Source of the DNA: an uncultured Croceicoccus sp.
GTDB taxonomy: Bacteria > Pseudomonadota > Alphaproteobacteria > Sphingomonadales > Sphingomonadaceae
Assembly (NCBI RefSeq): GCF_947496385.1
Contig: NZ_CANMCP010000001.1
Coordinates: 248,001-312,000, forward strand
Direction: 5' to 3'
Length of the DNA: 64,000 bases
Shown: one piece after another, positions 1-64,000 of the stretch
Position numbering within the stretch: position 1 is the stretch's first letter
How the letters are laid out: the number at the start of each line of letters is the position of its first letter
Notes under the pieces: generated by a model
Database searches by the model: none
The model's input: only the letters and a program-made list of their open reading frames with translations
What the model was told of the DNA's origin: nothing
Translations under genes and position numbers: made by a program

Positions 1-631
1 TTAGGGCATTCAGGTCTCTGCCTATTCGAAAGGCCCCCAATCTGGAGCCTCTTCTGCGTAAGATTGAAACTATGGCGCTAGCACACTCTGGAATTCGCAG
101 GGCTAAGGCTGGGACGAAAGCTTGGAGAATGAGCGAATCGGCTTTTTTGGGCTGCTGGAGCGTACCGGTGTAAAATTGTGACGAATGAAGTGCGCGGTCG
201 AAGGGCGAGAGATGGAACTTGCAAGCGGGCGCTACCCAAAAATTAGGCTCCGATGCTCGCAGAAGGCTTGACGCTGCGCGAGAGCGAAAAACCCTCTACG
301 CCATAAACAGCGTGAGAAGGCGCGTGCACCGAAAACACCTTTACATCCTTGGCTGCCGCGTTCTGTGAGAAGCGCAGGAATGATGGCGCAAGGGCTAGGG
401 CAGCGGCGAAGGCGAAGCACCTTCTATCCCCGATCTTTAGCCTCACCGGCATTCTGTCGACCGCCGACATCGAGCAGCCGATACGCTGGCCTCCCTTCGC
501 CGGATCGAGAGCGAGGGCACCCGTCGAACGGCCCATTCACACGTGAGGTCGAAGCTTGCCTGGCTATCACGGACAACGCATCCGTCAGACCAGTGAATGG
601 CAAGGATCGGCCGGCGCCGCGAAACGTCGTC
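1..631. other. Left-edge stretch without a recognisable gene
   Basis: No convincing coding region is visible here. One forward frame is open from the window edge to a stop near position 173 and could be the tail of a gene starting outside the window, but I recognise no motif in it. The first 250 bases look less GC-rich than the rest. The stretch ends at the stop codon of the leftward efflux operon. Confidence 0.4.
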
Positions 632-1999
632 TTATTCCGGGGCCCCGCCCACGGCCTCGTAAAGCCCCACCAGCGCGGTGAGTTCATCGGCCTTCACCTG
701 CACCAGCGACAGCTCGACCCCGAGCAGGGCGCGCTGTGCATCGACCTGCTCGATATAGGGCGTGTAACCCGCGCGGTAGCGATTGCGCGCGTGGCGCAGC
801 GCATCGGCCACGGCCGTCTGCTGTGCCGTGAGCGCGCTTTCCTGGTCTTTCAGATTCGCAAGGAGGGCCATGCGGTCCTCGACCTCGCGAAAGGCGTTCA
901 AAACGGTCGAGCGATAGGCAAAGGCGGCCTGATCGCGCTGCGCCGTCGCGCCGTCAAGCTGTGCCTGCAATCTCCCGCCCTGAAAGATCGGCGCGAGGAT
1001 ACTGCCGCCGAGCGACCATACGCCGATGGGATCGGCAAGCAGGTCGGAGAGCACCACACCGGCCGCCGCGCCCAGATCGATCGAGGGCATGAAATCGGCT
1101 CGGGCCATGCGCATTCTGGCGTCGGCCGCCGCGATGCGATATTCCGCGGCCGCGACATCGGGACGGCGGCGCAGCAGTTCGGACGGCAGGGTCGCGGGTG
1201 GAGCGGGCTGGCGCAAATCCCTCAGCGTACCGCCACGGTCGATCGCGCCCGGCACTTCCCCTGTCAGTACCGACAAGGCATTTTCTTGCCGAACGATCTG
1301 GGCCTTGAGTTGCGGGACGAGTTGTGCGGTCGCCTGATACTCGGCCTCGGCCTGTCGGAGCGGCAGCTGCGAGGTATAGCCGACTTCGGCCCGGTCGCGG
1401 GCGAATTTCACCGCCTCCTGCCGCGCCGCCAGCGTTTCCTCCAGGACCGCCAGCCGCTTGTCGAGCGCCAGGAGCGTGATGTAGCCAGTGGCCGTCGCCG
1501 CGCTCACCGAAAGTCGCGCGGCCTCTTCGCTCGCGGCGCTCGCGGCGACACCAGCCTCGGCGGCGTCCACGCGCGCAGCATTCTTGCCGAACAGGTCGAG
1601 TTCGTAGGACGCACGAAAGGCGGGCTGCGCGGCGACGATCGTCTGACCCTGACCGAAGGGGGAAACCTCCCGCCGGACCCCGCCCTCGACCCCTGCGCCA
1701 AGCGAGGGGAGGAGGTAGCTACGCGAACCCAGCTCGGTCGCGCGCGCTTCCTCGACACGGGCGGCGGCGATCCGCACGTCGGGATTGTTACGCCGCGCCT
1801 GCTCGACGAGACGCGACAGCGCCGGATCGCCGAACGCGTTCCACCAGTCCTGCTCGACCGGGGCGGTGACCCGCAGGCTCGTGCGCCACGCCGCCGGCGG
1901 CGCAACCGCCGCGCCGGGCGGGGCATCCTGCAAAGTGGGAGCGCAGGCGCCGAGGGCGACGGCCGATGCGGCCAGCAGGATGAGCGGTCGGAGCGTCAC
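632..1999 (-). CDS. NodT-family outer-membrane efflux lipoprotein
   Basis: Outer-membrane channel of a tripartite drug efflux pump, linking the periplasmic adaptor to the outside. The 455-residue length is normal for the NodT/OprM family. A GTG start is chosen because it overlaps the upstream stop as GTGA and follows a GGAGG site; further upstream the frame only shadows the adaptor gene. The signal peptide ends in a lipobox, Leu16-Gly-Ala-Cys19, so the protein should be lipid-anchored. Two TolC-like repeats follow, with the usual SELLRRRPDVAAAEYR segment in the middle and long Ala/Gln/Glu-rich helices. It is the last gene of the tetR-MFS-HlyD-NodT operon. The substrate cannot be read from the sequence. 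Confidence 0.9.
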   Translation of the reverse strand: MTLRPLILLAASAVALGACAPTLQDAPPGAAVAPPAAWRTSLRVTAPVEQDWWNAFGDPALSRLVEQARRNNPDVRIAAARVEEARATELGSRSYLLPSLGAGVEGGVRREVSPFGQGQTIVAAQPAFRASYELDLFGKNAARVDAAEAGVAASAASEEAARLSVSAATATGYITLLALDKRLAVLEETLAARQEAVKFARDRAEVGYTSQLPLRQAEAEYQATAQLVPQLKAQIVRQENALSVLTGEVPGAIDRGGTLRDLRQPAPPATLPSELLRRRPDVAAAEYRIAAADARMRMARADFMPSIDLGAAAGVVLSDLLADPIGVWSLGGSILAPIFQGGRLQAQLDGATAQRDQAAFAYRSTVLNAFREVEDRMALLANLKDQESALTAQQTAVADALRHARNRYRAGYTPYIEQVDAQRALLGVELSLVQVKADELTALVGLYEAVGGAPE

Positions 2000-3117
2000 G
2001 ACCTGTCCTCCGTATGGACGGTGGCGATGACCGACATGCCCGGCCCGAGCCGCCGGGCGGCTTCCTGCCCCTTGTCGAGCACGATGCGTACGGCGATGCG
2101 CTGGGGCACCTTCACGAAATTGCCTGCGCCCGTGTCCGGCTTCACCAGGCTGAATTCGCTGCTGGCGGCAGGCGCGATACTCTGCACGCGGCCGGTAAGT
2201 GCGACACCGCCGAGGGCGTCGATCTCGAGTGTTGCACGCTGGCCCACTGCCATGTTCGCGGTTTGTGTTTCCTTGAAATTGGCCACCACCCAAAGATCAT
2301 CGGGCACGATATACATGAGCTGCGTGCCGGCGCTCACAAGCTGGCCGACGCGCGCGGTAACCTCGCTCAACCGACCGGCACGGGGCGCGCGGATCTCCGT
2401 GCGCGAGAGTTCGAATTCGGCCAGCCCTTTCGAGGCTTTTGCCCCGGCAACCTGCGCTTCGAGCGCGCCTCGACCGACGGTGACCGACCGTACGCTCTCC
2501 GCCGCGATGGCGCGCTGCGCCTGCGCCTGCCTCACTCCGGCCTGCGCCTGTTGCAGGGCCGCGCGCGCCTGATCGCGTTCGCGCAGGGAGACCGATCCTT
2601 CGTCGACCAGTTCGGCAACGCGGTTCATGTCGGCCTGCGCCTTCTGCAAACCCGCACGCGCGGACGCCACCGCTGCATCCTGGAGTTCGAGCTGCGCTTG
2701 TGCCGAACGCAGGCTCTGCGCGCTATTGGCGAGGGTGGCCTGTTGCGCCGCCGTGTTGGCAGCGCCTTGCAGGACCTTTTCCTGGAACGGGGCATCGTCG
2801 ATCCGGGCGAGCAGATCGCCCTCCTGCACGCGCTGAAAATCCACGACCGGCACCTCGACGAGGTAGCCCGCGACCTGCGGGCTGGACACCGTGGTCCTTC
2901 CGCGGACATAGGCATTGTTGGTCGTTTCGTCGCCGCCGTCGAAGGGCGGAAGGCCCCAGGCGAAAAGCGCGGCGAACACGCCGACGAGGATGACCGCGAC
3001 CGCAACCACGATGCGGCGTCGCGAGGGGTTGGGCGACCATCCCGTCTCCTGCTCCGGCGCGGGCGTTTCGACAGTGTTGGTCTCTTCTTCGATGTCAGAC
3101 GGGGTCGAATTCGTCAT
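1996..3117 (-). CDS. HlyD/EmrA-family periplasmic adaptor
   Basis: Membrane fusion protein that couples the inner-membrane transporter to the outer-membrane channel. It has 373 residues: a short cytoplasmic tail, one membrane segment at about residues 35-54, then the family's lipoyl-like half-motif (NNAYVRGRTTVSSPQVAGYL), a long Ala/Gln-rich coiled-coil hairpin, the second lipoyl half around SRTEIRAPRAGRLSEV, and a beta-barrel domain. This is the EmrA layout. The start overlaps the transporter stop by 4 bases (ATGA) and the end overlaps the NodT start (GTGA), so translation is probably coupled. Confidence 0.93.
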   Translation of the reverse strand: MTNSTPSDIEEETNTVETPAPEQETGWSPNPSRRRIVVAVAVILVGVFAALFAWGLPPFDGGDETTNNAYVRGRTTVSSPQVAGYLVEVPVVDFQRVQEGDLLARIDDAPFQEKVLQGAANTAAQQATLANSAQSLRSAQAQLELQDAAVASARAGLQKAQADMNRVAELVDEGSVSLRERDQARAALQQAQAGVRQAQAQRAIAAESVRSVTVGRGALEAQVAGAKASKGLAEFELSRTEIRAPRAGRLSEVTARVGQLVSAGTQLMYIVPDDLWVVANFKETQTANMAVGQRATLEIDALGGVALTGRVQSIAPAASSEFSLVKPDTGAGNFVKVPQRIAVRIVLDKGQEAARRLGPGMSVIATVHTEDRS

Positions 3118-4799
3118 TGTTTGGTCCCTGCGAGCATGGCCTCCAGAAAGGCCAATTCGTTGGCGAGCGGGTTACGCCCGCGTTTCCGGTTGATGAGCCA
3201 GGGCACGAAGACGACGACGAAAGTCACCGCCGAAAGCGTGCCGATAAGGAAAAATACGTCGTTGAAGGCGAGCACCGCGGCTTCCCGCCCTACCTCCTGC
3301 GACACGCTGGATGCCGCCGCCATCTGTTGCAGCGCGGGATCGCCCTGAAGCGGTGCGGCATTCCTCGCGGCATTGCCTATCGCCTGTCCCAATTGCGGGT
3401 TCGCAAGCGTGAGCGTGCCACCGGCATCGATCAGGTGCATCTTCAACCGCACCGTGTGGAATGCGGAGAGAAGTGCGCTCCCGGCAAGCCCGCCGACCGA
3501 TTGCGAAAGCGAGAAGATCGCAATGAAACCGATGACATAGCTCTGCCCCGCGGCCAGCGCGCGCAAGAGGCCCTCCATCATGATCGGCCCCATGGCGAAC
3601 ACCGCCCCGAACGCAATTGCGGCCTGCGTGAGGTAGAGATCCTGCGGACGCGTCATGATGCCCGTGCGCGTATCGACGAAGGCGGCCACGCCGATGACGA
3701 GGATCGCGAAAAGCACGGGCCGGGTAAGATCCTTGGGGTCGAGCCGCGCCATCGACAGCGCCATGCCGCCGAATGTCGCCCCGGTCAGGATCCAGAAATA
3801 GGTCGTCAATTGTTCGTTGCCATACCCCAACGTGGCAAACAGACCGCTCGCTCCGAAGCCCTGTTCCGCGACAAGGATGCGCACCGTCGCACCGGTCAGC
3901 GCAAGCGCCAGGATGGCGCGGCTCGACAGCCAGCTCAGGTCGAGCATCGGGCTTCTGCGGTTCGCCTCGATCAGAAAACACCCGCCCAGCCCGATGATCG
4001 CGACGACCATGGCATAGCCCAGCCAAGGCGTGTCCCACCACTGTATACGGCCCTGAATGATAAACGCACACAGCGCCGCAACGCCGATGATGAATAGCGC
4101 GATGCTGGGAATGTCGAGTGTTTCGAAGGTCTTCTTGCGAATGCCCGGTGGCAGGCGGAGCAGGTAGACCATACCGAAACCCAAGAGCGACAGCGCGAAC
4201 TGAAACTGGAAGACATGGGTGATGTCGCCATCCACGAGCAAGGCCGGAGACAGCGCCCGGGTAAGCGGGAATGCAACCTGCGTCATGCCCAGCGAAATCA
4301 CCAGTCCGCCCACGCGCATCGCGGCGGGCAACCCCTGCATCAGATAATAAATGGCAAGCGCCGACAGCCCGCTTGCCGTGATGCCCGCAACCGCGCGCGC
4401 GGCGAGTTCGGGGTAGTATCCAGGCTCGATCATCTGCACGAAATTGGCCGTGACCAGCCCTGCCATCGCCCAGCGTACGAAAGGCTGAATGCCGAATTCC
4501 TGCCGCACCCTGAACAGGAGCATGCTCATCGTCGCATAGGTCGAATAGAACGCGACCGTGAACCAGCCCGTTTCGACGGGCGTCAACGCGAATTCGGCCT
4601 GCAACGCCGGCGAATTGGCGAGGAGGAAACCGTTCTGCGCGCCGGCGAGCAGTCCCATGAACATGCCGATCAGCAGATAGGCCGCACGGCGCCCCGGTGG
4701 GTTGTCGGGATTGGCCGGGGATCCGGGAAGGATCGGCATTTCGTGCGGTTTGAAGCGATAGCCGCCGACATGGTCGATGAGCGTGTCGTGGTCGGTCAC
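3114..4799 (-). CDS. DHA2-family MFS drug transporter (EmrB-like)
   Basis: Proton-driven inner-membrane exporter, 561 residues, with about 14 predicted membrane segments as expected for the DHA2 (EmrB/QacA) family. The first membrane span follows a polar N-terminal tail of about 40 residues. The GTG start overlaps the stop of the TetR gene as GTGA. With the HlyD and NodT genes immediately downstream it should form an EmrAB-TolC-like pump. Substrates are unknown; hydrophobic toxicants or antibiotics are typical for the family. Confidence 0.9.
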   Translation of the reverse strand: MTDHDTLIDHVGGYRFKPHEMPILPGSPANPDNPPGRRAAYLLIGMFMGLLAGAQNGFLLANSPALQAEFALTPVETGWFTVAFYSTYATMSMLLFRVRQEFGIQPFVRWAMAGLVTANFVQMIEPGYYPELAARAVAGITASGLSALAIYYLMQGLPAAMRVGGLVISLGMTQVAFPLTRALSPALLVDGDITHVFQFQFALSLLGFGMVYLLRLPPGIRKKTFETLDIPSIALFIIGVAALCAFIIQGRIQWWDTPWLGYAMVVAIIGLGGCFLIEANRRSPMLDLSWLSSRAILALALTGATVRILVAEQGFGASGLFATLGYGNEQLTTYFWILTGATFGGMALSMARLDPKDLTRPVLFAILVIGVAAFVDTRTGIMTRPQDLYLTQAAIAFGAVFAMGPIMMEGLLRALAAGQSYVIGFIAIFSLSQSVGGLAGSALLSAFHTVRLKMHLIDAGGTLTLANPQLGQAIGNAARNAAPLQGDPALQQMAAASSVSQEVGREAAVLAFNDVFFLIGTLSAVTFVVVFVPWLINRKRGRNPLANELAFLEAMLAGTKQ

Positions 4800-5437
4800 A
4801 GCGCCAGCACTCCTTTCACCAATGTCGCTTCCAGCGCCGCAGCGAATTGCGCGTCATCCTCCATGTCCGCCCCCATGTCGGCGATGAGCCTGCTCAGCCG
4901 TTCGCGCCGCGCGACCGTGCTGGCGGCGGAATAGATGAAATTGGCGACCCGGAACTGCAGATGCTCCGTCTTCGCGGGCCGTTCGTCCGCCGCGGCTTGC
5001 GCGAGGGCGATGAAATGGCGGTGCAGCGGTAGCGAAAGCGTTTCGAGCAGCCATAGCGACCGGTCGGTGTCGACGGTGATGTCACGCAGCAAAAGCCGGG
5101 GCACCTCCGGGCGATCGAGCAGATAGGCGAGAAAGACACGTGCCGAATGATCCAGCCGAGCCTGCGCATCCGCACTGTCCATCTCGCCGAGAGCATGGTC
5201 GAGCGCCTCGCGAAGGTCACCCGATGCCTGTGAGACGATCTCCTTCCACAGACCGGTCTTCCCGCCGAAGCGATAGGAAATCAGCGCGACATCGACGCCG
5301 GCATCCTTCGCGATCTCGCGCAGGGACGTCGCCTCGAAACCCTGCGCGGCAAAGCGATGCAGCGCGGCCATCGAAATTGCCGCACCGGTATCCGCATCTG
5401 GTCCCGTCGGACGTCCACGCCCGCGTCGTTCAGTCAT
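4796..5437 (-). CDS. TetR/AcrR-family repressor of the efflux operon
   Basis: Ligand-responsive repressor of 213 residues. The N-terminal TetR helix-turn-helix lies at about residues 21-62 (TSLREIAKDAGVDVALISYR, then FGGKTGLW), followed by an all-helical ligand domain with a CecR-like C-terminal region. I chose the ATG preceded by AAGGAG at good spacing; the longer open frame runs across the operator. It is the first gene of the four-gene efflux operon and its stop overlaps the transporter start, so it probably controls its own transcription through the palindrome just upstream. Confidence 0.92.
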   Translation of the reverse strand: MTERRGRGRPTGPDADTGAAISMAALHRFAAQGFEATSLREIAKDAGVDVALISYRFGGKTGLWKEIVSQASGDLREALDHALGEMDSADAQARLDHSARVFLAYLLDRPEVPRLLLRDITVDTDRSLWLLETLSLPLHRHFIALAQAAADERPAKTEHLQFRVANFIYSAASTVARRERLSRLIADMGADMEDDAQFAAALEATLVKGVLAL

Positions 5438-5480
5438 TGGCCACTCCTTGTGCAGTGCGACATAAGGCACGGCGAATAAA

Positions 5481-5500
5481 TATTCAATGACCGTTGAATA
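5481..5500. promoter_or_regulatory. Probable TetR operator palindrome
   Basis: Perfect 7-bp inverted repeat TATTCAA-N6-TTGAATA, 43 bases upstream of the tetR start codon, in an AT-rich patch where a promoter would be expected. Size and symmetry fit a TetR dimer site. Binding by the adjacent repressor is inferred. Confidence 0.7.
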
Positions 5501-6221
5501 AATTGGCTCCGGCACATGCGATGCCGACCATTGCGACCCGCCATTCCGGGATATTCACCCGCCTCCCACCTCTCTCAATAAACAAAAATTCGCCGCGAAA
5601 CAGCCGCCCCGCGCGGGTGCACCATCGGCGTATCGGTGTCGCTCATCGGCACAACCTGCCCGCGCGATGATGCCCCCCTTTCGTCCCCCGGTATCGCGGG
5701 GAGCGTGATGTTCATGCCGGATCCGACAGGCGGACAAGCAGAGAGCAGCGCAAAGGCCCCTCTCGCTCGTCCCCATCCGGCCTGTCATGTGAGCGATGGT
5801 GGGCATGTCGCGCGAAAAACGGGTTGCCTTGGACCGAAAGGTTGGATGCTTGCCGAAGGCCGTATGTCGAAGACGCGCCAGGATGCGGTCGGCATCGTCG
5901 TTTCTTGCGTCGGAAAATTCGAGGAAAACCACCAACGATCGTACGGATCATTGTCACGACTTCGGCTCGGGAACGACCGTATCCATTTTGGTTGCCCTGT
6001 TCGGCGCCGCCCCCTGTGGCGACATGCGAAGGCACCTGCCTGCCGATCATCCGGATCTCGCGATAGTCCGCGGCGGTGAGGGCGCCCGGGACAGATGGGC
6101 CGTGCTCCCGTTTCCCGCCCTCGCGAAAATCCCGAAATTGATCAGGTGATCCGCCCTGCTATCAGACCGATTGCAGGGGGTTACTCGCAATCAGACGAGC
6201 TCGTCGTGCCAGCCCTCGACC
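5501..6221. other. Intergenic stretch between the efflux and catabolic loci
   Basis: About 720 bases between the tetR promoter region and the stop of the AraC-type regulator. Both strands carry short open frames, but none has a convincing start, ribosome site or recognisable protein. I see no hairpin or repeat of note. Confidence 0.4.
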
Positions 6222-7106
6222 TCAAGCCTGCCGTTCGTGCGATCGCGTGCGAAATCCGGATGGCGTATCCCCTTCGTTCCGGCGGAAAAAGCGCGAGAAA
6301 TAGGCAGGGTCCGCGAACCCCAGCGCGTAGCCCACCTCGGCGATGGAGAGGTGGGAGTAGATCAGCAGACGCTTCGCCTCGAGCAGGCTGCGATCGTCCT
6401 GAATGCGTGCGGGCGATTTGCCGGCCACCCGTGCGCAGGCGTCCCGCAACGCGCTTTCGCTGACATGAAGCGCCGCGGCATGGGCGGCGACCGGTTCACG
6501 AAAGGCAAACCGCCTTTCGACAAGCTCCCGATATCGTGCGACCAGCTCGGCCGCCCGCGATGGCGCGACGCTGATCCCGGTGCGATCCGCCGCGACGCTG
6601 CGCGTGCATTGCACCAGCAGTTGCAGGGTGAGCGCCTCTGTCGCCGCGCGGTCCCCGATGGCAGACCAGCCCAGTTCGCGGCGCAGTTCGCCCGCCAGTG
6701 CGATGACCACCGCGCGAAGCTCACTGTCGAGAGGCACGATCCTGCTGCGCGCGAAAAGGGCCCGGAGCTCGCCATGGGGCTGCACCAGCCGGTCGAAATA
6801 GGAGCGCGCGACGCTGGCGACCCATCCGCGCGAATCCTCCTCCCACGCGAAACCATGCACGACGGTTGCGGGAACGAGGAGCAGGGCAGGGGCGGCGATG
6901 CGATGGGTTTCATCCTCGATCGAAATGGCGCTGAACCCGGTTTCGAGGATGAAGATCTGGTGCAGGTCGCGGTGCGAATGCGGTTGGATCGTCCATTCGC
7001 TCGGCCGTGACCGATCGACGAGCGCTTCGATATGAACGAAGTTCGCATCCGCCTTTCGTGGCGGTTCGCCATAAAGATAGAAACTCGGGACCGCGCCGCT
7101 TGCCAT
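6222..7106 (-). CDS. pobR: AraC-family activator, PobR-like
   Basis: Predicted activator of 4-hydroxybenzoate catabolism, 294 residues. It has an N-terminal cupin-type effector domain with a HSHRDLHQIF metal/ligand-like motif and a C-terminal AraC double helix-turn-helix over about the last 90 residues (SIAEVGYALGFADPAYFSRF is the second HTH). The start chosen begins MASGAVPSFYLYG, matching where the domain begins; longer forms run into the pobA promoter. It is divergent from pobA, the arrangement known for AraC-type pobR-pobA in pseudomonads (in Acinetobacter, PobR is an IclR-type protein). 4-Hydroxybenzoate as effector is inferred from context. Confidence 0.82.
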   Translation of the reverse strand: MASGAVPSFYLYGEPPRKADANFVHIEALVDRSRPSEWTIQPHSHRDLHQIFILETGFSAISIEDETHRIAAPALLLVPATVVHGFAWEEDSRGWVASVARSYFDRLVQPHGELRALFARSRIVPLDSELRAVVIALAGELRRELGWSAIGDRAATEALTLQLLVQCTRSVAADRTGISVAPSRAAELVARYRELVERRFAFREPVAAHAAALHVSESALRDACARVAGKSPARIQDDRSLLEAKRLLIYSHLSIAEVGYALGFADPAYFSRFFRRNEGDTPSGFRTRSHERQA

Positions 7107-7126
7107 ATCTCGGCCTACCACCGGTC

Positions 7127-7192
7127 TGGCGGATTGTCCAAGTGTTCGCGCGGCGCAAGCATGGTCACGGCGGAGCCCCGCGTGGCAGATTG
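7127..7192. promoter_or_regulatory. pobR-pobA divergent control region with direct repeats
   Basis: The 131-base gap between the regulator and pobA contains two near-identical decamers in the same orientation, TGGCGGATTG (7127-7136) and TGGCAGATTG (7183-7192), 56 bases apart, about five helical turns. AraC-family activators bind direct repeats, so these are candidate half-sites. I could not place -35/-10 boxes with confidence. Confidence 0.35.
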
Positions 7193-7237
7193 CGGGCTCG
7201 CCGCGAAAGTGGCGCAACGTCAAGGAGAGGAAATCGC

Positions 7238-8413
7238 ATGCGTACCCAGATCGGCATTATCGGCGCCGGGCCGGCGGGGATGGTCCTCGCGCATATTCTG
7301 GCGCGGCAGGGTATCGATGCTGTCGTCCTCGAACGCCGCGACCGCGAATATGTCGAAGGGCGCGTCCGGGCCGGCGTGCTCGAACAGGTGACGGTCGATG
7401 TCATGCATTCGCTCGGTCTGGCGGAGCGGCTCGACGCCGAGGGGCTGGTCCATGGCGGCACCAATCTCAGCCTCGATGGCGAGCTCATTCATATCGACAT
7501 GGCCGGTCTTACGGGCGGGCGCACCGTCACGGTCTATGGGCAGCAGGAGGTGATGAGCGACCTGTTCTCCGCCGCCGATGCGCGCGGGGTCAAGATTGTC
7601 TGGAACGCGGAGGATGTCGCGATCGAGGACGCCGCCACGGACAAGCCGATGCTGCGCTGGCGCAAGGATAGCGAGGTGCACGAACTGCAATGCGATTTCG
7701 TCGTCGGCTGCGACGGTCAGCACGGCGTCAGCCGCAAGACCATCCCCACCGGCGTGCTCAAGGAGTTCGAGCGGGTCTATCCCTTCGGCTGGCTCGGCAT
7801 CCTCGCCGAGGTTCCGCCGGTCGAGGACGAACTGATCTACGCCAATCACGAACGTGGTTTCGCGCTGGCCTCGATGCGGTCTCCCACGCGCAGCCGCTAC
7901 TATATTCAATGCGAGATCGACGAGCGGATCGAGGATTGGGGCGACGATCGTTTCTGGGACGAATTGTGCCTGCGGCTCGGCCCGGATGTCGGCGGGCGGG
8001 TCACGCGCGGGCCAAGCTTTGAAAAATCCATCGCGCCGCTGCGGTCCTATGTCGCAGAGCCGATGCGCTGGAACCGGCTGTTCCTGGCCGGGGACGCCGC
8101 GCATATCGTGCCCCCCACCGGCGCCAAGGGCATGAACCTCGCCATCAGCGACGTGAAAATCCTCGCCGATGCGCTGGTGGAATATTACGGCGAGAAATCG
8201 GCCGCGGGGATCGACGGCTATTCCGCGCGCGCCTTGTCGCGGGTGTGGAAAGCGGTCCGGTTTTCGTGGTGGTTCACTTCCGTCACGCATCGCTATCCCG
8301 ATATGGACGGGTTTGACCGCCGTATACAGATGGCGGAACTCGACTACATTCGCGGTTCGATCCCCGCGCAGCGCACGCTCGCGGAAAACTATGTCGGCCT
8401 GCCCCTGGAGTAG
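7238..8413 (+). CDS. pobA: 4-hydroxybenzoate 3-monooxygenase
   Basis: FAD/NADPH enzyme hydroxylating 4-hydroxybenzoate to protocatechuate in the cytoplasm. At 391 residues it has the usual PobA length. The N-terminal dinucleotide fold (IGIIGAGPAGMVLAH), the DG motif in VVGCDGQHGVSRK and the second FAD motif (FLAGDAAHIVPPTGAKGMN) are all present. The ATG is preceded by AAGGAGAGG; upstream codons lie in the divergent promoter. It leads the operon, three bases before pcaI, and supplies the substrate for the PcaHG dioxygenase encoded downstream. Confidence 0.96.
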   Translation: MRTQIGIIGAGPAGMVLAHILARQGIDAVVLERRDREYVEGRVRAGVLEQVTVDVMHSLGLAERLDAEGLVHGGTNLSLDGELIHIDMAGLTGGRTVTVYGQQEVMSDLFSAADARGVKIVWNAEDVAIEDAATDKPMLRWRKDSEVHELQCDFVVGCDGQHGVSRKTIPTGVLKEFERVYPFGWLGILAEVPPVEDELIYANHERGFALASMRSPTRSRYYIQCEIDERIEDWGDDRFWDELCLRLGPDVGGRVTRGPSFEKSIAPLRSYVAEPMRWNRLFLAGDAAHIVPPTGAKGMNLAISDVKILADALVEYYGEKSAAGIDGYSARALSRVWKAVRFSWWFTSVTHRYPDMDGFDRRIQMAELDYIRGSIPAQRTLAENYVGLPLE

Positions 8414-8416
8414 AAC

Positions 8417-9124
8417 ATGGCGCAAAAAATATACGATAGCCCGGCAGCCGCGCTGGACGGGTTGCTCTTCGATGGCATGACGATCATGTCCGGCGGGTTC
8501 GGACTGTCCGGCAATCCGGAAAGCCTCATCCCGGAAATTCGCGCGGCGGGGGTCCGGGATCTGACCGTGATTTCCAATAATGCGGGGGCGGACGGGTTCG
8601 GGCTGTGGATGCTGCTCGAAAGCCGGCAGATCGCGAAGATGATCTCCAGCTATGTCGGCGAGAACAAGCTGTTCGAGCAGCAATATCTGTCGGGCGAACT
8701 GGAACTCGAACTCAATCCGCAGGGCACGCTTGCCGAGCGGATCCGCGCCGGTGGCGCCGGTATTCCCGCCTTCTTTACAAAGACCGGTTACGGGACCGTG
8801 GTGGCCGAAGGAAAGCCGGTCGAGGAATTCGATGGCGAGATGTATGTGCGCGAAACCTGGTTGAAATCGGACCTTTCGATCGTGAAGGCCTGGCGCGCGG
8901 ACCCCGCCGGCAATCTGATGTTCCGTCGCACGGCGCGCAATTTCAATCCGAACATGGCGGCGGCGGGCAAGGTCACTGTGGTCGAGGTCGAGGAGATCGT
9001 GCCCGAAGGAACCTTCGATCCCGATTGCATCCATACGCCCGGCATCTATGTCGATCGCATCGTGCAATCGACCATCAATGAAAAGCGGATCGAGAAGCTG
9101 ACAACACGGGCGCGGGAGGCATGA
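8417..9124 (+). CDS. pcaI: 3-oxoadipate CoA-transferase, alpha subunit
   Basis: Alpha subunit of the family I CoA transferase that moves CoA from succinyl-CoA to 3-oxoadipate. It has 235 residues and the conserved glycine-rich [16 protein letters not shown] segment near the N-terminus. The ATG follows GGAG at suitable spacing, and the end overlaps the start region of the beta subunit gene. The SCOT/AtoDA family is similar; the assignment to 3-oxoadipate rests on the surrounding pca genes. Confidence 0.93.
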
Positions 9125-9126
9125 CG

Positions 9127-9798
9127 ATGGCCGAAGACACGAAAGGCTGGACGCGGGAGCAGATGGCGGCGCGCGCCGCACGCGAGCTCGAGGACGGGTA
9201 TTACGTCAATCTCGGGATCGGCATTCCGACGCTGGTGGCCAATTACATTCCGGACGGGATCGATGTCACGCTGCAGTCCGAAAACGGGATGCTGGGCATG
9301 GGGCCGTTCCCTTATGAGGGTGAGGCCGATCCCGACCTCATCAACGCGGGCAAGCAGACGATCACCGCTCTGCCCACGTCGAGTTTCTTTTCGTCTGCCG
9401 AGAGTTTCGCGATGATCCGCGGCGGCCACATCGACCTCACCATTCTGGGCGCGATGGAAGTGTCGGCGCAGGGCGACATCGCCAACTGGACCATTCCGGG
9501 CAAGATGGTGAAGGGCATGGGCGGCGCGATGGATCTCGTCGCGGGGGTGAAGCGCGTCGTGGTCGTGATGGACCATGTGAGCAAGCACGGCGAACCCAAG
9601 CTGTTGTCGGAATGTGCCCTGCCGCTGACCGGGAAAGGGTGCGTGGATCTCATCGTGACCAATCTCGCCGTGATCGCGTGTGACAAGCCGGGGCTGCGGC
9701 TTGTCGAGCTGGCGCCCGGGGTGACGGTCGACGAGGTGCGCGCGGCAACCGATGCGCCGCTCGCCATTCCTGCCGAGCTTGGCGGGACCGCGGCATGA
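9127..9798 (+). CDS. pcaJ: 3-oxoadipate CoA-transferase, beta subunit
   Basis: Beta subunit that carries the catalytic glutamate: the family SENG motif is present ([16 protein letters not shown]), the Glu being about residue 52. It has 223 residues from the ATG that sits seven bases after GGAGG; another ATG six bases earlier at 9121 overlaps the pcaI stop as ATGA and is possible. Its own stop overlaps pcaH as ATGA. It forms a heterotetramer with PcaI. Confidence 0.93.
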
Positions 9799-10508
9799 GC
9801 GCGCCTGTGTCCTATCGCCGGGGCGACGCGGGAATGCCGCGGGATCTGGTCCCGGAATATCGCTCGACCGTGCTGCGCGCGCCACAACAGCCACGCATCG
9901 AAATTCCGCACACCCTCACCGAAACGACCGGGCCTTCGGGATGCTGGGACCGGCTCATGGGCAAGGCGGCTGCGGATCTCACGGCGCAGCATCGCGGCGA
10001 ACCCATCGGGCAGCGGATCGTGGTGTCGGGGCGCGTTCTGGATGAAGACGGTCGCCCCGTGCCCGATACGGTCATGGAAATCTGGCAGGCGAACGCCGCC
10101 GGGCGGTATATCCACGCCAAGGATAGCTGGGATGCGCCGCTCGACCCCAATTTCACCGGGGCAGGGCGGATCGTCACCGATGCAGACGGGCGTTATCGTT
10201 TCACGACGATCCGGCCCGGTGCCTATCCTTGGGGCAATCACAAGAACGCATGGCGGCCCGCGCATATCCATCTCTCGCTGCTCGGCCCCGCATTCGCGAC
10301 GCGGCTGGTGACACAGATGTATTTTCCGGACGATCCGCTGATCGAGATCGACCCCATCGCCAATGCGATACCGATGCCCTACAGGCAGCGCATGGTGAGC
10401 CGGTTCGACATCGCAACGACGCAGCCGAACCGGGCGCTGGGCTATTTGTTCGACGTGGTCCTCAAAGGCCGAGAGCAGACCCCGTTTGAAGAGGATGGCC
10501 ATGACTGA
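9795..10508 (+). CDS. pcaH: Protocatechuate 3,4-dioxygenase, beta subunit
   Basis: Intradiol ring-cleavage enzyme, the Fe(III)-bearing chain (237 residues). The four expected iron ligands can be placed: Tyr105 (GRYIHAKD), Tyr144 (PGAYPW), His157 and His159 (WRPAHIHLS). It converts protocatechuate to 3-carboxy-cis,cis-muconate together with PcaG. An N-terminal PcaH-specific region with YRSTVLRAP precedes the dioxygenase core. It overlaps pcaJ by 4 bases and pcaG by 8. Confidence 0.96.
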
Positions 10509-11205
10509 CGTGACCGCAACGCTGGAAGGCCGCAACGCAGCGCCGCGGCAGGACAATCAGGACCCCGATCTGTTCGGGCAGACCCCGTCGCAGACCGTCG
10601 GGCCGTTCTTCCACTATGGGCTGCCGTGGAAGGGCGGGGCCGATCTGGTCGGGAAATCCGACCTCGGTGCGCGACCGGAGCTGTTCGGGGAGGCGCACTA
10701 CGTGCTCAATCTCTCCGCGCCGACCGGGACGCCGCGCGGTGAGGCGATCGAACTCGTCGGAACCGTCCGCGATGCCGAGGGTGCGCCGGTGGCCGATGCA
10801 ATGATCGAAATCTGGCAGGCGAACGCCGAGGGCCGCTATCGAAGCGAGGACGATGCCCGCGACGATGCCGCGATCGACCCGCATTTCGTCGGCTTCGGCC
10901 GCTCCTCCACTTCGGATGAGGGCGCCTATCGGTTTCGGACCATCATGCCGGGCCGTGTACCGGGTCCGGACGGCACGCTTCAGGCGCCGCATATCGCGGT
11001 TTCCGTTTTCGCGCGCGGCGTGCTGAACCGGCTGGCGACGCGGGTGTATTTTGCAGGGAGCGAGGGGCTGGATACAGATGCGGTCCTTGCGCAGGTGCCG
11101 GAGGAACGGCGCGGCACGCTCCTCGCACGATCGGAGAAGGAGGGCGTCTGGACGCTCGACATCGCGCTCGGCGGGCCGGACGAAACGGTCTTCTTCGACC
11201 TGTGA
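10501..11205 (+). CDS. pcaG: Protocatechuate 3,4-dioxygenase, alpha subunit
   Basis: Structural partner of PcaH (234 residues), with the same fold but without the full set of iron ligands: the region aligned with the PcaH His pair reads LQAPHIAVSVFARG. Its opening TPSQTVGPFFHYGL is characteristic of PcaG. The ATG at 10501 lies about seven bases after GAGG; the ATG at 10495 is an alternative. Its stop overlaps pcaB as GTGA. Confidence 0.95.
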   Translation: MTDVTATLEGRNAAPRQDNQDPDLFGQTPSQTVGPFFHYGLPWKGGADLVGKSDLGARPELFGEAHYVLNLSAPTGTPRGEAIELVGTVRDAEGAPVADAMIEIWQANAEGRYRSEDDARDDAAIDPHFVGFGRSSTSDEGAYRFRTIMPGRVPGPDGTLQAPHIAVSVFARGVLNRLATRVYFAGSEGLDTDAVLAQVPEERRGTLLARSEKEGVWTLDIALGGPDETVFFDL

Positions 11206-12341
11206 GCGACCGGCTCCTCCGCAGGCCGGCAACGACGGCAGCCATGCTCGACACGTGGAGCGATGACCGGATCGTCGCCCACGCGCTGGCGTTCGAAAGC
11301 GCCCTTGCCGAAGCGCAGGCAAAGCACGGCGTGATCGATCGCGAAATCGCCCGCAGCATAACCGATTGCTGCGCAACATTGCGCATCGATCCCGCCGCAT
11401 GGGCGGACGAAGCCGCGCTCGCCGGAACGCTCGCGATCCCGCTCGTTCGCTCCATCAGGAACGCCGTTCCTGACGCGGCGAAGCCTTCGGTGCATCGCGG
11501 CGCGACGAGCCAGGACGTCGCCGACAGCGTGATGATGATGCAGGTTCGCGAAGGGGCCCAGCTCATCACCCGCGACGCATCGCGCGTGCTGACCGCGCTG
11601 GCGTCGAAAGCGCGTGAACACGCCGCCACGCCGGCGATGGGGCGCACCTTGTTGCAGGATGCGCTGCCGATTGCGCTCGGCCTTCGCATTGCGCAGTGGC
11701 ATGCGGGAATCGCGCAGGCGCGCGACATGTTCGCGGATGCGGTCGAAACCCATGCCGCGCTTCAATTGGGCGGACCGGTCGGAACCCGTGCGGGGCAGGG
11801 CGGAAATGGCGCGGCCATTGCAGAGGACATGGCGGCACGTCTGGGATTGCGTGCGGCGCCGCCGTGGCATGCGCGGCGCAATGGCCCCGCATCGATCGCC
11901 GTGTCTCTTGCCATGCTGATCGGGGCGGTCGGCAAGATGGCGCGCGACGTCGCGCTGATGTCGCAGAACGCCATCGGCGAGGCCCGCGAACCCGCGGTCG
12001 AAGGGCGCGGCGGTTCCTCTGCGATGGCGCACAAACGCAACCCTACCGGGTGCCAGACCGCGCTTTCGGCGGCCGGACGGGCACCGGGGCTGGCCGCGAC
12101 CATGCTGGGCGGGCTGAGCGCGGAACTGGAACGCGGGCTTGGCGGATGGCAGGCCGAGGCACCGGTCATTGCAGAGCTGTTCCTGCTCGCCGCGGGGGCG
12201 CTTTCCGCGATGGCGGACGTGGCGGAGGGACTCGAAATCGATTGTTCGGCGCTCGCCGGCTTCGTGCCCGAAGGTCCGAAGGACCTCGGCGAATGCGCAA
12301 AGCTGATCGAGGCGCTGCTCACACCAGGCAAGGAAGACTGA
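11202..12341 (+). CDS. pcaB: 3-carboxy-cis,cis-muconate cycloisomerase
   Basis: Fumarase/aspartase-superfamily enzyme that lactonises 3-carboxymuconate. At 379 residues it is shorter than the roughly 450-residue pseudomonad form, a length seen in alphaproteobacterial PcaB. The GTG start overlaps the pcaG stop. The conserved regions are HRGATSQDVADS (98-109) and the superfamily signature GSSAMAHKRNP (271-281) with its catalytic-loop serines. It sits in pathway order between pcaG and pcaDC. Confidence 0.94.
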   Translation: MSDRLLRRPATTAAMLDTWSDDRIVAHALAFESALAEAQAKHGVIDREIARSITDCCATLRIDPAAWADEAALAGTLAIPLVRSIRNAVPDAAKPSVHRGATSQDVADSVMMMQVREGAQLITRDASRVLTALASKAREHAATPAMGRTLLQDALPIALGLRIAQWHAGIAQARDMFADAVETHAALQLGGPVGTRAGQGGNGAAIAEDMAARLGLRAAPPWHARRNGPASIAVSLAMLIGAVGKMARDVALMSQNAIGEAREPAVEGRGGSSAMAHKRNPTGCQTALSAAGRAPGLAATMLGGLSAELERGLGGWQAEAPVIAELFLLAAGALSAMADVAEGLEIDCSALAGFVPEGPKDLGECAKLIEALLTPGKED

Positions 12342-12343
12342 CG

Positions 12344-13540
12344 ATGCCGTTCGCGCGTAATGACGATGCCCGCATTTACTGGAAGATCGAGGGGGCGGCG
12401 GATCGCGCCCCGCTCGTCCTGCTCCATTCGATCGGCACCGATATGGGCCTGTGGGAAGCATGCCTGCCGCTTCTGCTGCCCGATTTTCGCGTGCTGCGGA
12501 TCGACACGCGCGGTCATGGCGCGTCCGATGCGCCGGCCGGCGACTATACGCTGTCGACATTGGCACGCGATGTCGTGGCGGTGATGGACGCCGCCGGTAT
12601 CGCACAGGCGCGCATCGCGGGGGTGTCGCTGGGCGGTATGATCGCGATGCAACTGGCGCTCGATCATCCGGACCGCGTGACGGGCCTCTCGCTCATCTGC
12701 ACCTCCGCCACGATGGATCGCGATGCCTGGCAGACCCGTGTGGATACGGTGCGAAGCGAGGGCATGGAGGCGATTGCCGACCTCGCCATGGGGCGCTTTC
12801 TCGACCCGGCGTTTGTCGCCAGCCATCCGGAAATTGCCGAGAGTATTCGCGGCGGCCTGCTCACCATGGATCCGGCGGGCTATGCCGGCGCGGGATGCGC
12901 GATCCGCGATATGGAACTTGCGGGCAGGCTGAACGAGATCGCCGTGCCTACGCTTGTCGTGACCGGCATGCAGGACCTTTCCACCCCGCGCGATCCGCAT
13001 GGCGAGAGATTGCTTGCCGATATTCCGGATGCGACCGGGGCCGAACTCAAATGCGCGCATCTGGCGCCGGTGGAGGCACCGCGTGCACTGGCCGGCGCGC
13101 TGCGAAGGTTCTTCCTTCGCGACGACCAGGTCGATGCGGCTGGAGAGACATTGTTCGAGGCCGGTCTGCGCAATCGCCGCCGCGTCCTGGGCGATGCGTG
13201 GGTCGATCGCAGCCTTGCCGGACGCACGCCGTTCACCGCCGATTTTCAGGCGATGATCACCCGCATCGCGTGGCAGGAAATCTGGGGCCGCCCCGGTCTC
13301 GACGATCGCACGCGCCGCCTGCTCGTGCTCGCCATTACCGCCAGCCTGTCGCGATGGGAGGAATTCGCGCTTCATGTCCGTTCCGGGCTGGAGCAGGGCG
13401 GCTTTACCCGCGACGAATTGAAGGAGGTGTTGATGCAGACCGCGATCTACGCCGGCGTCCCTGCGGCGAACACCGGCTTTTCCGAAGCGGTCAAGATCAT
13501 CGACGCGCTCGACGCGAGGGATGCGGCCGCGCCGGAATGA
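12344..13540 (+). CDS. pcaL: Fused 3-oxoadipate enol-lactonase / 4-carboxymuconolactone decarboxylase
   Basis: Single 398-residue protein joining two consecutive pathway steps. Residues 1-260 are an alpha/beta hydrolase (PcaD): oxyanion region LLHSIGTDM, nucleophile Ser95 in GVSLGG, acid Asp211, base His239. Residues about 270-395 are a carboxymuconolactone decarboxylase (PcaC) with WEEFALHVRSG and AIYAGVPAAN. The order is D then C, as in PcaL proteins described from actinobacteria and some proteobacteria. The start lies two bases after the pcaB stop. It is the last gene of the operon before a strong hairpin. Confidence 0.94.
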   Translation: MPFARNDDARIYWKIEGAADRAPLVLLHSIGTDMGLWEACLPLLLPDFRVLRIDTRGHGASDAPAGDYTLSTLARDVVAVMDAAGIAQARIAGVSLGGMIAMQLALDHPDRVTGLSLICTSATMDRDAWQTRVDTVRSEGMEAIADLAMGRFLDPAFVASHPEIAESIRGGLLTMDPAGYAGAGCAIRDMELAGRLNEIAVPTLVVTGMQDLSTPRDPHGERLLADIPDATGAELKCAHLAPVEAPRALAGALRRFFLRDDQVDAAGETLFEAGLRNRRRVLGDAWVDRSLAGRTPFTADFQAMITRIAWQEIWGRPGLDDRTRRLLVLAITASLSRWEEFALHVRSGLEQGGFTRDELKEVLMQTAIYAGVPAANTGFSEAVKIIDALDARDAAAPE

Positions 13541-13571
13541 GCGGGCCGGCGCCATCCGGCGCCGGTCCCGC
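13541..13571. terminator. Hairpin between convergent pcaL and Rieske oxygenase genes
   Basis: GCGGG-CCGGCGCC, a four-base ATCC loop, then GGCGCCGG-T-CCCGC: 13 pairs with one bulged T, directly after the pcaL stop and just beyond the stop of the opposing gene. There is no T run, so termination strength is uncertain; the position suits a bidirectional terminator. Confidence 0.6.
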
Positions 13572-13582
13572 GGATCCGATGA

Positions 13583-14608
13583 TCAGCCGGACGTTTCGGC
13601 CGCGATCGCCTTTGCAATGATGCGGCGGGCGCGCACACCCCCCTGATCGATGGAATAGGCGTTGAGCTTCATGTCCGGGTTCGTCTCGACCGCCCGCTGC
13701 TGCGCCTCGAGGATTTCGCGGTCCTCGGCAAAGACGGCGGCCTGCTGTTCGCGAAAACGCGCGGTGAAACCGGCATCGTCGATGTCGAAATTGCGCGCCA
13801 TGCCCCAGAAATAATGATGGGTCGTTTCCGTCTCCGGCGTCATGAAATCGATCACCATGCCGCGCACGCCCTGATCATGGGATTCCAGCGTCGCGCCCGA
13901 TCCGACAGGTGCGACACCGACGTCGATCATGACCGATGCGGGCAGGTCGAAGCGGCAGATCTGCCAACGATCGACATTCCCGTCTTTCTTGAGCGCGCCG
14001 CGCCAGAACGGCGGCGCGTCAATATCGGGTATCCACCGGCTGAGATAGGCGGTCTGACCTTCGGTGCGGCTTTCCATCGGGCTTTCCATCAATTCCTGCT
14101 GCCCGATCGAGCCGGAATGCACGTAGGTTTCATGCGTGAGGTCCATGAGATTGTCGATCATCAGGCGGTAATCGCACGCGACGTGGTAATACCCGCCATC
14201 GTGGGTCCATCCATCGGCTTCGCACGGCCAGAGTTCGGGGATGAGGCTTGGGTCGGCCTTCTCCTTCTCGCCAATCCAGATCCAGACGAAGCGATATTTC
14301 TCATGGACGATGAACGTCTCGGTGCAAACGCGGGTATTGACCGGTTCGGAGCGCAGCGGCATTTCCTCGGCAACGCCGTCCGGGCCAAGCTTTAGCCCGT
14401 GATAGCGACAGCGAATGGAATCCCCTTCGCGCAGACCCATGGAAAGCGGAAGCATGCGATGCGGACAGGCATCGCGCATGGCCACGACGCTGCGATCGAG
14501 CTTGCGATACAGCATGACGGGAACATTGCAGATCGTGCGGGCAAGCGGTTCCGACCCGATTTCGTAATCCCAGCCCGCGACATACCAGGCGTTGTTCAAC
14601 CAACTCAT
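13583..14608 (-). CDS. vanA: Rieske oxygenase, vanillate O-demethylase oxygenase (VanA-like)
   Basis: Non-haem iron oxygenase component of 341 residues, predicted to demethylate vanillate to protocatechuate, feeding the neighbouring pca operon. The Rieske [2Fe-2S] ligands are Cys48-Pro-His50 and Cys67-x2-His70; the opening MSWLNNAWYVAGW and CPHRMLPLSMG are typical of VanA. The mononuclear iron motif is in DNLMDLTHETYVHSGSIG. I chose the ATG five bases after GAGG; upstream ATG and GTG codons exist. The required reductase (vanB) is not adjacent. Related demethylases acting on other methoxy-aromatics cannot be excluded. Confidence 0.85.
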   Translation of the reverse strand: MSWLNNAWYVAGWDYEIGSEPLARTICNVPVMLYRKLDRSVVAMRDACPHRMLPLSMGLREGDSIRCRYHGLKLGPDGVAEEMPLRSEPVNTRVCTETFIVHEKYRFVWIWIGEKEKADPSLIPELWPCEADGWTHDGGYYHVACDYRLMIDNLMDLTHETYVHSGSIGQQELMESPMESRTEGQTAYLSRWIPDIDAPPFWRGALKKDGNVDRWQICRFDLPASVMIDVGVAPVGSGATLESHDQGVRGMVIDFMTPETETTHHYFWGMARNFDIDDAGFTARFREQQAAVFAEDREILEAQQRAVETNPDMKLNAYSIDQGGVRARRIIAKAIAAETSG

Positions 14609-14744
14609 CATCACCTCTCTTCGAACATCGTCTTCACCGCTGGCTGCCTGGGCGAACCGGGCGGCGCGTGTTTGCGCTATTCATGCTCCTGCCCGATCGC
14701 CGAAGCCATAATAAAACGCCGATTTCTGTTTGCTGGAAGGCGCG

Positions 14745-16049
14745 TTACATAGCGATCCTTCTCACCACAAGCGTGAGAACAGCCGCCCCCATCAATGAGC
14801 CCAGCGCCATCAGCAAGGCGACGGAGCCAAGCCCGTATCCGGCGGAAAAGAGAAATCCCGCGAGCGCCGGGGCCAGCGCGGAGCCACCCCGCCCAAACCC
14901 GATGACCACGCCGGTTCCCGACGCCCGGAATTCGGTGGGAAACGCATTTGCGACGACCGCGTAAATCCCGACGACGCCGGCATTGGTCACGAAACCGGCA
15001 ATTGCTGCCGCCATGGAAAGGTCCGCTAGGTCGGACCGGGCCTGGCCAAACCAGACGACCGCCGCCGATGACAGCAGCATGGCCAGCACGGTGAGCCAGA
15101 ACACCCTTACCCGAAGCGTAAGAAGCCCCAGTGTCACACTCCCCAACAGACCGCCGACGCTCGCCCAGACGAGCACCGTGGCCGCGGACGAGGGCGCGAA
15201 GCCCATGTCGGCAACGATCTTCGGTATCCATTTCAGAATGAAATAGAACGTCATGATATGCGCGAAATAGACAAAGGTCAGCGCCGCGGTGGGAAGCAGA
15301 TGGCTCCCGCTGACGAGCGATTTGAAACCGGGCCGTTCGCGCTCCGCGTCGGGCGGGGGCAGTGCGCCGATGGCCGGCTTCTTCATCCGCGCAAGGATGG
15401 CGTTGATCTTCACCAGCGCATCGGCGGGGCGTTTGTGCATGAGGAAATTGATCGATTCCGGTGCGCCGAACCACACGACCGGGATGAAGAGCAGCGACAC
15501 CACCGCGCCAAACTGAAAGATCGCGCGCCAGTCATAAATCGCGAGCAATTGCGCAGCGACGCTCCCGCCGATCACGTTTCCGAGCGGATAGCCTGCGGCC
15601 ATCAGCACGATGCACAGCGCGCGAAACCGTCCGTTGGCAACCTCCGCCGTCGCGGCATTCGTCGCGGCCAGCACCCCGCCGAGCCCCAGTCCGGTGAGCA
15701 CCCGCCACGCGCAAAGCGGGTATATGCCGTTCGCGGACGAGGCGCCGAACATGCCGAACGACACGATGCAAAGGCACGCCAGGATTACGGCGCGCCGGCC
15801 CAGCCCATCCGCCAACCGGCCGAAGATGATCGCCCCGAACGACATCCCGACAAGCTCCATGGACAGGACGATGCCAAGCGCGGCCCGGTCGATGCCCCAG
15901 TCCGCGGCGATGCCGGGCGAGGCGAAGCTGATCGAGAGCACGTCGAACCCGTCGAGCGCCAGCAGTCCGACCATGATCGCAACGACCGACCATTGGAAAC
16001 GCGACATATTGTCCGTTTCGATGGTCTGCCTCGGGTCCGTTTCGGTCAT
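14745..16049 (-). CDS. Aromatic acid:H+ symporter (AAHS-type MFS)
   Basis: Twelve-span major facilitator protein of 434 residues, likely importing vanillate, protocatechuate or 4-hydroxybenzoate. It shows the AAHS-family LLALDGFDVLSISFASPGIA in the first span, with the DGFD motif known from PcaK, and the loop 2-3 motif GRLADGLGRRAV. It lies upstream of and in the same direction as the VanA-like gene (136-base gap), which suggests a vanillate uptake and demethylation unit. The exact substrate is inferred. Confidence 0.85.
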   Translation of the reverse strand: MTETDPRQTIETDNMSRFQWSVVAIMVGLLALDGFDVLSISFASPGIAADWGIDRAALGIVLSMELVGMSFGAIIFGRLADGLGRRAVILACLCIVSFGMFGASSANGIYPLCAWRVLTGLGLGGVLAATNAATAEVANGRFRALCIVLMAAGYPLGNVIGGSVAAQLLAIYDWRAIFQFGAVVSLLFIPVVWFGAPESINFLMHKRPADALVKINAILARMKKPAIGALPPPDAERERPGFKSLVSGSHLLPTAALTFVYFAHIMTFYFILKWIPKIVADMGFAPSSAATVLVWASVGGLLGSVTLGLLTLRVRVFWLTVLAMLLSSAAVVWFGQARSDLADLSMAAAIAGFVTNAGVVGIYAVVANAFPTEFRASGTGVVIGFGRGGSALAPALAGFLFSAGYGLGSVALLMALGSLMGAAVLTLVVRRIAM

Positions 16050-16575
16050 TCTTGTGTATCCTTCTCGAACCGCGGCCTATCTGTCCGCCGATTGCGGCGT
16101 CGCCTCTGTTCCGGAGCCGTCCGCCCACGGTATTTTTCACGCACCATAGTTGTGAAACGGGCGAGCGATAGCAGGTGAAGGGGCGATTCCGACCGAAATT
16201 CTCCGTTGTAAATTCGCGCAGGATCCTGCTGCGTATGCGTCGCCGCGATGTCGGATATTCGGGCAGGCACCGCATCCATTATCACGATGGCAATGTTGGA
16301 GGTGCCCTTATTGGGCCGGATTGCACGGGCATTTTGCAAGGTTCGCCCGTGGCCGCGCGGCAAAGATCATCGCTTCAGGCGCCTTGCCGGAATGCCCGCA
16401 AACAGCATCCGCAATGGCCTGCCAACGATCCGCGCTTGTTCGCCGCGTTTTAGCACGATCCTGTCCTGCGTATCGCAAAACTGGCAACGATCGGTACGCC
16501 GTGGGAACCGCGCCTGTTCGTTCATGTCGGGAAGGAAGCTTTCCCCGCGTCGAATTTGATGCTAGGGCCACGCCG
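16050..16575. other. Divergent intergenic region between symporter and czc genes
   Basis: About 525 bases separating two divergent transcription units, so it should contain both promoters. I found no clear palindrome, MerR/ArsR-type spacing or open reading frame with support. Confidence 0.4.
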
Positions 16576-16914
16576 ATGTCCCGGCTTTTCGCCCGCTCCT
16601 TCATGCTGCAGCTTGTCGCGCTGTGCACTGCACTCGGTGTCCTCTGGGCGCCGGTGGCCGAGGCGTCCGAATGCGCAGGCGAGGCTCCGGTGGCCTCGCA
16701 ACTGGAGCAGCACGGCGAACCGGGCAGCGATGACGCGGGGCCGGAAAAGCACGGTACCTGTGCGCATGGCCACTGTCATCATGCATCGCATGCGGTTCGC
16801 AGTCCTGCCGGATCGTTCGCGCCGGATTCGGCTGCGGCCTCGCTCCATGCGGGGGAGCAGCCCCGCTTCGCGTCCATCCTGGTTGAACTGACCCTACCCC
16901 CTCCTCGCGCCTGA
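16576..16914 (+). CDS. Small exported His-rich protein ahead of the czc genes
   Basis: Protein of 112 residues with an N-terminal signal peptide (hydrophobic stretch LQLVALCTALGVLWA, likely cleavage after AEA). The mature part carries the His/Cys-rich patch EKHGTCAHGHCHHASH and ends in a Pro-rich tail. It is followed after 63 bases by czcC, with no terminator between. Such patches bind transition metals, so a periplasmic metal-binding or sensing role in the czc system is likely but inferred. I do not recognise a named family. Confidence 0.7.
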   Translation: MSRLFARSFMLQLVALCTALGVLWAPVAEASECAGEAPVASQLEQHGEPGSDDAGPEKHGTCAHGHCHHASHAVRSPAGSFAPDSAAASLHAGEQPRFASILVELTLPPPRA

Positions 16915-16991
16915 CGTTTGCCGCGCGTCGGACCTGTCTCCGACGCCGAACCGAACGTCAGCAGAGGAATTCCCTTCATGTCCGCCATATC

Positions 16992-18230
16992 ATGGCGAGC
17001 GGCTCCCTTCTGGGGGCTGATGCTCGCCTGTCCACGGGGCCTGCCAATGCGCAGGATTCGCGTGTCGTCACGCTCGACGATGCTCTTGCGCTGAGCGGGG
17101 TGGCCGAACAGGGCGATGCCCCTGTCACCAACCCGCGTCTGGTCGGCCCCCGCGCCGAGACGGACGCGGCGGCGGCACTTGTCGATCAAGCGCGCCTCAG
17201 GCCCAACCCCGAGATGTCCTTCGAAGTCGAGAACATCGCCGGAAGCGGCGCGTTTTCCGGACTTCAGTCGACGGAATACACCCTCTTGCTCGGCCAGCGT
17301 GTCGAGCTTGGCGGCAAGCGTTCCGCCCGGATTGATGCCGCCGAGGCGCAGGCAGCGCTGATGTCGCTAAAGGCGCAGTTGACCACGGTGGAACTGGGGC
17401 AGCTGGTTCGTGAGCGCTACATCGCGGCGGCCGCCGCCGCAGCGCGGTACGACCTTGCCCGGGACGTGACCGCGCGCAACGAGGAGCTGGCCCGTATAGC
17501 GCGCGTCCTTGTCGAGGTCGGGCGGGAGCCGCCTCTGCGTGCGCTGCGTGCGGACGCGGCCCTCGCCGAGGCGCGCGCGCGTCTTCTGGAAGCCGAGGCC
17601 GAAAGCCTGTCGGCGCGCACCGCGCTGGCATCGCTCTGGGCCGGGCCCGAAGCGCCGCTCGTTCCGGCGCAATTCCCTGAGCTCGTGCCGCCCGCCTCGC
17701 TGATGTCCGAGGTGCCGCAAAGCCTGCGCTATCGCGTCGCGCGGGCCGAAAGCACGGCCGCCGCCGCCGAGATCGCGCGACAGCGAAGCCTGCGGATCCC
17801 GGACCCGACCGTTTCCGCAGGTGTGCGGCGTCTCGAACAGACAAGCGACAACGCGTTCGTCGTTGGCGTGTCGGTTCCGCTGCCCTTCCGGGACCGGAAC
17901 CAAGGCAATATCGCGGCGGCCGGGGCCCGCCTGCGCGCCGCGACCGCCCGCCAGGCCGTCGCGCAGGCCGATTACGAACAATCCGTCGCCGCGGCCCGCG
18001 CGCGATATCGCGGCGCCGATGCGCGCGTCGAAACGCTCTCGCAGTCCTCGCTCCCGCAGGCCGAGGAGGCGCTACGCCTCGTCCGCATCGGATATCGCAA
18101 CGGGCGCTTTGCCCTGATCGAGGTTCTCTCCGCCGCGCAGGCACGCGACACGATCCGCGAGACGCTCATCGCCGCGCGCGAACAACGGGGCCTCGCCGCC
18201 GCCGAACTCATCGCCCTGGCCGCACAATGA
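16992..18230 (+). CDS. czcC: CzcC-like outer-membrane factor, apparently frameshifted in the signal peptide
   Basis: TolC-family channel of a heavy-metal RND pump, 412 residues in the readable frame. The mature part (SRVVTLDDALALS onward, two outer-membrane-efflux repeats, RVELGGKRSARIDAAEA) is intact. The start is problematic: this frame opens poorly (MASGSLLGADARL) and lacks a ribosome site, while another ATG at 16978, with AGAGGA upstream, encodes a good signal peptide (MSAISWRAAPFWGLMLAC) but runs to a stop at 17092. Adding one base near 17030 joins that peptide to STGPANA-QDSRV, a normal signal-peptidase site. I therefore suspect a one-base deletion, real or from assembly. It precedes czcB with a 4-base overlap. 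Confidence 0.82.
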   Translation: MASGSLLGADARLSTGPANAQDSRVVTLDDALALSGVAEQGDAPVTNPRLVGPRAETDAAAALVDQARLRPNPEMSFEVENIAGSGAFSGLQSTEYTLLLGQRVELGGKRSARIDAAEAQAALMSLKAQLTTVELGQLVRERYIAAAAAAARYDLARDVTARNEELARIARVLVEVGREPPLRALRADAALAEARARLLEAEAESLSARTALASLWAGPEAPLVPAQFPELVPPASLMSEVPQSLRYRVARAESTAAAAEIARQRSLRIPDPTVSAGVRRLEQTSDNAFVVGVSVPLPFRDRNQGNIAAAGARLRAATARQAVAQADYEQSVAAARARYRGADARVETLSQSSLPQAEEALRLVRIGYRNGRFALIEVLSAAQARDTIRETLIAAREQRGLAAAELIALAAQ

Positions 18231-18241
18231 AGGATATAGCA

Positions 18242-19393
18242 ATGACCCGCAGCAAGCTGGCGATCATCGCCGCTATCGTGTTCGCGATCGGCGCTCTGAC
18301 GCTGATATTCCGGCCGCATGCCGAACCCGACGATCATGCCCACGGTCACGAGGAAGCCGAAGGCGAAGCGCCCGAAGGAACGCTCATCCTCAGCGATGAG
18401 CAGATCCGGCACGCCGGGATAGAAATCGCCGCGGTGCGGTCAGGAGCCGCGGTCGAGCTGGTCTTTCCCGCCACCGTCGCGGCGAGCCCGGCGGCCTCGG
18501 CCCGCATCGATGCCCGTGCATCGGGCGTCGTGCGTTCGGTGGGCAAGACGCTGGGCGAATATGTGTCGCGCGGCGAAACCGTCGCCCGGATCGAAAGTGC
18601 GGATGCGTCCGCCCTCGCATCGCAGGCCAGCGCCGCCCGCGCCCGCATGACCGAACTGTCCGCCATTTACGACCGCGAAAGGCGCCTGTTCGAAGAGAAC
18701 GTGACCGCGCGGCAGGATCTGGAAGCGGCGCAGGCCAATCTCAGCGTCGCGCGTTCGGACCTCAACCGCGCGCAAGCCGCGCTTGCGGCCGCCGGCGTCA
18801 GCGGCGACGGGCGTTCGCTCGCGGTTACCTCTCCCCTTTCCGGCAGGATCGCCGCCGCGCCGATCATGCTCGGTGCCTTCGTCGCTGCGGGCGAAGAACT
18901 CTATAGCGTGATCGATCCGCGCGCCCTTCAGATCGAGGTGGCGCTACCGTCGGCGGAAGCCTCCCGCGTTCAACCCGGCGACGAGGCCACGCTCATCACC
19001 GGGGACGACCGCGAAATCGGCGCAAGGGTGAAGTCCGTGACGCCGTCGCTCGATCCGGAGAGCAGGAGCGCCACGGCTGTTCTCTCCCTCCCGCGCGGTG
19101 TTCCGGGTCTCCAGCCCGGCGCATTTCTCCAGGCCCGCATCCGGCCTTCGGGCGAGGTGGACCGCACCCGTATCGCGATACCCGAGGACGCGGTGCAGGT
19201 GATCGAAGGCCGAGACGTCGTGTTCGTCCGGACGAAAAGCGGCTTTCAGGCGCGCGATGTCGCCATCGGCAGCCGATCCGCAGGCATGGTGACGATCCTG
19301 TCGGGGCTCAAGGAGGGGTGGCGCATCGCCGCCGGCAACGCCTTCCTCCTCAAGGCGGAACTTGGAAAGGAGGGCGCGACCCATGGGCACTGA
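18242..19393 (+). CDS. czcB: CzcB-like RND periplasmic adaptor
   Basis: Membrane fusion protein of 383 residues for a heavy-metal RND pump. It has an N-terminal membrane anchor/signal (about residues 7-23), a His/Asp/Glu-rich segment DDHAHGHEE near residues 30-38 that may bind metal, then barrel-sandwich hybrid, alpha-hairpin and beta-barrel domains (ARIDARASGVVRSVGKTLGE; VTSPLSGRIAAAPIMLGAFV). I chose the ATG seven bases after AAGGA; an ATG at 18227 overlapping the czcC stop is possible. The 3' end overlaps czcA by 11 bases. Confidence 0.9.
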   Translation: MTRSKLAIIAAIVFAIGALTLIFRPHAEPDDHAHGHEEAEGEAPEGTLILSDEQIRHAGIEIAAVRSGAAVELVFPATVAASPAASARIDARASGVVRSVGKTLGEYVSRGETVARIESADASALASQASAARARMTELSAIYDRERRLFEENVTARQDLEAAQANLSVARSDLNRAQAALAAAGVSGDGRSLAVTSPLSGRIAAAPIMLGAFVAAGEELYSVIDPRALQIEVALPSAEASRVQPGDEATLITGDDREIGARVKSVTPSLDPESRSATAVLSLPRGVPGLQPGAFLQARIRPSGEVDRTRIAIPEDAVQVIEGRDVVFVRTKSGFQARDVAIGSRSAGMVTILSGLKEGWRIAAGNAFLLKAELGKEGATHGH

Positions 19394-22300
19394 ACACGCG
19401 CAGGCCCCGGCCGGGGATACCGATTACGCCACGGTGCGTGATCGCCCCGGTCCGATCGGTTCGATCCTCGATTTCGCCGTCCGGTTCCGCTGGGCGGTGA
19501 TCGTCCTGACCGCGTTTGCCGCGATCTACGGTGCGATGAATTTGCTGCGCCTGCCGATCGACGCGGTTCCGGACATCACCAACACGCAGGTGCAGATCAA
19601 CACGAGCGCCCCGGCGCTCTCGCCCGCGCAGGTCGAGACGCAGGTGACCTTTCCCATCGAAACGGGCCTCGCCGGGATCGAAGGGCTGGAAACGACCCGC
19701 TCGATCTCGCGCAACGGGTTCAGCCAGGTCACCGCGATTTTCGAGGAAGGCACCGACATCTACTTCGCCCGGCAGCAGGTGAACGAACGGCTTGCGCCCA
19801 TCGGCGCCGCGCTGCCCCAAGGCGCGGAACCGACGATGGGGCCGATTTCGACGGGCCTTGGCGAAGTGCTGATGTATACCATCGAATACGAGCATCCCGC
19901 CGGTCGCGGCGCGCCGCTGAACCGCCGGACCGGCTGGCAGAGCGACGGAAGCTTCGTCACCGAGCGCGGCGAGCGCCTCGACACCGCCATTGCGAAGGCC
20001 GCCTATCTGCGCACGGTGCAGGACTGGGTCGTTGCGCCCTTGATGCGCTCCATCGACGGGGTCGCCGGGGTGGATTCCATCGGGGGTTATGAAAAGCAGT
20101 TCCTCGTACAGCCCAATCCCGCCCGGCTCACCGGCTACGGCCTGTCTTTCGACGCGCTGATCACGGCGCTGGAGGCGGCGAACCTTGCCGAGGGTGCCAA
20201 TTTCGTCGACCGCGCGGGCGAGGCTCTGCTTGTCCGCGTCGATGCGCGCCTCGGCGGAACGCAGGACATCGAGCAGGCGGTCGTCGCGACGCGTGAAGGC
20301 GTCCCGATCCGGATCGCCGACGTGGCGACGGTTCGGATCGGAGGCGATCTGCGGACCGGCGCCGCCTCGCTCAATGGCGAGGAGGCCGTCGTCGGCACCG
20401 TCCTCATGCGCAGCGGCGAAAACAGCCGCACCGTTGCCGCCGCTTCGGCGGAACGGCTGGACGCGGTCCGGGCGTCGCTGCCCGCTGGCGTAGTTGCCGA
20501 GATCGTCTACAACCGATCCTCGCTCGTCGATGCGACCATCGCGACAGTGGAGAAAAACCTCGTCGAAGGCGCACTGCTGGTCATTGCCGTGCTGTTCCTG
20601 ATGCTGGGCAACATGCGGGCGGCGATCATTGCCGCGCTGGTCATTCCGCTGTCCATGCTGATGGCGGCGGTAGGGATGAACAGGCTGGGTGTGTCGGGTA
20701 ATCTGATGAGCCTCGGCGCGCTCGATTTCGGGTTGATCGTCGATGGCGCGGTCATCATCGTCGAAAACAGCGTCGCCCGGCTCGCCGCACGGCAGCATCG
20801 CGAGGGCAGGCTGCTGAACCTCGGCGAGCGGCTGACCGAGACCCGGCTCGCCGCGCAGGAGATGATCAAGCCCACGGTCTATGGGCAGGCGATCATCCTG
20901 CTTGTCTATGCCCCGCTGCTCACCTTTACAGGGGTCGAGGGCAAGACGTTCTCGCCCATGGCGATCACGGTCATGCTCGCGCTGGCCTCGGCCTTCGTGC
21001 TGTCGCTGACCTTCGTGCCGGCGATGGTCGCGGTGTTCCTCAATCGTAGGCTGACCGAGACGGAGGTGAAGCCGGTCCGGATGGTGAAGGAACGCTATGG
21101 CGTAACCGTGCGCCGGGCCATTGCGCGGCCCTGGCCCGTGATCGGGGCGGGGGCGGGGGTCTTTGCACTCGCCGCTGTCGTGTTCACGTTTCTGGGAAGC
21201 GAGTTCACGCCGCAGCTGGACGAGCGGGACCTTGCGGTACAGTCGCTCCGGATACCGTCAACCTCGCTCGAACGATCGCTCGCCATGCAAAGAGGGGTGG
21301 AGGATGTGCTCGAAGCGTTTCCGCAGGTCGCTCTGGTCTTTTCGCGCACGGGCACGGCGGAGGTCGCGAGCGATCCGATGCCGCCCAATGCGTCCGACGC
21401 CTATGTCATGTTGAAACCGCGGGAGGAATGGCCCGATCCCGACCTGTCCAAGGACGCGCTGGTCGAACAGATGGAGGATGCGCTGGGCGGGCTCGTCGGC
21501 AATCTTTACGAGTTCAGCCAGCCGATCCAGTTGCGCTTCAACGAACTGATCGCGGGTGTCCGCGGCGATGTGGCGGTGAAACTGTACGGTGACGACCTGA
21601 CCGCGCTGACCCGCTCCGCCGGCGAGGTCGCAGAGGTGCTTCGCGGGGTCGAGGGCGCGGCGGACGTCAAGGTTCAGCAGGTCACGGGATTTCCCACGCT
21701 CGACATCGCTTTCGATCGTCCGACGATCGCGCGCTATGGCCTTACGATGGAGGATGTCGCACAATCGGTGGCCGTCGCGCTGGGCGGCCGCCCGGCCGGA
21801 CTGGTCTTCGAAGGGGACCGCCGGTTTGACGTGGTCGTCCGGCTGGAGGATGCGGCCCGCGACGATTTCGACCAGCTCGGCGCGCTGCCCATCGTGCTCG
21901 CCAATGGTGCGACCGTTCCGCTGCGCACGCTGGCCGAATTCCGGGTAGTGGACGGCCTTGCCGAGGTGCGGCGAGAGCAGGGACGGCGACTGGTCATCGT
22001 GTCGGCCAATGTGCGCGAACGCGACCTCGGCTCCTTTGTCGAGGAGGCGCGCGCAGGCGTGGCGCAAGCGGTGGATCTGCCGCCTGCATCCTTCATCGAA
22101 TGGGGCGGACAATATCAGAATCTCCGTGCTGCGCAGGCGAGGCTCGCGCTCGTCGTGCCGATCTGTTTCGCGCTCGTGCTGCTGTTGCTGTTCGTGGCGC
22201 TTGGCGGCTGGGTTCCGGCGCTCGCCGTGTTCAGTGCGATCCCGATGGCGCTGGCGGGCGGTGTGTTCGCTCTTGCGCTGCGGGGAATGCCGTTTTCGGT

Positions 22301-22652
22301 TTCGGCGGCGGTGGGCTTCATCGCGCTGTCCGGCGTGGCGGTTCTGAACGGACTGGTGATGATGACCGCGATCCGTCAGCGTCTGGACAGCGGCATGCTC
22401 CTTGACGAGGCCATCGCGGACGGTGCGCTGGCGCGGCTGCGGCCGGTGCTGATGACGGCGCTGGTCGCGTCGCTCGGTTTCGTGCCGATGGCCATAGCGA
22501 GCGGCACCGGCGCGGAGGTTCAGCGTCCGCTGGCAACGGTGGTGATCGCCGGCCTGATCAGCGCGACCGCGCTCACGCTGTTCGTCCTGCCCGCGATTGC
22601 GCGGCTCGTGCTCAACCCCGCCGGGGACAGCGCTGGCGACCGGACGACATGA
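19383..22652 (+). CDS. czcA: CzcA-type heavy-metal RND efflux pump
   Basis: Proton-driven inner-membrane pump of 1089 residues, the normal length for the HME-RND family. The span-4 motif DFGLIVDGAVIIVEN is present with Asp448, Asp454 and Glu461, spaced exactly as the essential Asp402, Asp408 and Glu415 of CzcA; this marks the divalent-cation (Co/Zn/Cd or Co/Ni) branch rather than the Cu/Ag CusA branch. The ATG lies eight bases after AAGGAGGG inside the end of czcB. With czcC and czcB it forms the complete export complex. Which metal is moved cannot be decided by reading. Confidence 0.95.
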   Translation: MGTEHAQAPAGDTDYATVRDRPGPIGSILDFAVRFRWAVIVLTAFAAIYGAMNLLRLPIDAVPDITNTQVQINTSAPALSPAQVETQVTFPIETGLAGIEGLETTRSISRNGFSQVTAIFEEGTDIYFARQQVNERLAPIGAALPQGAEPTMGPISTGLGEVLMYTIEYEHPAGRGAPLNRRTGWQSDGSFVTERGERLDTAIAKAAYLRTVQDWVVAPLMRSIDGVAGVDSIGGYEKQFLVQPNPARLTGYGLSFDALITALEAANLAEGANFVDRAGEALLVRVDARLGGTQDIEQAVVATREGVPIRIADVATVRIGGDLRTGAASLNGEEAVVGTVLMRSGENSRTVAAASAERLDAVRASLPAGVVAEIVYNRSSLVDATIATVEKNLVEGALLVIAVLFLMLGNMRAAIIAALVIPLSMLMAAVGMNRLGVSGNLMSLGALDFGLIVDGAVIIVENSVARLAARQHREGRLLNLGERLTETRLAAQEMIKPTVYGQAIILLVYAPLLTFTGVEGKTFSPMAITVMLALASAFVLSLTFVPAMVAVFLNRRLTETEVKPVRMVKERYGVTVRRAIARPWPVIGAGAGVFALAAVVFTFLGSEFTPQLDERDLAVQSLRIPSTSLERSLAMQRGVEDVLEAFPQVALVFSRTGTAEVASDPMPPNASDAYVMLKPREEWPDPDLSKDALVEQMEDALGGLVGNLYEFSQPIQLRFNELIAGVRGDVAVKLYGDDLTALTRSAGEVAEVLRGVEGAADVKVQQVTGFPTLDIAFDRPTIARYGLTMEDVAQSVAVALGGRPAGLVFEGDRRFDVVVRLEDAARDDFDQLGALPIVLANGATVPLRTLAEFRVVDGLAEVRREQGRRLVIVSANVRERDLGSFVEEARAGVAQAVDLPPASFIEWGGQYQNLRAAQARLALVVPICFALVLLLLFVALGGWVPALAVFSAIPMALAGGVFALALRGMPFSVSAAVGFIALSGVAVLNGLVMMTAIRQRLDSGMLLDEAIADGALARLRPVLMTALVASLGFVPMAIASGTGAEVQRPLATVVIAGLISATALTLFVLPAIARLVLNPAGDSAGDRTT

Positions 22653-23433
22653 CGGAACCGCCTGCGCCGCAACACGACCGGCGAGGCGTAGCAGGAGATG
22701 CCGGACCATGCCTGATGACCGGGGCGCGCTATGTTCGCAAGCCCCTCAGCCGGAAGCCCCCCGGCGCACGAGAGCTTCGCGCGACCCCCTTCCGGGGAAG
22801 GACCGCACGAGCGCGATCATCGCGTGTTGCCGAAGGGGGGCGCGGGCAGGAATGATCGAAGCGGTGTGGAAACTGCCATCAGCAGGGAGAGCACCCTCCG
22901 CCACGCAGAAAGTTCAATCTTTTCGGAGCCAGCACCCTGCCGGAAACATTTGGCAGACCGAATTCGCGAAACCTGATCTTTGTCGCTTCAGTCATCAAAT
23001 GCAAATCGGTCATCGAGGACTGCAGCCAGCCCCACCAAATGGCCGCGAAGCCGTGAACCAAAACTGATGCACGCACCGCCCGTGTCGATTCCACCATCCC
23101 ATCGGGCCGAACAAGCCGACCGAAAAAATCGCAAAGCGGGCGGTATAGGCACCGAAAAACGCAGCCTTTGCCAACGAACGACGGCCATAACACAAGTGTT
23201 GCCATGCTGGCTGATTTTAAGACGCCAAGGAACAGCCCGACCGGCGTGCGATCCGCCGATCAGGGCATGGATGAAATGACACATGCAGAATGATCCGCCG
23301 CCGCGCATCTGAGCAGGCACAGGGATGCCTCCGCCCTTCGCAACAATATCGCCGGTCCCGAAAAAGTCCGCGGTTCGCCGGCAATGTCGAGGAAGGTTCG
23401 GGGAAGGGCGCATCCTGCCAGCCGCCGACCCAG
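22653..23433. other. Gene-poor stretch after czcA
   Basis: About 780 bases between czcA and the terminator of the DUF885 gene. Short open frames exist on both strands but none has plausible composition, a ribosome site or a motif. No clear terminator follows czcA. Confidence 0.4.
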
Positions 23434-23465
23434 CGCGGCACCGGGCCATCATTCCCGGTGCCGCG
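23434..23465. terminator. 12-bp perfect hairpin downstream of the DUF885 gene
   Basis: CGCGGCACCGGG, an eight-base loop CCATCATT, then CCCGGTGCCGCG: a perfect 12-pair stem starting 16 bases past the stop codon of the leftward lipoprotein gene. It is GC-rich with no strong T run, so it is a likely but atypical terminator. Confidence 0.6.
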
Positions 23466-23480
23466 TCGCGCGCCGCCAAG

Positions 23481-25316
23481 TCAGCGTTTCGCGTTGTCAA
23501 TATAGCGTTCGACCTGCTGTTCCAGTACGTCTAGCGGCAGCGAACCCTGCCCCAGAATGGCTTCGTGGAATGCGCGAATATCGAAATCCTGCCCCAGTTC
23601 GCGTTCGGCGCGCGCGCGCAATTCGGTGATCTTGCGCTGCCCGATCATGTAGCTGGTCGCCTGACCGGGATTGTTGATGTAGCGGTCGACTTCCTTCGCG
23701 ATATCGCGCTCCGAATTGGGCGAGTTGGCGCGGAAATAGTCGATCGCCCGTTCCCGCGACCAGCGTCTGGAATGGATTCCGGTGTCGAGGACGAGCCGGA
23801 TCGCGCGCCACATCTGCAATGACAGCATGCCGAACCGCTGCTCCGGCGTGGTGTAGACGCCCATCTCGTCGGCCAGTCGTTCGGAATAGAGGGCCCATCC
23901 CTCGGTATAGGCGCCATAGCCGCCGAACCGCCGGAATTTCGGCAAGCTTTCGAGCTCCTGCGCGCGGGCGATCTGAAAATGATGGCCGGGCGCGCCTTCG
24001 TGCGCGGCGATCCCGTCGGTCTGCACGCGGTTCACCTGGTTCATGTCGGCAAGGTTCACGTAGAATATGCCGGGCCGCGACCCATCGGGCGCGGGGCTGT
24101 TGTAGAACGCGACCGCCGCCGTATCTTCGCGAAAGGGTTCGACCGCGCGCACCTCGAGCGAAGCTTCCGGCAAACGTTCGAAATATTGCGGCGCCTTCGC
24201 CATGACATTGGCGATCAATGTGCGCGCTTCGTCCAGATAGAGTTCCCGGCCCCGTTCGCTGTTCGGATATTTAAAGGCGGGATCGGTGCGCAGCGCGGTA
24301 AAGAATTCCTCAAGCGTGCCGGTAAAGCCGATCTCGTTCTTCACCGCCTCCATCTCCGCGCGTATGGCGGCCACCTGTCGCAGGCCGATGGCATGGATTT
24401 CGTCGGCCGTGAGATCGGTGGTCGTCGAGATCTTCAGCCGGTCGGCATAATAGGCATCGCCCTGGGGCAGGCTCCACGCGCCATTATTGCCATCGGCGCG
24501 CGGTTCGATGGCGGCGATGCCCGCAATCAAGGTTTCGATCCCATCGCGGAACGGCCCGGTCAGCGCCGAACGCGCCGCGGTCATGAGCCTGTCCTTTTCC
24601 GAAGGGGCGATATTCAGCGCGTCGACCTTTTCCCGGAAATCGGCCCAGATCGGATTGTCCTCCCCGTCCGTAAACGGTGCGCCTTTCATGATGCTGCGCG
24701 CGTCGGCGGTGGCAGGGGCAAAGACCATTTCGGGCGGGACGATGCCCATCGCCGCCTGCTCCTTCATCACCGCGACGGTTTCGCGCATGACACGCGCGCT
24801 GTCGCGCAGCCGCGCGATATAGGCCTCGGCGTCGGCAATGTTTTCGATCTTGTGCTGATTGATGAGGAAGACCGGAATATCGCCGGCGGGCGTGCCATTG
24901 GTCGAAACCGGGAAGCCATAGGCGATAAAGCGGGCGCTCTGCAGGCTGCGTTCCACATCGCGTTCGAACAGGGCATAGCTGATCCGCGCCGAGGGACCCA
25001 GGCGCGCCGGGTCGAACTCCGCCCGCATCCGGGCAAGCTGCCGCTCGGCGAGCGCGAGTTCGGCCCGTCTCCCCTCCAGCGTATAGTCGTCCAGCCGGTC
25101 GTAACCCTCCCGCGAACCCAGGCTCGTCAATGTTTCGGGGCTCAGCGCCGCCTGCGCATCGAAGGCCGCGTCGAGAAAGGCGAGCAGGCGCGCATCCTCC
25201 TGCGCGGTGGAGGACATCGCCGGATTTGCCGGAGGAGCGGGGGGAGCCGCAGGCACTTGCCCCATCTGCGCGCTGCAACCGGCGAGGAGAAGGGCGGGAA
25301 GCAGGCGATGGATCAT
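23481..25316 (-). CDS. DUF885-family lipoprotein, putative metallopeptidase
   Basis: Exported lipoprotein of 611 residues with lipobox Leu11-Ala-Gly-Cys14 and a Pro/Ala-rich linker. The body is the DUF885 family, whose hallmark HEGAPGHHFQ (from His439) looks like a zinc-binding HExxH variant, with downstream EGWALYSERLADEMG as the probable third-ligand helix. DUF885 proteins are distantly related to gluzincin-type carboxypeptidases, so a periplasmic peptidase is plausible; no substrate is known. It stands alone, with hairpin termination downstream. Confidence 0.85.
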   Translation of the reverse strand: MIHRLLPALLLAGCSAQMGQVPAAPPAPPANPAMSSTAQEDARLLAFLDAAFDAQAALSPETLTSLGSREGYDRLDDYTLEGRRAELALAERQLARMRAEFDPARLGPSARISYALFERDVERSLQSARFIAYGFPVSTNGTPAGDIPVFLINQHKIENIADAEAYIARLRDSARVMRETVAVMKEQAAMGIVPPEMVFAPATADARSIMKGAPFTDGEDNPIWADFREKVDALNIAPSEKDRLMTAARSALTGPFRDGIETLIAGIAAIEPRADGNNGAWSLPQGDAYYADRLKISTTTDLTADEIHAIGLRQVAAIRAEMEAVKNEIGFTGTLEEFFTALRTDPAFKYPNSERGRELYLDEARTLIANVMAKAPQYFERLPEASLEVRAVEPFREDTAAVAFYNSPAPDGSRPGIFYVNLADMNQVNRVQTDGIAAHEGAPGHHFQIARAQELESLPKFRRFGGYGAYTEGWALYSERLADEMGVYTTPEQRFGMLSLQMWRAIRLVLDTGIHSRRWSRERAIDYFRANSPNSERDIAKEVDRYINNPGQATSYMIGQRKITELRARAERELGQDFDIRAFHEAILGQGSLPLDVLEQQVERYIDNAKR

Positions 25317-25456
25317 GCGGGGGAAGTCCTTTTCAAAATGCGGCGCACAGGCCGAGCATCTGCAGGCCGCGCGAGCGCAGGATGAGCAGGTGTAGGACGG
25401 AGCAGCGCAAGAGGAAACCCGGATCGTATCAAGCGCGGGGACGCGTCCCCCAATGC

Positions 25457-26779
25457 CTATCCCTCGTCGTCATCCTTCACCGTCCACTGGTCGAGATCGT
25501 CCGCCTGCGCGATCAGCGCAAGACCATGGGCGATCGACGTCAGCTCGTTACCCGCAGCGATGCGCTCTTCGCCAAAGCGCCGTTCGAACAGGCAGCGAAC
25601 CGCCGGGATCAGCGACGATCCGCCGGTCAGGAACAGCTGATCAATGTCGCGTGCAGAGAGCTTCGTCTTGGCCAGGGCGCGGTCGACCGTGGCCTCGATC
25701 TCGGCGAGATCGGGCGCGATCCAGTTCTCGAAATCGCTGCGTGCGATGTCGGCGTCGATCGACAGGCCCGGCCCCTCGAACTGGAACCGGCCATGCGTCT
25801 GCGTCGACAGCATGCGCTTCACACTGCCCACCGTCTCGTACAGCCCGTATCCCAGTTCGTTTTCGACGACGGCGATCATGCGGTCGATTGCGGCCGGGTC
25901 CGTCGCGCCGCGCTGCAATTTGTTCAGTTCGTCCAGCGTGCGGCGATTGCGCATCAGCGAAAGGCGTGACCAGTCGCTGAAATCATGAAAATAGGTCGCG
26001 GGAATATCGACCGTCTTGTCGAAGGAACGATAGGTCCCCCCTTTCCCGAGCAGGGGAAGCACGAGATGGTTCATGATGCGATAGTCGAAGCGGTCGCCGG
26101 CAATCCCGATGCCTGCCGAGCCGAGCGGGACGCTTGGCTGCCGCGAACCGGCCGGTTGCAGGCGGACGATGGAAAAATCGCTCGTGCCGCCGCCGAAATC
26201 GGCGACCATGACATTGGCGGGCGCATTCAACCGGGATGCAAAGCCATAGGCGGCGCCCAGCGGTTCGTAAACGTAATGGACCGCCCGGCCGAGCCGCGCG
26301 AACATGGCGTCATACCGTGCCCGCGCCAGTTCCGGGTCCGGCCGCGCGCCGGCATAGCGGACGGGGCGGCCGATGACGATACGATCGGGCAGCGCGGCCA
26401 GGGCATCGCCGCCATGATGCAGCAAATGGTCGAGAAACACATGGCCCAGATCCTCGAACTCAAGCCGTTTGCCGAAGATATTGGTGAAATCGAACAGCCT
26501 GCTCGCGGCGAGCGATTTGAACGATTGGAGAAAGCGGCTGCCCTGCGGAAAATCGAGAAATTCCGAGATCGCCCAGGGACCGGCCTCATGCGCGACCGCC
26601 CCTGGCACGACCTCGTCCTGCCAGAAGCACAGGGCGGTGCGGAAAACGGACGCCGAACCGCCGGGCGCGGCGAAATCGACCAGCGATGGCGCGCCGTCCT
26701 GCGCGATTCCGGCGACGACCGAATTGGTGGTGCCGAAATCGATTCCGATCGCGCGCGGGCATGATGCATCTTTCAGCAT
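25457..26779 (-). CDS. Hsp70-family protein (YegD-like)
   Basis: Actin-fold ATPase of 440 residues. It has the phosphate-1 motif IGIDFGTTNS (11-20), the phosphate-2 region VMVADFGGGTSDFSIV and the adenosine motif FLTGGSSLIPAVR, but it ends soon after the nucleotide-binding domain, so the DnaK substrate-binding domain and lid are missing. This length matches E. coli YegD. The start is the ATG immediately before LKDASCPRA; the open frame continues upstream without protein-like composition. The site upstream is weak (GGA, about 10 bases off). Client and role are unknown, and no J-protein or GrpE gene is nearby. Confidence 0.85.
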   Translation of the reverse strand: MLKDASCPRAIGIDFGTTNSVVAGIAQDGAPSLVDFAAPGGSASVFRTALCFWQDEVVPGAVAHEAGPWAISEFLDFPQGSRFLQSFKSLAASRLFDFTNIFGKRLEFEDLGHVFLDHLLHHGGDALAALPDRIVIGRPVRYAGARPDPELARARYDAMFARLGRAVHYVYEPLGAAYGFASRLNAPANVMVADFGGGTSDFSIVRLQPAGSRQPSVPLGSAGIGIAGDRFDYRIMNHLVLPLLGKGGTYRSFDKTVDIPATYFHDFSDWSRLSLMRNRRTLDELNKLQRGATDPAAIDRMIAVVENELGYGLYETVGSVKRMLSTQTHGRFQFEGPGLSIDADIARSDFENWIAPDLAEIEATVDRALAKTKLSARDIDQLFLTGGSSLIPAVRCLFERRFGEERIAAGNELTSIAHGLALIAQADDLDQWTVKDDDEG

Positions 26780-27295
26780 GGGGGATTTTCCGTTCGTATC
26801 CAAAAGTCTTGAAACACCATGGCCGATGCCGGCATCCGGAACGGCGACCCCCGGGAGGGACGGTGAGGTGCCGCCATGATGTCGATGATGCCGTGCCGCA
26901 TAGCAAAATGCGTGGCACATGCCAGAGGCGCCGTGCGAGGAACGGTCCCGCTCCTCGTCGTCACCGCCCGGCGATCTGGCCCGCGACGTTGACAAGCTCC
27001 CGTGTCCCGTTCGTTATGCGAGAGGCCCGCCACCTGTCTTCGCCGCGGGGAATCGGGGACGGACGTGCGCGATGCGGCTATGGCGGCAGGGGTTCGGTTC
27101 GTGCCATGACGCGGCCGTATCAGCGTCTCTATCGAGGAGGAGGCGTCCGACATTGGCCAGAGCGCCTCTTCGAAATGGCGTGCCAAGCCGCCTGCTTTCG
27201 CAGTGGCCGCGCCGTGCGTTGCGCGTCACCGCTGGACTGGCACATCCCATGCTTGCGGTGTTATCCGCGGGCCTGGCTCCGCTTTCGGGAATATC
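26780..27295. other. Divergent intergenic region between Hsp70-like and SDR genes
   Basis: About 515 bases upstream of two divergent genes. No supported reading frame, repeat or RNA structure seen; promoters for both neighbours should lie here. Confidence 0.4.
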
Positions 27296-28075
27296 ATGCA
27301 AAGATTGAAAGATAAGACATGCGTCATCACGGGTGCGGCGCGCGGCATTGGCCGTGCCATCGCGGCCCGCTTCCACGACGAAGGCGCGTTGGTCGTCGTC
27401 ACCGATATCGACGAGGCCAATGGCGCGGACACTGCCGCGAAGATCGGGTGCCGGTTCGAACCACTCGACGTGCGCGAGGAAGGTGACTGGTCGCGATTGG
27501 CCGAGGTTGTTCCCGTGGCCGACGTCGTCGTGAACAATGCCGGCGTGACGGGGTTCGAGACCGGCATGGCCGCCCATGATCCGGAGCACGCCAGCCTTGC
27601 CGATTGGCGCGAGGTGCATCGGGTCAATCTCGACGGCACGTTTCTTGGCTGCCGCTACGCGATCTGCGCGATGAAAACATCGGGCGCAGGCTCGATCATC
27701 AACATATCGTCGCGTTCGGGGCTGGTCGGCATACCGGGCGCAGCGGCCTATGCCTCGTCCAAGGCGGCCATCCGCAACCATAGCAAGACCGTCGCGCTCT
27801 ACTGTGCGCAACAAGGTTGGCAGATACGTTGCAATTCGATCCATCCGGCAGCCATTCTGACGCCGATATGGGAGCCGATGCTGGGCGAGGGGCCCGATCG
27901 GGAAGCGCGGATGACGGCACTTGTCGCGGACACGCCGCTCCGGCGGTTCGGCATGCCCGATGAAGTGGCGGCCATTGCCGTGACGCTGGCCTCGGATGAG
28001 GCGACCTATGTCACCGGCACTGAGGTGAATATCGACGGAGGCTTGCTGGCAGGGTCTGCCGCGTCGCCGGGTTGA
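27296..28075 (+). CDS. Short-chain dehydrogenase/reductase
   Basis: Classical SDR of 259 residues. It has the NAD(P)-binding TGAARGIG (12-19), [10 protein letters not shown], the catalytic Ser in IINISSRSG and Tyr152-x3-Lys156 (YASSKAAI). An acidic residue follows the second strand ([10 protein letters not shown]), which favours NAD(H) over NADP(H). The C-terminal [16 protein letters not shown] is typical of the FabG/3-alpha-hydroxysteroid dehydrogenase type. The ATG precedes [12 protein letters not shown]. No pathway partner is adjacent, so the substrate is unknown. Confidence 0.87.
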
Positions 28076-29072
28076 TGGTATTCCGGGGGCAGGAATATCG
28101 GCCTCCTCCGGCTTACGGCCGTGGGGAGGAAGAAGGGGCCGCCTGATCGGATGGACCGAAAGCTAGGGACATCGTGATCTCCGGTCGGACTGCTTCCTTG
28201 CGGCGGGGAAGGCCGGCCATTGCGCCTGCGCAGCGGCGGTGTTTGCCGATCTGTCGATGGCGTGATGGTGGCTTGCCGATGGGGATTATGATGTTCAATC
28301 GGCGGTTTACGCGCCGGAGCAGCCAGGCGGCAGGCGCCGAAGCGCATCGCGAGCGTTTCGGTGTGGAGCGAGGACCGGCGCGGCAAGGCCACGCGATAAC
28401 GACCGCTTTGCTATGCCCTGACGCCGCCGACGTGGCTGTCGCGGGTTCGGGAATTGCCGGAATCGAAAAGGGAGCCGGCATTTGCGCCGACGCTTCTTTT
28501 TGGCGAAAATCCGATTTCTGGGGTGACATGGAGTTTTTAGCCCACCTGCGCTGCGCATTCAGTCCCCGAAGCACGTCACAAACCGGCGGGCGCAGGACCC
28601 ACCGCGGCAGCGCAGCTTGCCGAAAACTTTCGATGTGTTTGGGCCAGCCGGATGCATCGCTCATCCCGAATAGAGCGATACAGATGGGGTCCTTCCGCGA
28701 TCGAAGGCCGGTGGGCGGGCTTGCCTTGCGAAAATCACGCGCTGCATGGTCCGGCCCCGTGGCCCCGCGAACACCGGGTACGAACGCCGTGAACGGTCAG
28801 ATGGACAGGGGCAGGGCCGCAGGAACTAGCCATTCCGAAGCGGGCAGGTCAGGCCGGGCAGAGTTGTCGTCAGGCATTCCCCGCGACGCGCTGCTGCCCC
28901 TGCCTGTAGGTGACAACGAGGGTGGCTTTGTTATCAGCCTGTAGTCACGAGCGTGTTTCGCTATTCGGATTGCCGGGGCAAATTCACGCCGATTTCGATG
29001 CGGGTTCGCTTGCGCTGCCCTTCCTTTGTAATCGGCTGATCTAGCGAAAATATGCGGCTTGGCGCGCTAAAA
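28076..29072. other. About 1 kb without a recognisable gene
   Basis: Between the SDR and the tRNA-Pro gene. Open frames on both strands have Arg/Pro/Ser-rich shadow composition and no motif. A GGCC-rich imperfect inverted repeat lies just after the SDR stop (about 28110-28145). I see no IS element or tRNA remnant. Confidence 0.4.
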
Positions 29073-29149
29073 TGGTCGGGGAGAGAGGATTCGAACCTCC
29101 GGCCCCTGCCTCCCGAAGACAGTGCTCTACCAGGCTGAGCTACTCCCCG
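29073..29149 (-). tRNA. tRNA-Pro (anticodon CGG)
   Basis: A 77-base cloverleaf on the minus strand. Acceptor CGGGGAG pairs with CTCCCCG followed by A and an encoded CCA; the D-arm is AGCTCAGCCTGGTAGAGC; the anticodon stem CTGTC/GGCAG holds loop TTCGGGA, giving anticodon CGG (Pro, codon CCG); the T-arm contains GGTTCGAATCC. Confidence 0.96.
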
Positions 29150-29384
29150 ACCGATGTCTGCCGCCGGTATGAACCGAACGGCGAGGCAGGAGGGCGCCTA
29201 TAGGCAGGACACGGCGGCGTGGCAAGCATAGTTCGCACATTCGGGCGTCTTTCTTTTGTCCACAGGGCTGTCCACCCCGTACCCACAGGCTCTGCACAGG
29301 CTTTGACGTGCTTTTACCCCGGCTTCTGCCCCCTGCCATACTCTTCTTGCACACCGCGGCCGGGCGACGTCTAAGCTGACCGCC

Positions 29385-30380
29385 ATGAGAACGAATCCCG
29401 ACACAGCCAAAGCCGCCGACGAATCCGACATGCCCGGCACCATTCCGGCGCGCCCGGATGCCGATCATTACGAATGGCAATATCTCGACCTGATGCGCCG
29501 CATCTGGACGGAGGGCGACGAACGGCGGGACCGCACCGGCGTCGGCACGCGGTCCGTGTTCGGCGTGACGATGCGGTTCGACCTCTCGGACGGCGCGATG
29601 CCGCTGGTGACGACGAAGCGCGTCTTCTGGAAGACGGCGACGCGCGAACTGCTGTGGTTTCTTACCGGCGAGACCAATATCAGGCCGCTGGTGCAGCAGC
29701 GTGTGGGGATCTGGACCGACTGGCCGCTGGCGCGCTATCGGCGCGAGACGGGCGAGCGGATCGATGCCGAAACCTTTTCCGCGCGCATTGCGGAGGATGC
29801 GGATTTTGCCGCGCGCTGGGGCGATCTCGGCCCGGTCTATGGCAAGCAATGGGTGGACTGGCCGACCTATGTGCCGGCAGGCGATGGCCTCTACCGGAAG
29901 GGGGAGGGGGTGAATCAGGTGGCGCAGCTGATTGAAAGCCTGCGCGACAATCCGGGCAGCCGGCGCCATATCCTCGAGGGGTGGAACGTCGCGGAGCTGG
30001 ATGCGATGGCGCTCCCGCCGTGTCACAAGACCTATCAGTATCACGTGGCCGACGGGCGGCTGAACGGCCTGCTCTACCAACGCAGCTGCGACGTGGCGCT
30101 GGGTTTGCCGTTCAACTTGTGGTCGGCGGCGCTCCTGCAACGCATGCTCGCGGCGCAGGCGGGGCTGCTGCCGGGACATTTCACCTGGATGGGCGGGGAC
30201 ACGCATCTCTATCTCAATCACGAACCGCTGGTGACGCAGCAATTGGCCCGCACGCCGTCGGGTCATCCGATTCTGTCGATCCGCGACGGGGTGGGGAGCA
30301 TTTTCGATTACGGGATCGAGGATTTCACCGTGTCCGGCTACACGCCACAAGCGCATATTTCCGCGCCTGTCGCGGTCTGA
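29385..30380 (+). CDS. thyA: Thymidylate synthase
   Basis: Converts dUMP to dTMP with 5,10-methylene-THF. It has 331 residues, with the catalytic Cys213 in PPCHKTYQYH, the phosphate-binding DRTGVGT near the N-terminus and the dUMP-binding RSCDVALGLPFN. The insert around residues 105-150 matches the longer ThyA subfamily. The start is uncertain: Met16 (29430) lies just ahead of the conserved HYEWQYLDL core, and neither site has a strong ribosome signal. It is flanked by two tRNA genes. The DHFR gene is not in the window. Confidence 0.96.
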   Translation: MRTNPDTAKAADESDMPGTIPARPDADHYEWQYLDLMRRIWTEGDERRDRTGVGTRSVFGVTMRFDLSDGAMPLVTTKRVFWKTATRELLWFLTGETNIRPLVQQRVGIWTDWPLARYRRETGERIDAETFSARIAEDADFAARWGDLGPVYGKQWVDWPTYVPAGDGLYRKGEGVNQVAQLIESLRDNPGSRRHILEGWNVAELDAMALPPCHKTYQYHVADGRLNGLLYQRSCDVALGLPFNLWSAALLQRMLAAQAGLLPGHFTWMGGDTHLYLNHEPLVTQQLARTPSGHPILSIRDGVGSIFDYGIEDFTVSGYTPQAHISAPVAV

Positions 30381-30473
30381 TTGCCGGGGTTTGAAAAAAT
30401 ATTACGTCTGTGTTTCGATCATCGTTGACAGCGTGGAACAGCTCGCCTAATTGCCCGTCACCCCAAGGGGAGA

Positions 30474-30550
<77 letters not shown>

Positions 30551-30664
30551 CTTGGGGATTTCGATCCAGATCGAACAGCATGGCGGCGGTATCCGAAAGG
30601 ATGCCGCCGCGCTGCGTTTGGCTCTCGATTCAGGCATTCACAGCCGCGCAGCGCAACGCGGGAA

Positions 30665-30886
30665 TCAGCCCCAGCGCCCCGTCTCCATCCAGATGAGAAA
30701 ACGGCGCAGCGGCAAAAGCCAGACGATGCCAAGCACGAGATAGACCGGCACCTGCGCCAGCACCGGCCAACGCGAAATCGGCTCCACCAGCGTGACGACG
30801 ATCCCCGAATAGATCAGCATCCCGATGAGCAACGCCAGCACGCCCACAGGCTTGCGCCATGTCGGTTTCCAGTCGGGATCGCTCAT
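30665..30886 (-). CDS. DUF2842 small membrane protein
   Basis: Protein of 73 residues with two membrane helices (about 14-34 and 44-60), ending in PLRRFLIWMETGRWG. Size, topology and the closing LPLRRFLIWM agree with DUF2842, an alphaproteobacterial family of unknown function. The start overlaps the stop of the cyclo-ligase gene by 4 bases (ATGA), so the two are translationally coupled. Confidence 0.8.
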   Translation of the reverse strand: MSDPDWKPTWRKPVGVLALLIGMLIYSGIVVTLVEPISRWPVLAQVPVYLVLGIVWLLPLRRFLIWMETGRWG

Positions 30887-31485
30887 GGCCGCACCTTTGC
30901 AAACGGGCCGAAGAATCGCGTCGGCGTGATCACCGCGTCCAGCGGCCGGTCATGCGGTTCGGTGGGCAAGATTTCGACTTCCTGCACGTCCCAGGCCATG
31001 CCGATGGCCAATGTATCGCGATGCGCGGCGAGCCAGCGATCGTAATGGCCGCCGCCCTGTCCCAGCCGGTCGCCCGTCGCGGTAAATCCGACAAGCGGCA
31101 CGATCAGCACATCTGGCACCAGCGGCGCGGCATCTGCCATCGGTTGCGCCATGCCGAAAGGACCGTCGCCGAGGTCGCCATCGTCCCACGGGTCGGTCCA
31201 TTCGCGGAAATCCATCGGCGCATCCCGGCCGGTAAAGGCGGGGAGGGCGATCCGGTGGCCGGCTTCCTGAAAAAAGCGGGCGTAATGCCGGGTCGGCGCT
31301 TCGTGCTGTGCCGCGTGATACAGGCCGATCACCGCATCATCGCCGATCATCGTCAGCATCGGGGCCGGCGGGCGCCGCATGATGAGCGCGCGGGTCGCAT
31401 CGGGCAGGGCGGCGACATGGTCGCGGCGCATCTGGCGCAATTCGGCGCGCAGGGCTTTTTTGCGCGCGGCCTGCGTTTCGTTCAT
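30883..31485 (-). CDS. fau: 5-formyltetrahydrofolate cyclo-ligase
   Basis: ATP-dependent conversion of 5-formyl-THF to 5,10-methenyl-THF, a folate salvage step. It has 200 residues. The family's C-terminal motif GDRLGQGGGHYDRWLA (phosphate/Mg site) and an N-terminal Arg/Lys-rich helix AARKKALRAELRQMRR are visible. The start is the ATG before NETQAARKK; upstream codons run into the RNA gene. In many proteobacteria fau lies downstream of zapA and the 6S RNA gene, as here. Confidence 0.93.
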   Translation of the reverse strand: MNETQAARKKALRAELRQMRRDHVAALPDATRALIMRRPPAPMLTMIGDDAVIGLYHAAQHEAPTRHYARFFQEAGHRIALPAFTGRDAPMDFREWTDPWDDGDLGDGPFGMAQPMADAAPLVPDVLIVPLVGFTATGDRLGQGGGHYDRWLAAHRDTLAIGMAWDVQEVEILPTEPHDRPLDAVITPTRFFGPFAKVRP

Positions 31486-31540
31486 CCGGGATGCCTTTTG
31501 AAAGCCGGGAAAGGGTGACGGGCCCACCATTTGGTCGTTT

Positions 31541-31658
31541 GCCGTGTGAAATCCTCTGACGCCTGTAACGTCAGGTGGGAGCCATATATCCCAGGCCACG
31601 GCCCGGGACAGGGACAGCCCCCTAGGATTGCTTATAGCCTCAGGGATGTTCTGTCGGC
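31541..31658 (-). ncRNA. ssrS: 6S RNA-like transcript between zapA and fau
   Basis: The gap between zapA and fau, where 6S RNA lies in many proteobacteria, folds on the minus strand into a long interrupted rod. The closing stem is GCCG-ACA-GAA-c-ATCC-CTGA against TCAG-a-GGAT-TTC-ACA-CGGC. A central open region follows, then GGGGGCT pairing with GGCTCCC, capped by TCCCGGGC-CGTG-GCCTGGGA. This long stem with a central bubble mimicking an open promoter is the 6S shape. The ends are set by the closing stem and the real transcript may extend toward zapA. Confidence 0.65.
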
Positions 31659-31689
31659 TCGTGCCACGCAGAACCCGTCGCCATGCAAT

Positions 31690-32028
31690 CTAGGGATGAT
31701 GGTCGCCACCCTCAAGGTGGCGGGCGATATTTTCGATGCGCTGCGTGATGGCGTCGATCGTCCGGGACAGCTGCGCGTCGGCTTCGGGATCGCGTGCGGG
31801 CGGGGCGGATTGGGGCGGCGCGGCGGCCGCGCTCTGCGATTCGTGCAGCTCGTCGGCGAGCATCAGCGCGGCGAACAGCAGCATGCGCGGCTCGCTTTGC
31901 CCCATCGCGCCAGCCTTGCGAATCGATTCGTCGATCCGCTCGCCCAGCGCGCGAATATGCTCTTCCTCGCCCGGCGCACAGCTTACCGCGAAACTGCGTC
32001 CGCCGATCGGAAGCTTGATGTTGCTCAT
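31690..32028 (-). CDS. zapA: Cell division protein ZapA
   Basis: FtsZ-ring stabiliser of 112 residues. It has the compact N-terminal ZapA head (NIKLPIGGRSFAVSCAPGEE, then the helix starting at HIRALGERIDESIRKAG), a helical dimerisation segment and a long C-terminal coiled coil broken by an Ala/Pro linker. Its start overlaps the stop of the upstream coiled-coil gene by 4 bases. Confidence 0.92.
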   Translation of the reverse strand: MSNIKLPIGGRSFAVSCAPGEEEHIRALGERIDESIRKAGAMGQSEPRMLLFAALMLADELHESQSAAAAPPQSAPPARDPEADAQLSRTIDAITQRIENIARHLEGGDHHP

Positions 32029-32273
32029 GCCGAAGCCCCGCGCGATTCGTCCTGCATCGCGGGGTCCAGCCCGGCAATGAGCGTGTCGATTTCGCGGACC
32101 GCCGCCCCGATCCTGTCCTGTATCGCGTCGCGCTGCCGGCGCAGATCGTCGATTTCGGCGGTGTGCGCCTGCGGGCGGGTCGCGGCCTGCTCCAGCCGGG
32201 CGAGGGCGATCTGCAAGCGCGCGAGCGCGGCTTCGGGCGTGTCTACGCCGGATGGAGTGTCTTGGCCGGTCAT
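32025..32273 (-). CDS. Small coiled-coil protein, ZauP-like
   Basis: Protein of 82 residues that is almost entirely one amphipathic helix (LARLQIALARLEQAA, then EIDDLRRQRDAIQDRI). It is the first gene of the operon with zapA and overlaps it by 4 bases. In Caulobacter a coiled-coil protein encoded next to zapA, ZauP, binds ZapA at the division ring; size and position agree, but sequence identity is too loose in such proteins to prove it. Confidence 0.7.
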   Translation of the reverse strand: MTGQDTPSGVDTPEAALARLQIALARLEQAATRPQAHTAEIDDLRRQRDAIQDRIGAAVREIDTLIAGLDPAMQDESRGASA

Positions 32274-32637
32274 CTCAAGTCGTTCCTCGCCCCTCGCGAA
32301 ATTTTCGATTCGCCGAACGGGATCGTCATACGAGCCCGCAGCCGCTCTTCTACAAGGCGCCGAACCGCCCGAACGACCGCAACCGCGCCCGCCTGTCGGC
32401 AGGAGCAGTTCGCGAACGCGGTTTGTCTAAGCGCACAGGGGCGATTGGTAAAGCAATGGTCAAAAACGGTTTTACACCCTATCGCGTCGAGGCTGCCGTT
32501 GCCCCGTGGCGGGACAGCCGGGGTGCAAACTTGACGAGGCGGCACCGCACCCGCAAAGCACGCCCGCCGACGAATCGAATTGTGCAATCGAACAAGGGGC
32601 CTCGCAACGCCGCCCCGAAAGGCCGGAATACAAGAGA
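32274..32637. other. Divergent region between the zapA operon and tkt
   Basis: About 360 bases that must hold the promoters of both transcription units. The tkt frame is open well upstream of its ATG, but the composition there is not protein-like. I cannot assign promoter boxes confidently. Confidence 0.4.
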
Positions 32638-34626
32638 ATGACATTGGATCGCAGCCAGCTCACCCCCATGGCCAACGCCATTCGCGCCCTGTCGATGGAC
32701 GCGGTGCAGGCCGCCAATTCCGGGCACCCCGGCATGCCGATGGGCATGGCCGATGTCGCGACCGTGCTGTGGTCCGATTATCTGAAATTCGATCCCAAGG
32801 CGCCCGATTGGCACGACCGCGACCGTTTCGTCCTGTCCGCCGGGCACGGCTCGATGCTGATCTACGCATTGCTGCATCTGTCGGGCTACGACCGGCCGAC
32901 GATGGAGGACATTCGCAATTTCCGCCAGCTGGGCAGCGTGTGCGCCGGGCATCCGGAAAATTTCCTCATCCCCGGCGTCGAATGCACGACCGGCCCGCTG
33001 GGCCAGGGGCTGGCCATGGCGGTCGGCATGGCGATGGCGGAACGGCATCTCAATGCGCAGTTCGGCGACGATCTTGTCGACCACCGCACGTGGACGATCG
33101 CGGGCGACGGCTGTCTCATGGAAGGCGTCAATCACGAGGCGATCGGCCTTGCCGGGCATCTGAAGCTTGGCCGGCTGAACGTGCTTTGGGACGATAACGA
33201 CATCACCATCGACGGGGCGACCTCGCTTTCCACGAGCGAGGACATCAAGGCGCGCTATGCCGCGACCGGCTGGCACGTGACCAGCTGTGACGGGCATGAT
33301 TTCGACGACATCCGCCGCGCGCTCGACGAGGCGGTCGCCGATCCGCGCCCGTCGCTCGTCGCGTGCAAGACCGTGATCGGCAAGGGTGCCCCGAACAAGC
33401 AGGGCACCTCCGCCACGCACGGCGCGGCGCTTGGCGACGCGGAAATCGCCGCCGTCCGCGAAACGCTGGGCTGGAGCGCCGCTCCGTTCGAGATTCCTTC
33501 GGACGTCGCGTCCGACTGGCAGGGCACCGCCGTGCGCGGCCGCAAGGCGCGGCAGGAATGGACCGACCGCCTCGCCAAATCCCCCGATGGGGAGGCGTTC
33601 CGCGCCCGTATGTCGGGCGAACTGCCCAAGCTTGCCGACTGGCAGGAATACAAGGAACAGCTTACGCGCGACATGCCGAAAATGGCCACGCGCAAGGCGA
33701 GCGAGGCTGCATTGGGCGTCCTCACCGCGTCGGTTCCGGCGTTGGTTGGCGGGTCCGCCGATCTTACCGGGTCTAACAATACCAAGACCCCCGCGACCAC
33801 GCCCTTCACGGCGGAGGATTACGCGGGCCGCTACGTCTATTACGGCATTCGCGAATTCGGCATGGCCGCGGCGATGAACGGCATGGCGCTCCATGGCGGG
33901 ATCATCCCCTATGGCGGCACCTTCATGGTGTTTTCGGACTATTGCCGTCCGGCGATCCGCCTCTCCGCATTGCAGGAGGCGCAGGCGATCTACGTCATGA
34001 CGCACGATTCCATCGGGCTTGGCGAAGATGGCCCGACGCATCAGCCGGTCGAACACCTTCAATCGCTGCGCATGATCCCGAACCTGCGCGTGTTCCGCCC
34101 GGCCGATGCGCTCGAAACGGCGGAATGCTGGGAACTGGCGCTGCGTCATACGACGGGTCCGTCGCTTCTCGCGCTCAGCCGGCAGAACCTGCCCGCGCTG
34201 CGCACCGACGCGGATCAGAACCGGAGCGCGCGCGGCGCCTATCGCGTCCGTGCCGCCGATGCCCCGCGCAAGGTCGTCCTCATCGCCAGCGGTTCCGAAG
34301 TGCAGCTCGCGCTCGACGTCGCGGAGGTGCTGGAGGCCGAAGGCGTGGGCGCGGATGTCGTATCCATGGTCTGCACGCAGCTTTTCGACGAGCAGGACAA
34401 GATCTACCGCGACGATATCCTGCCGCACGTCAAGCCGAGCGATATCCTGCGCGTCTCGATCGAGGCGGGCAGCTCGTACGGGTGGGAACGCTACACCATG
34501 CTGGACGGTCTCCAAATCGGGATCGACCGGTTCGGCGCGTCTGCACCCGCGGACGATCTGTTCGAGAAATTCGGTTTCACGACCGATGCCATCGTTCCCC
34601 AAATCAAAGCACGTCTAGGCATCTAA
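32638..34626 (+). CDS. tkt: Transketolase
   Basis: Thiamine-diphosphate enzyme exchanging two-carbon units in the pentose phosphate pathway, 662 residues. It has the HPGMPMGMAD region, the ThDP-binding motif GDGCLMEG through WDDNDI, and the substrate-binding HDSIGLGEDGPTHQPVEHL in the Pyr domain. The start is the ATG before TLDRSQLTPMANAIRALS. It begins a carbon-metabolism operon with gap, a MOSC gene, pgk and fba, all forward and closely spaced. Confidence 0.96.
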   Translation: MTLDRSQLTPMANAIRALSMDAVQAANSGHPGMPMGMADVATVLWSDYLKFDPKAPDWHDRDRFVLSAGHGSMLIYALLHLSGYDRPTMEDIRNFRQLGSVCAGHPENFLIPGVECTTGPLGQGLAMAVGMAMAERHLNAQFGDDLVDHRTWTIAGDGCLMEGVNHEAIGLAGHLKLGRLNVLWDDNDITIDGATSLSTSEDIKARYAATGWHVTSCDGHDFDDIRRALDEAVADPRPSLVACKTVIGKGAPNKQGTSATHGAALGDAEIAAVRETLGWSAAPFEIPSDVASDWQGTAVRGRKARQEWTDRLAKSPDGEAFRARMSGELPKLADWQEYKEQLTRDMPKMATRKASEAALGVLTASVPALVGGSADLTGSNNTKTPATTPFTAEDYAGRYVYYGIREFGMAAAMNGMALHGGIIPYGGTFMVFSDYCRPAIRLSALQEAQAIYVMTHDSIGLGEDGPTHQPVEHLQSLRMIPNLRVFRPADALETAECWELALRHTTGPSLLALSRQNLPALRTDADQNRSARGAYRVRAADAPRKVVLIASGSEVQLALDVAEVLEAEGVGADVVSMVCTQLFDEQDKIYRDDILPHVKPSDILRVSIEAGSSYGWERYTMLDGLQIGIDRFGASAPADDLFEKFGFTTDAIVPQIKARLGI

Positions 34627-34641
34627 GAGGAGTTTCAGCAT

Positions 34642-35649
34642 ATGGCGACGAAGGTTGCGATTAATGGTTTCGGTCGTATCGGACGGCTGGTGGCGCGCGC
34701 TCTGCTCGAACGCGACGATCACGATCTGGAACTCGTGGCGATCAACGATCTCGCCGATGCGAAGGACAATGCGCTCCTGTTCTCCTACGATTCCACGCAT
34801 GGGCGTTTCCCGGGCGAGGTAACGTCCGACGCCGACAGCATCACCGTCAACGGCAAGAAGATCGCCGTCACCAAGGAGCGCGATCCCGGCAAGCTTCCGC
34901 ACAAGGCGATGGGCGTCGACATCGTGCTCGAATGCACCGGTTTCTTCCAGTCGAAGGAAGCGGCCAGCCCGCATCTCGACGCCGGGGCCAAGCGCGTGCT
35001 CATCTCCGCGCCGGCCAAGAACGTCGACAAGACCATCGTGTTCGGCGTCAACCAGGACACGCTGACCGCCGACGACATCGTCGTGTCGAACGCAAGCTGC
35101 ACCACCAACTGCCTCGCGCCCGTCGCAAAGGTGCTGCACGAGGCGGTCGGGATCGAGCGCGGTTTCATGACCACGATCCACAGCTACACCAATGATCAGC
35201 GCATGCTCGACCAGATGCATTCGGACATGCGTCGTGCCCGCGCCGGCGCGCAGAACATGATCCCGACGACGACGGGCGCGGCCCGCGCGGTCGGCCTCGT
35301 CCTGCCCGAACTTAATGGCAAGCTCGATGGCAGCTCGGTCCGCGTACCGACGCCGAACGTCAGCCTGATCGACCTCGTGTTCACCCCGTCGCGCGACACC
35401 AGCGCTGAGGAACTGAACGAGGCGCTCAAATCCGCCGCCAATGGTGCCTTGAAGGGTGTGCTCGATTATACGGAGGAGCCGCTGGTGTCCTCCGACTTCA
35501 ACCATTATCCGGCCAGCTCGACCGTCGACAGCCTCGAAACCGCAGTGCTGGAAAACAAGCTTGCCCGCGTCGTGTCGTGGTATGACAACGAATGGGGCTT
35601 CTCCAACCGGATGATCGACACCGCCGGCGTGATCGCGGGCCTGATCTGA
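34642..35649 (+). CDS. gap: Glyceraldehyde-3-phosphate dehydrogenase, type I
   Basis: Glycolytic enzyme of 335 residues. NAD-binding [10 protein letters not shown] starts at residue 7 and the catalytic Cys153 sits in [12 protein letters not shown]. The acidic residue after the second strand is replaced by Asn (LVAINDL), as in phosphorylating GAPDHs of this type. An AGAGGAG site precedes the ATG. It lies 15 bases after tkt. Confidence 0.97.
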
Positions 35650-35665
35650 GCCGGAGGGACGGACG

Positions 35666-36136
35666 ATGAGCGTGGGGCGGTTGGTCGGCATTGCGCGGCA
35701 TGACCGCCCGCGCGGTCCGATCGAGGAAATAGACGCCGTTGAGGTGACGGTGGAGGCGGGCCTTGCCGGCGATTATCGCGGTGCGATGAAGCCGGACGGC
35801 CCGCGCAAGCGCCAGGTTTCGCTCATCACCGCATCGGGATGGGCCGCCGCGATGGCCGATCTCGACCTCGCGCCCGACGCCATCGCCTGGTCCGAGCGGC
35901 GTGCCAACCTGCTCGTCGACGGTATTGCATTGCCGCGCGAGGCGGGTGCGCGAATCCATATCGGCGAAACCCTCGTCATCGAGGCGGTGCAGGAATGCGA
36001 CCCCTGCAGCCGGATGGAAGACATTCACGCCGGATTGAAGGCGGCGCTGACGCCCGATTGGCGCGGCGGCGTGCTGGGCCGGGTGCTGAACGGCGGGCAC
36101 ATCGCCACAGGCGACATCATAAGGATCGATGCATGA
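35666..36136 (+). CDS. MOSC-domain protein
   Basis: Protein of 156 residues consisting of a single MOSC domain, a beta-barrel related to molybdenum cofactor sulfurases. The key cysteine region is QECDPCSRMEDIHAGL and the GxxGDxR-like motif is AGLAGDYRGAMK. It probably handles sulfur or molybdenum-cofactor chemistry in the cytoplasm. It sits between gap and pgk and overlaps pgk by 4 bases, an odd place for a cofactor gene; co-transcription is clear, the functional link is not. Confidence 0.88.
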   Translation: MSVGRLVGIARHDRPRGPIEEIDAVEVTVEAGLAGDYRGAMKPDGPRKRQVSLITASGWAAAMADLDLAPDAIAWSERRANLLVDGIALPREAGARIHIGETLVIEAVQECDPCSRMEDIHAGLKAALTPDWRGGVLGRVLNGGHIATGDIIRIDA

Positions 36137-37332
36137 GCAGCTTTCGCACTCTCGACGATATTGAACAGGTTGCAGGCAGGGTGGCGCTCGTCCGCGTCGA
36201 TCTGAACCTCCCGATGAACGGCGGGCAGGTCACGGACCGCACGCGGATCAACGCCTCGGCGCCGACCATTCTCGAACTTGCCGATGCGGGGGCAAAGGTG
36301 CTGCTCCTCGCGCATTTCGGCAGGCCGAAGGGCGAGCGCAGCTCGACCCAGTCGCTCAGCATGGTGGTCGATGCGGTGCAGGACGTCCTTGGCCGCGAAA
36401 TCATGTTCGTGCCCGAAGTCGCCGGCGATGTCGTCGCGCAATCGGTCGGCATTTTGCGCAATGGCGACGTCGCCATCCTCGAAAACACGCGCTTCTGGCC
36501 GGGCGAGGAGGCAAACGACGCCGAATTCGCCGCCGCCATCGCCGCCAATGGCGATTTCTACGTCAATGATGCGTTTTCCGCCGCCCACCGCGCCCATGCC
36601 AGCACCGAGGCGGTCACCCATTGCCTGCCAAGCTATGCCGGGCGCGCGATGCAGAAGGAACTCGAAGCGCTCGACAAGGCGCTCGGCAATCCGGAAAAGC
36701 CGGTCGCGGCCGTCGTGGGCGGGGCCAAGGTGTCGAGCAAGCTCGCCGTGCTGGAGCATCTTGTCGGGATCGTCGATCACCTCATCATCGGTGGCGGCAT
36801 GGCCAACACCTTCCTCGCCGCGCGCGGGGTCGATGTCGGCAAATCCTTGTGCGAGCACGAGTTGAAGCCCACGGTGGAAAAGATCATGGAGGCCGCCGAT
36901 CGTTCGGGCTGCACCGTGCATCTGCCCTATGATGTGGTGGTGGCGACCGAATTCGCCGCCCATCCCGCATCGCTGCGCACCTGCAACGTGCACGAGGTCG
37001 CGGCAGAGGAGATGATCCTCGACATTGGGCCGCAGGCGACCGAGGCGCTGGCCGATGTGCTCAAGACCTGCCGCACGCTGGTGTGGAACGGGCCGCTCGG
37101 CGCGTTCGAGACCGAGCCGTTCGATGCGGCCACCGTATCCCTTGCAAAGACCGCGGCCGCGCTCACCCGCGAAGGCTCGCTCGTGTCCGTGGCAGGCGGG
37201 GGCGACACGGTTGCCGCGCTCAATCACGCGGGCGCCGGGGACGATTTCACCTATGTCTCGACCGCGGGCGGGGCCTTTCTCGAATGGATGGAAGGGCGCG
37301 AATTGCCGGGGGTCGCGGCGTTGACACGCTGA
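36133..37332 (+). CDS. pgk: Phosphoglycerate kinase
   Basis: Interconverts 1,3-bisphosphoglycerate and 3-phosphoglycerate, making ATP. It has 399 residues, with the signature VRVDLNLPM, substrate-binding HFGRPKG, the hinge region VVGGAKVSSKL and the C-terminal nucleotide loop GGGDTVAAL. The ATG overlaps the MOSC stop. It completes the lower-glycolysis set with gap. Confidence 0.97.
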   Translation: MSSFRTLDDIEQVAGRVALVRVDLNLPMNGGQVTDRTRINASAPTILELADAGAKVLLLAHFGRPKGERSSTQSLSMVVDAVQDVLGREIMFVPEVAGDVVAQSVGILRNGDVAILENTRFWPGEEANDAEFAAAIAANGDFYVNDAFSAAHRAHASTEAVTHCLPSYAGRAMQKELEALDKALGNPEKPVAAVVGGAKVSSKLAVLEHLVGIVDHLIIGGGMANTFLAARGVDVGKSLCEHELKPTVEKIMEAADRSGCTVHLPYDVVVATEFAAHPASLRTCNVHEVAAEEMILDIGPQATEALADVLKTCRTLVWNGPLGAFETEPFDAATVSLAKTAAALTREGSLVSVAGGGDTVAALNHAGAGDDFTYVSTAGGAFLEWMEGRELPGVAALTR

Positions 37333-37378
37333 GTGCCGAACCTTTCTCGAACACACGATTGAACAGGGGATTGCGACG

Positions 37379-38278
37379 ATGACTTACGACGAGATGCTTG
37401 AACAGATCCGCAATGGCGATGGCTTTATCGCGGCTTTGGACCAGAGCGGCGGATCGACGCCTAAGGCGCTGCGCGGATATGGTGTCGAGGATGATGCATG
37501 GTCGGGCGACGAGGAAATGTTCGCCATGATCCACACCATGCGCAGCCGTATCGTGACCTCGCCGTGCTTCAACGGGGACAGGGTGCTCGGCGCGATCCTG
37601 TTCGAGAAGACCATGGACGGCGACGCCGACGGCAAGCCGGTCCCCACCGTGTTGCAGGAGCGCGGCGTGGTCCCGTTCCTCAAGGTCGACAAGGGGCTGG
37701 AGGACGAGGACAAGGGCGTGCAACTGATGAAGCCGATGCCCGGCCTCACCGAGCTGTTGAAGCGCGCGAAGGACAAGGGCGTGTTCGGCACGAAGATGCG
37801 TTCGGTCATCAATTCCGCCGATGCGCAGGGTATCGCCGCCATCGTGAAGCAGCAGTTCGATGTCGGCAACCAGATCGTCGATGCCGGGCTCATGCCGATC
37901 CTGGAGCCGGAATACACCATCAGCGCCGAGGACCGCGCCGAGGGTGAGGAGATCCTGCGTGACGAGATCCTCAAGGCGCTCGACGAGCTGTCCGGCGGGC
38001 GTCAGGTCATGCTGAAGCTGTCGATCCCGGCGGTGCCCGGCACCTATGATGCGCTGGTCGACCATCCGGCGGTGGCGCGCGTCGTCGCGCTTTCGGGTGG
38101 GTATTCGCGCACCGACGCCTGCGCCGAGCTGGCGAAGAACAAGGGCATGATCGCAAGCTTCAGCCGCGCCTTGCTCGAAGAGCTGCGCCACCAAATGGAT
38201 GACAAGCAGTTCGACGACGCGCTTTCCACCGCGATCGACGAAATCTACTGCGCATCGGCGGAAAAGAACGCCGCCTGA
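37379..38278 (+). CDS. fba: Fructose-bisphosphate aldolase, class I
   Basis: Schiff-base aldolase of the bacterial class I type, 299 residues. It has the opening LDQSGGSTPKAL, the acidic motif PILEPEYTISAEDR and the Schiff-base lysine in VMLKLSIPAVPGTYD. It lies 46 bases after pgk in the same direction, last of the carbon-metabolism operon. A metal-dependent class II enzyme is excluded by the absence of its His motifs. Confidence 0.93.
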   Translation: MTYDEMLEQIRNGDGFIAALDQSGGSTPKALRGYGVEDDAWSGDEEMFAMIHTMRSRIVTSPCFNGDRVLGAILFEKTMDGDADGKPVPTVLQERGVVPFLKVDKGLEDEDKGVQLMKPMPGLTELLKRAKDKGVFGTKMRSVINSADAQGIAAIVKQQFDVGNQIVDAGLMPILEPEYTISAEDRAEGEEILRDEILKALDELSGGRQVMLKLSIPAVPGTYDALVDHPAVARVVALSGGYSRTDACAELAKNKGMIASFSRALLEELRHQMDDKQFDDALSTAIDEIYCASAEKNAA

Positions 38279-38287
38279 GACACGCGC

Positions 38288-38692
38288 CTATGGCGTGATC
38301 GCGTAAACGAAGCGGTACTCCCCCGTCGGGATTGCCGCTTCGCCTTTTTCGGGTGTCACCTGCATCAGAAGAACGCGTGTGCCGCGCACCGTCGCTTCCT
38401 CCCCGGCGGTAAGCGTGCGCGTCTCGGCCTGTCCGTCGCCCTCGATCCGTACGTCGACGACGACCCGGCCTGCCCATACGCATTGCGTGCCAACCGGGCA
38501 GCGGCTGTCCTCGACCACGGCCTGCGTGGTGAGCGCCCATTCGCCCGCAGGAACCGTTTCGCCAATCGCGACGGGCGGCCGCGTCGAAGGCAGGGGCACC
38601 GCGCGTTCGGCGCCATCCGGGCCGATTGCCGTACAGCCCGACAACGCGGCGACGGCCATGAGGCAGCCCGGCAATATCGTTCGACCAAGCAT
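38288..38692 (-). CDS. Hypothetical lipoprotein
   Basis: Protein of 134 residues with lipobox Leu17-Ser-Gly-Cys20. The mature part is a predicted all-beta domain with a conserved-looking pair of cysteines in DSRCPVGTQCVWAGRV, probably a disulfide, and a closing GEYRFVYAITP. Similar small proteins with this CPxGxQC motif occur in many proteobacteria without known function. It is convergent with fba, whose stop lies nine bases away, and divergent from thiE. Confidence 0.78.
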   Translation of the reverse strand: MLGRTILPGCLMAVAALSGCTAIGPDGAERAVPLPSTRPPVAIGETVPAGEWALTTQAVVEDSRCPVGTQCVWAGRVVVDVRIEGDGQAETRTLTAGEEATVRGTRVLLMQVTPEKGEAAIPTGEYRFVYAITP

Positions 38693-38733
38693 AAGACTTC
38701 ACACTCCTTCGCGACGCGGTTAGGGCATCTCGC

Positions 38734-39387
38734 ATGAACCGCACCGATCTCTATCTCATTTCGCCGCTCGACGTGACCGGCGATTTTCCCGACCGGCTTG
38801 CCCGCGCCATCGATGCCGGCGACGGCCTCGTCACCGCCTTTCAGTTTCGCGTGAAGGACATGGATCAGCATGAGGCCGCACGCCTTGCCCAGCCGCTCCG
38901 CACGCTTTGCGCCGATCGCGGCGTCGGCTTTATCGTCAACGATTCCATCAGCCTCGCCAACCGGCTCGACGCCGATGGCGTGCACCTGGGGCAGGGTGAC
39001 GGCACGGTCGCCGATGCCCGCGAAAAGCTTGGCAAGGATGCGCAGATCGGCGTGACGTGCCATGGGAGCCGCCATCTCGCGATGGATGCGGGCGAGGCCG
39101 GCGCCGACTATGTCGCGTTCGGCGCGTTCTTTCCCAGCACGACCAAGCAAACCGAGCATCGGGCCGAGCTCGAACTGCTCGAATTCTGGCAGCATCTTTT
39201 CGAGATTCCCTGTGTGGCGATCGGCGGCATCACGCCGGACAATTGCGCCCCGCTGGTGACCGCGGGTGCGGATTTCCTCGCGGTATCGGGCGCCATATGG
39301 AACGGGGACGAGGCCGCGTCCGTCCGCGCATTCGCCCGCGCCATCGCCAATGCGCCGCCCCGGCCAGAGGGCGAATTTCGACGCTAG
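38734..39387 (+). CDS. thiE: Thiamine-phosphate synthase
   Basis: Joins HMP-pyrophosphate and THZ-phosphate to thiamine phosphate. It has 217 residues in a TIM barrel: YLISP at the start, pyrophosphate/Mg-binding FIVNDSISLANRLDADGVHLGQGD, the DYVAFGAFFPSTTK loop and phosphate-binding AIGGITPDN. No TPP riboswitch or other thi gene is visible next to it. Confidence 0.93.
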   Translation: MNRTDLYLISPLDVTGDFPDRLARAIDAGDGLVTAFQFRVKDMDQHEAARLAQPLRTLCADRGVGFIVNDSISLANRLDADGVHLGQGDGTVADAREKLGKDAQIGVTCHGSRHLAMDAGEAGADYVAFGAFFPSTTKQTEHRAELELLEFWQHLFEIPCVAIGGITPDNCAPLVTAGADFLAVSGAIWNGDEAASVRAFARAIANAPPRPEGEFRR

Positions 39388-39484
39388 GATCCCGGCACGA
39401 TTTCGTATCTGCGACGTTTGATGCGGAAACGAATGAACTGGTCCGCACCGATCGTGGGCCGGACATGACGAGGATATGACGATT

Positions 39485-40732
39485 ATGCGGCTTTTCCATG
39501 CAACCCTGGCGTTTCCCCTCGCGCTGGCGCTGGTCGCGTGCGGGAGCGATGCCGAAACGCCGGAGCCGCAGCCGACGCAGAGCGAAGCGGCGAACGACGA
39601 CAACGACGCCGACGCCATGGCCAGCAACGATCCCGCGCCGGGGGAAACCCGCCCCGAGCAATACCCCGACAGCGAGGAACGGCCCACGATGCAATTGCAG
39701 GTCGTGCTGGATCGGCTCGCCTTTTCGCCGGGGGTGATCGACGGCAAGATGGGCCTCTCGACGCGCAACGCGATCGAGGGGTTTCAGATGGCCAACGACC
39801 TGGAACCGACTGGCGAGATGAATGACGAGACCCGCGCCGCGCTCGTCGAATATGACAATATCGCCGCAACGCGCGTCGTCACCATTCCCGAGGAATTCGC
39901 CGTCGGCCGGTTCGAGCCGATCCCCGACGACCCGGCCGAGCAGGCTGAGATGCAGCGTCTGGGCTACGAATCGCTGGAAGAAAAGCTGGCCGAGCGGTTC
40001 CACACCACGGTCGAGACGCTCCGCATGCTCAACCCCGGTGGGCGGCCCGCCGGCGCGGACATGCTGGGCGCGAGCGCGACGCAGCGGTTCGACGATGGCG
40101 ATGACGCGCAGAGCGGCGCGGCCCCGCGGCCGACACCTTCACCCTCCGCGTCGCCGCGTGAGGAAGGCGACGCCGAAAATTCGGACACGCCCACCTTCGC
40201 CGCCGGGCAGAAAATCCGCGTCCCGAATATCGGCGCCGATTTCATGGACCGCCGTGCCGAGCTCGATGACGACTGGCGCTCCACGCTGCGCATGCTGGGC
40301 GTCGGGACGGAGCAGCCCGATGCCGCCCGCATCGTGGTGGACGAATCGGAAAAGACGCTCGTCGCCTACGACGACAGCGACGAGGTGATCGCGATGTTCA
40401 CCGTCACCTCGGGGTCGAGCAACGATCCGCTCCCGATCGGCGACTGGAAGATCAATGGCGTCGCGCATAATCCGCCCTTCGCCTACGATCCCGACCTGTT
40501 CTGGGATGTGCCCGACAGCGAGCAGGACCGGCAATTGCCCCCCGGTCCGAACGGCCCGGTCGGCGTGGTCTGGATCGACCTGTCGAAGGAGCATTACGGC
40601 ATTCACGGCACGTCGGCCCCCGAAACCATCGGTCGCGCGCAAAGCCATGGCTGCGTTCGCCTGACCAACTGGGACGCGGCGCGGCTGGCCGAAATGGTAT
40701 CGGGATCGACCAAGGTGGTGTTCAAGAAATAG
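39485..40732 (+). CDS. L,D-transpeptidase with peptidoglycan-binding domain
   Basis: Exported cell-wall enzyme of 415 residues making 3-3 crosslinks or anchoring proteins. The signal ends in a lipobox-like sequence (ALALVACG). Then come an acidic low-complexity linker, a PG_binding_1 domain (LQVVLDRLAFSPGVIDGKMG), a second linker and the YkuD catalytic domain with HGTSAP and the active-site motif SHGCVRL (His388, Cys390). The start is the ATG about ten bases after GAGGA; an in-frame ATG nine bases earlier is too close to that site. Confidence 0.92.
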   Translation: MRLFHATLAFPLALALVACGSDAETPEPQPTQSEAANDDNDADAMASNDPAPGETRPEQYPDSEERPTMQLQVVLDRLAFSPGVIDGKMGLSTRNAIEGFQMANDLEPTGEMNDETRAALVEYDNIAATRVVTIPEEFAVGRFEPIPDDPAEQAEMQRLGYESLEEKLAERFHTTVETLRMLNPGGRPAGADMLGASATQRFDDGDDAQSGAAPRPTPSPSASPREEGDAENSDTPTFAAGQKIRVPNIGADFMDRRAELDDDWRSTLRMLGVGTEQPDAARIVVDESEKTLVAYDDSDEVIAMFTVTSGSSNDPLPIGDWKINGVAHNPPFAYDPDLFWDVPDSEQDRQLPPGPNGPVGVVWIDLSKEHYGIHGTSAPETIGRAQSHGCVRLTNWDAARLAEMVSGSTKVVFKK

Positions 40733-40741
40733 GCACGGCGG

Positions 40742-41449
40742 ATGAACACGGTGCGCGATAATGCCGGGCGTTTCGCCCGCGACGTGAAGATCGCGGTGAT
40801 CAGCATCGCGCTGACCTCGATCGCCTGGCTGCTAGCCTACGCCCTGCTAGACCCCTATCGTCCGCCCGAACCGAACTATGACCCGAGCGTCGGCGATGCG
40901 CCTTTGCCGACATTCGGAGACGCCAGCGATGCGGCGAGAGTGCAGGATCGTGCCGGTGGCGGCGAACAGGCGGTCCCGCGCGCTGCCGATGCCCGGGGCA
41001 ATTCGCCGGCACGCGTCCGGCTTGCGATTCCGGTCGCCGGGGTTCGGGCCGATATGCTGACCGACACGTTTCGCGATGCGCGGGCGGGCGGCAAACGGGT
41101 TCACGATGCCATCGACATCATGGCGCCTGCCGGCACGCCGGTGCTCGCGGCAGAAGCTGGCGTGGTGGAAAAGCTGTTCCGTTCGGACGAGGGCGGCGAA
41201 ACCATCTATATCCGCACGCCGGACGGGGGCGAAATCCACTATTACGCCCATCTTCGCCGCTATGCTCCGCAATTGCGCGAGGGGGCGCGGATCCGCCGCG
41301 GCGACAGGCTCGGCACGGTCGGCAGCACCGGAAACGCCGATCCGTCCGCGCCGCATCTTCATTTCGCGGTGATGCGGATGGAGCCGGGCGAGGAATGGTT
41401 CGAAGGGTCCGCCATCAATCCGTATCCACTGCTCACCGGGCGGCGCTGA
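40742..41449 (+). CDS. M23-family peptidoglycan endopeptidase (LytM domain)
   Basis: Membrane-anchored murein hydrolase or LytM factor, 235 residues. There is one N-terminal membrane segment (about 16-36), a linker, then the M23 domain: HDAIDIMAPAGTPVLA supplies the first His and Asp, and HLHFAV the second His pair, so the zinc site is complete and the protein is probably catalytic. It lies nine bases after the L,D-transpeptidase gene, giving a cell-wall remodelling pair. Confidence 0.9.
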   Translation: MNTVRDNAGRFARDVKIAVISIALTSIAWLLAYALLDPYRPPEPNYDPSVGDAPLPTFGDASDAARVQDRAGGGEQAVPRAADARGNSPARVRLAIPVAGVRADMLTDTFRDARAGGKRVHDAIDIMAPAGTPVLAAEAGVVEKLFRSDEGGETIYIRTPDGGEIHYYAHLRRYAPQLREGARIRRGDRLGTVGSTGNADPSAPHLHFAVMRMEPGEEWFEGSAINPYPLLTGRR

Positions 41450-41536
41450 ACCGCGGATACGCCGTATGCGCACGGGTGGATTGGCTTTCGCCCGATAGAT
41501 CCCTATCTGGCAGGCAAGCCCATTCGAAGACGCCAG

Positions 41537-42526
41537 ATGGACATACGCATCATGACCATTCACAAGACCCGCATGCTCATCATCGGTTCCGGCCCCGCCG
41601 GGCTTTCCGCCGCGATCTACGCCGCGCGCGCAGGGATGGAGCCAATCGTGGTGCAGGGGCTTCAGCCGGGCGGGCAGCTCACCATCACCACCGATGTCGA
41701 GAATTACCCCGGCTTTCGCGACGTGATCCAGGGCCCCTGGCTGATGCAGGAGATGCAGGCGCAGGCCGAGCATGTCGGCACGCGCATGATGTGGGACACG
41801 ATCACCTCTGTCGACCTGAAGAGCGGGCCGCCGTTCGTTGCGAAGGGCGACAGCGGCGATGAATATCACGGCGATACGCTGTGCATCGCGACCGGGGCGC
41901 AGGCGAAATGGCTGGGCGTGGAGGGCGAGCAGGCCTTTTCCGGCAAGGGCGTGTCGGCCTGCGCGACCTGCGACGGGTTCTTCTATCGCGGCAAGAAGGT
42001 CGTGGTCATCGGCGGCGGCAATACCGCGGTCGAGGAGGCGCTCTACCTGACCAACCATTCCGACGATGTGACGCTGATCCATCGGCGCGACAGCCTGCGC
42101 GCGGAAAAGATCCTTCAGGACCGTCTCCACAAGAGCGACAAGATCAGCGTGCTGTGGAACAAGACGGTGGAGGAATTCTGCGGCGAGGATGGCAAGGGGC
42201 TCACCCATCTCCGGTTAAAGGATACCGAAACGGGCGAGGAAAGCCGCTTTGACACAGAGGGCGCGTTCGTCGCGATCGGCCATGCCCCCGCGACCGAATT
42301 GTTCGCAGGACAGCTCCCGCTCGACCCCTCAGGCTATATCGAGGTGGCGCCCGGCACGCCCAAGACCGAGATTCCGGGCGTGTTCGCATGCGGCGACGTG
42401 ATGGACCACACCTATCGCCAGGCGGTCACGGCGGCAGGCACCGGGTGCATGGCCGCACTCGATGCGGAACGGTTTCTCGGCACGCTGGAGGTTGCGCGCG
42501 ACGAAATGGCCGGCGCGGACGCCTGA
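41537..42526 (+). CDS. trxB: Thioredoxin-disulfide reductase
   Basis: FAD enzyme of 329 residues reducing thioredoxin with NADPH. It has FAD-binding IIGSGPAGLSAAIYAARAG, the redox pair Cys142-Ala-Thr-Cys145 in SACATCDGFF, the NADPH-binding VVIGGGNTAVEEALYL and the closing FACGDVMD. A second ATG at 41552 is possible. It converges on an acyl carrier protein gene with a shared hairpin between them. Confidence 0.95.
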   Translation: MDIRIMTIHKTRMLIIGSGPAGLSAAIYAARAGMEPIVVQGLQPGGQLTITTDVENYPGFRDVIQGPWLMQEMQAQAEHVGTRMMWDTITSVDLKSGPPFVAKGDSGDEYHGDTLCIATGAQAKWLGVEGEQAFSGKGVSACATCDGFFYRGKKVVVIGGGNTAVEEALYLTNHSDDVTLIHRRDSLRAEKILQDRLHKSDKISVLWNKTVEEFCGEDGKGLTHLRLKDTETGEESRFDTEGAFVAIGHAPATELFAGQLPLDPSGYIEVAPGTPKTEIPGVFACGDVMDHTYRQAVTAAGTGCMAALDAERFLGTLEVARDEMAGADA

Positions 42527-42545
42527 GCCCCCGTGGACCGATCGT

Positions 42546-42565
42546 GCCGGGCCTTAGCGCCCGGC
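42546..42565. terminator. Hairpin between trxB and the acyl carrier protein gene
   Basis: GCCGGGC, six-base loop, GCCCGGC, located 19 bases after the trxB stop and overlapping the last codons of the convergent gene. Likely shared termination. Confidence 0.5.
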
Positions 42566-42838
42566 GCGTTTGTCCATGACGAAGCGCAGCAGCGCGCCAT
42601 AGGTTTCGAGCATGTCGCCATCGACCTCGTCATCTTCGATCACGATATCGAAACTGTCCTCGATCTCGGTGAGAAGCCCGGCGACCGCCTGCGAATCCAG
42701 TTCGGGCAGCGCGCCGAAAAGCTCGGTATCTTGGTCGAAACCGGCGACCCTTTGTTCCGAAAGCGCCAGTATGTCGGCAAGCACGGCCCGCAATTTCGTG
42801 TCGGGCGACTGGATGACGGGGGGAATGGCTTCGTTCAT
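42554..42838 (-). CDS. Acyl carrier protein
   Basis: Stand-alone carrier of 94 residues with a four-helix ACP layout. The phosphopantetheine attachment site is Asp48-Ser49 in LPELDSQAVAGL; the third-helix acidic run DIVIEDDEVDGDM follows. It is not the fatty-acid AcpP (different spacing and no fab neighbours). It starts 77 bases upstream of, and divergent from, an acyl-CoA ligase gene; such sets occur in exosortase-A loci, where a separate ACP, a ligase and a decarboxylase recur. The acyl group carried is unknown. Confidence 0.87.
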   Translation of the reverse strand: MNEAIPPVIQSPDTKLRAVLADILALSEQRVAGFDQDTELFGALPELDSQAVAGLLTEIEDSFDIVIEDDEVDGDMLETYGALLRFVMDKRAGR

Positions 42839-42915
42839 GGCGCCCGGCGGCTTAGCTTTTACAGGGCGCGGACGCAAGCATGGCGGCGCGCGCCGGCAAT
42901 GCTATGGATAGGATC

Positions 42916-44457
42916 ATGACACCGCCGCCATCCCGCCCTGTCGATCATCTCGCCCTCTGCGGCGAGCGGGGCGCCGATGCCCTCGTGCTGAAGGATCGGA
43001 CGCTGTCCTTTGGAGAGCTGGAGGATGCGGTGGGGCATCTCGCTGCATGGCTCGCGCATCGCGGAGCGCAGGAGGGATGGGACGCCGGTGCACGGGTGGC
43101 GAGCTGGGCGGGGAAGGGCTGGCTTACCTGCATCATGCCGCTCGCCGCGCCGCGGGCGGGGATGGTGCACGTGCCGGTGAACCCGGTGCTGAAGCCTGCG
43201 CAGGTGGCGCATATCCTCGGCGATAGCGGGGCGCGGCTCATCGTCGGAAATTCCGGCCGGCTCGACACGCTGAACGATGCGGACATGCCTGCCGGCTGCG
43301 CTGCGGTCGAGGAGACGGCGTGCGAACATGCGGCGATGGCCGGCGATGCGATGGCGCCGTCCGGTGCCGTGCCCAACGATCTGGCCGCGATCCTTTATAC
43401 CAGCGGTTCGACCGGGCGGCCCAAGGGCGTCATGCTCAGCCATGCGAATCTCTGGCTCGGCGCGGAGGCGGTCGCGTCCTATCTCCGATTGGGAGGCGAC
43501 GACCGAACCTTGTGCGTCCTCCCGCTGGCGTTCGATTACGGCCAGAATCAGCTGCTCTCGACATGGTTCGCAGGCGGTGCGGCGGTGCCGATCGACTATC
43601 TTCTCCCCCGCGCCGTGGTGAAGGCCGTCGCCGACCGGCGCATCACGACGCTTGCCGGGGTTCCGCCGCTCTGGGTGCAATTGCTGGAACAGGAATGGAC
43701 GGCGGAGGCCATCGCGACGCTGCGGCTGCTCACCAATAGCGGCGGCGCGCTGGGCGAACCGCTGGTCCGGGCGTTGCGGGCGCGCTTTCCCGATGCGCGC
43801 CTCTACCCGATGTACGGCCTGACCGAGGCGTTTCGCTCCACCTTTCTCGACCCCGACGAGGTGGATACGAAACCGACGAGCATCGGGCGCGCCATTCCCC
43901 ATGCCGAGATCATCGTGATGCGCGACGACGGAACGCCGGGCGGGCCGGGGGACGAGGGGGAGCTGGTCCATGCAGGCCCGCTCGTCGCGCAGGGCTACTG
44001 GCACGATCCGGCGCGCACCGCCGAGCGTTTCCGGCCTGCGCCGGAGGGCTCGCAATATGGCGGGACGGCGGTCTGGTCCGGCGACAGGGTGCGCATGGGC
44101 GCGGACGGCCTCCTCTATTTCGTGGGGCGGCGTGACGCGCTGATCAAATCCTTCGGTCAGAGGATCAGCCCGCAGGAGATCGAGGATGCGGCGCTGGGCA
44201 CCGGCCTTGTCGCGGAGGCGGTTGCATTCGGCCTGCCCGATGCGCGGGCGGGGCAGGCGATCCACATGGTTGCGCGCGCGGCGCCGGCGGTCGGTTCCGA
44301 TCGTGCGCAGGCCGAATTGCCGAGGGCGATGGCCCGTGCATTGCCGTCCTTCATGCAACCGGCTCATATTCACTGGCGCGACGAATTGCCGCGCGGCGCA
44401 ACCGGAAAGCTGGACCGCACCGGCCTCATCCGCGCAATCGAGAGTGCTGCATCATGA
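42916..44457 (+). CDS. Acyl-CoA ligase (AMP-forming), exosortase-A-associated type
   Basis: Adenylate-forming enzyme of about 513 residues. It has the P-loop-like LYTSGSTGRPKGVMLSH, the A5 region YPMYGLTEAF, the A7-A8 region WSGDRVRMGADGLLYFVGRRD and catalytic C-terminal Lys in PRGATGKLDRTGL. It probably activates a carboxylate and may load it on the divergent ACP. I start at the ATG before TPPPSRPVDHL; ATGs at 42880 and 42904 are alternatives. Its stop overlaps the decarboxylase start by 4 bases. The pairing with this decarboxylase type recalls the PEP-CTERM/exosortase-A-associated ligase family. Confidence 0.85.
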   Translation: MTPPPSRPVDHLALCGERGADALVLKDRTLSFGELEDAVGHLAAWLAHRGAQEGWDAGARVASWAGKGWLTCIMPLAAPRAGMVHVPVNPVLKPAQVAHILGDSGARLIVGNSGRLDTLNDADMPAGCAAVEETACEHAAMAGDAMAPSGAVPNDLAAILYTSGSTGRPKGVMLSHANLWLGAEAVASYLRLGGDDRTLCVLPLAFDYGQNQLLSTWFAGGAAVPIDYLLPRAVVKAVADRRITTLAGVPPLWVQLLEQEWTAEAIATLRLLTNSGGALGEPLVRALRARFPDARLYPMYGLTEAFRSTFLDPDEVDTKPTSIGRAIPHAEIIVMRDDGTPGGPGDEGELVHAGPLVAQGYWHDPARTAERFRPAPEGSQYGGTAVWSGDRVRMGADGLLYFVGRRDALIKSFGQRISPQEIEDAALGTGLVAEAVAFGLPDARAGQAIHMVARAAPAVGSDRAQAELPRAMARALPSFMQPAHIHWRDELPRGATGKLDRTGLIRAIESAAS

Positions 44458-45674
44458 AGAAGCTTGGCCCCATTCCGGACGGATTCACCACGACCGATGG
44501 CGAGCTTGTCATCGACGGCACGCCCGTATCGCATTGGGCGGGGCAGACGCCTGCCTTCGTCTATTCCGCCGCCATGCTCGAACGCCGGGCCGCGATGTTG
44601 TGGTCGGCGATGCCGGACGAACTCGCCATCCATTACGCGATGAAAGCGAACCCGTTTCCGCCCTTGCTGTCGCACATGGCCGGGCTTATCGATGGGTTCG
44701 ACGTCGCCTCGGGGGGTGAATTGCGCCTCGCGCGAGAGGCGGGCGTGGAGCCCGCCCGCATCAGCTTCGCCGGGCCGGGCAAGGACGATGGCGAGCTTTC
44801 CGATGCGATCATGGCCGGCATCACGCTGAACCTCGAATCCGAAGGGGAGGCGCGGCGGGCTTTCGCGATTGGCGAGCGGCTCGGCATCGCGCCGCGGCTC
44901 GCCATCCGGGTCAATCCCGATTTCGATCTGCGCGGTTCGGGAATGAAGATGGGCGGCGGACCGCGCCAGTTCGGCATCGATGCGATCCGCGTTCCCGCGC
45001 TCGTCCGCGAAATCGTGGCGAGCGGGGCGGAATGGCGCGGCTTCCACATCTACGCCGGGAGCCAGGCGCTCGACGCGGCGGCGGTCATCGAAACGCAGGC
45101 CGCCACGATCGCCTTGGCCGCCCGGCTTGGTGAGGAAAGCGGCGTGCCGGTGCCGCATTGCAACCTGGGCGGCGGTTTCGGCATCCCTTATTTTGCGGGG
45201 GACACGCCGCTCGACATCGGCGCGGTCGGTCGGGCGTTGGACGGGCAATTGTCGAAGCGCCCCGCCATCCTGCGCGATACGGCGTTCGCAATCGAACTTG
45301 GCCGGTGGCTCGTCGGGGAGGCCGGGGTCTATCTCTCCCGCGTGCTCGATGTGAAGGAGAGCCACGGAGAAATCTTCGCGGTGATCGACGGGGGCCTGCA
45401 TCACCAGCTTGCGGCATCCGGAAACTTCGGCACCGTGGTCCGGCGCAACTATCCCGTTGCCATCGCCAACCGGATGGACACGCCGGCGATGGAACGTGGA
45501 CAGACCATCGTCGGACGGCTGTGTACGCCGATCGACCGCATTGCGGAAAATGCCGCCCTTCCGCGCATCGAAACGGGCGATACGGTAGCCGTCTTCTGCG
45601 CCGGTGCGTATGGGGCAAGCGCGAGTCCCGCGGAGTTTCTCGGCCATGGAAAGGCCACCGAAATTATCTTTTGA
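44454..45674 (+). CDS. PLP-dependent decarboxylase, exosortase-A-associated type
   Basis: Fold-type-III (alanine-racemase-like) decarboxylase of the DAP/ornithine family, 406 residues. It has the PLP lysine Lys64 in HYAMKANPFPP, the glycine-rich phosphate site NLGGGFGIPYF and C-terminal CAGAYGASASPAEFLGH with the substrate-side motif. LysA proteins have YAVKAN here and usually lie with dap genes; this one is coupled to the acyl-CoA ligase, as in the exosortase-A-associated family. A product amine joined to the activated acyl group is conceivable. The stop lies within a 13-base tandem duplication. Confidence 0.85.
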   Translation: MKKLGPIPDGFTTTDGELVIDGTPVSHWAGQTPAFVYSAAMLERRAAMLWSAMPDELAIHYAMKANPFPPLLSHMAGLIDGFDVASGGELRLAREAGVEPARISFAGPGKDDGELSDAIMAGITLNLESEGEARRAFAIGERLGIAPRLAIRVNPDFDLRGSGMKMGGGPRQFGIDAIRVPALVREIVASGAEWRGFHIYAGSQALDAAAVIETQAATIALAARLGEESGVPVPHCNLGGGFGIPYFAGDTPLDIGAVGRALDGQLSKRPAILRDTAFAIELGRWLVGEAGVYLSRVLDVKESHGEIFAVIDGGLHHQLAASGNFGTVVRRNYPVAIANRMDTPAMERGQTIVGRLCTPIDRIAENAALPRIETGDTVAVFCAGAYGASASPAEFLGHGKATEIIF

Positions 45675-45696
45675 TGCGTGCAATTGATGCGTGCAA
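45671..45696 (+). repeat. 13-bp perfect tandem duplication at a gene end
   Basis: TTGATGCGTGCAA occurs twice in a row. The TGA of the first copy is the stop codon of the PLP decarboxylase; the second copy is outside the gene. It looks like a recent slippage duplication. Confidence 0.85.
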
Positions 45697-45853
45697 TCGG
45701 GCCGTTAGCACCATTACGGAGGTAATTTTTCGCGGATTCCCCGGCAGATTTTTAGTTAACATTTGATTTAGTTGGATATGGATGCAGCTACGCTTATGCG
45801 TCCAAACCTTATTGGGCATAATTCCCTCGTACCCCAGCGCAGAGGGCATGCTC

Positions 45854-46492
45854 ATGTTTCAAAACGACAATGCGACTTTCGAAGACCGGACGCAGGTGCT
45901 TTTTCGGCAGGTGCGCGTCGGCCCGGCACAGGCGATGCGCCAATGCGTCGCCGCGGTTCAACGCGGTGACCGCAATATCGTGCTGACCAGTGCGCTGCGA
46001 ACCGAACGCCGGACGATCCTCACCGAAATCGGCCGGCTGGTCGGGCCGAAATATCGGCGTGTGCTGCGCTTCGATGCCGCGTTGGAGTGTGGTCATATTC
46101 TCGACCGGCTCGATCTCGAATGCGACGATGCCCGCACCGAGACATCGCGCTATCTCGTGATAATCGACAATGCCGAGATGATGGATGCCACCACACTGCG
46201 GGCGCTTGGCGACATGGAAAACCTGCCCGGCGGTTGCCCCCTTCAAATCGTGCTGGCGGGAGGAGAATTGCTGATTTCCCGGATGTTCGAGCCGAGCAGC
46301 AGCCAGTTGTGGTCCGCGACGAAACTGGCACTCACGCTCGACGGAAGCGAGCCGGAGATGCGCACCCAGATCGGCAGCGCGGACCGGCTGCGCCGCGAAA
46401 TCGCCAGAACAGAAGCAAAGCTCGCCACGCAAAAGCGCATGCTCGCCATTTTCGAAGGGTGCGGTAGCGATGGCACCAACTCGCTGATCTGA
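45854..46492 (+). CDS. AAA-like protein lacking a P-loop
   Basis: Protein of 212 residues resembling the nucleotide-binding core of ExeA/secretion-type AAA proteins: beta-strand NIVLTSALRTERRTILTEIG where the Walker A should be, a Walker-B-like RYLVIIDNAE (99-108) and the following LGDMENLPGGCPLQIVLAGG (sensor-1-like). GxxxxGK[ST] is absent, so ATP binding is doubtful. It ends in a short coiled coil. The start is the ATG eight bases after AGAGG. It may be a degenerate relative of the ATPase found in PEP-CTERM loci, which would fit the preceding genes. AT-rich DNA upstream probably holds its own promoter. Confidence 0.65.
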   Translation: MFQNDNATFEDRTQVLFRQVRVGPAQAMRQCVAAVQRGDRNIVLTSALRTERRTILTEIGRLVGPKYRRVLRFDAALECGHILDRLDLECDDARTETSRYLVIIDNAEMMDATTLRALGDMENLPGGCPLQIVLAGGELLISRMFEPSSSQLWSATKLALTLDGSEPEMRTQIGSADRLRREIARTEAKLATQKRMLAIFEGCGSDGTNSLI

Positions 46493-46562
46493 TGCAGCGC
46501 GAATGAAAATGAGGGCGCCAGTTTCCTGACGGAAGGCCCGGCGGCCGCAACGGCAGGGTCGC

Positions 46563-47681
46563 TTATTGTTCGCCGTGCCCGCGGGCGAGGTAATCGGCCG
46601 ATTGCATTTCCATCAGCCGGCTCACCGTTCTTTCAAATTCGAAGCGCCCGTCGCCCGCCTCGTAGAGATCGGCCGGTTCCGCATCCGCGCTCGCGATCAG
46701 CTTGACGCCGTTTTCATAGAGCGCGTCGATCAGCGTGACGAAACGCGCCGCCTCGTTTCGCTCGCTCGGCGTGAGGCGGGGGATACCGACGATGATGACC
46801 GAATGGTAATTGCGCGCAATGGCGAGATAATCGGCGGCGCCGCGCGGTTCGCCGCACAGCCGCTTGAATGAAAAGACCGCGACCCCCTTGAGGCTCTTCG
46901 GCACCCAGATGCTCCGTCCGCCGCTTACCGGGAGATCGGTTCCGCTCACATGGTCGGCATCCTCGGGCGGATAATCGGTCAGGCGAAAAAACGCCTCGCG
47001 CACCTTGTCGGTCGCCGCCTCACCCAAAGGCGTGTGCCAGGTTTCGATACCCGACAGCCGTTCCATGCGATAATCGTTGGGCCCGTTAAGCGGGACGACC
47101 TGCAAGCGCCGCTCGATCAGCGCGATGAACGGCAGGAAATGCTCGCGGTTGAGGCCGTCCTTGTACAGGTCGGAGGGCGGGCGGTTCGACGTGGTGATGA
47201 TGGTGACATCCTGTTCCATCATCGCGGTGAACAGCCGGCTCATGATCATGGCATCGGCGCTGTTGTTGACGACCATCTCGTCGAACGCGAGGCAGCGAAC
47301 CTCGCCCGCGATCGCCGTCGCCACGGGCAGGATGGGGTCGCCCGTCTCCTTCGCCCGCTCGGCCCGAAGCCGGTCGTGCACGTCGAGCATGAATTCGTGA
47401 AAGTGAATGCGCCGCTTCGCCGGGATGGCAAGCGTGTCGTGGAACAGATCCATCAGCATGGATTTGCCGCGCCCCACGCCGCCCCACATGTAGATTCCGC
47501 CGGGCGCGGGCGGCGGCGCCTTGCCGAACAGCTTTTGCAGCACGCCGCCCTGCGACGGGGCGGCTTTCTCGATCTCCTGCTGCAACGCGTCGAGCGTGAC
47601 GGCGGCTTGCTGCTGCTCGGCATCGGGTCGGAGTTCGCCCGCGGCGACCAGCGCCTCGTATCGTTCGATCATGCCTGTCAC
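46563..47681 (-). CDS. zapE: ZapE/AFG1-family ATPase
   Basis: P-loop ATPase of 372 residues. Walker A is WGGVGRGKS (66-74) and Walker B is RCLAFDEM; family motifs RRIHFHEFMLDVHDRL and IITTSNRPPSDLYKDGLNR are present. In E. coli ZapE associates with the division ring; mitochondrial AFG1 works in protein quality control. It is the third gene of a unit with sdhB and a thioesterase (three-base gap). A second ATG nine bases in is possible. Confidence 0.92.
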   Translation of the reverse strand: MTGMIERYEALVAAGELRPDAEQQQAAVTLDALQQEIEKAAPSQGGVLQKLFGKAPPPAPGGIYMWGGVGRGKSMLMDLFHDTLAIPAKRRIHFHEFMLDVHDRLRAERAKETGDPILPVATAIAGEVRCLAFDEMVVNNSADAMIMSRLFTAMMEQDVTIITTSNRPPSDLYKDGLNREHFLPFIALIERRLQVVPLNGPNDYRMERLSGIETWHTPLGEAATDKVREAFFRLTDYPPEDADHVSGTDLPVSGGRSIWVPKSLKGVAVFSFKRLCGEPRGAADYLAIARNYHSVIIVGIPRLTPSERNEAARFVTLIDALYENGVKLIASADAEPADLYEAGDGRFEFERTVSRLMEMQSADYLARGHGEQ

Positions 47682-47684
47682 GGA

Positions 47685-48140
47685 TTAGCTCGGCTTCCGG
47701 AAAATACCGGAAAAGCTGGCGATGGTGGCGTCATCCTGCACCATCAGCCCGCGGGCGAAAACCATCCGCCCGGTTTCGCGCACGACCTCGACCACGGCAT
47801 CGAGCGGCTCGTTACCGTCACCCGGTCCGACGAACTGCGTATTGAGTTCCACCGTCGCGCCGCCGATGAAGTTTTTGTCCAGCACGGTCGATGCGCCCGC
47901 GAATATCGCCACGTCCGCGAAACCGAGGATGATCCCGCCATGAATGACGCGATTGACATTGAGATGCCGGGTTTGCGGATGGAGCCGGACCCGCGCGCGC
48001 TCCCCTTCGCGGCGGGCATGCATCGGGCCCAGCACGGCCTGATTGAATTCGTCCGGCTGCCCGACCAGCCATTCTTTCCAGCCATCCGCATCGCGAACGG
48101 CGTCGCGCCCGCCGGCGGGGGCAGGAACAGGATCAGCCAT
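47685..48140 (-). CDS. Hotdog-fold thioesterase (PaaI-like)
   Basis: Acyl-CoA thioesterase of 151 residues. The hotdog helix carries NRVIHGGIILGFADVA, in which the HGG turn is typical of PaaI-type enzymes, followed by strands GGATVELNTQFVGPG and VVEVVRETGRMVFARG. The start before ADPVPAPAGG is chosen because the longer frame only shadows sdhB. It lies 13 bases after sdhB and 3 bases before zapE. Substrate unknown. Confidence 0.85.
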   Translation of the reverse strand: MADPVPAPAGGRDAVRDADGWKEWLVGQPDEFNQAVLGPMHARREGERARVRLHPQTRHLNVNRVIHGGIILGFADVAIFAGASTVLDKNFIGGATVELNTQFVGPGDGNEPLDAVVEVVRETGRMVFARGLMVQDDATIASFSGIFRKPS

Positions 48141-48153
48141 GCCGCTGCTCACC

Positions 48154-48939
48154 TCAGACGAGCCGCTCGGCTTCCATCTTCTTGATCTCGGCGATCGCCT
48201 TGGCGGGGTTGAGCCCCTTGGGGCACACATTCGCGCAGTTCATGATGGTGTGGCAGCGATACAGGCGGAAGGGGTCCTCCAGCTCGTCCAGCCGCTCCCC
48301 GGTCATTTCGTCGCGGCTGTCGGCGAGCCAGCGATAGGCCTGCAGCAGGATCGCCGGGCCAAGGAACTTGTCCGAATTCCACCAGTAGCTCGGGCACGCG
48401 GTGGAGCAGCACGCGCACAGGATGCATTCGTAGAGCCCGTCGAGCTTGTTACGCTGTTCCGGCGATTGCAGCCGCTCCTTGCCCGCAGGGGTCGGCGTGA
48501 CCGTCTGCAGCCACGGGCGGATCGAGGCATATTGCGCGTAGAAATGCGTGAAATCGGGCACCAGATCCTTCACCACGTCCATGTGGGGAAGGGGGGTGAT
48601 CCGCACCTCGCCCGCGCCGCAATCCTCGATCGCGGTGGTGCAGGCGAGCGTGTTGCGCCCGTTAATGTTCATCGAACACGACCCGCAGATCCCCTCGCGG
48701 CAGGAGCGGCGGAAGGTCAGCGAGGGGTCCTGCTCGCTCTTCATCTTGATCAGCGCGTCGAGCACCATCGGCCCGCACGCGTCGAGGTCGATCTCGAACT
48801 TGTCGTAGCGCGGATTTTCCCCGCTGTCGGGGTCGTAGCGATAGACCTTGAATTTCTTCACCCGGCCCGCGGTTTCGGCGGCGTGGGTCTGGCCCTTGCC
48901 GGTGATCTTGCTGTTTGCGGGGAGGGTAAAGGTTGCCAT
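48154..48939 (-). CDS. sdhB: Succinate dehydrogenase iron-sulfur subunit
   Basis: Complex II electron-transfer subunit of 261 residues. It has ligands for [2Fe-2S] ([22 protein letters not shown]), [4Fe-4S] ([16 protein letters not shown]) and [3Fe-4S] ([20 protein letters not shown]). The start is the ATG before [10 protein letters not shown]. The catalytic subunit gene (sdhA) and the anchors (sdhCD) are not next to it; the genes on each side are unrelated. Confidence 0.96.
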
Positions 48940-49002
48940 GGGTTCGATCCGTGATCCGTGCTGCAAATGCGTTGTTTCACCAACAGCACATGCGCGCGTT
49001 AG

Positions 49003-49821
49003 TCAAGGGTGGGGCTGCGTTTCGCCGGCGCGATTCAGCCTTTGGGTAAGGATAGGCTGTGCAATGTCATAGGTCCGGCGGTTGTCGACATCGATGGCGA
49101 GCGCCCCGTCGGTAAAGCTGACCCCCTTCATGCGGATGCCGAACTTGCGGCCGAGCCGTTTCATCGCGGCGTCCATGGTGATGAGCTTTGCCCGCATGAG
49201 CAGGATGTTCACCAGCCCGAACGCCCGCACCATGCGCGACGGGTTGTTCATGAACTGCCCCCCTTCGCGAAACACCTCCGCCGCGGCGAATGCCTTGCGA
49301 TTGGCGAGCGCGTAGATGTTGCAATTGGCGTAGCCTGCGTCCTTCAGCTCGTAAAACCGCCGCTGCCCTTGCGGATGGGCGGCGAGCACGCGTTCGCGCG
49401 TGGCGAGCCCCGCCGCGGCATCCGCATCGTGCATCGCATCGCGCATGGCATCGAACCCTTCGGGGGTGAGCAGGACATTGTCGGCGGTGGTGATGATGAA
49501 CGGGCCGTCGTCGCCTTCCGACGCTGCGATGACCGAATCGACGATCCCCGGCTGCGACGGGACGAGCCGGACCGGACGGTCGGGCCGGTCATAGGGCGCG
49601 ACGACGGCGCCGACCGCGTCATGGGCGTCCGCCTCGACGGAAATGCGCACCTCGGCAATGTCCGGAATGTTCGCCAGCGTGTCGAGGACGTGGGTGATGA
49701 GCGGCGCGCCGCAGATCGGCACCAGGCATTTGTGCGAAACGCCGAATTCGCGGGCGAGCGGGTTCACCACGCCCGTCCGCTGCGCGGCGAGCATCAAGAC
49801 GGTGACGGGCATCCGGCTCAT
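49003..49821 (-). CDS. Nucleotidyltransferase-like protein
   Basis: Protein of 272 residues with a sugar-nucleotide/MobA-type fold. The N-terminal loop, normally LAGGxGxRxxP, reads LMLAAQRTGVVNPLAREFGV, then SHKCLVPICGAPLITHVLD provides the conserved Lys and Pro-Gly-like turn. The metal-binding Asp is in FIITTADNVLL. It may transfer a nucleotide to a small phosphorylated molecule, but the altered loop makes activity uncertain. It is three bases downstream of an ATP-grasp gene and 63 bases upstream of sdhB. Confidence 0.75.
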   Translation of the reverse strand: MSRMPVTVLMLAAQRTGVVNPLAREFGVSHKCLVPICGAPLITHVLDTLANIPDIAEVRISVEADAHDAVGAVVAPYDRPDRPVRLVPSQPGIVDSVIAASEGDDGPFIITTADNVLLTPEGFDAMRDAMHDADAAAGLATRERVLAAHPQGQRRFYELKDAGYANCNIYALANRKAFAAAEVFREGGQFMNNPSRMVRAFGLVNILLMRAKLITMDAAMKRLGRKFGIRMKGVSFTDGALAIDVDNRRTYDIAQPILTQRLNRAGETQPHP

Positions 49822-49824
49822 GGT

Positions 49825-50841
49825 TCAGTAACCCTCGGGCGCAGCCATGACGCCATTGCGGATGAGGCTGTCGGCAAGAATGGTCTCGATAAGCTCCGCC
49901 TGGCTGAAACCGGCGAGGGTGGCGGCGCGGCCGAACACCTTTTCCGACCACAGGTTGCAGTTGAGATTCACCTCGAGGAACGTGATTTCGCCCGTGCTCT
50001 CGTTCACCCGGAATTCGAAGCGGCCATAATCGAACGGGCGATATTCCGCCCACAGCCGCCGGGTCATGTCGGCGATGCGCCCGGCCATCTCCTCGTTCTC
50101 GAACGGGTCGAGCGAATATTTGCCGCTGCGGTCGACGAGGTCGCGCTTTTCATAATAGGTGCGCAGGTGCGAGGGGTCCTGCTGCCGGAAGATCTGCATC
50201 GGCAGGATATGCGGATCGCGGCGCGTCATCACCGGCACCTCGACATCGCTCCCGTCGAGGAAAGGTTCGACGAGCGCGTCGTGCCCTTCGTCGTGGATGG
50301 CCGCGATCGCATTGCGAATGCCGTTCCAGTCGAACGCATCGCGCACGCCCCACGACGCAGACGACGCATTCGGCTTGATCACGTAGCGTTCCGCCTCGGG
50401 GCAGCCGTCTTCGACAACCGGCGCACCCCGGCGGTAGATCGCCCAGGGCGCGGTCGGCACGCCGGCGACGAGCGCGGCGCGCTTCGCCAGATGCTTGTCG
50501 TCGGACAATCCGCGCAGGATCGGGCTCGCCCCAAGATGCGGAATGCCAAGCCGGGCGCACAGCAGCGGGCCCAGCATCTCGGAATTGAAGAACCCCGCGC
50601 GGTTGAGCAGCGGGAACACGAAATCCACCTCCGGATCGTCGAACAGCACTTCGAACCGGTCCGCCAGCTTGAGATTGAGGCCCAGCCCTTCGAGGATCGA
50701 GCGCACCTCGTGGTGATAGACGGCGTGGTTGCCATCCTCGGGATGCAGGCCGCCACCCCACAGGGCATGCTTCGCGATGAACAGGATGCGCACGCGCTCC
50801 TTCGTGATATCGTCGATTTTCAACGGTTCGATCGCTGGCAA
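49825..50841 (-). CDS. ATP-grasp ligase related to D-Ala-D-Ala ligase
   Basis: Protein of 338 residues with a Ddl-like layout: an N-terminal domain (RVRILFIAKHALWGGGLHP), the ATP-grasp central region (RYVIKPNASSASWGV; ALVEPFLDGSDVEVPVM) and the Mg site EITFLEVNLNCNLWSEK. It should ligate a carboxylate to an amine via an acyl phosphate. The true ddl normally lies in the mur cluster and ends with GFT-type motifs, so this is probably a paralogue with another substrate. It is divergent by 60 bases from a PLP-enzyme gene and followed after three bases by the nucleotidyltransferase gene. Confidence 0.8.
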   Translation of the reverse strand: MPAIEPLKIDDITKERVRILFIAKHALWGGGLHPEDGNHAVYHHEVRSILEGLGLNLKLADRFEVLFDDPEVDFVFPLLNRAGFFNSEMLGPLLCARLGIPHLGASPILRGLSDDKHLAKRAALVAGVPTAPWAIYRRGAPVVEDGCPEAERYVIKPNASSASWGVRDAFDWNGIRNAIAAIHDEGHDALVEPFLDGSDVEVPVMTRRDPHILPMQIFRQQDPSHLRTYYEKRDLVDRSGKYSLDPFENEEMAGRIADMTRRLWAEYRPFDYGRFEFRVNESTGEITFLEVNLNCNLWSEKVFGRAATLAGFSQAELIETILADSLIRNGVMAAPEGY

Positions 50842-50901
50842 GTGGAGTCCTTTCTTTACGTCTGGCCTGGCCTCTTAAATAGGCTATAGCCCGCTTCCAA
50901 G

Positions 50902-52413
50902 ATGATTTCGAAAAATGACCTTGGCCGCCCCTCCCTTCCGTCCATGGCGTGGCAGGCGCTGCCCGGCGGCGATGCAGACCGCGACGACGCGATGGAGGCC
51001 ATAAGGCTGATGGCATCGGGCGGCGACGCGCGGATCGTGCTCGACCCGGTGACGGGGCTTAATGCCTATATGTCCGCGCCCTATCCGCGCGACTGTCTCG
51101 CCTATGCGTCCTCCACGGCGAATGACGTTTCGCCCGCGGGTTTTGCGCAAGCGCTGGCGGCGCTGCGCGCGGATGCCGGTTCCTACGCCGCGCGGCTCGA
51201 TACGCTGCGCGACCGGATTCGCGCGGCATATGGCGTCGCGGCGGACCATGCGATCGCCTTTGCTCCGTCGGGCACGGACCTTGAATATGTGGCGCTGGCC
51301 GCCGTGCGCGGGCGCGGGCCGGGGGGTATTCACAACATCCTGCTCGGCGCGGATGAGGTGGGCAGCGGGTGCATCCATTCCGCGCATGGCCGCTATTTCG
51401 CGCGCGAAACGGCGCGCGGCATCGCCGTCGTTCCGGGGGACGAGGTCGACGGCATCGGTCCCGTCGCGCTCGCCGATGTGGCGGTGCGATGCGGCGACGG
51501 GCTGGCCCGGTCGAGCGCCGAGATCGCCGATGCGATCGCGGCGGAGGCGGAGCCGGCCATCGCAGCCGGGCGGCATGTGCTGGTGCATGTGGTGCATGGG
51601 TCGAAGACCGGGCTGATCCTGCCCGAAATGTCCGAGATCCGCGCGTTGAAGGCACGGTTCGGGACGGATGTCAGCTTCGTCATCGACGCCTGCCAGGCCC
51701 GGATCACGTCGTCCTCCATTGCGGCCTATCTCGCGCTCGATGCGATGATATTCCTGACCGGGTCGAAATTCATGGGCGGCCCCCCGTTCAGCGGATTTGC
51801 CATCCTGCCGGCCGGCGTCGCCCAAAACGCGGCGTCGGTCCCGACAGGCTTTGCCGACATATTCCGCCGGGACGAATGGCCGCGCGAATGGGCGGGCCGG
51901 GACGTACTGATGCGGGAGGACAATTTCGGGCTTTGGCTCCGGCTCGAAGTGTCGATCTTCGAACTGGAACGATGGCAGGCGACGCCCATGGCGCGAATCG
52001 AGGGGGTCATCGCCGCCTTTCGCGATGCCGTGACCGAACGGATCGTCACGCCGCTTGGGCTGTCGAAGGTCGTCGCCTATCCGCCGGGGCACGCGGAAAC
52101 AGCGGAAAACCATCCGGTCGCGATGCGCACGCTGGTCACTCTCGACATCAGCAGCCTGCCCGCCATCCGGAGTTTCGCGGATGCGCAAACGCTGCATCGC
52201 CGCATGGCCGACGCCGGGATCAGGCTGGGTCAGCCGGTGAAATCGGTGCGCATGGCCGATGGCGGCTGGGGCGGGACGTTGCGGATCGGGCTGTCCATGC
52301 CGCAGATCACCCGGCTTGCGCAGTGCGAACAGGACGAGGCCGGCCGCATGCTGCGCGCCGATATGGAGCGTATCGCAGACGCCATTCGCAGCCATGCGAT
52401 GACGCCGGAATAG
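50902..52413 (+). CDS. PLP-dependent fold-type-I enzyme of unknown substrate
   Basis: Protein of 503 residues with aminotransferase class V/cysteine-desulfurase-like topology. The cofactor Asp262 is in FVIDACQAR and the Schiff-base Lys289 in FLTGSKFMGGPPFSG; FAPSGTDLEYVAL corresponds to the phosphate-binding turn. It is longer than usual for the family. It could be a transaminase, desulfurase or decarboxylase; the sequence does not decide. It is divergent from the ATP-grasp gene, sharing a 60-base promoter region, and followed 10 bases later by an SDR gene. Confidence 0.78.
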   Translation: MISKNDLGRPSLPSMAWQALPGGDADRDDAMEAIRLMASGGDARIVLDPVTGLNAYMSAPYPRDCLAYASSTANDVSPAGFAQALAALRADAGSYAARLDTLRDRIRAAYGVAADHAIAFAPSGTDLEYVALAAVRGRGPGGIHNILLGADEVGSGCIHSAHGRYFARETARGIAVVPGDEVDGIGPVALADVAVRCGDGLARSSAEIADAIAAEAEPAIAAGRHVLVHVVHGSKTGLILPEMSEIRALKARFGTDVSFVIDACQARITSSSIAAYLALDAMIFLTGSKFMGGPPFSGFAILPAGVAQNAASVPTGFADIFRRDEWPREWAGRDVLMREDNFGLWLRLEVSIFELERWQATPMARIEGVIAAFRDAVTERIVTPLGLSKVVAYPPGHAETAENHPVAMRTLVTLDISSLPAIRSFADAQTLHRRMADAGIRLGQPVKSVRMADGGWGGTLRIGLSMPQITRLAQCEQDEAGRMLRADMERIADAIRSHAMTPE

Positions 52414-52423
52414 CAGGGGACGG

Positions 52424-53188
52424 ATGACGAACGCAGAGCCAGCGCGCGAACGCAGCTGCGTCATTTTCGGCGCGTCGGGCGGCGTCGGCGATGCGATGTG
52501 CCGCCAGCTCGCCGCGAGCGGGCCATTCGCCCGCATCTATGCAGGAGCGCGAAGCGGCACGGTGCCCGATAGTTCCGTGTCCGCCCCCGGCAAAGCGTCG
52601 ATCACCCCCTTTGTATTCGATTTGACCGAAGAGGCGGGCATTGCCGCCATCGCGGAGCGCGTCGCACGCGAATCCGCGCCCGAAATGGTGATCGTCGCGA
52701 CCGGCCTGTTGCAGCGGGAGCCGGACATCCGCCCCGAACGCAGCTGGCGCACGATCGACCCTGCGGCGATGGCGGAGATGTTTGCGGTCAACACGATCGG
52801 CCCGGCGATCATCGGGAAGCATTTCCTCCCCCTCCTTCGCCATGCGGAGCGGCCGGTGTTTGCCGCGCTTTCGGCCCGGGTGGGATCGATCGCGGACAAC
52901 GGGCTGGGCGGTTGGCACAGCTATCGCGCGTCCAAAGCGGCGCTGAACATGGTGCTGCGCAATTTCGGGATCGAGCTTCACCGCCGCAACCGCGAGGGGA
53001 TCGTGGTCGCGCTTCACCCCGGCACGGTGGAAACCGCGCTGTCCGAACCGTTTCGCGGCAACGTGCCCGATCGGCAGCTTTTCACGCCGGAGCATTCCGC
53101 GCGCTGCCTGCTGTCGGTGATCGACGGGCTGACCGCGGCGGACAATGGCGGGTTTTTCGCCTGGGACGGTTCGCGCATCGCGTGGTAG
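52424..53188 (+). CDS. Short-chain dehydrogenase (CsgA-like)
   Basis: SDR of 254 residues. The cofactor motif is FGASGGVG, the catalytic Ser is in FAALSARVGSI and the active pair is Tyr167-x3-Lys171 (YRASKAAL). The short C-terminus and the HPGTVETALSEPF loop match the C-factor/CsgA-like SDRs. It lies 10 bases after the PLP-enzyme gene, so it could reduce or oxidise an intermediate of the same pathway; alternatively it is a general housekeeping SDR. A strong terminator follows. Confidence 0.85.
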   Translation: MTNAEPARERSCVIFGASGGVGDAMCRQLAASGPFARIYAGARSGTVPDSSVSAPGKASITPFVFDLTEEAGIAAIAERVARESAPEMVIVATGLLQREPDIRPERSWRTIDPAAMAEMFAVNTIGPAIIGKHFLPLLRHAERPVFAALSARVGSIADNGLGGWHSYRASKAALNMVLRNFGIELHRRNREGIVVALHPGTVETALSEPFRGNVPDRQLFTPEHSARCLLSVIDGLTAADNGGFFAWDGSRIAW

Positions 53189-53197
53189 CGGACGGCA

Positions 53198-53231
53198 AAA
53201 GGCCCGCCCCCCGATAGAGGAGCGGGCCTTT
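53198..53231. terminator. Bidirectional terminator between SDR and rne
   Basis: AAAGGCCCGC, a 14-base loop, then GCGGGCCTTT: a perfect 10-pair stem with A and T tracts on the two sides, ten bases after the SDR stop and about 40 bases beyond the rne stop. It suits termination from both directions. Confidence 0.8.
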
Positions 53232-53272
53232 CGTGAATGGCGGCGAGGTCGGATCGACCCCGCCGGACACTC

Positions 53273-56047
53273 TTATCCGAACGTGCGCTGCCACCAGCCG
53301 CGCCGGGGCGGCTCCTGCGACGTGGACTCGGTTTCGTCCTTGCCTTCCTCGGCCTTCGGCTCCGCGGGGGCGGCCTCGCTCGCCGCGGGTGCGGGTGCAG
53401 GGGCTTCTTCGCGCTCTGCAGGCTGCGCCTTGGTTGCCGCATCGTCGGCTGTCGAAGACGACGCCTGATCGGGCTCGCCAGCGTCGGGCGCGGCGTCGGC
53501 CTTCTTCTTGCGAGGGCGGCGCGGCTTCTTGGGCTTGGGCGCATCGTCCGCGGCTGTTTCGGCCGCGGACTCGTCTGCGGTCCCGCTTGCGCTCACCTCG
53601 GTCTTCTTGCGACGGGGGGAGCGCCGCGACTTCGCTTTCGGCTTCTCCTGCTCGGCATCGGGCGTGCTGTCCTCGGCAAGGCCATCGGATGCCGGCGCGT
53701 CATCGGTTGACGTTTCGGATGCAGGCGCTTCGGGCGCGGGCGTCCGGGGTGCACGCGTTTCGTCCTGCCCGTTCACCGCATCCGCTGCCTCCGCGTTGCC
53801 GCCCTCGGACTGATCGTCCGATTTGCGGCGACGGCGACGGCGCTTGCGCGGCTTGTCCTCATCCGCTCCGCCGTGCTGCGTTGCGGCGCCATGATCCGTA
53901 TCGCCGTCGGTATCGCCATCGCGATCGGATGCGTCGTCGCTGTCGCCATCGTCCTGCGCATCACGCGATTCGTCGCCGTTCCGGTTGCCCCGGTTGCGGC
54001 GACCGCCACGGCGGCGGCGGCGGCGCTTGCGGCGACTGCCGTTGTCGTCCTCGCCCCTTTCGTCGTCGCCCTTGTCATCGTCGCTGCGGTCGTCGTCGCG
54101 CTGCGTTTCCGTCTCGGCGCCGGTTTCTTCCTCTTCTTCGTCCTCGTCATCCTCGACATCGTCGGCGTCGAGAATATCGTCCTGAATCGGTTCGAACTTC
54201 GGCGCAAAGGTCGGCTTCGGACCCGAGGAGCTGGCGCGCATCTTCGCGCCCTCGTTCTCGCCTTCGGGAAGGACCTCGACCATGACGCCGTAACGCTCCT
54301 CGATCTCGGCGAGGTCGGCGCGCTTGGAATTGAGGAGATAGACCGCCGCTTCCGTGCTGGCATAGAGGCTGATGGTGCTGCCCTTGCCCTTGGCCGCCTC
54401 GTCCTCGATCATGCGCAGGGCGGAGAGGCCCGCACTCGACGCCGTGCGCACGAGGCCGGTGCCGTCGCAATGCGGGCATTCGCGGGTCGTCGCCTCCAGC
54501 ACGCCGGTGCGCAGGCGCTGACGGCTCATCTCCATCAGGCCAAAGCCGGAAATGCGGCCGACCTGGATGCGCGCGCGGTCGTTTTTCAGCGAATCCTTCA
54601 TGCACTTCTCGACCTTGCGGATCGAGGAGTTGTTTTCCATGTCGATGAAGTCGATCACGACCAGCCCGGCCATGTCACGCAGGCGCAATTGCCGCGCGAT
54701 TTCCTTCGCCGCCTCCAGATTGGTGGCGAGCGCGGTCTGCTCAATCCCGTGCTCCTTGGTCGAGCGGCCCGAGTTGATGTCGATCGACACCAGCGCCTCG
54801 GTCGGGTTGATCACGAGATAGCCGCCCGATTTCAGCTGTACGACCGGATCGTACATCGCGGTCAGCTGATCCTCCGCGCCATAGCGCTGAAACAGGGGGA
54901 CGGGGTCCGCATATTGCTTCACCCGGCGCGCATGGCTGGGCATGAGCAGCTTCATGAACTGCTTCGCCGCCTTGTAGCCTTCGGGCCCTTCGACGACGAC
55001 TTCCTCGATCTCGCGATTGTAGATGTCGCGGATCGCGCGCTTCACAAGGTCGCTGTCCGAATGGATCGGCGCAGGGGCGCTGGCCTGCATGGTGCGTTCG
55101 CGGATCTCGTCCCAGAGGCGGGCGAGATAGTCGAAATCGCGCTTGATCTCGGTCTTGGTGCGCGACAGGCCGGCGGTGCGCACGATGCATCCCATCGACC
55201 GCGGCAGGTTCATTTCCGACACGATCTGCTTCAGCCGCTTGCGATCGGCGGCGCTGCTGATCTTGCGGGAGATGCCGCCGCCGTGGCTGCTGTTGGGCAT
55301 GAGCACGCAGTAACGCCCGGCGAGCGAGAGATAGGTGGTGAGCGCCGCACCCTTGTTGCCGCGCTCTTCCTTCACGACCTGCACAAGCAGGACCTGGCGC
55401 CGCTGAATGACGTCCTGGATCTTGTAACGGCGGCGCAGGGCGAGCCGTTTCGCGCGGGCTTCGTCGGCGGCGCGTGCCTTGCCGCCACCCTGGCGGCGGC
55501 CCTTGCCGCGGGCACGGCGGGGGCGGCGATTGTCGCCCTCGTCATCGCCATCGTCGTCGGAACCGCCCTCGACGGCGCCGTCCTCGATCGTGGCGACGTC
55601 GTCCTTTTCGCTGGTGTCGACCTCGGTCAGCCCGTCGCCGGCCATTTCGTCGGCAAGCGCGTCACTGCTTTCGTCGTCGTCGCGATCGTCGTGATCGTGG
55701 CCGTCGTCGCCCGAATCGTCGTCATCGTCGGAACGCAGGCGCGCCTCTTCCTCGGCGTGTTCCTGCTCCTCGGCGAGCAGGGCATCGCGGTCCTGCTTCG
55801 GAATCTGGTAATAATCGGGGTGGATTTCGCTAAAGGCGAGGAACCCGTGGCGATTGCCGCCGAAATCGACGAAGGCCGCCTGAAGAGAGGGTTCGACCCG
55901 CGTTACCTTCGCGAGGTAGATATTGCCTTTTATCTGCTTGTGGTCGCTCGATTCGAAATCGAACTCTTCAATCCTGTTGCCCTTCAGCACCGCCACCCGG
56001 GTTTCTTCCTGGTGGCGCGCATCGATCAGCATGCGCGTTGTCATCAA
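53273..56047 (-). CDS. rne: Ribonuclease E
   Basis: Main endoribonuclease of mRNA decay and RNA processing, 924 residues. The S1 domain (GNIYLAKVTRVEPSLQAAFVDF) is split by a long acidic-then-basic insertion at about 85-207, typical of alphaproteobacterial enzymes. The catalytic core has the Mg-site Asp residues in VVIDFIDM and NDRARIQ, and the Zn-link CPHCDGTG (Cys524, Cys527) for tetramer formation. The C-terminal third is disordered, with alternating Asp/Glu and Arg/Lys blocks and Ala/Pro tracts, the degradosome scaffold and RNA-binding part, ending in RRGWWQRTFG. Start Met1 or Met2. Confidence 0.96.
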   Translation of the reverse strand: MMTTRMLIDARHQEETRVAVLKGNRIEEFDFESSDHKQIKGNIYLAKVTRVEPSLQAAFVDFGGNRHGFLAFSEIHPDYYQIPKQDRDALLAEEQEHAEEEARLRSDDDDDSGDDGHDHDDRDDDESSDALADEMAGDGLTEVDTSEKDDVATIEDGAVEGGSDDDGDDEGDNRRPRRARGKGRRQGGGKARAADEARAKRLALRRRYKIQDVIQRRQVLLVQVVKEERGNKGAALTTYLSLAGRYCVLMPNSSHGGGISRKISSAADRKRLKQIVSEMNLPRSMGCIVRTAGLSRTKTEIKRDFDYLARLWDEIRERTMQASAPAPIHSDSDLVKRAIRDIYNREIEEVVVEGPEGYKAAKQFMKLLMPSHARRVKQYADPVPLFQRYGAEDQLTAMYDPVVQLKSGGYLVINPTEALVSIDINSGRSTKEHGIEQTALATNLEAAKEIARQLRLRDMAGLVVIDFIDMENNSSIRKVEKCMKDSLKNDRARIQVGRISGFGLMEMSRQRLRTGVLEATTRECPHCDGTGLVRTASSAGLSALRMIEDEAAKGKGSTISLYASTEAAVYLLNSKRADLAEIEERYGVMVEVLPEGENEGAKMRASSSGPKPTFAPKFEPIQDDILDADDVEDDEDEEEEETGAETETQRDDDRSDDDKGDDERGEDDNGSRRKRRRRRRGGRRNRGNRNGDESRDAQDDGDSDDASDRDGDTDGDTDHGAATQHGGADEDKPRKRRRRRRKSDDQSEGGNAEAADAVNGQDETRAPRTPAPEAPASETSTDDAPASDGLAEDSTPDAEQEKPKAKSRRSPRRKKTEVSASGTADESAAETAADDAPKPKKPRRPRKKKADAAPDAGEPDQASSSTADDAATKAQPAEREEAPAPAPAASEAAPAEPKAEEGKDETESTSQEPPRRGWWQRTFG

Positions 56048-56686
56048 TTATTCTCCGTGCGCACGATATGGGGAGCAGGCCGCGTGGCGGCTGCCCGGCA
56101 TAGGTGCGTTCGTTTGGGGAAACGCCCGGCCGGATGCGGAACGCATGTCCGAAGGCCGTGGCGTCTTGGTATGAATTGCCGGACCGGCGCGGGTTGCCCC
56201 GTGCCCCCGGCGGCGAAACTGTAACCGATGGCATATGCGGTCCGACGTGCGGGCGCGCGGCCCGCCTGGCGGCATTGGCGACGGCGAAAACCCGCAAGGG
56301 CTGCGCTACTGTCGTCATTGCCAGAACCATAGATACCATCACCTTGAATTGCCCCGCCCTTGCCATGCGCATGATCTTCCATGCGCCCGGAAATGGGAAA
56401 GTGGCCGCCGGTCTGCGTGCAGAAAGGATCTTCGCCCCGCGCCCGGCCCCCTTCGGGGTGTGCCGCGCCGTCCCGAAAAGGGCGGCGGCCCGCGCCGTAT
56501 CGGGCGGGCGTTTCGCGTGACGAGAGGCGCATCTGCCACCGGTCGGGATCGACGCTAGCATCGCGGATCGCTTACGGCAACACGTCTCGCAACGATGGCG
56601 CGATGCGATGTCCGTTTCGCGCGTCATCGCGGCCTGTCGCGCAAGAGTGTTGCGGGCGGCATGTTTCCCGGCAATATCGGGCACCG
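56048..56686. other. Divergent region upstream of rne and the amidase gene
   Basis: About 640 bases. Long 5' leaders are common for rne, which autoregulates through its leader in other bacteria, so part of this may be rne leader RNA. I could not draw a convincing conserved structure. Open frames here look like shadows. Confidence 0.4.
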
Positions 56687-57586
56687 ATGATGCGAAGGGC
56701 CGCTTCTTTTCCTGTTGTGATGGCGTGGATCGCCGCGCTTGCGCTTTGCGGCGGGGGTGTGGCGGCGGTGTTGCTCACCATGTTTCCGCCGGGGCGCGCG
56801 ATGGCGGTCTACCGGCGCGATTTGCCCGCCGCGGTGCCCGTGGCGACGCCCTCCGTCGCGATGGCGGGCGACGCGGCGGCGGGGCAGCCCCTGCTGGTGA
56901 TCGACCCGGGGCATGGGGCGTTCGATTACGGCGCAACCGCGACGCATGGCGCGAATGGCGCGATGGTGATGGAAAAGAACGTCGCGCTGTCGCTCGCGAT
57001 CGCACTTCGCGACCGGCTCGTTGCGCTTGGCGGGGTGCGGGTGGCGCTTATCCGCGAGGATGACAGCTTCCTGCCTGTGGAGTATCGCCCGCGCATGGCG
57101 GAGCAGCTCGGCGCGGCGGCGCTGATCTCCATCCATGTCGACAGCGCGCCCGGCCCCGCGTCCGGCGCGCGGGGTGCCACCGTCTACACCCTGTCCCCGT
57201 CGCGGCGAGGGTTCGGCCCCTCGGCGAAAAGGCGCAGCGGACAGAACCGCGGCGCGCAGGGGCAGGTCGCCGCAGGCACGGAAATCGCGATGATCCTCGA
57301 TGATCTGGCGTGGCGTCAGACCGCGTTCGAATCCGCGATGCTCGCGCAGGCGGTCGAGGAGGAGGCACGCGGCCGGCTCGCGCTGCGCACGCCGTTTGCG
57401 CGGTCGGCACGGTTTGCGGTGCTGTCCTCGCCCGAATTTCCCGCCATCCTGTTCGAGGCCGGCTATCTCGGCAATGCGGAGGACGCGGACCGCCTGCTTT
57501 CGCCCGAGGGCCGCGGCGAAATTGCCGACGTGCTGGCCCGCGCGGCGCTCGGCTTCTTCGCCGAACGGGAGCGTTGGGGCGAATAG
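56687..57586 (+). CDS. N-acetylmuramoyl-L-alanine amidase (Amidase_3)
   Basis: Zinc amidase cutting stem peptides off peptidoglycan, 299 residues. It has an N-terminal membrane/signal segment (about 8-30), then VIDPGHGAFDYGA with the first zinc His, the Glu in MVMEKNVAL and the second His in LISIHVDSA; the catalytic Glu lies in ILFEAGYLGN. No AMIN targeting domain is present, so it is shorter than E. coli AmiC. The start is the first of two adjacent ATGs. It is followed by the PBP1A gene in the same direction. Confidence 0.92.
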   Translation: MMRRAASFPVVMAWIAALALCGGGVAAVLLTMFPPGRAMAVYRRDLPAAVPVATPSVAMAGDAAAGQPLLVIDPGHGAFDYGATATHGANGAMVMEKNVALSLAIALRDRLVALGGVRVALIREDDSFLPVEYRPRMAEQLGAAALISIHVDSAPGPASGARGATVYTLSPSRRGFGPSAKRRSGQNRGAQGQVAAGTEIAMILDDLAWRQTAFESAMLAQAVEEEARGRLALRTPFARSARFAVLSSPEFPAILFEAGYLGNAEDADRLLSPEGRGEIADVLARAALGFFAERERWGE

Positions 57587-57701
57587 GCGCTTGATCCACC
57601 GCGCGGTCGCCGTCGACCGGCACGATCGGCAGCGTTCAGGTCAGGGTCAGTGCAAATCGGCTTTCACCTTCGCGAAATCCCGTGCTAATCCCCCCGGCGA
57701 A

Positions 57702-60239
57702 ATGACTGCATCTACGAAATCCGAAAACTTTCTCGCCCGTGCGCGCGGCGATCTTTCCGTTCTGGGCACCCGGATCGGCGAACGCTGGCGGGGCAGCCGG
57801 CTGTTTCGCTGGCTGTCGATCCTGTTCGTCCTGGGGGTCGCGGTGGCAATCGGCGCCTATGCCCTGCTCGGCGCGGGGTTGCCGTCGGCGGATCGCCTGC
57901 TGACGTATCAGCCGCCGCTGCCCACGATGGTGCGCGGCGCGGACGGCGAAATCATCAACAGTTACGCGCGCGAGCGGCGGGTGCAGCTGCGCTTCGTCGA
58001 TTTTCCCGAGCCGCTCATCAACGCGTTCCTCTCGGCGGAGGACAAGACGTTCTGGAGCCATGGCGGCGTCGATTACACCGGGCTTGCCGGCGCGGTCGTC
58101 GATTATGTCAGCAAGATGGGATCGGGGCAGCGCGCCAAGGGCGGCTCCACCATCACGCAGCAGGTGGCCAAGAACATCCTCGTCGGGGACGAATATTCGG
58201 TCACGCGCAAGCTGAAGGAAATGATCCTCGCCCGCCGGATCGAGGGCGTGCTGACGAAGGAGGAGATCCTCGAGCTCTATCTCAACGAGATTCCGCTGGG
58301 CCGGCAGAGTTTCGGCGTGCAGGCGGCATCGCGCGCGTATTTCGACAAGGATGTCGGCGATCTCGACCTGCACGAGGCGGCGTTCCTCGCGATCCTGCCC
58401 AAGGCGCCCGAACGGTATAGCCGCGCGAAATACGCCGATCTGGCGCTGGCCCGCCGCAATTACGTGCTGCAGCAGATGGCCGACAATGGCTGGGCGACGC
58501 AGGCCGAGGTGGATCGCGCGCGGGCGCAGCCGCTTGGCCTGAAACCCCGGCGCAGCACCGATTACGACACGGCGTCGGGCTATTTCGTGGAGGAAGTGCG
58601 CCGCCGGCTGATCGACAAATATGGCGAGAATGCCGAGGACGGGCCGAACTCCGTCTATGCTGGCGGGCTGTGGGTGCGCACCTCGATGGATACCGAGTTG
58701 CAGCGCGCGGCACGCACCGCGCTGCGCAAGGGGATCATGCGCTATGGCGGCAGCCGCGGCTGGCACGGGCCGATCGCGACGATCAACATGGACGAAAGCT
58801 GGCAGACGCAGCTTATCGTTTCGAACCTCGCCATCGATTACAAGGATTGGCGCGTCGGCGTCGTCACCGAACGCAATGGCGAAACCGCCCGCATCGGCTT
58901 TTCGGATGGGGAGACCTATCCGCTTTCCGTCCTGCCCGACGCGCTGAAGGCCGGTGATGTCATCGTCGCCTCGCCGCAGGGCAATGGATGGCGCACGCAG
59001 ACCGTGCCGGAAATTTCGGGCGGGCTGGTGGTGGAGGACCCGCATACCGGGCGGATCATGGCGATGCAGGGCGGCTTCGATTCGCGCCTCGGTTCCTTCA
59101 ACCGCGCGGTGCAGGCGAAACGCCAGCCCGGCTCCACGATCAAGCCGTTCGTCTATGCCAGCGGGCTGGACGCCGGCATGACCCCGGCGACGCAGGTCAA
59201 CGACGCGCCGTTCTGCGTATGGCAGGGCGCGGATCTGGGCGAAAAATGTTTCCGCAATTTCGCCAATCAGCGCGGCGCCGGGATGCAGACGATGCGATGG
59301 GGCCTCGAACAGTCGCGCAACCTCATGACGATCCAGATCGCGAACGACACCGGCATGGACAATGTCACCGACACGTTCCGCCGCGTCGGCATCGGCGATT
59401 ACGAACCCTATCTCTCCTTTGCATTGGGTGCGGGCGAAACGACCGTGACGCGCATGGTCAATGCCTATGCCATGTTGGCCAATCTCGGCCGGCAATATGA
59501 CGCGACGCTCATCGATTACGTGCAGGACCGCAACGGGAAGGTCATCTGGCGGTCGGACGAGCGCCGCTGCGAAGGGTGCAACATGGCCGAATATGACGGC
59601 GGCCCGATGCCGCGCCTGCCCCGTGCGGGCAAGCAGGTGATGGACCCGGCCACCGCCTATCAGGTCGTCCACATGCTCGAAGGCGTGGTGCAGCGCGGCA
59701 CCGCGACGCGTCTGCGCGATCTCGACCTGCCGCTGTTTGGCAAGACGGGCACGACCAACGGGCCGACGAATGTGTGGTTCATGGGCGGTTCGGCCGATCT
59801 GGTCGCGGGCGTCTATCTCGGCTTCGACCAGCCGCGCTCGATGGGTGGCTATGCGCAGGGCGGCTCGCTCGCCGCGCCGATCGTGAAGGATCTCATTCTG
59901 GAAGCGAAGGACCGCTGGCCCGATACGCCGGTGCGCGCACCGGACGGCATTCGCATGGTCCGCATCGACCGCCGTTCGGGCAAGCGTGTCTTCGAAGGCT
60001 GGCCGACGGACGATCCGAAGCCGGCCATCATCTGGGAAGCGTTCAAGCCCGATACCGAGCCGAAACGTTCGGCCAATCGGCAGACGCTGGAGGAACGGCG
60101 CATGGCGGCGATCTCGGCCCTGCGCGCCGCGATGCAGGAACGCACCACCGTCGGCGCCGCCGGTCCGGCCCGCCGCAATCCGGGTGAGCAGCAGCAGATC
60201 GACGATACCTTCCTGGAGGATCAGGGCGGCATCTACTGA
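57702..60239 (+). CDS. mrcA: Penicillin-binding protein 1A
   Basis: Bifunctional cell-wall synthase of 845 residues. It has a short cytoplasmic tail and a membrane anchor at about 37-58. The glycosyltransferase domain has the catalytic Glu in FLSAEDKTFWSHGG and the GGSTITQQVAKN motif. An OB-like PCB_OB region follows, then the transpeptidase with nucleophile motif STIK (PGSTIKPFVYASG), SRN and KTGTTN. The start is the ATG before TASTKSENFL. Amidase, mrcA and prfB in this order are common in alphaproteobacteria. Confidence 0.95.
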   Translation: MTASTKSENFLARARGDLSVLGTRIGERWRGSRLFRWLSILFVLGVAVAIGAYALLGAGLPSADRLLTYQPPLPTMVRGADGEIINSYARERRVQLRFVDFPEPLINAFLSAEDKTFWSHGGVDYTGLAGAVVDYVSKMGSGQRAKGGSTITQQVAKNILVGDEYSVTRKLKEMILARRIEGVLTKEEILELYLNEIPLGRQSFGVQAASRAYFDKDVGDLDLHEAAFLAILPKAPERYSRAKYADLALARRNYVLQQMADNGWATQAEVDRARAQPLGLKPRRSTDYDTASGYFVEEVRRRLIDKYGENAEDGPNSVYAGGLWVRTSMDTELQRAARTALRKGIMRYGGSRGWHGPIATINMDESWQTQLIVSNLAIDYKDWRVGVVTERNGETARIGFSDGETYPLSVLPDALKAGDVIVASPQGNGWRTQTVPEISGGLVVEDPHTGRIMAMQGGFDSRLGSFNRAVQAKRQPGSTIKPFVYASGLDAGMTPATQVNDAPFCVWQGADLGEKCFRNFANQRGAGMQTMRWGLEQSRNLMTIQIANDTGMDNVTDTFRRVGIGDYEPYLSFALGAGETTVTRMVNAYAMLANLGRQYDATLIDYVQDRNGKVIWRSDERRCEGCNMAEYDGGPMPRLPRAGKQVMDPATAYQVVHMLEGVVQRGTATRLRDLDLPLFGKTGTTNGPTNVWFMGGSADLVAGVYLGFDQPRSMGGYAQGGSLAAPIVKDLILEAKDRWPDTPVRAPDGIRMVRIDRRSGKRVFEGWPTDDPKPAIIWEAFKPDTEPKRSANRQTLEERRMAAISALRAAMQERTTVGAAGPARRNPGEQQQIDDTFLEDQGGIY

Positions 60240-60415
60240 TCCACGCTCTTCGCGGCGGGAACGCGCGGGGCGGGCGCCTATTGCCACCGCGCCGCGCCAT
60301 CCCTAGAGCGGCAGACGACAGGCCGGGGTGACCGGCGTTTCGAAACAGGCGCCGCCATATTGCCGGCGGAAAGGCGGGCGATCCACCGCGATGCCCCGCT
60401 CAGGAGAAGATTGCC

Positions 60416-61543
60416 ATGCGTGCCGAAGGGCAGGCCCATATTGACCGTATCGATGCCGCGCTCGCGCTCATCCGCCGTTCGCTGGACTGGGATCGGGCGC
60501 TGCGGCGACTGGACGAGCTGAACGCGCGGGTCGAGGATCCGACGCTCTGGGACGATCCCAAGGGCGCGGAAGAGGTGATGCGCGAACGCGGACGGCTGGA
60601 GTCGTCGATCGGCGCGGTAAAGACCATCTCCGCGGAAATGGCGGACGCAGTCGAGTTCGTCGAACTGGGCGAGGCCGAGGGCGACGATTCCGTGGTCGAT
60701 GAAGGTCTGGCCAGTCTCGCGCGGCTGGCCGAACGGGCCGACACCGACAAGGTTCAGGCGCTGCTATCCGGCGAGGCGGACGGTTCCGACACCTATATCG
60801 AGGTGCACGCCGGCGCCGGCGGGACCGAGAGCCAGGACTGGGCCGAAATGTTGCAACGCATGTATGCCCGCTGGGCCGAGCGTCGCGGTTTCAAGGTCGA
60901 GATCGTCGACTACCACGCGGGCGAACAGGCGGGCATCAAGTCCGCGACGCTGCTGGTCAAGGGCGAGAACGCCTATGGCTACGCCAAGACCGAGAGCGGC
61001 GTGCACCGGCTCGTCCGCATCAGCCCGTATGATTCGTCGGCGCGGCGCCACACCAGCTTTTCCAGCGTGTGGGTATACCCGGTGATCGACGACGATATCG
61101 AAATCGACATCAATCCCGCCGATCTGAAAATCGACACCTATCGCGCGTCGGGCGCGGGCGGGCAGCACGTCAACACCACCGATTCCGCCGTGCGCATCAC
61201 CCACACGCCCACCGGCATCGTCGTCGCCAGCCAGAACGACCGTTCGCAGCACAAGAACCGCGCGACCGCGATGAACATGCTGAAGGCACGGCTCTATGAA
61301 AAGGAACTCGCCGAGCGCGAGGCGGCGGCGAGCGGCGAGTATCAGGCGAAGACCGAAATCGGCTGGGGGCACCAGATCCGGTCCTATGTCCTGCAGCCGT
61401 ATCAGCAGGTGAAGGATCTTCGCACCGGGCATGTGTCGACCAATCCGACCGACGTGCTCGATGGCGGGCTGGATGCGTTCATCTCCGCCGCGCTCGCACA
61501 GAAGGTGACGGGCGAACAGGTCGAGGTCGAGGACGACGATTGA
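60416..61543 (+). CDS. prfB: Peptide chain release factor 2
   Basis: Terminates translation at UGA and UAA, 375 residues. It has the GGQ loop ([20 protein letters not shown]) that triggers hydrolysis, and the stop-codon-reading tripeptide region [15 protein letters not shown], where the textbook SPF is SPY. The reading frame is continuous from the ATG through [10 protein letters not shown], the region where E. coli has its in-frame UGA, so the autoregulatory +1 frameshift is absent. The next gene overlaps its last base. Confidence 0.96.
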
Positions 61544-62361
61544 TGAGCGGGGCCGCCCTCCCGACATGCTGGCGCGCGGCGGGTGCGGGCGTTCTGCTCG
61601 CGCTGGCGGCGTGCGGCGGCAGCCAGGGCGACGACGGCCGCCCCGAGACCGCGCGCAGCTTTCCCAAGCCCGACCGTCCCGTGTCACGCGTCACCAGCAA
61701 CCAGTTTTCGAATGAGCAGGACCGCGACGACCGGCGCGAGGCGGCCACGGTCATGGACCTTGCCGACATCGCGCCGGGCATGACGGTCGCCGACATCGGC
61801 GCGGGCGAGGGGTATTACACCACGCGCCTTGCCGAGCGGGTGGGCGAGGGCGGCCGCGTGCTGGCGCAGGATATCGACCGGGGCGCACTCGACCGGCTGG
61901 GACAGCGGGTGGAGCGCGAGCGGCTTAACAACGTGTCGATCAAGCTCGGCAGCGAGGACGATCCGCGGCTTCCTGCGGACAGTTTCGACCGCATCTTCCT
62001 CGTGCACATGTATCACGAGGTGACCGAACCCTACCCGTTCCTGTGGCGGCTGCGGTCGGCGTTGAAACCAGGCGGGCAGGTGATCGTCGTCGATCTCGAC
62101 CGTGCGACCGACGCCCACGGGATTCCGCCGAAGCTTCTGTTCTGCGAATTCGAGGCGGTGGGCTATTCGCTCGCCGAATTCATCCGCAGGCCAGAACTGG
62201 CCGGCTATTACGCCCGTTTTGAGAGCAAGGGTCCAAGGCCGGACCCTTCGGACATTGAACCGTGCCAGCAGGACGTCGCCCGCGCGGCGCCCGGAATGCC
62301 GGCCACCGAAATGCAGGAAACCGCCCGGCGCGGTCATGCGAACAGGGACGCATTATCATGA
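61543..62361 (+). CDS. Lipoprotein-type class I SAM methyltransferase
   Basis: Protein of 272 residues with a signal peptide and lipobox Leu21-Ala-Ala-Cys24, followed by a Rossmann methyltransferase domain. Motif I is VADIGAGEGYYT (from residue 82), motif II the acidic residue in VLAQDIDRGAL, and motif post-I/IV FDRIFLVHMYHEV. Most class I methyltransferases work in the cytoplasm, where SAM is; a lipid anchor would put this one outside. Substrate unknown. The ATG overlaps the prfB stop and the end overlaps the next gene by 4 bases. Confidence 0.82.
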   Translation: MSGAALPTCWRAAGAGVLLALAACGGSQGDDGRPETARSFPKPDRPVSRVTSNQFSNEQDRDDRREAATVMDLADIAPGMTVADIGAGEGYYTTRLAERVGEGGRVLAQDIDRGALDRLGQRVERERLNNVSIKLGSEDDPRLPADSFDRIFLVHMYHEVTEPYPFLWRLRSALKPGGQVIVVDLDRATDAHGIPPKLLFCEFEAVGYSLAEFIRRPELAGYYARFESKGPRPDPSDIEPCQQDVARAAPGMPATEMQETARRGHANRDALS

Positions 62362-63764
62362 GTTTCAAAGGGTTGACCCCTATCGTTTATGGCGGACGCG
62401 AAGTCTGGCCGGTGATCGAGGGCGGCAAGGGCGTCTCCGCCACCAACCATGCGAGCTCCGGCGCGTGGGCGGCAGCCGGCGGCATCGGCACGGTCAGCGC
62501 GGTAAACGCCGACAGCTATGATGCGGAAGGCAAGATCGTCCCGCAGATTTACGAGCAGATGACGCGCAAGGAGCGGCACGAGCAGCTCGTAAGCTATGCC
62601 ATCGACGGCGGCATCGAACAGGTGCGCCGCGCGCATGAAATCGCCGGTGGCAAGGGCGCGATCAATATCAACGTGCTGTGGGAAATGGGCGGCGCGCAGG
62701 AGGTGCTCGAGGGTATCCTGTCCGAAACCAGCGATCTCGTGACCGGCGTGACCTGCGGCGCGGGCATGCCGTACAAGCTCGCCGACATCGCGCAGAAGCA
62801 CAACGTCCACTACCTCCCCATCGTAAGCTCGGGCCGGGCGTTCCGCGCCTTGTGGAAACGCTCCTATTCCAAGGTGCCGGACCTGATGGCAGCGGTGGTG
62901 TACGAAGATCCCTGGCTCGCGGGCGGGCACAATGGCCTCTCCAACGCCGAGGATCCGCTGAAGCCCGAGGATCCCTACCCGCGCGTGAAGACGCTGCGCG
63001 AGATGATGCGCAAGGAAGGCATTGCCGACACCGTGCCGATCGTGATGGCCGGCGGTGTCTGGGCGCTCAAGGACTGGAACGACTGGATCGACAATCCCGA
63101 GCTTGGCACCATCGCGTTTCAGTTCGGCACGCGCCCGCTGCTGACCGAGGAAAGCCCCATCCCGCAGGGGTGGAAGGACGCATTGCGCGATCTGGAGCCG
63201 GGCGACGTCCTGCTGCACAAGTTTTCGCCGACGGGATTCTACTCCTCGGCGGTGCGGACGCGTTTCCTCAAATCGCTGGAGGCGCGCTCGCAGCGCCAGA
63301 TCCCCTATTCCCGCGTCGAGGCGGGCGAGCACACGGTGCAGCTCGATGTCGGGGTGAAGGGCAAGAATTTCTGGGTCGCGCCGAAGGATCGCGAACGCGC
63401 CCGCGCCTGGCACGCCGCCGGTTTTACCGAGGCGCTGAAAACGCCCGACGATACCGTCGTCTTCGTCGAGCCGGAAGAACGCGCCACCATCCGCGAGGAT
63501 CAGGCCGCCTGCATGGGGTGCCTGTCGCATTGTTCGTTCTCGTCATGGAAGGATCATGACGATTACACCACGGGCCGGCTGGCCGACCCGCGCAGCTTCT
63601 GTATTCAGAAAACCCTGCAGGACATCGCCCATGGCGACCCGGTGGAGAACAACCTGATGTTTGCAGGGCACGCGGCCTATCGCTTCAAGCAGGATCCGTT
63701 CTATTCCAACGGTTTCACGCCGACGGTGAAAGAACTGGTCGAGCGTATCCTGACCGGCGAATAA
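62358..63764 (+). CDS. Nitronate monooxygenase-like flavoprotein with Cys-rich C-terminus
   Basis: FMN-binding TIM-barrel protein of 468 residues of the NMO/2-nitropropane dioxygenase family. It has PVIEGGKGVSATNH at the start, GGIGTVSAVNADSY, FMN-phosphate regions VTCGAGMP and IVMAGGVWAL, and FGTRPLLTEES. It is longer than classic NMOs (about 320-380). A C-terminal extension has Cys385-x2-Cys388-x3-Cys392 and Cys415, possibly an Fe-S or zinc site. The start overlaps the methyltransferase stop (ATGA). The physiological substrate is unknown. Confidence 0.85.
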   Translation: MSFKGLTPIVYGGREVWPVIEGGKGVSATNHASSGAWAAAGGIGTVSAVNADSYDAEGKIVPQIYEQMTRKERHEQLVSYAIDGGIEQVRRAHEIAGGKGAININVLWEMGGAQEVLEGILSETSDLVTGVTCGAGMPYKLADIAQKHNVHYLPIVSSGRAFRALWKRSYSKVPDLMAAVVYEDPWLAGGHNGLSNAEDPLKPEDPYPRVKTLREMMRKEGIADTVPIVMAGGVWALKDWNDWIDNPELGTIAFQFGTRPLLTEESPIPQGWKDALRDLEPGDVLLHKFSPTGFYSSAVRTRFLKSLEARSQRQIPYSRVEAGEHTVQLDVGVKGKNFWVAPKDRERARAWHAAGFTEALKTPDDTVVFVEPEERATIREDQAACMGCLSHCSFSSWKDHDDYTTGRLADPRSFCIQKTLQDIAHGDPVENNLMFAGHAAYRFKQDPFYSNGFTPTVKELVERILTGE

Positions 63765-63774
63765 CCGCCCCGCG

Positions 63775-64000
63775 TCAGAGCCAGCCTTCGAGAACCTGGT
63801 CCGGCGGGCGGTGTCCGTCGGCCCATACGCGGATGTTGGCGATGACGCGGTCGCCCGATGCGGCGCGGCCTTCCTCGGTCGCGCTGCCGATGTGGGGCTG
63901 CGTCACCGTGTTGCGATGGGCGAGCAGGCGCGCATCGACATGCGGTTCGTCGGGATACACGTCGAGCCCCGCACCCCACAGATGCCCGCTTTCCAGCGCG
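63775..64000 (-). CDS. D-2-hydroxyacid dehydrogenase, C-terminal part (cut by window edge)
   Basis: Only the last 75 residues or so are in the window. They show LESGHLWGAGLDVYPDEP, the family's end of the NAD-binding domain, and TQPHIGSATEEGR with the catalytic His, matching glyoxylate/hydroxypyruvate reductase-type (GhrB/GyaR) enzymes. The gene is convergent with the flavoprotein gene, 10 bases apart. The rest of the gene lies beyond the right edge. Confidence 0.85.
   Translation of the reverse strand, partial: ALESGHLWGAGLDVYPDEPHVDARLLAHRNTVTQPHIGSATEEGRAASGDRVIANIRVWADGHRPPDQVLEGWL

Follow-up and report, generated by a model that had tools for sequence, protein, structure and literature searches.

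Sphingomonads are known to possess sphingolipids in place of lipopolysaccharide. In Caulobacter, the CofC-like nucleotidyltransferase CC_1153 has been described as being needed for CPG2 (PMC11324152). A clade of nucleotidyltransferases residing in sphingolipid-type clusters is accompanied by ACP, Aminotran_1_2, LptF/LptG, DAGK-type, and phosphoesterase genes, which corresponds to the layout given for Caulobacter (PMC11324152). The 20 loci fetched for this clade were regarded as CC_1153 equivalents by gene order and by the description given there, not by sequence, and three of them (L252, L260, and L264), in which no nucleotidyltransferase was called, were kept out of the counts and retained in the tree.

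In the window analyzed here, i.e., the whole stretch of 64,000 nucleotides, four genes were the only ones called between sdhB and rne, encoding a nucleotidyltransferase (NT), an ATP-grasp protein (AG), a PLP-dependent enzyme (PLP), and a short-chain dehydrogenase (SDR) (Table 1). The ORF calls confirmed the arrangement given in the original prediction, with gaps of 3 (NT/AG), 60 (AG/PLP), and 10 bases (PLP/SDR), and no textbook cluster matching the gene set was found, as had been supposed. The 60-base divergent gap had also been interpreted as a promoter. The gap itself was verified; a scan for sigma-70-type sites, however, returned zero sites within it, so that its designation as a promoter is presumptive. 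The divergent gap may even exceed 60 bases, since the first approximately 20 PLP residues were poorly predicted in the AlphaFold2 model and several PLP relatives have a later start. All gene maps were obtained with a home-made gene caller, not a published one, and pair counts were taken from ORF-level searches, as gene calling did not recover AG and PLP of locus L012 and part of the L013 PLP. A defence system was rejected, because PADLOC gave no match for any of the four genes at E values up to 0.001.

Table 1. Features of the sdhB-rne interval in the window.
Feature	Assignment	Position	Strand	Remarks
NT	MobA-like nucleotidyltransferase, AG-associated clade	49003..49821	-	272 aa; PF12804, position, clade
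AG	Ddl-fold ATP-grasp ligase, not Ddl by curated model	49825..50841	-	338 aa, TTG start
Gap	Between divergent AG and PLP genes	50842..50901	.	Sequence
PLP	PLP enzyme of fold type I (class V-like), unclassified; Lys289 predicted as the Schiff-base lysine	50902..52413	+	503 aa
SDR	Short-chain dehydrogenase, sdhB-rne interval resident, probably outside the module	52424..53188	+	254 aa; PF00106

NT was assigned to the MobA-like NTP transferases (PF12804, 38.2 bits, cut-off 27), to which the NTs of the sphingolipid-type clusters also belong. Its G-rich loop reads LAAQRTG in the window and is of the LAG(x)R type in most relatives; the canonical MobA-like loop, LAGGxSxRMG, is not kept, in agreement with the altered signature loop noted in the original prediction. 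The likeness to the Caulobacter CPG2 system, with its CC_1153-type NT and CpgD, extends to the chromosomal site, as a related cassette occupies it in nine congeners: nine of the 11 genomes of the window's genus, these being all nine PLP-negative congeners, carry a different cassette at the sdhB-rne site (Pfam analysis on locus L208). This cassette resembles the Caulobacter ceramide-diphosphoglycerate genes, and its NT originates from the other clade, the window NT and the L208 NT sharing 29.7% identity. In contrast to the CPG2 system, the window NT is placed outside the 32-row clade composed of sphingolipid-cluster and alternative-site NTs, and neither a CDP-alcohol transferase nor a COG1213-like cytidylyltransferase gene is present among the four genes between sdhB and rne. 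Moreover, AG and PLP have no counterpart among the genes covered in PMC11324152.

The AG/PLP pair was found to recur in seven relatives within the order, with identities of 60-76% for AG and 43-55% for PLP. In addition, an intact PLP ORF lies beside AG in 72 of the 80 further AG loci in Sphingomonadales (71 by a stricter criterion and 76 by tblastn), and both genes are encoded on opposite strands in all 79 loci featuring both ORFs, three genomes being counted twice in this set (L010/L068, L012/L095, and L014/L134). According to the gene calls, the 80 AG loci are situated next to sdhB and rne (39), sdhB (21), rplJ/L (10), rne only (1), or in another context (9), sdhB being detectable by tblastn in one of the latter (L117). 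The two genes can, however, occur apart: AG lacks an adjoining PLP at L077, L080, and L119, genome G035 contains AG with PLP absent from the genome, and outside the order PLP is found without this AG. A mirror-tree analysis of 57 loci resulted in an AG-PLP distance correlation of r = 0.76 (partial correlation 0.60 given SdhB); this result is supportive only, since the correlation between AG and SdhB was as high (0.77).

Of the 29 loci with both ORFs, 28 have NT directly downstream of AG and in the same orientation, namely, 25 of the 80 AG loci as well as the window, L016, and L054. The AG-linked NTs formed a clade with a support of 100/99, comprising 36 rows (31 AG-linked and five detached), and four of the five detached NTs belong to genomes holding AG and PLP elsewhere. 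Among 20 hand-picked genomes, whose NTs were assigned to clades by their place in the tree, an AG-clade NT was present in eight of nine AG-positive vs. one of 11 AG-negative genomes (Fisher p 9e-4, phylogeny not corrected). Deviations from this pattern include G019 (AG-clade NT without AG) and G059 (AG and PLP with a sole NT from the other clade); furthermore, both NT clades are represented by matches in G080 and G035, and a second NT match, at 30%, was obtained for G108. The loci in which AG stands without PLP, together with an NT that is often unlinked, could suggest that the three genes are unrelated and are adjacent either fortuitously or because they share a promoter. We regard this as highly improbable, because the pairing recurs in several chromosomal contexts and the AG-clade NT co-occurs with AG in the hand-picked genomes. 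The recurrence of the AG/PLP pair is not due to chance, and AG, PLP, and NT as a module are well supported by linkage, co-occurrence, predicted folds, and invariant active-site positions.

SDR does not follow this pattern. It was called in 14 of the 15 sdhB-rne intervals, with or without AG/PLP, NT, AG, and PLP being found together in one of these intervals (G559), and tblastn detected it in only 32 of the 80 AG loci. The proposed four-gene set was, therefore, rejected in favor of a smaller one: SDR, as a resident of the interval, is probably outside the module, whereas AG, PLP, and NT belong together and recur side by side, supporting the idea of a small conserved biosynthetic gene set. The outcome named beforehand as counting against such a set, a neighborhood limited to close relatives with each gene occurring alone elsewhere and being assigned to unrelated known functions, was not observed for these three genes; of this outcome, the independence part applies to SDR.

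The original prediction described AG as a Ddl paralogue outside the mur region, which is supported insofar as AG has the Ddl fold but falls short of the curated Ddl model. AG matched PF07478 with 49.2 bits (cut-off 24), but reached only 63.1 bits against the curated Ddl model TIGR01205 (cut-off 245.65). Its AlphaFold2 model (pLDDT 89.8) superimposed on DdlB (8evz_C) with Z 30.5 and an rmsd of 2.7 over 300 aligned residues, indicating that the fold and the ATP-grasp core are common to both proteins. In the alignment with Pseudomonas DdlB, the invariant AG residues Lys116, Lys156, Arg274, Glu290, and Asn292 coincide with DdlB residues, whereas the DdlB residues His, Tyr, Gly, Thr, and Ser are replaced by Asn80, Arg233, Asn296, Trp298, and Lys301, respectively. 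None of the five replacing residues varies among the 45 AGs compared, nor among nine divergent AGs (seven second copies and the AGs of G527 and G539). Of the replaced DdlB residues, Tyr and Ser belong to the acceptor site; these two are not kept in AG.

PLP could not be assigned to any Pfam or NCBIfam model at E values up to 0.001. When eight members were searched at E values up to 10, the Pfam matches amounted to three scattered ones at chance level, PF00266 not being among them, and the PLP profile did not match any PDB sequence up to E 10. A cerebellin/glutamate-receptor chain (E 0.016), the sole match retrieved from the PDB by phmmer with a single PLP sequence, was taken as a chance match. 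The AlphaFold2 model (pLDDT 91.8) features the fold of fold-type-I/class-V PLP enzymes, with NifS 4ixo_A (Z 24.7, rmsd 3.3, 339 aligned) and 8irk_D (best Foldseek result, E 3.7e-13) as similar structures. In the hhalign comparison with cysteine desulfurases (E 1.4e-4, probability 52%), Lys289, Asp262, and Gln265 were aligned; these residues are invariant in 15 diverse members and are predicted to represent the Schiff-base lysine with its accompanying Asp and Gln. PLP thus shares its fold and these three residues with class V enzymes such as NifS/SufS, AEP transaminase, and carbon-sulfoxide lyase, but differs from them by identities of just 12% and 17% to 4ixo_A and 8irk_D, respectively, by the unmatched PF00266, and by an N-terminal GGDxR...NxY motif invariant in the 15 members. 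It differs from cysteine desulfurases by the sequence EVGSGC at the position of the aligned desulfurase EHHSN; the alignment, which was checked for the catalytic Cys in the C-terminal loop, stops at residue 319. The distribution of PLP is patchy, with 56 of 397 genomes of the family being positive in the PLP survey. The Ddl fold of AG would also fit wall D-amino-acid chemistry, in which PLP would act as a class-V racemase/epimerase, as CefD does, and AG as a Ddl variant making an alternative peptidoglycan dipeptide; in line with this, a Neorhizobium PLP relative adjoins two genes with a D-amino-acid annotation, dat and dmpA. We consider this role improbable, given an AG far below the curated Ddl cut-off and with differing acceptor-site positions, an NT without a place in the scheme, and the small share of family genomes carrying PLP.

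Outside Sphingomonadales, PLP relatives of rhizobia and other Alphaproteobacteria were located after NRPS genes, beside a different probable ATP-grasp and a decarboxylase, or alone. In Sinorhizobium medicae and Rhizobium jaguaris, the PLP relative directly follows NRPS genes with a PPTase nearby, and in five loci (two of them, L159 and L166, being near-copies) it lies beside a probable ATP-grasp and a pyridoxal decarboxylase, once as a decarboxylase/ligase fusion. This triad resembles the window in that a homologous PLP enzyme adjoins a probable ATP-dependent ligase, but the ligase belongs to a different, weakly recognized family without a Pfam match (PDB: RimK, E 0.011; Ddl, E 0.018), a decarboxylase is present, and an NT was not recognized; a relationship of the rhizobial ATP-grasp-like protein to AG was rejected (hhalign probability 0.2%, E 0.27). 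Bacilysin-like logic combines a PLP enzyme with an ATP-grasp amino-acid ligase. The module could, by analogy, produce a soluble or secreted dipeptide-like metabolite, NT being an activating or tailoring step and no lipid being involved, and the two types of neighborhoods as well as the patchy occurrence of PLP are consistent with this. We nevertheless hold it to be doubtful, as neither a peptide exporter nor a resistance gene nor a carrier protein was recognized by eye in the sdhB-rne interval of the window, and MOP-type flippases and the NT family of lipid-type clusters recur instead.

Further PLP relatives (G503 and G205) were seen by eye among apparent flagellin, FlbT, FlaF, and hook genes, a flagellin-like gene lies approximately 8 kb from the relative in G476, and the detached NT of G108 (C5:16346-17134) is situated just after flhA (C5:13515-15473). 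Modification of flagellin or another surface protein is, on these grounds, conceivable, yet quite unlikely: FlhA is absent in 13 of the 56 PLP-positive family genomes, which weakens it as a general role, its presence in 43 of 56 PLP-positive vs. 10 of 19 PLP-negative genomes tested gave a Fisher p of 0.078, and no flagellar gene was recognized by eye beside the sphingomonad AG/PLP pairs in the maps.

We tentatively favor the interpretation that AG, PLP, and NT, joined in a minority of loci by a second AG or a flippase gene, constitute one biosynthetic module, probably for an envelope (sphingo)lipid head group; an envelope modification, as considered in the original prediction, is possible. A second AG flanks PLP in seven of the 80 loci (including L101 with a PLP remnant only). 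A MOP-type flippase gene adjoins PLP or the second AG in seven of the 80 (L102, L103, L118, L120, L123, L124, and L131) and also follows the detached NTs of L055-L057. Regarding substrates and destination, we infer that the product is most likely a small group derived from an amino acid, which the module assembles and activates and which may be destined for a membrane lipid. PLP would make or convert an unusual amino acid, and AG would activate a carboxylate with ATP and form an amide bond with an acceptor that may be more acidic than D-alanine, as the Tyr and Ser of the DdlB acceptor site are replaced by the invariant Arg233 and Lys301. NT would join a nucleotide to a phosphate group carried either by the product or by its partner. 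A further transferase would place the group on a membrane lipid, and the flippase would turn over the modified lipid.

Among possible destinations, the polar head group of sphingolipids seems the likeliest, because the other NT clade resides in sphingolipid-type clusters and congeners carry a head-group-type cassette at the same site. Against a lipid, the window NT is outside the sphingolipid NT clade, an adjacent flippase gene is seen in a minority of loci only, and no transferase or lipid gene was recognized in the module. A more specific version, which we rate as rather improbable, proposes a new class of head group: AG would amide-link the amino acid supplied by PLP to a phosphoglycerate-like acid, NT would yield a CDP- or GDP-activated conjugate, and transfer to ceramide would result in an amino-acid-bearing phosphosphingolipid replacing ceramide diphosphoglycerate, loci with two AGs making a longer head group with two amides.

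No account of the AG/PLP/NT module was found among the matches listed in the open literature, as judged by titles and the beginnings of abstracts. Should the favored interpretation be correct, amino-acid chemistry would be added to bacterial envelope lipids, and an unclassified PLP family, whose rhizobial members also adjoin NRPS genes, would obtain a place. Even with a wrong destination, AG and PLP represent two conserved enzyme families for which no assigned substrate was found. The alternative cassettes at one site make the lipid profiles of congeners directly comparable. As a point against the favored interpretation, the swap at this site may represent one event, the genomes G000 and G559 being near-copies of each other, and insertions may simply be tolerated there. 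The tree does not contain the second NT copies from L123 and L124. At L261, another of the 20 loci fetched for the sphingolipid-type NT clade, where no sphingolipid gene was recognized beside the two NTs, both joined the AG-clade side of the tree and not the sphingolipid side.

The four ORFs of the set lie on the strands, and with the gaps (3, 60, and 10 bases), that the original prediction had read from the window sequence; the names of neighboring genes (sdhB, rne, zapE, and others) are our reading of the sequences. Pfam assigned the nucleotidyltransferase (NT) to PF12804 and the short-chain dehydrogenase (SDR) to PF00106, and a Dala_Dala_lig_C domain was found in the ATP-grasp protein (AG), while no Pfam or NCBIfam family matched the PLP enzyme. 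Among the named loci kept, from which very near records were possibly omitted, the AG of Croceicoccus hydrothermalis (95%) was closest to that of the window.

Features of the window and of related loci
Feature	Location	Strand	Remark
Decarboxylase	window 44454-45674		exosortase-A-associated, pyridoxal-dependent; about 3.3 kb from the AG/PLP/NT module
sdhB	48154-48939	-	name read from sequence; flanks the four ORFs on the NT side
NT	49003-49821	-	MobA-like
AG	49825-50841	-	Ddl-fold
PLP enzyme	50902-52413	+
SDR	52424-53188	+
rne	53273-56047	-	name read from sequence; flanks the four ORFs on the SDR side
Second AG	L102:6376-7401		deeply diverged (48% identity); beside PLP/AG/NT
Second AG	L103:7318-8343		as in L102
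Fusion protein	L151:11124-13778		pyridoxal decarboxylase joined to the rhizobial triad's ATP-grasp-like protein

The PLP gene was found in 8 out of 147 genomes of the order, 56 out of 397 of the family, and 6 out of 385 of the class, the last including the window genome and one family member. Scanning GTDB contigs for AG yielded 243 relatives, the best 80 of which (64-95% identity) were kept; their genus-named members are all Sphingomonadales, by name. In these 80 loci, tblastn detected PLP in 76, SDR in 32, and NT in 26. A PLP ORF (match over 150 residues) was present in 72, or in 71 under a stricter 60%-coverage criterion that dropped L093. The eight remaining loci comprise contig ends (L067, L070, and L075), loci with a mere PLP remnant (L101 and L105), and L077, L080, and L119, within whose fetched stretches PLP gave no match. 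Both ORFs were present in 79 loci, comprising the window, L010-L016, and 71 of the best 80 (three genomes counted twice); AG and PLP occupied opposite strands in every one, and 77 of these pairs were divergent by ORF ends, the AG ORF being extended upstream in the other two (L122 and L136). According to gene calls, the AG loci contained sdhB and rne (39), sdhB (21), rplJ/rplL (10), only rne (1), or other contexts (9, including L117, which has sdhB by tblastn).

The NT shared the AG strand in 29 out of 29 loci holding both ORFs and lay directly downstream of AG in 28, including 25 of the best 80, the exception being L011 with its NT beyond PLP. In a 70-row tree, all 31 AG-linked NTs fell into one 36-row clade (support 100/99). 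The other five rows are detached NTs, four from genomes with AG and PLP elsewhere (G108, G127, G091, and G065) and one from a genome without a clear AG (G019); G059 is a counterexample, carrying AG and PLP with a sole NT of the other clade. Among 20 hand-picked genomes searched for both AG and NT, the AG-clade NT occurred in 8 of the 9 with AG versus 1 of the 11 without it (Fisher p 9e-4, uncorrected for phylogeny). AG, PLP, and NT very probably act in one pathway.

The SDR is a resident gene of the sdhB-rne interval. It was called in 14 of 15 such intervals (not in that of G533), accompanied by the module in G559, by another cassette in nine congeners, by a second-type AG in G539 and G527 (in G527 also by an NT), and by neither cassette nor module in G012 and G019. 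PLP occurred in 2 of 11 genomes of the window's genus (G000 and G559). In the nine PLP-less congeners, the interval held the SDR with an other-clade NT (27-31% identity to the window's NT), a protein of 357-417 aa, one of HIT size (138-149 aa), and a flippase-type gene (48-54% to the L062 flippase); an NTP-transferase-like gene (245-250 aa) was called in seven and a HAD gene in six. Pfam, run on the L208 cassette set only, reported CDP-OH_P_transf, HIT, NTP_transferase, Polysacc_synt, HAD, and NTP_transf_3, and unlabelled genes of the other cassettes were equated by eye. Since G000 and G559 are near-copies, the difference within the genus may reflect one replacement. G000 gave three NT-family matches, only its own NT being strong (1.3e-112) and two being weaker than the matches listed, which end near 4e-7; given this single strong match, a sphingolipid-clade NT seems to be absent there. 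An alpha/beta-hydrolase, haloalkane-dehalogenase-like by eye, recurs between rne and AG/PLP (L010, L066, L068, L071, L093, L210, and L211; Pfam Abhydrolase on L211).

Elsewhere in the Alphaproteobacteria, 20 loci were fetched for the other NT clade; an NT was called in 17, a member of a protein cluster confirmed as LptF/LptG on L245 in 14, a DAGK-type kinase in 8, and a gene in the CC_1154/CerS place, with no Pfam match, in 14. Among the 17, L261 stands apart, its place in the NT tree being on the AG side. The layout of the other loci is that of the Caulobacter phosphosphingolipid region as described in PMC11324152, where CC_1153 and CC_1152 mutants lost ceramide diphosphoglycerate (CPG2) and CC_1153 is said to resemble CofC; PMC12275187 identifies CCNA_01210 (CpgD) as a phosphoglycerate cytidylyltransferase.

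The predicted AG model (pLDDT 89.8) adopts the Ddl fold (DdlB 8evz_C, Z 30.5, rmsd 2.7, 300 aligned). In the DdlB alignment, the core Lys, Glu, Arg, and Asn are kept, whereas His, Tyr, Gly, Thr, and Ser of Ddl are replaced by Asn80, Arg233, Asn296, Trp298, and Lys301; none of these five varies among the 45 AGs compared or among 9 divergent AGs (seven second copies and the AGs of G527 and G539). In Ddl structures, the residues at the Tyr and Ser positions touch the acceptor D-Ala; the two basic residues added there suggest an acidic acceptor for AG. The second copies (48-61% identity to the window's AG) lie on the far side of PLP in 7 of the 80 loci (L069, L078, L081, L093, L101, L102, and L103), and the AGs of the PLP-less G527 and G539 are of the L069-type second-copy kind.

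A flippase gene adjoins the second AG in L102 and L103 and lies downstream of PLP on the same strand in L118, L120, L131, L123, and L124; in L055, L056, and L057, a member of the same flippase cluster comes after the detached NT (Pfam Polysacc_synt on L056). The two flippases tested matched MOP-flippase or MATE/Wzx-like models, with scores below the curated cut-offs. L123 and L124 also hold, near the module, a second NT gene and, as read by eye, thymidylate-kinase-like and isoprenylcysteine-methyltransferase-like genes.

For the predicted PLP model (pLDDT 91.8; 62-sequence alignment), VIA-align ranked NifS-type class V enzymes on top (4ixo_A, Z 24.7, rmsd 3.3, 339 aligned, 12% identity), with AEP transaminases slightly below (7e7g, Z 23.3), and Foldseek placed the carbon-sulfoxide lyase 8irk_D first (E 3.7e-13). 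By hhalign against 11 cysteine-desulfurase-type sequences from five genomes (E 1.4e-4, probability 52%), K289, D262, and Q265 paired with the Lys, Asp, and Gln of catalytic type in those sequences; this alignment and the class V-like fold bear out the proposed PLP-enzyme identity. The family has EVGSGC at the place of the desulfurase EHHSN, its GGDxR and NxY motifs are invariant across 15 diverse members, and it is unclassified.

Outside the order, PLP relatives were found in four class genomes and 33 plasmid records. In G503, G205, Rhizobium tumorigenes, and R. rhododendri (the latter two loci being near-copies), they adjoin a pyridoxal decarboxylase and a protein that is probably an ATP-grasp; the neighbor is a fused decarboxylase/ligase in G223, and the neighbors are dat and dmpA in Neorhizobium. 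In Sinorhizobium medicae and R. jaguaris, NRPS genes immediately precede the PLP gene. PLP stands alone between GST-like and dct-type genes (named by eye) in R. tropici CIAT 899 and relatives, and in other company on R. jaguaris pRCCGE525c. PLP thus frequently, though not invariably, neighbors enzymes that form amides and belong to three unrelated kinds, a pattern suggesting that its product is a building block of amino-acid type. In L158 and L162, the rhizobial NRPS genes are very long and lie on conjugative-typed plasmids, and the PLP enzyme that follows is annotated solely as 'hypothetical protein'.

In the pathway we infer from the observed linkage and predicted folds, PLP would form an unusual amino acid, AG would join it to an acidic partner through an amide, NT would convert the product into a nucleotide-activated form, and the flippase with a putative transferase would deliver it to an envelope lipid. 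This destination is proposed tentatively, at slightly below an even chance, and the conjunction of one pathway, this destination, and this order of steps is a shade less probable still.

The PLP loci of G503 and G205 sit amid flagellar genes (read by eye). A tie of the module to flagella was rejected from the FlhA distribution, FlhA occurring in 43 of 56 PLP-positive family genomes versus 10 of the 19 PLP-negative ones listed in the family survey (p 0.078). The decarboxylase near the module in the window scored 543.4 bits against TIGR03099 (cut-off 478.45), and an XrtA-system amidotransferase (L010) and exosortase A (L013) lie within about 8 kb of the AG/PLP pair.
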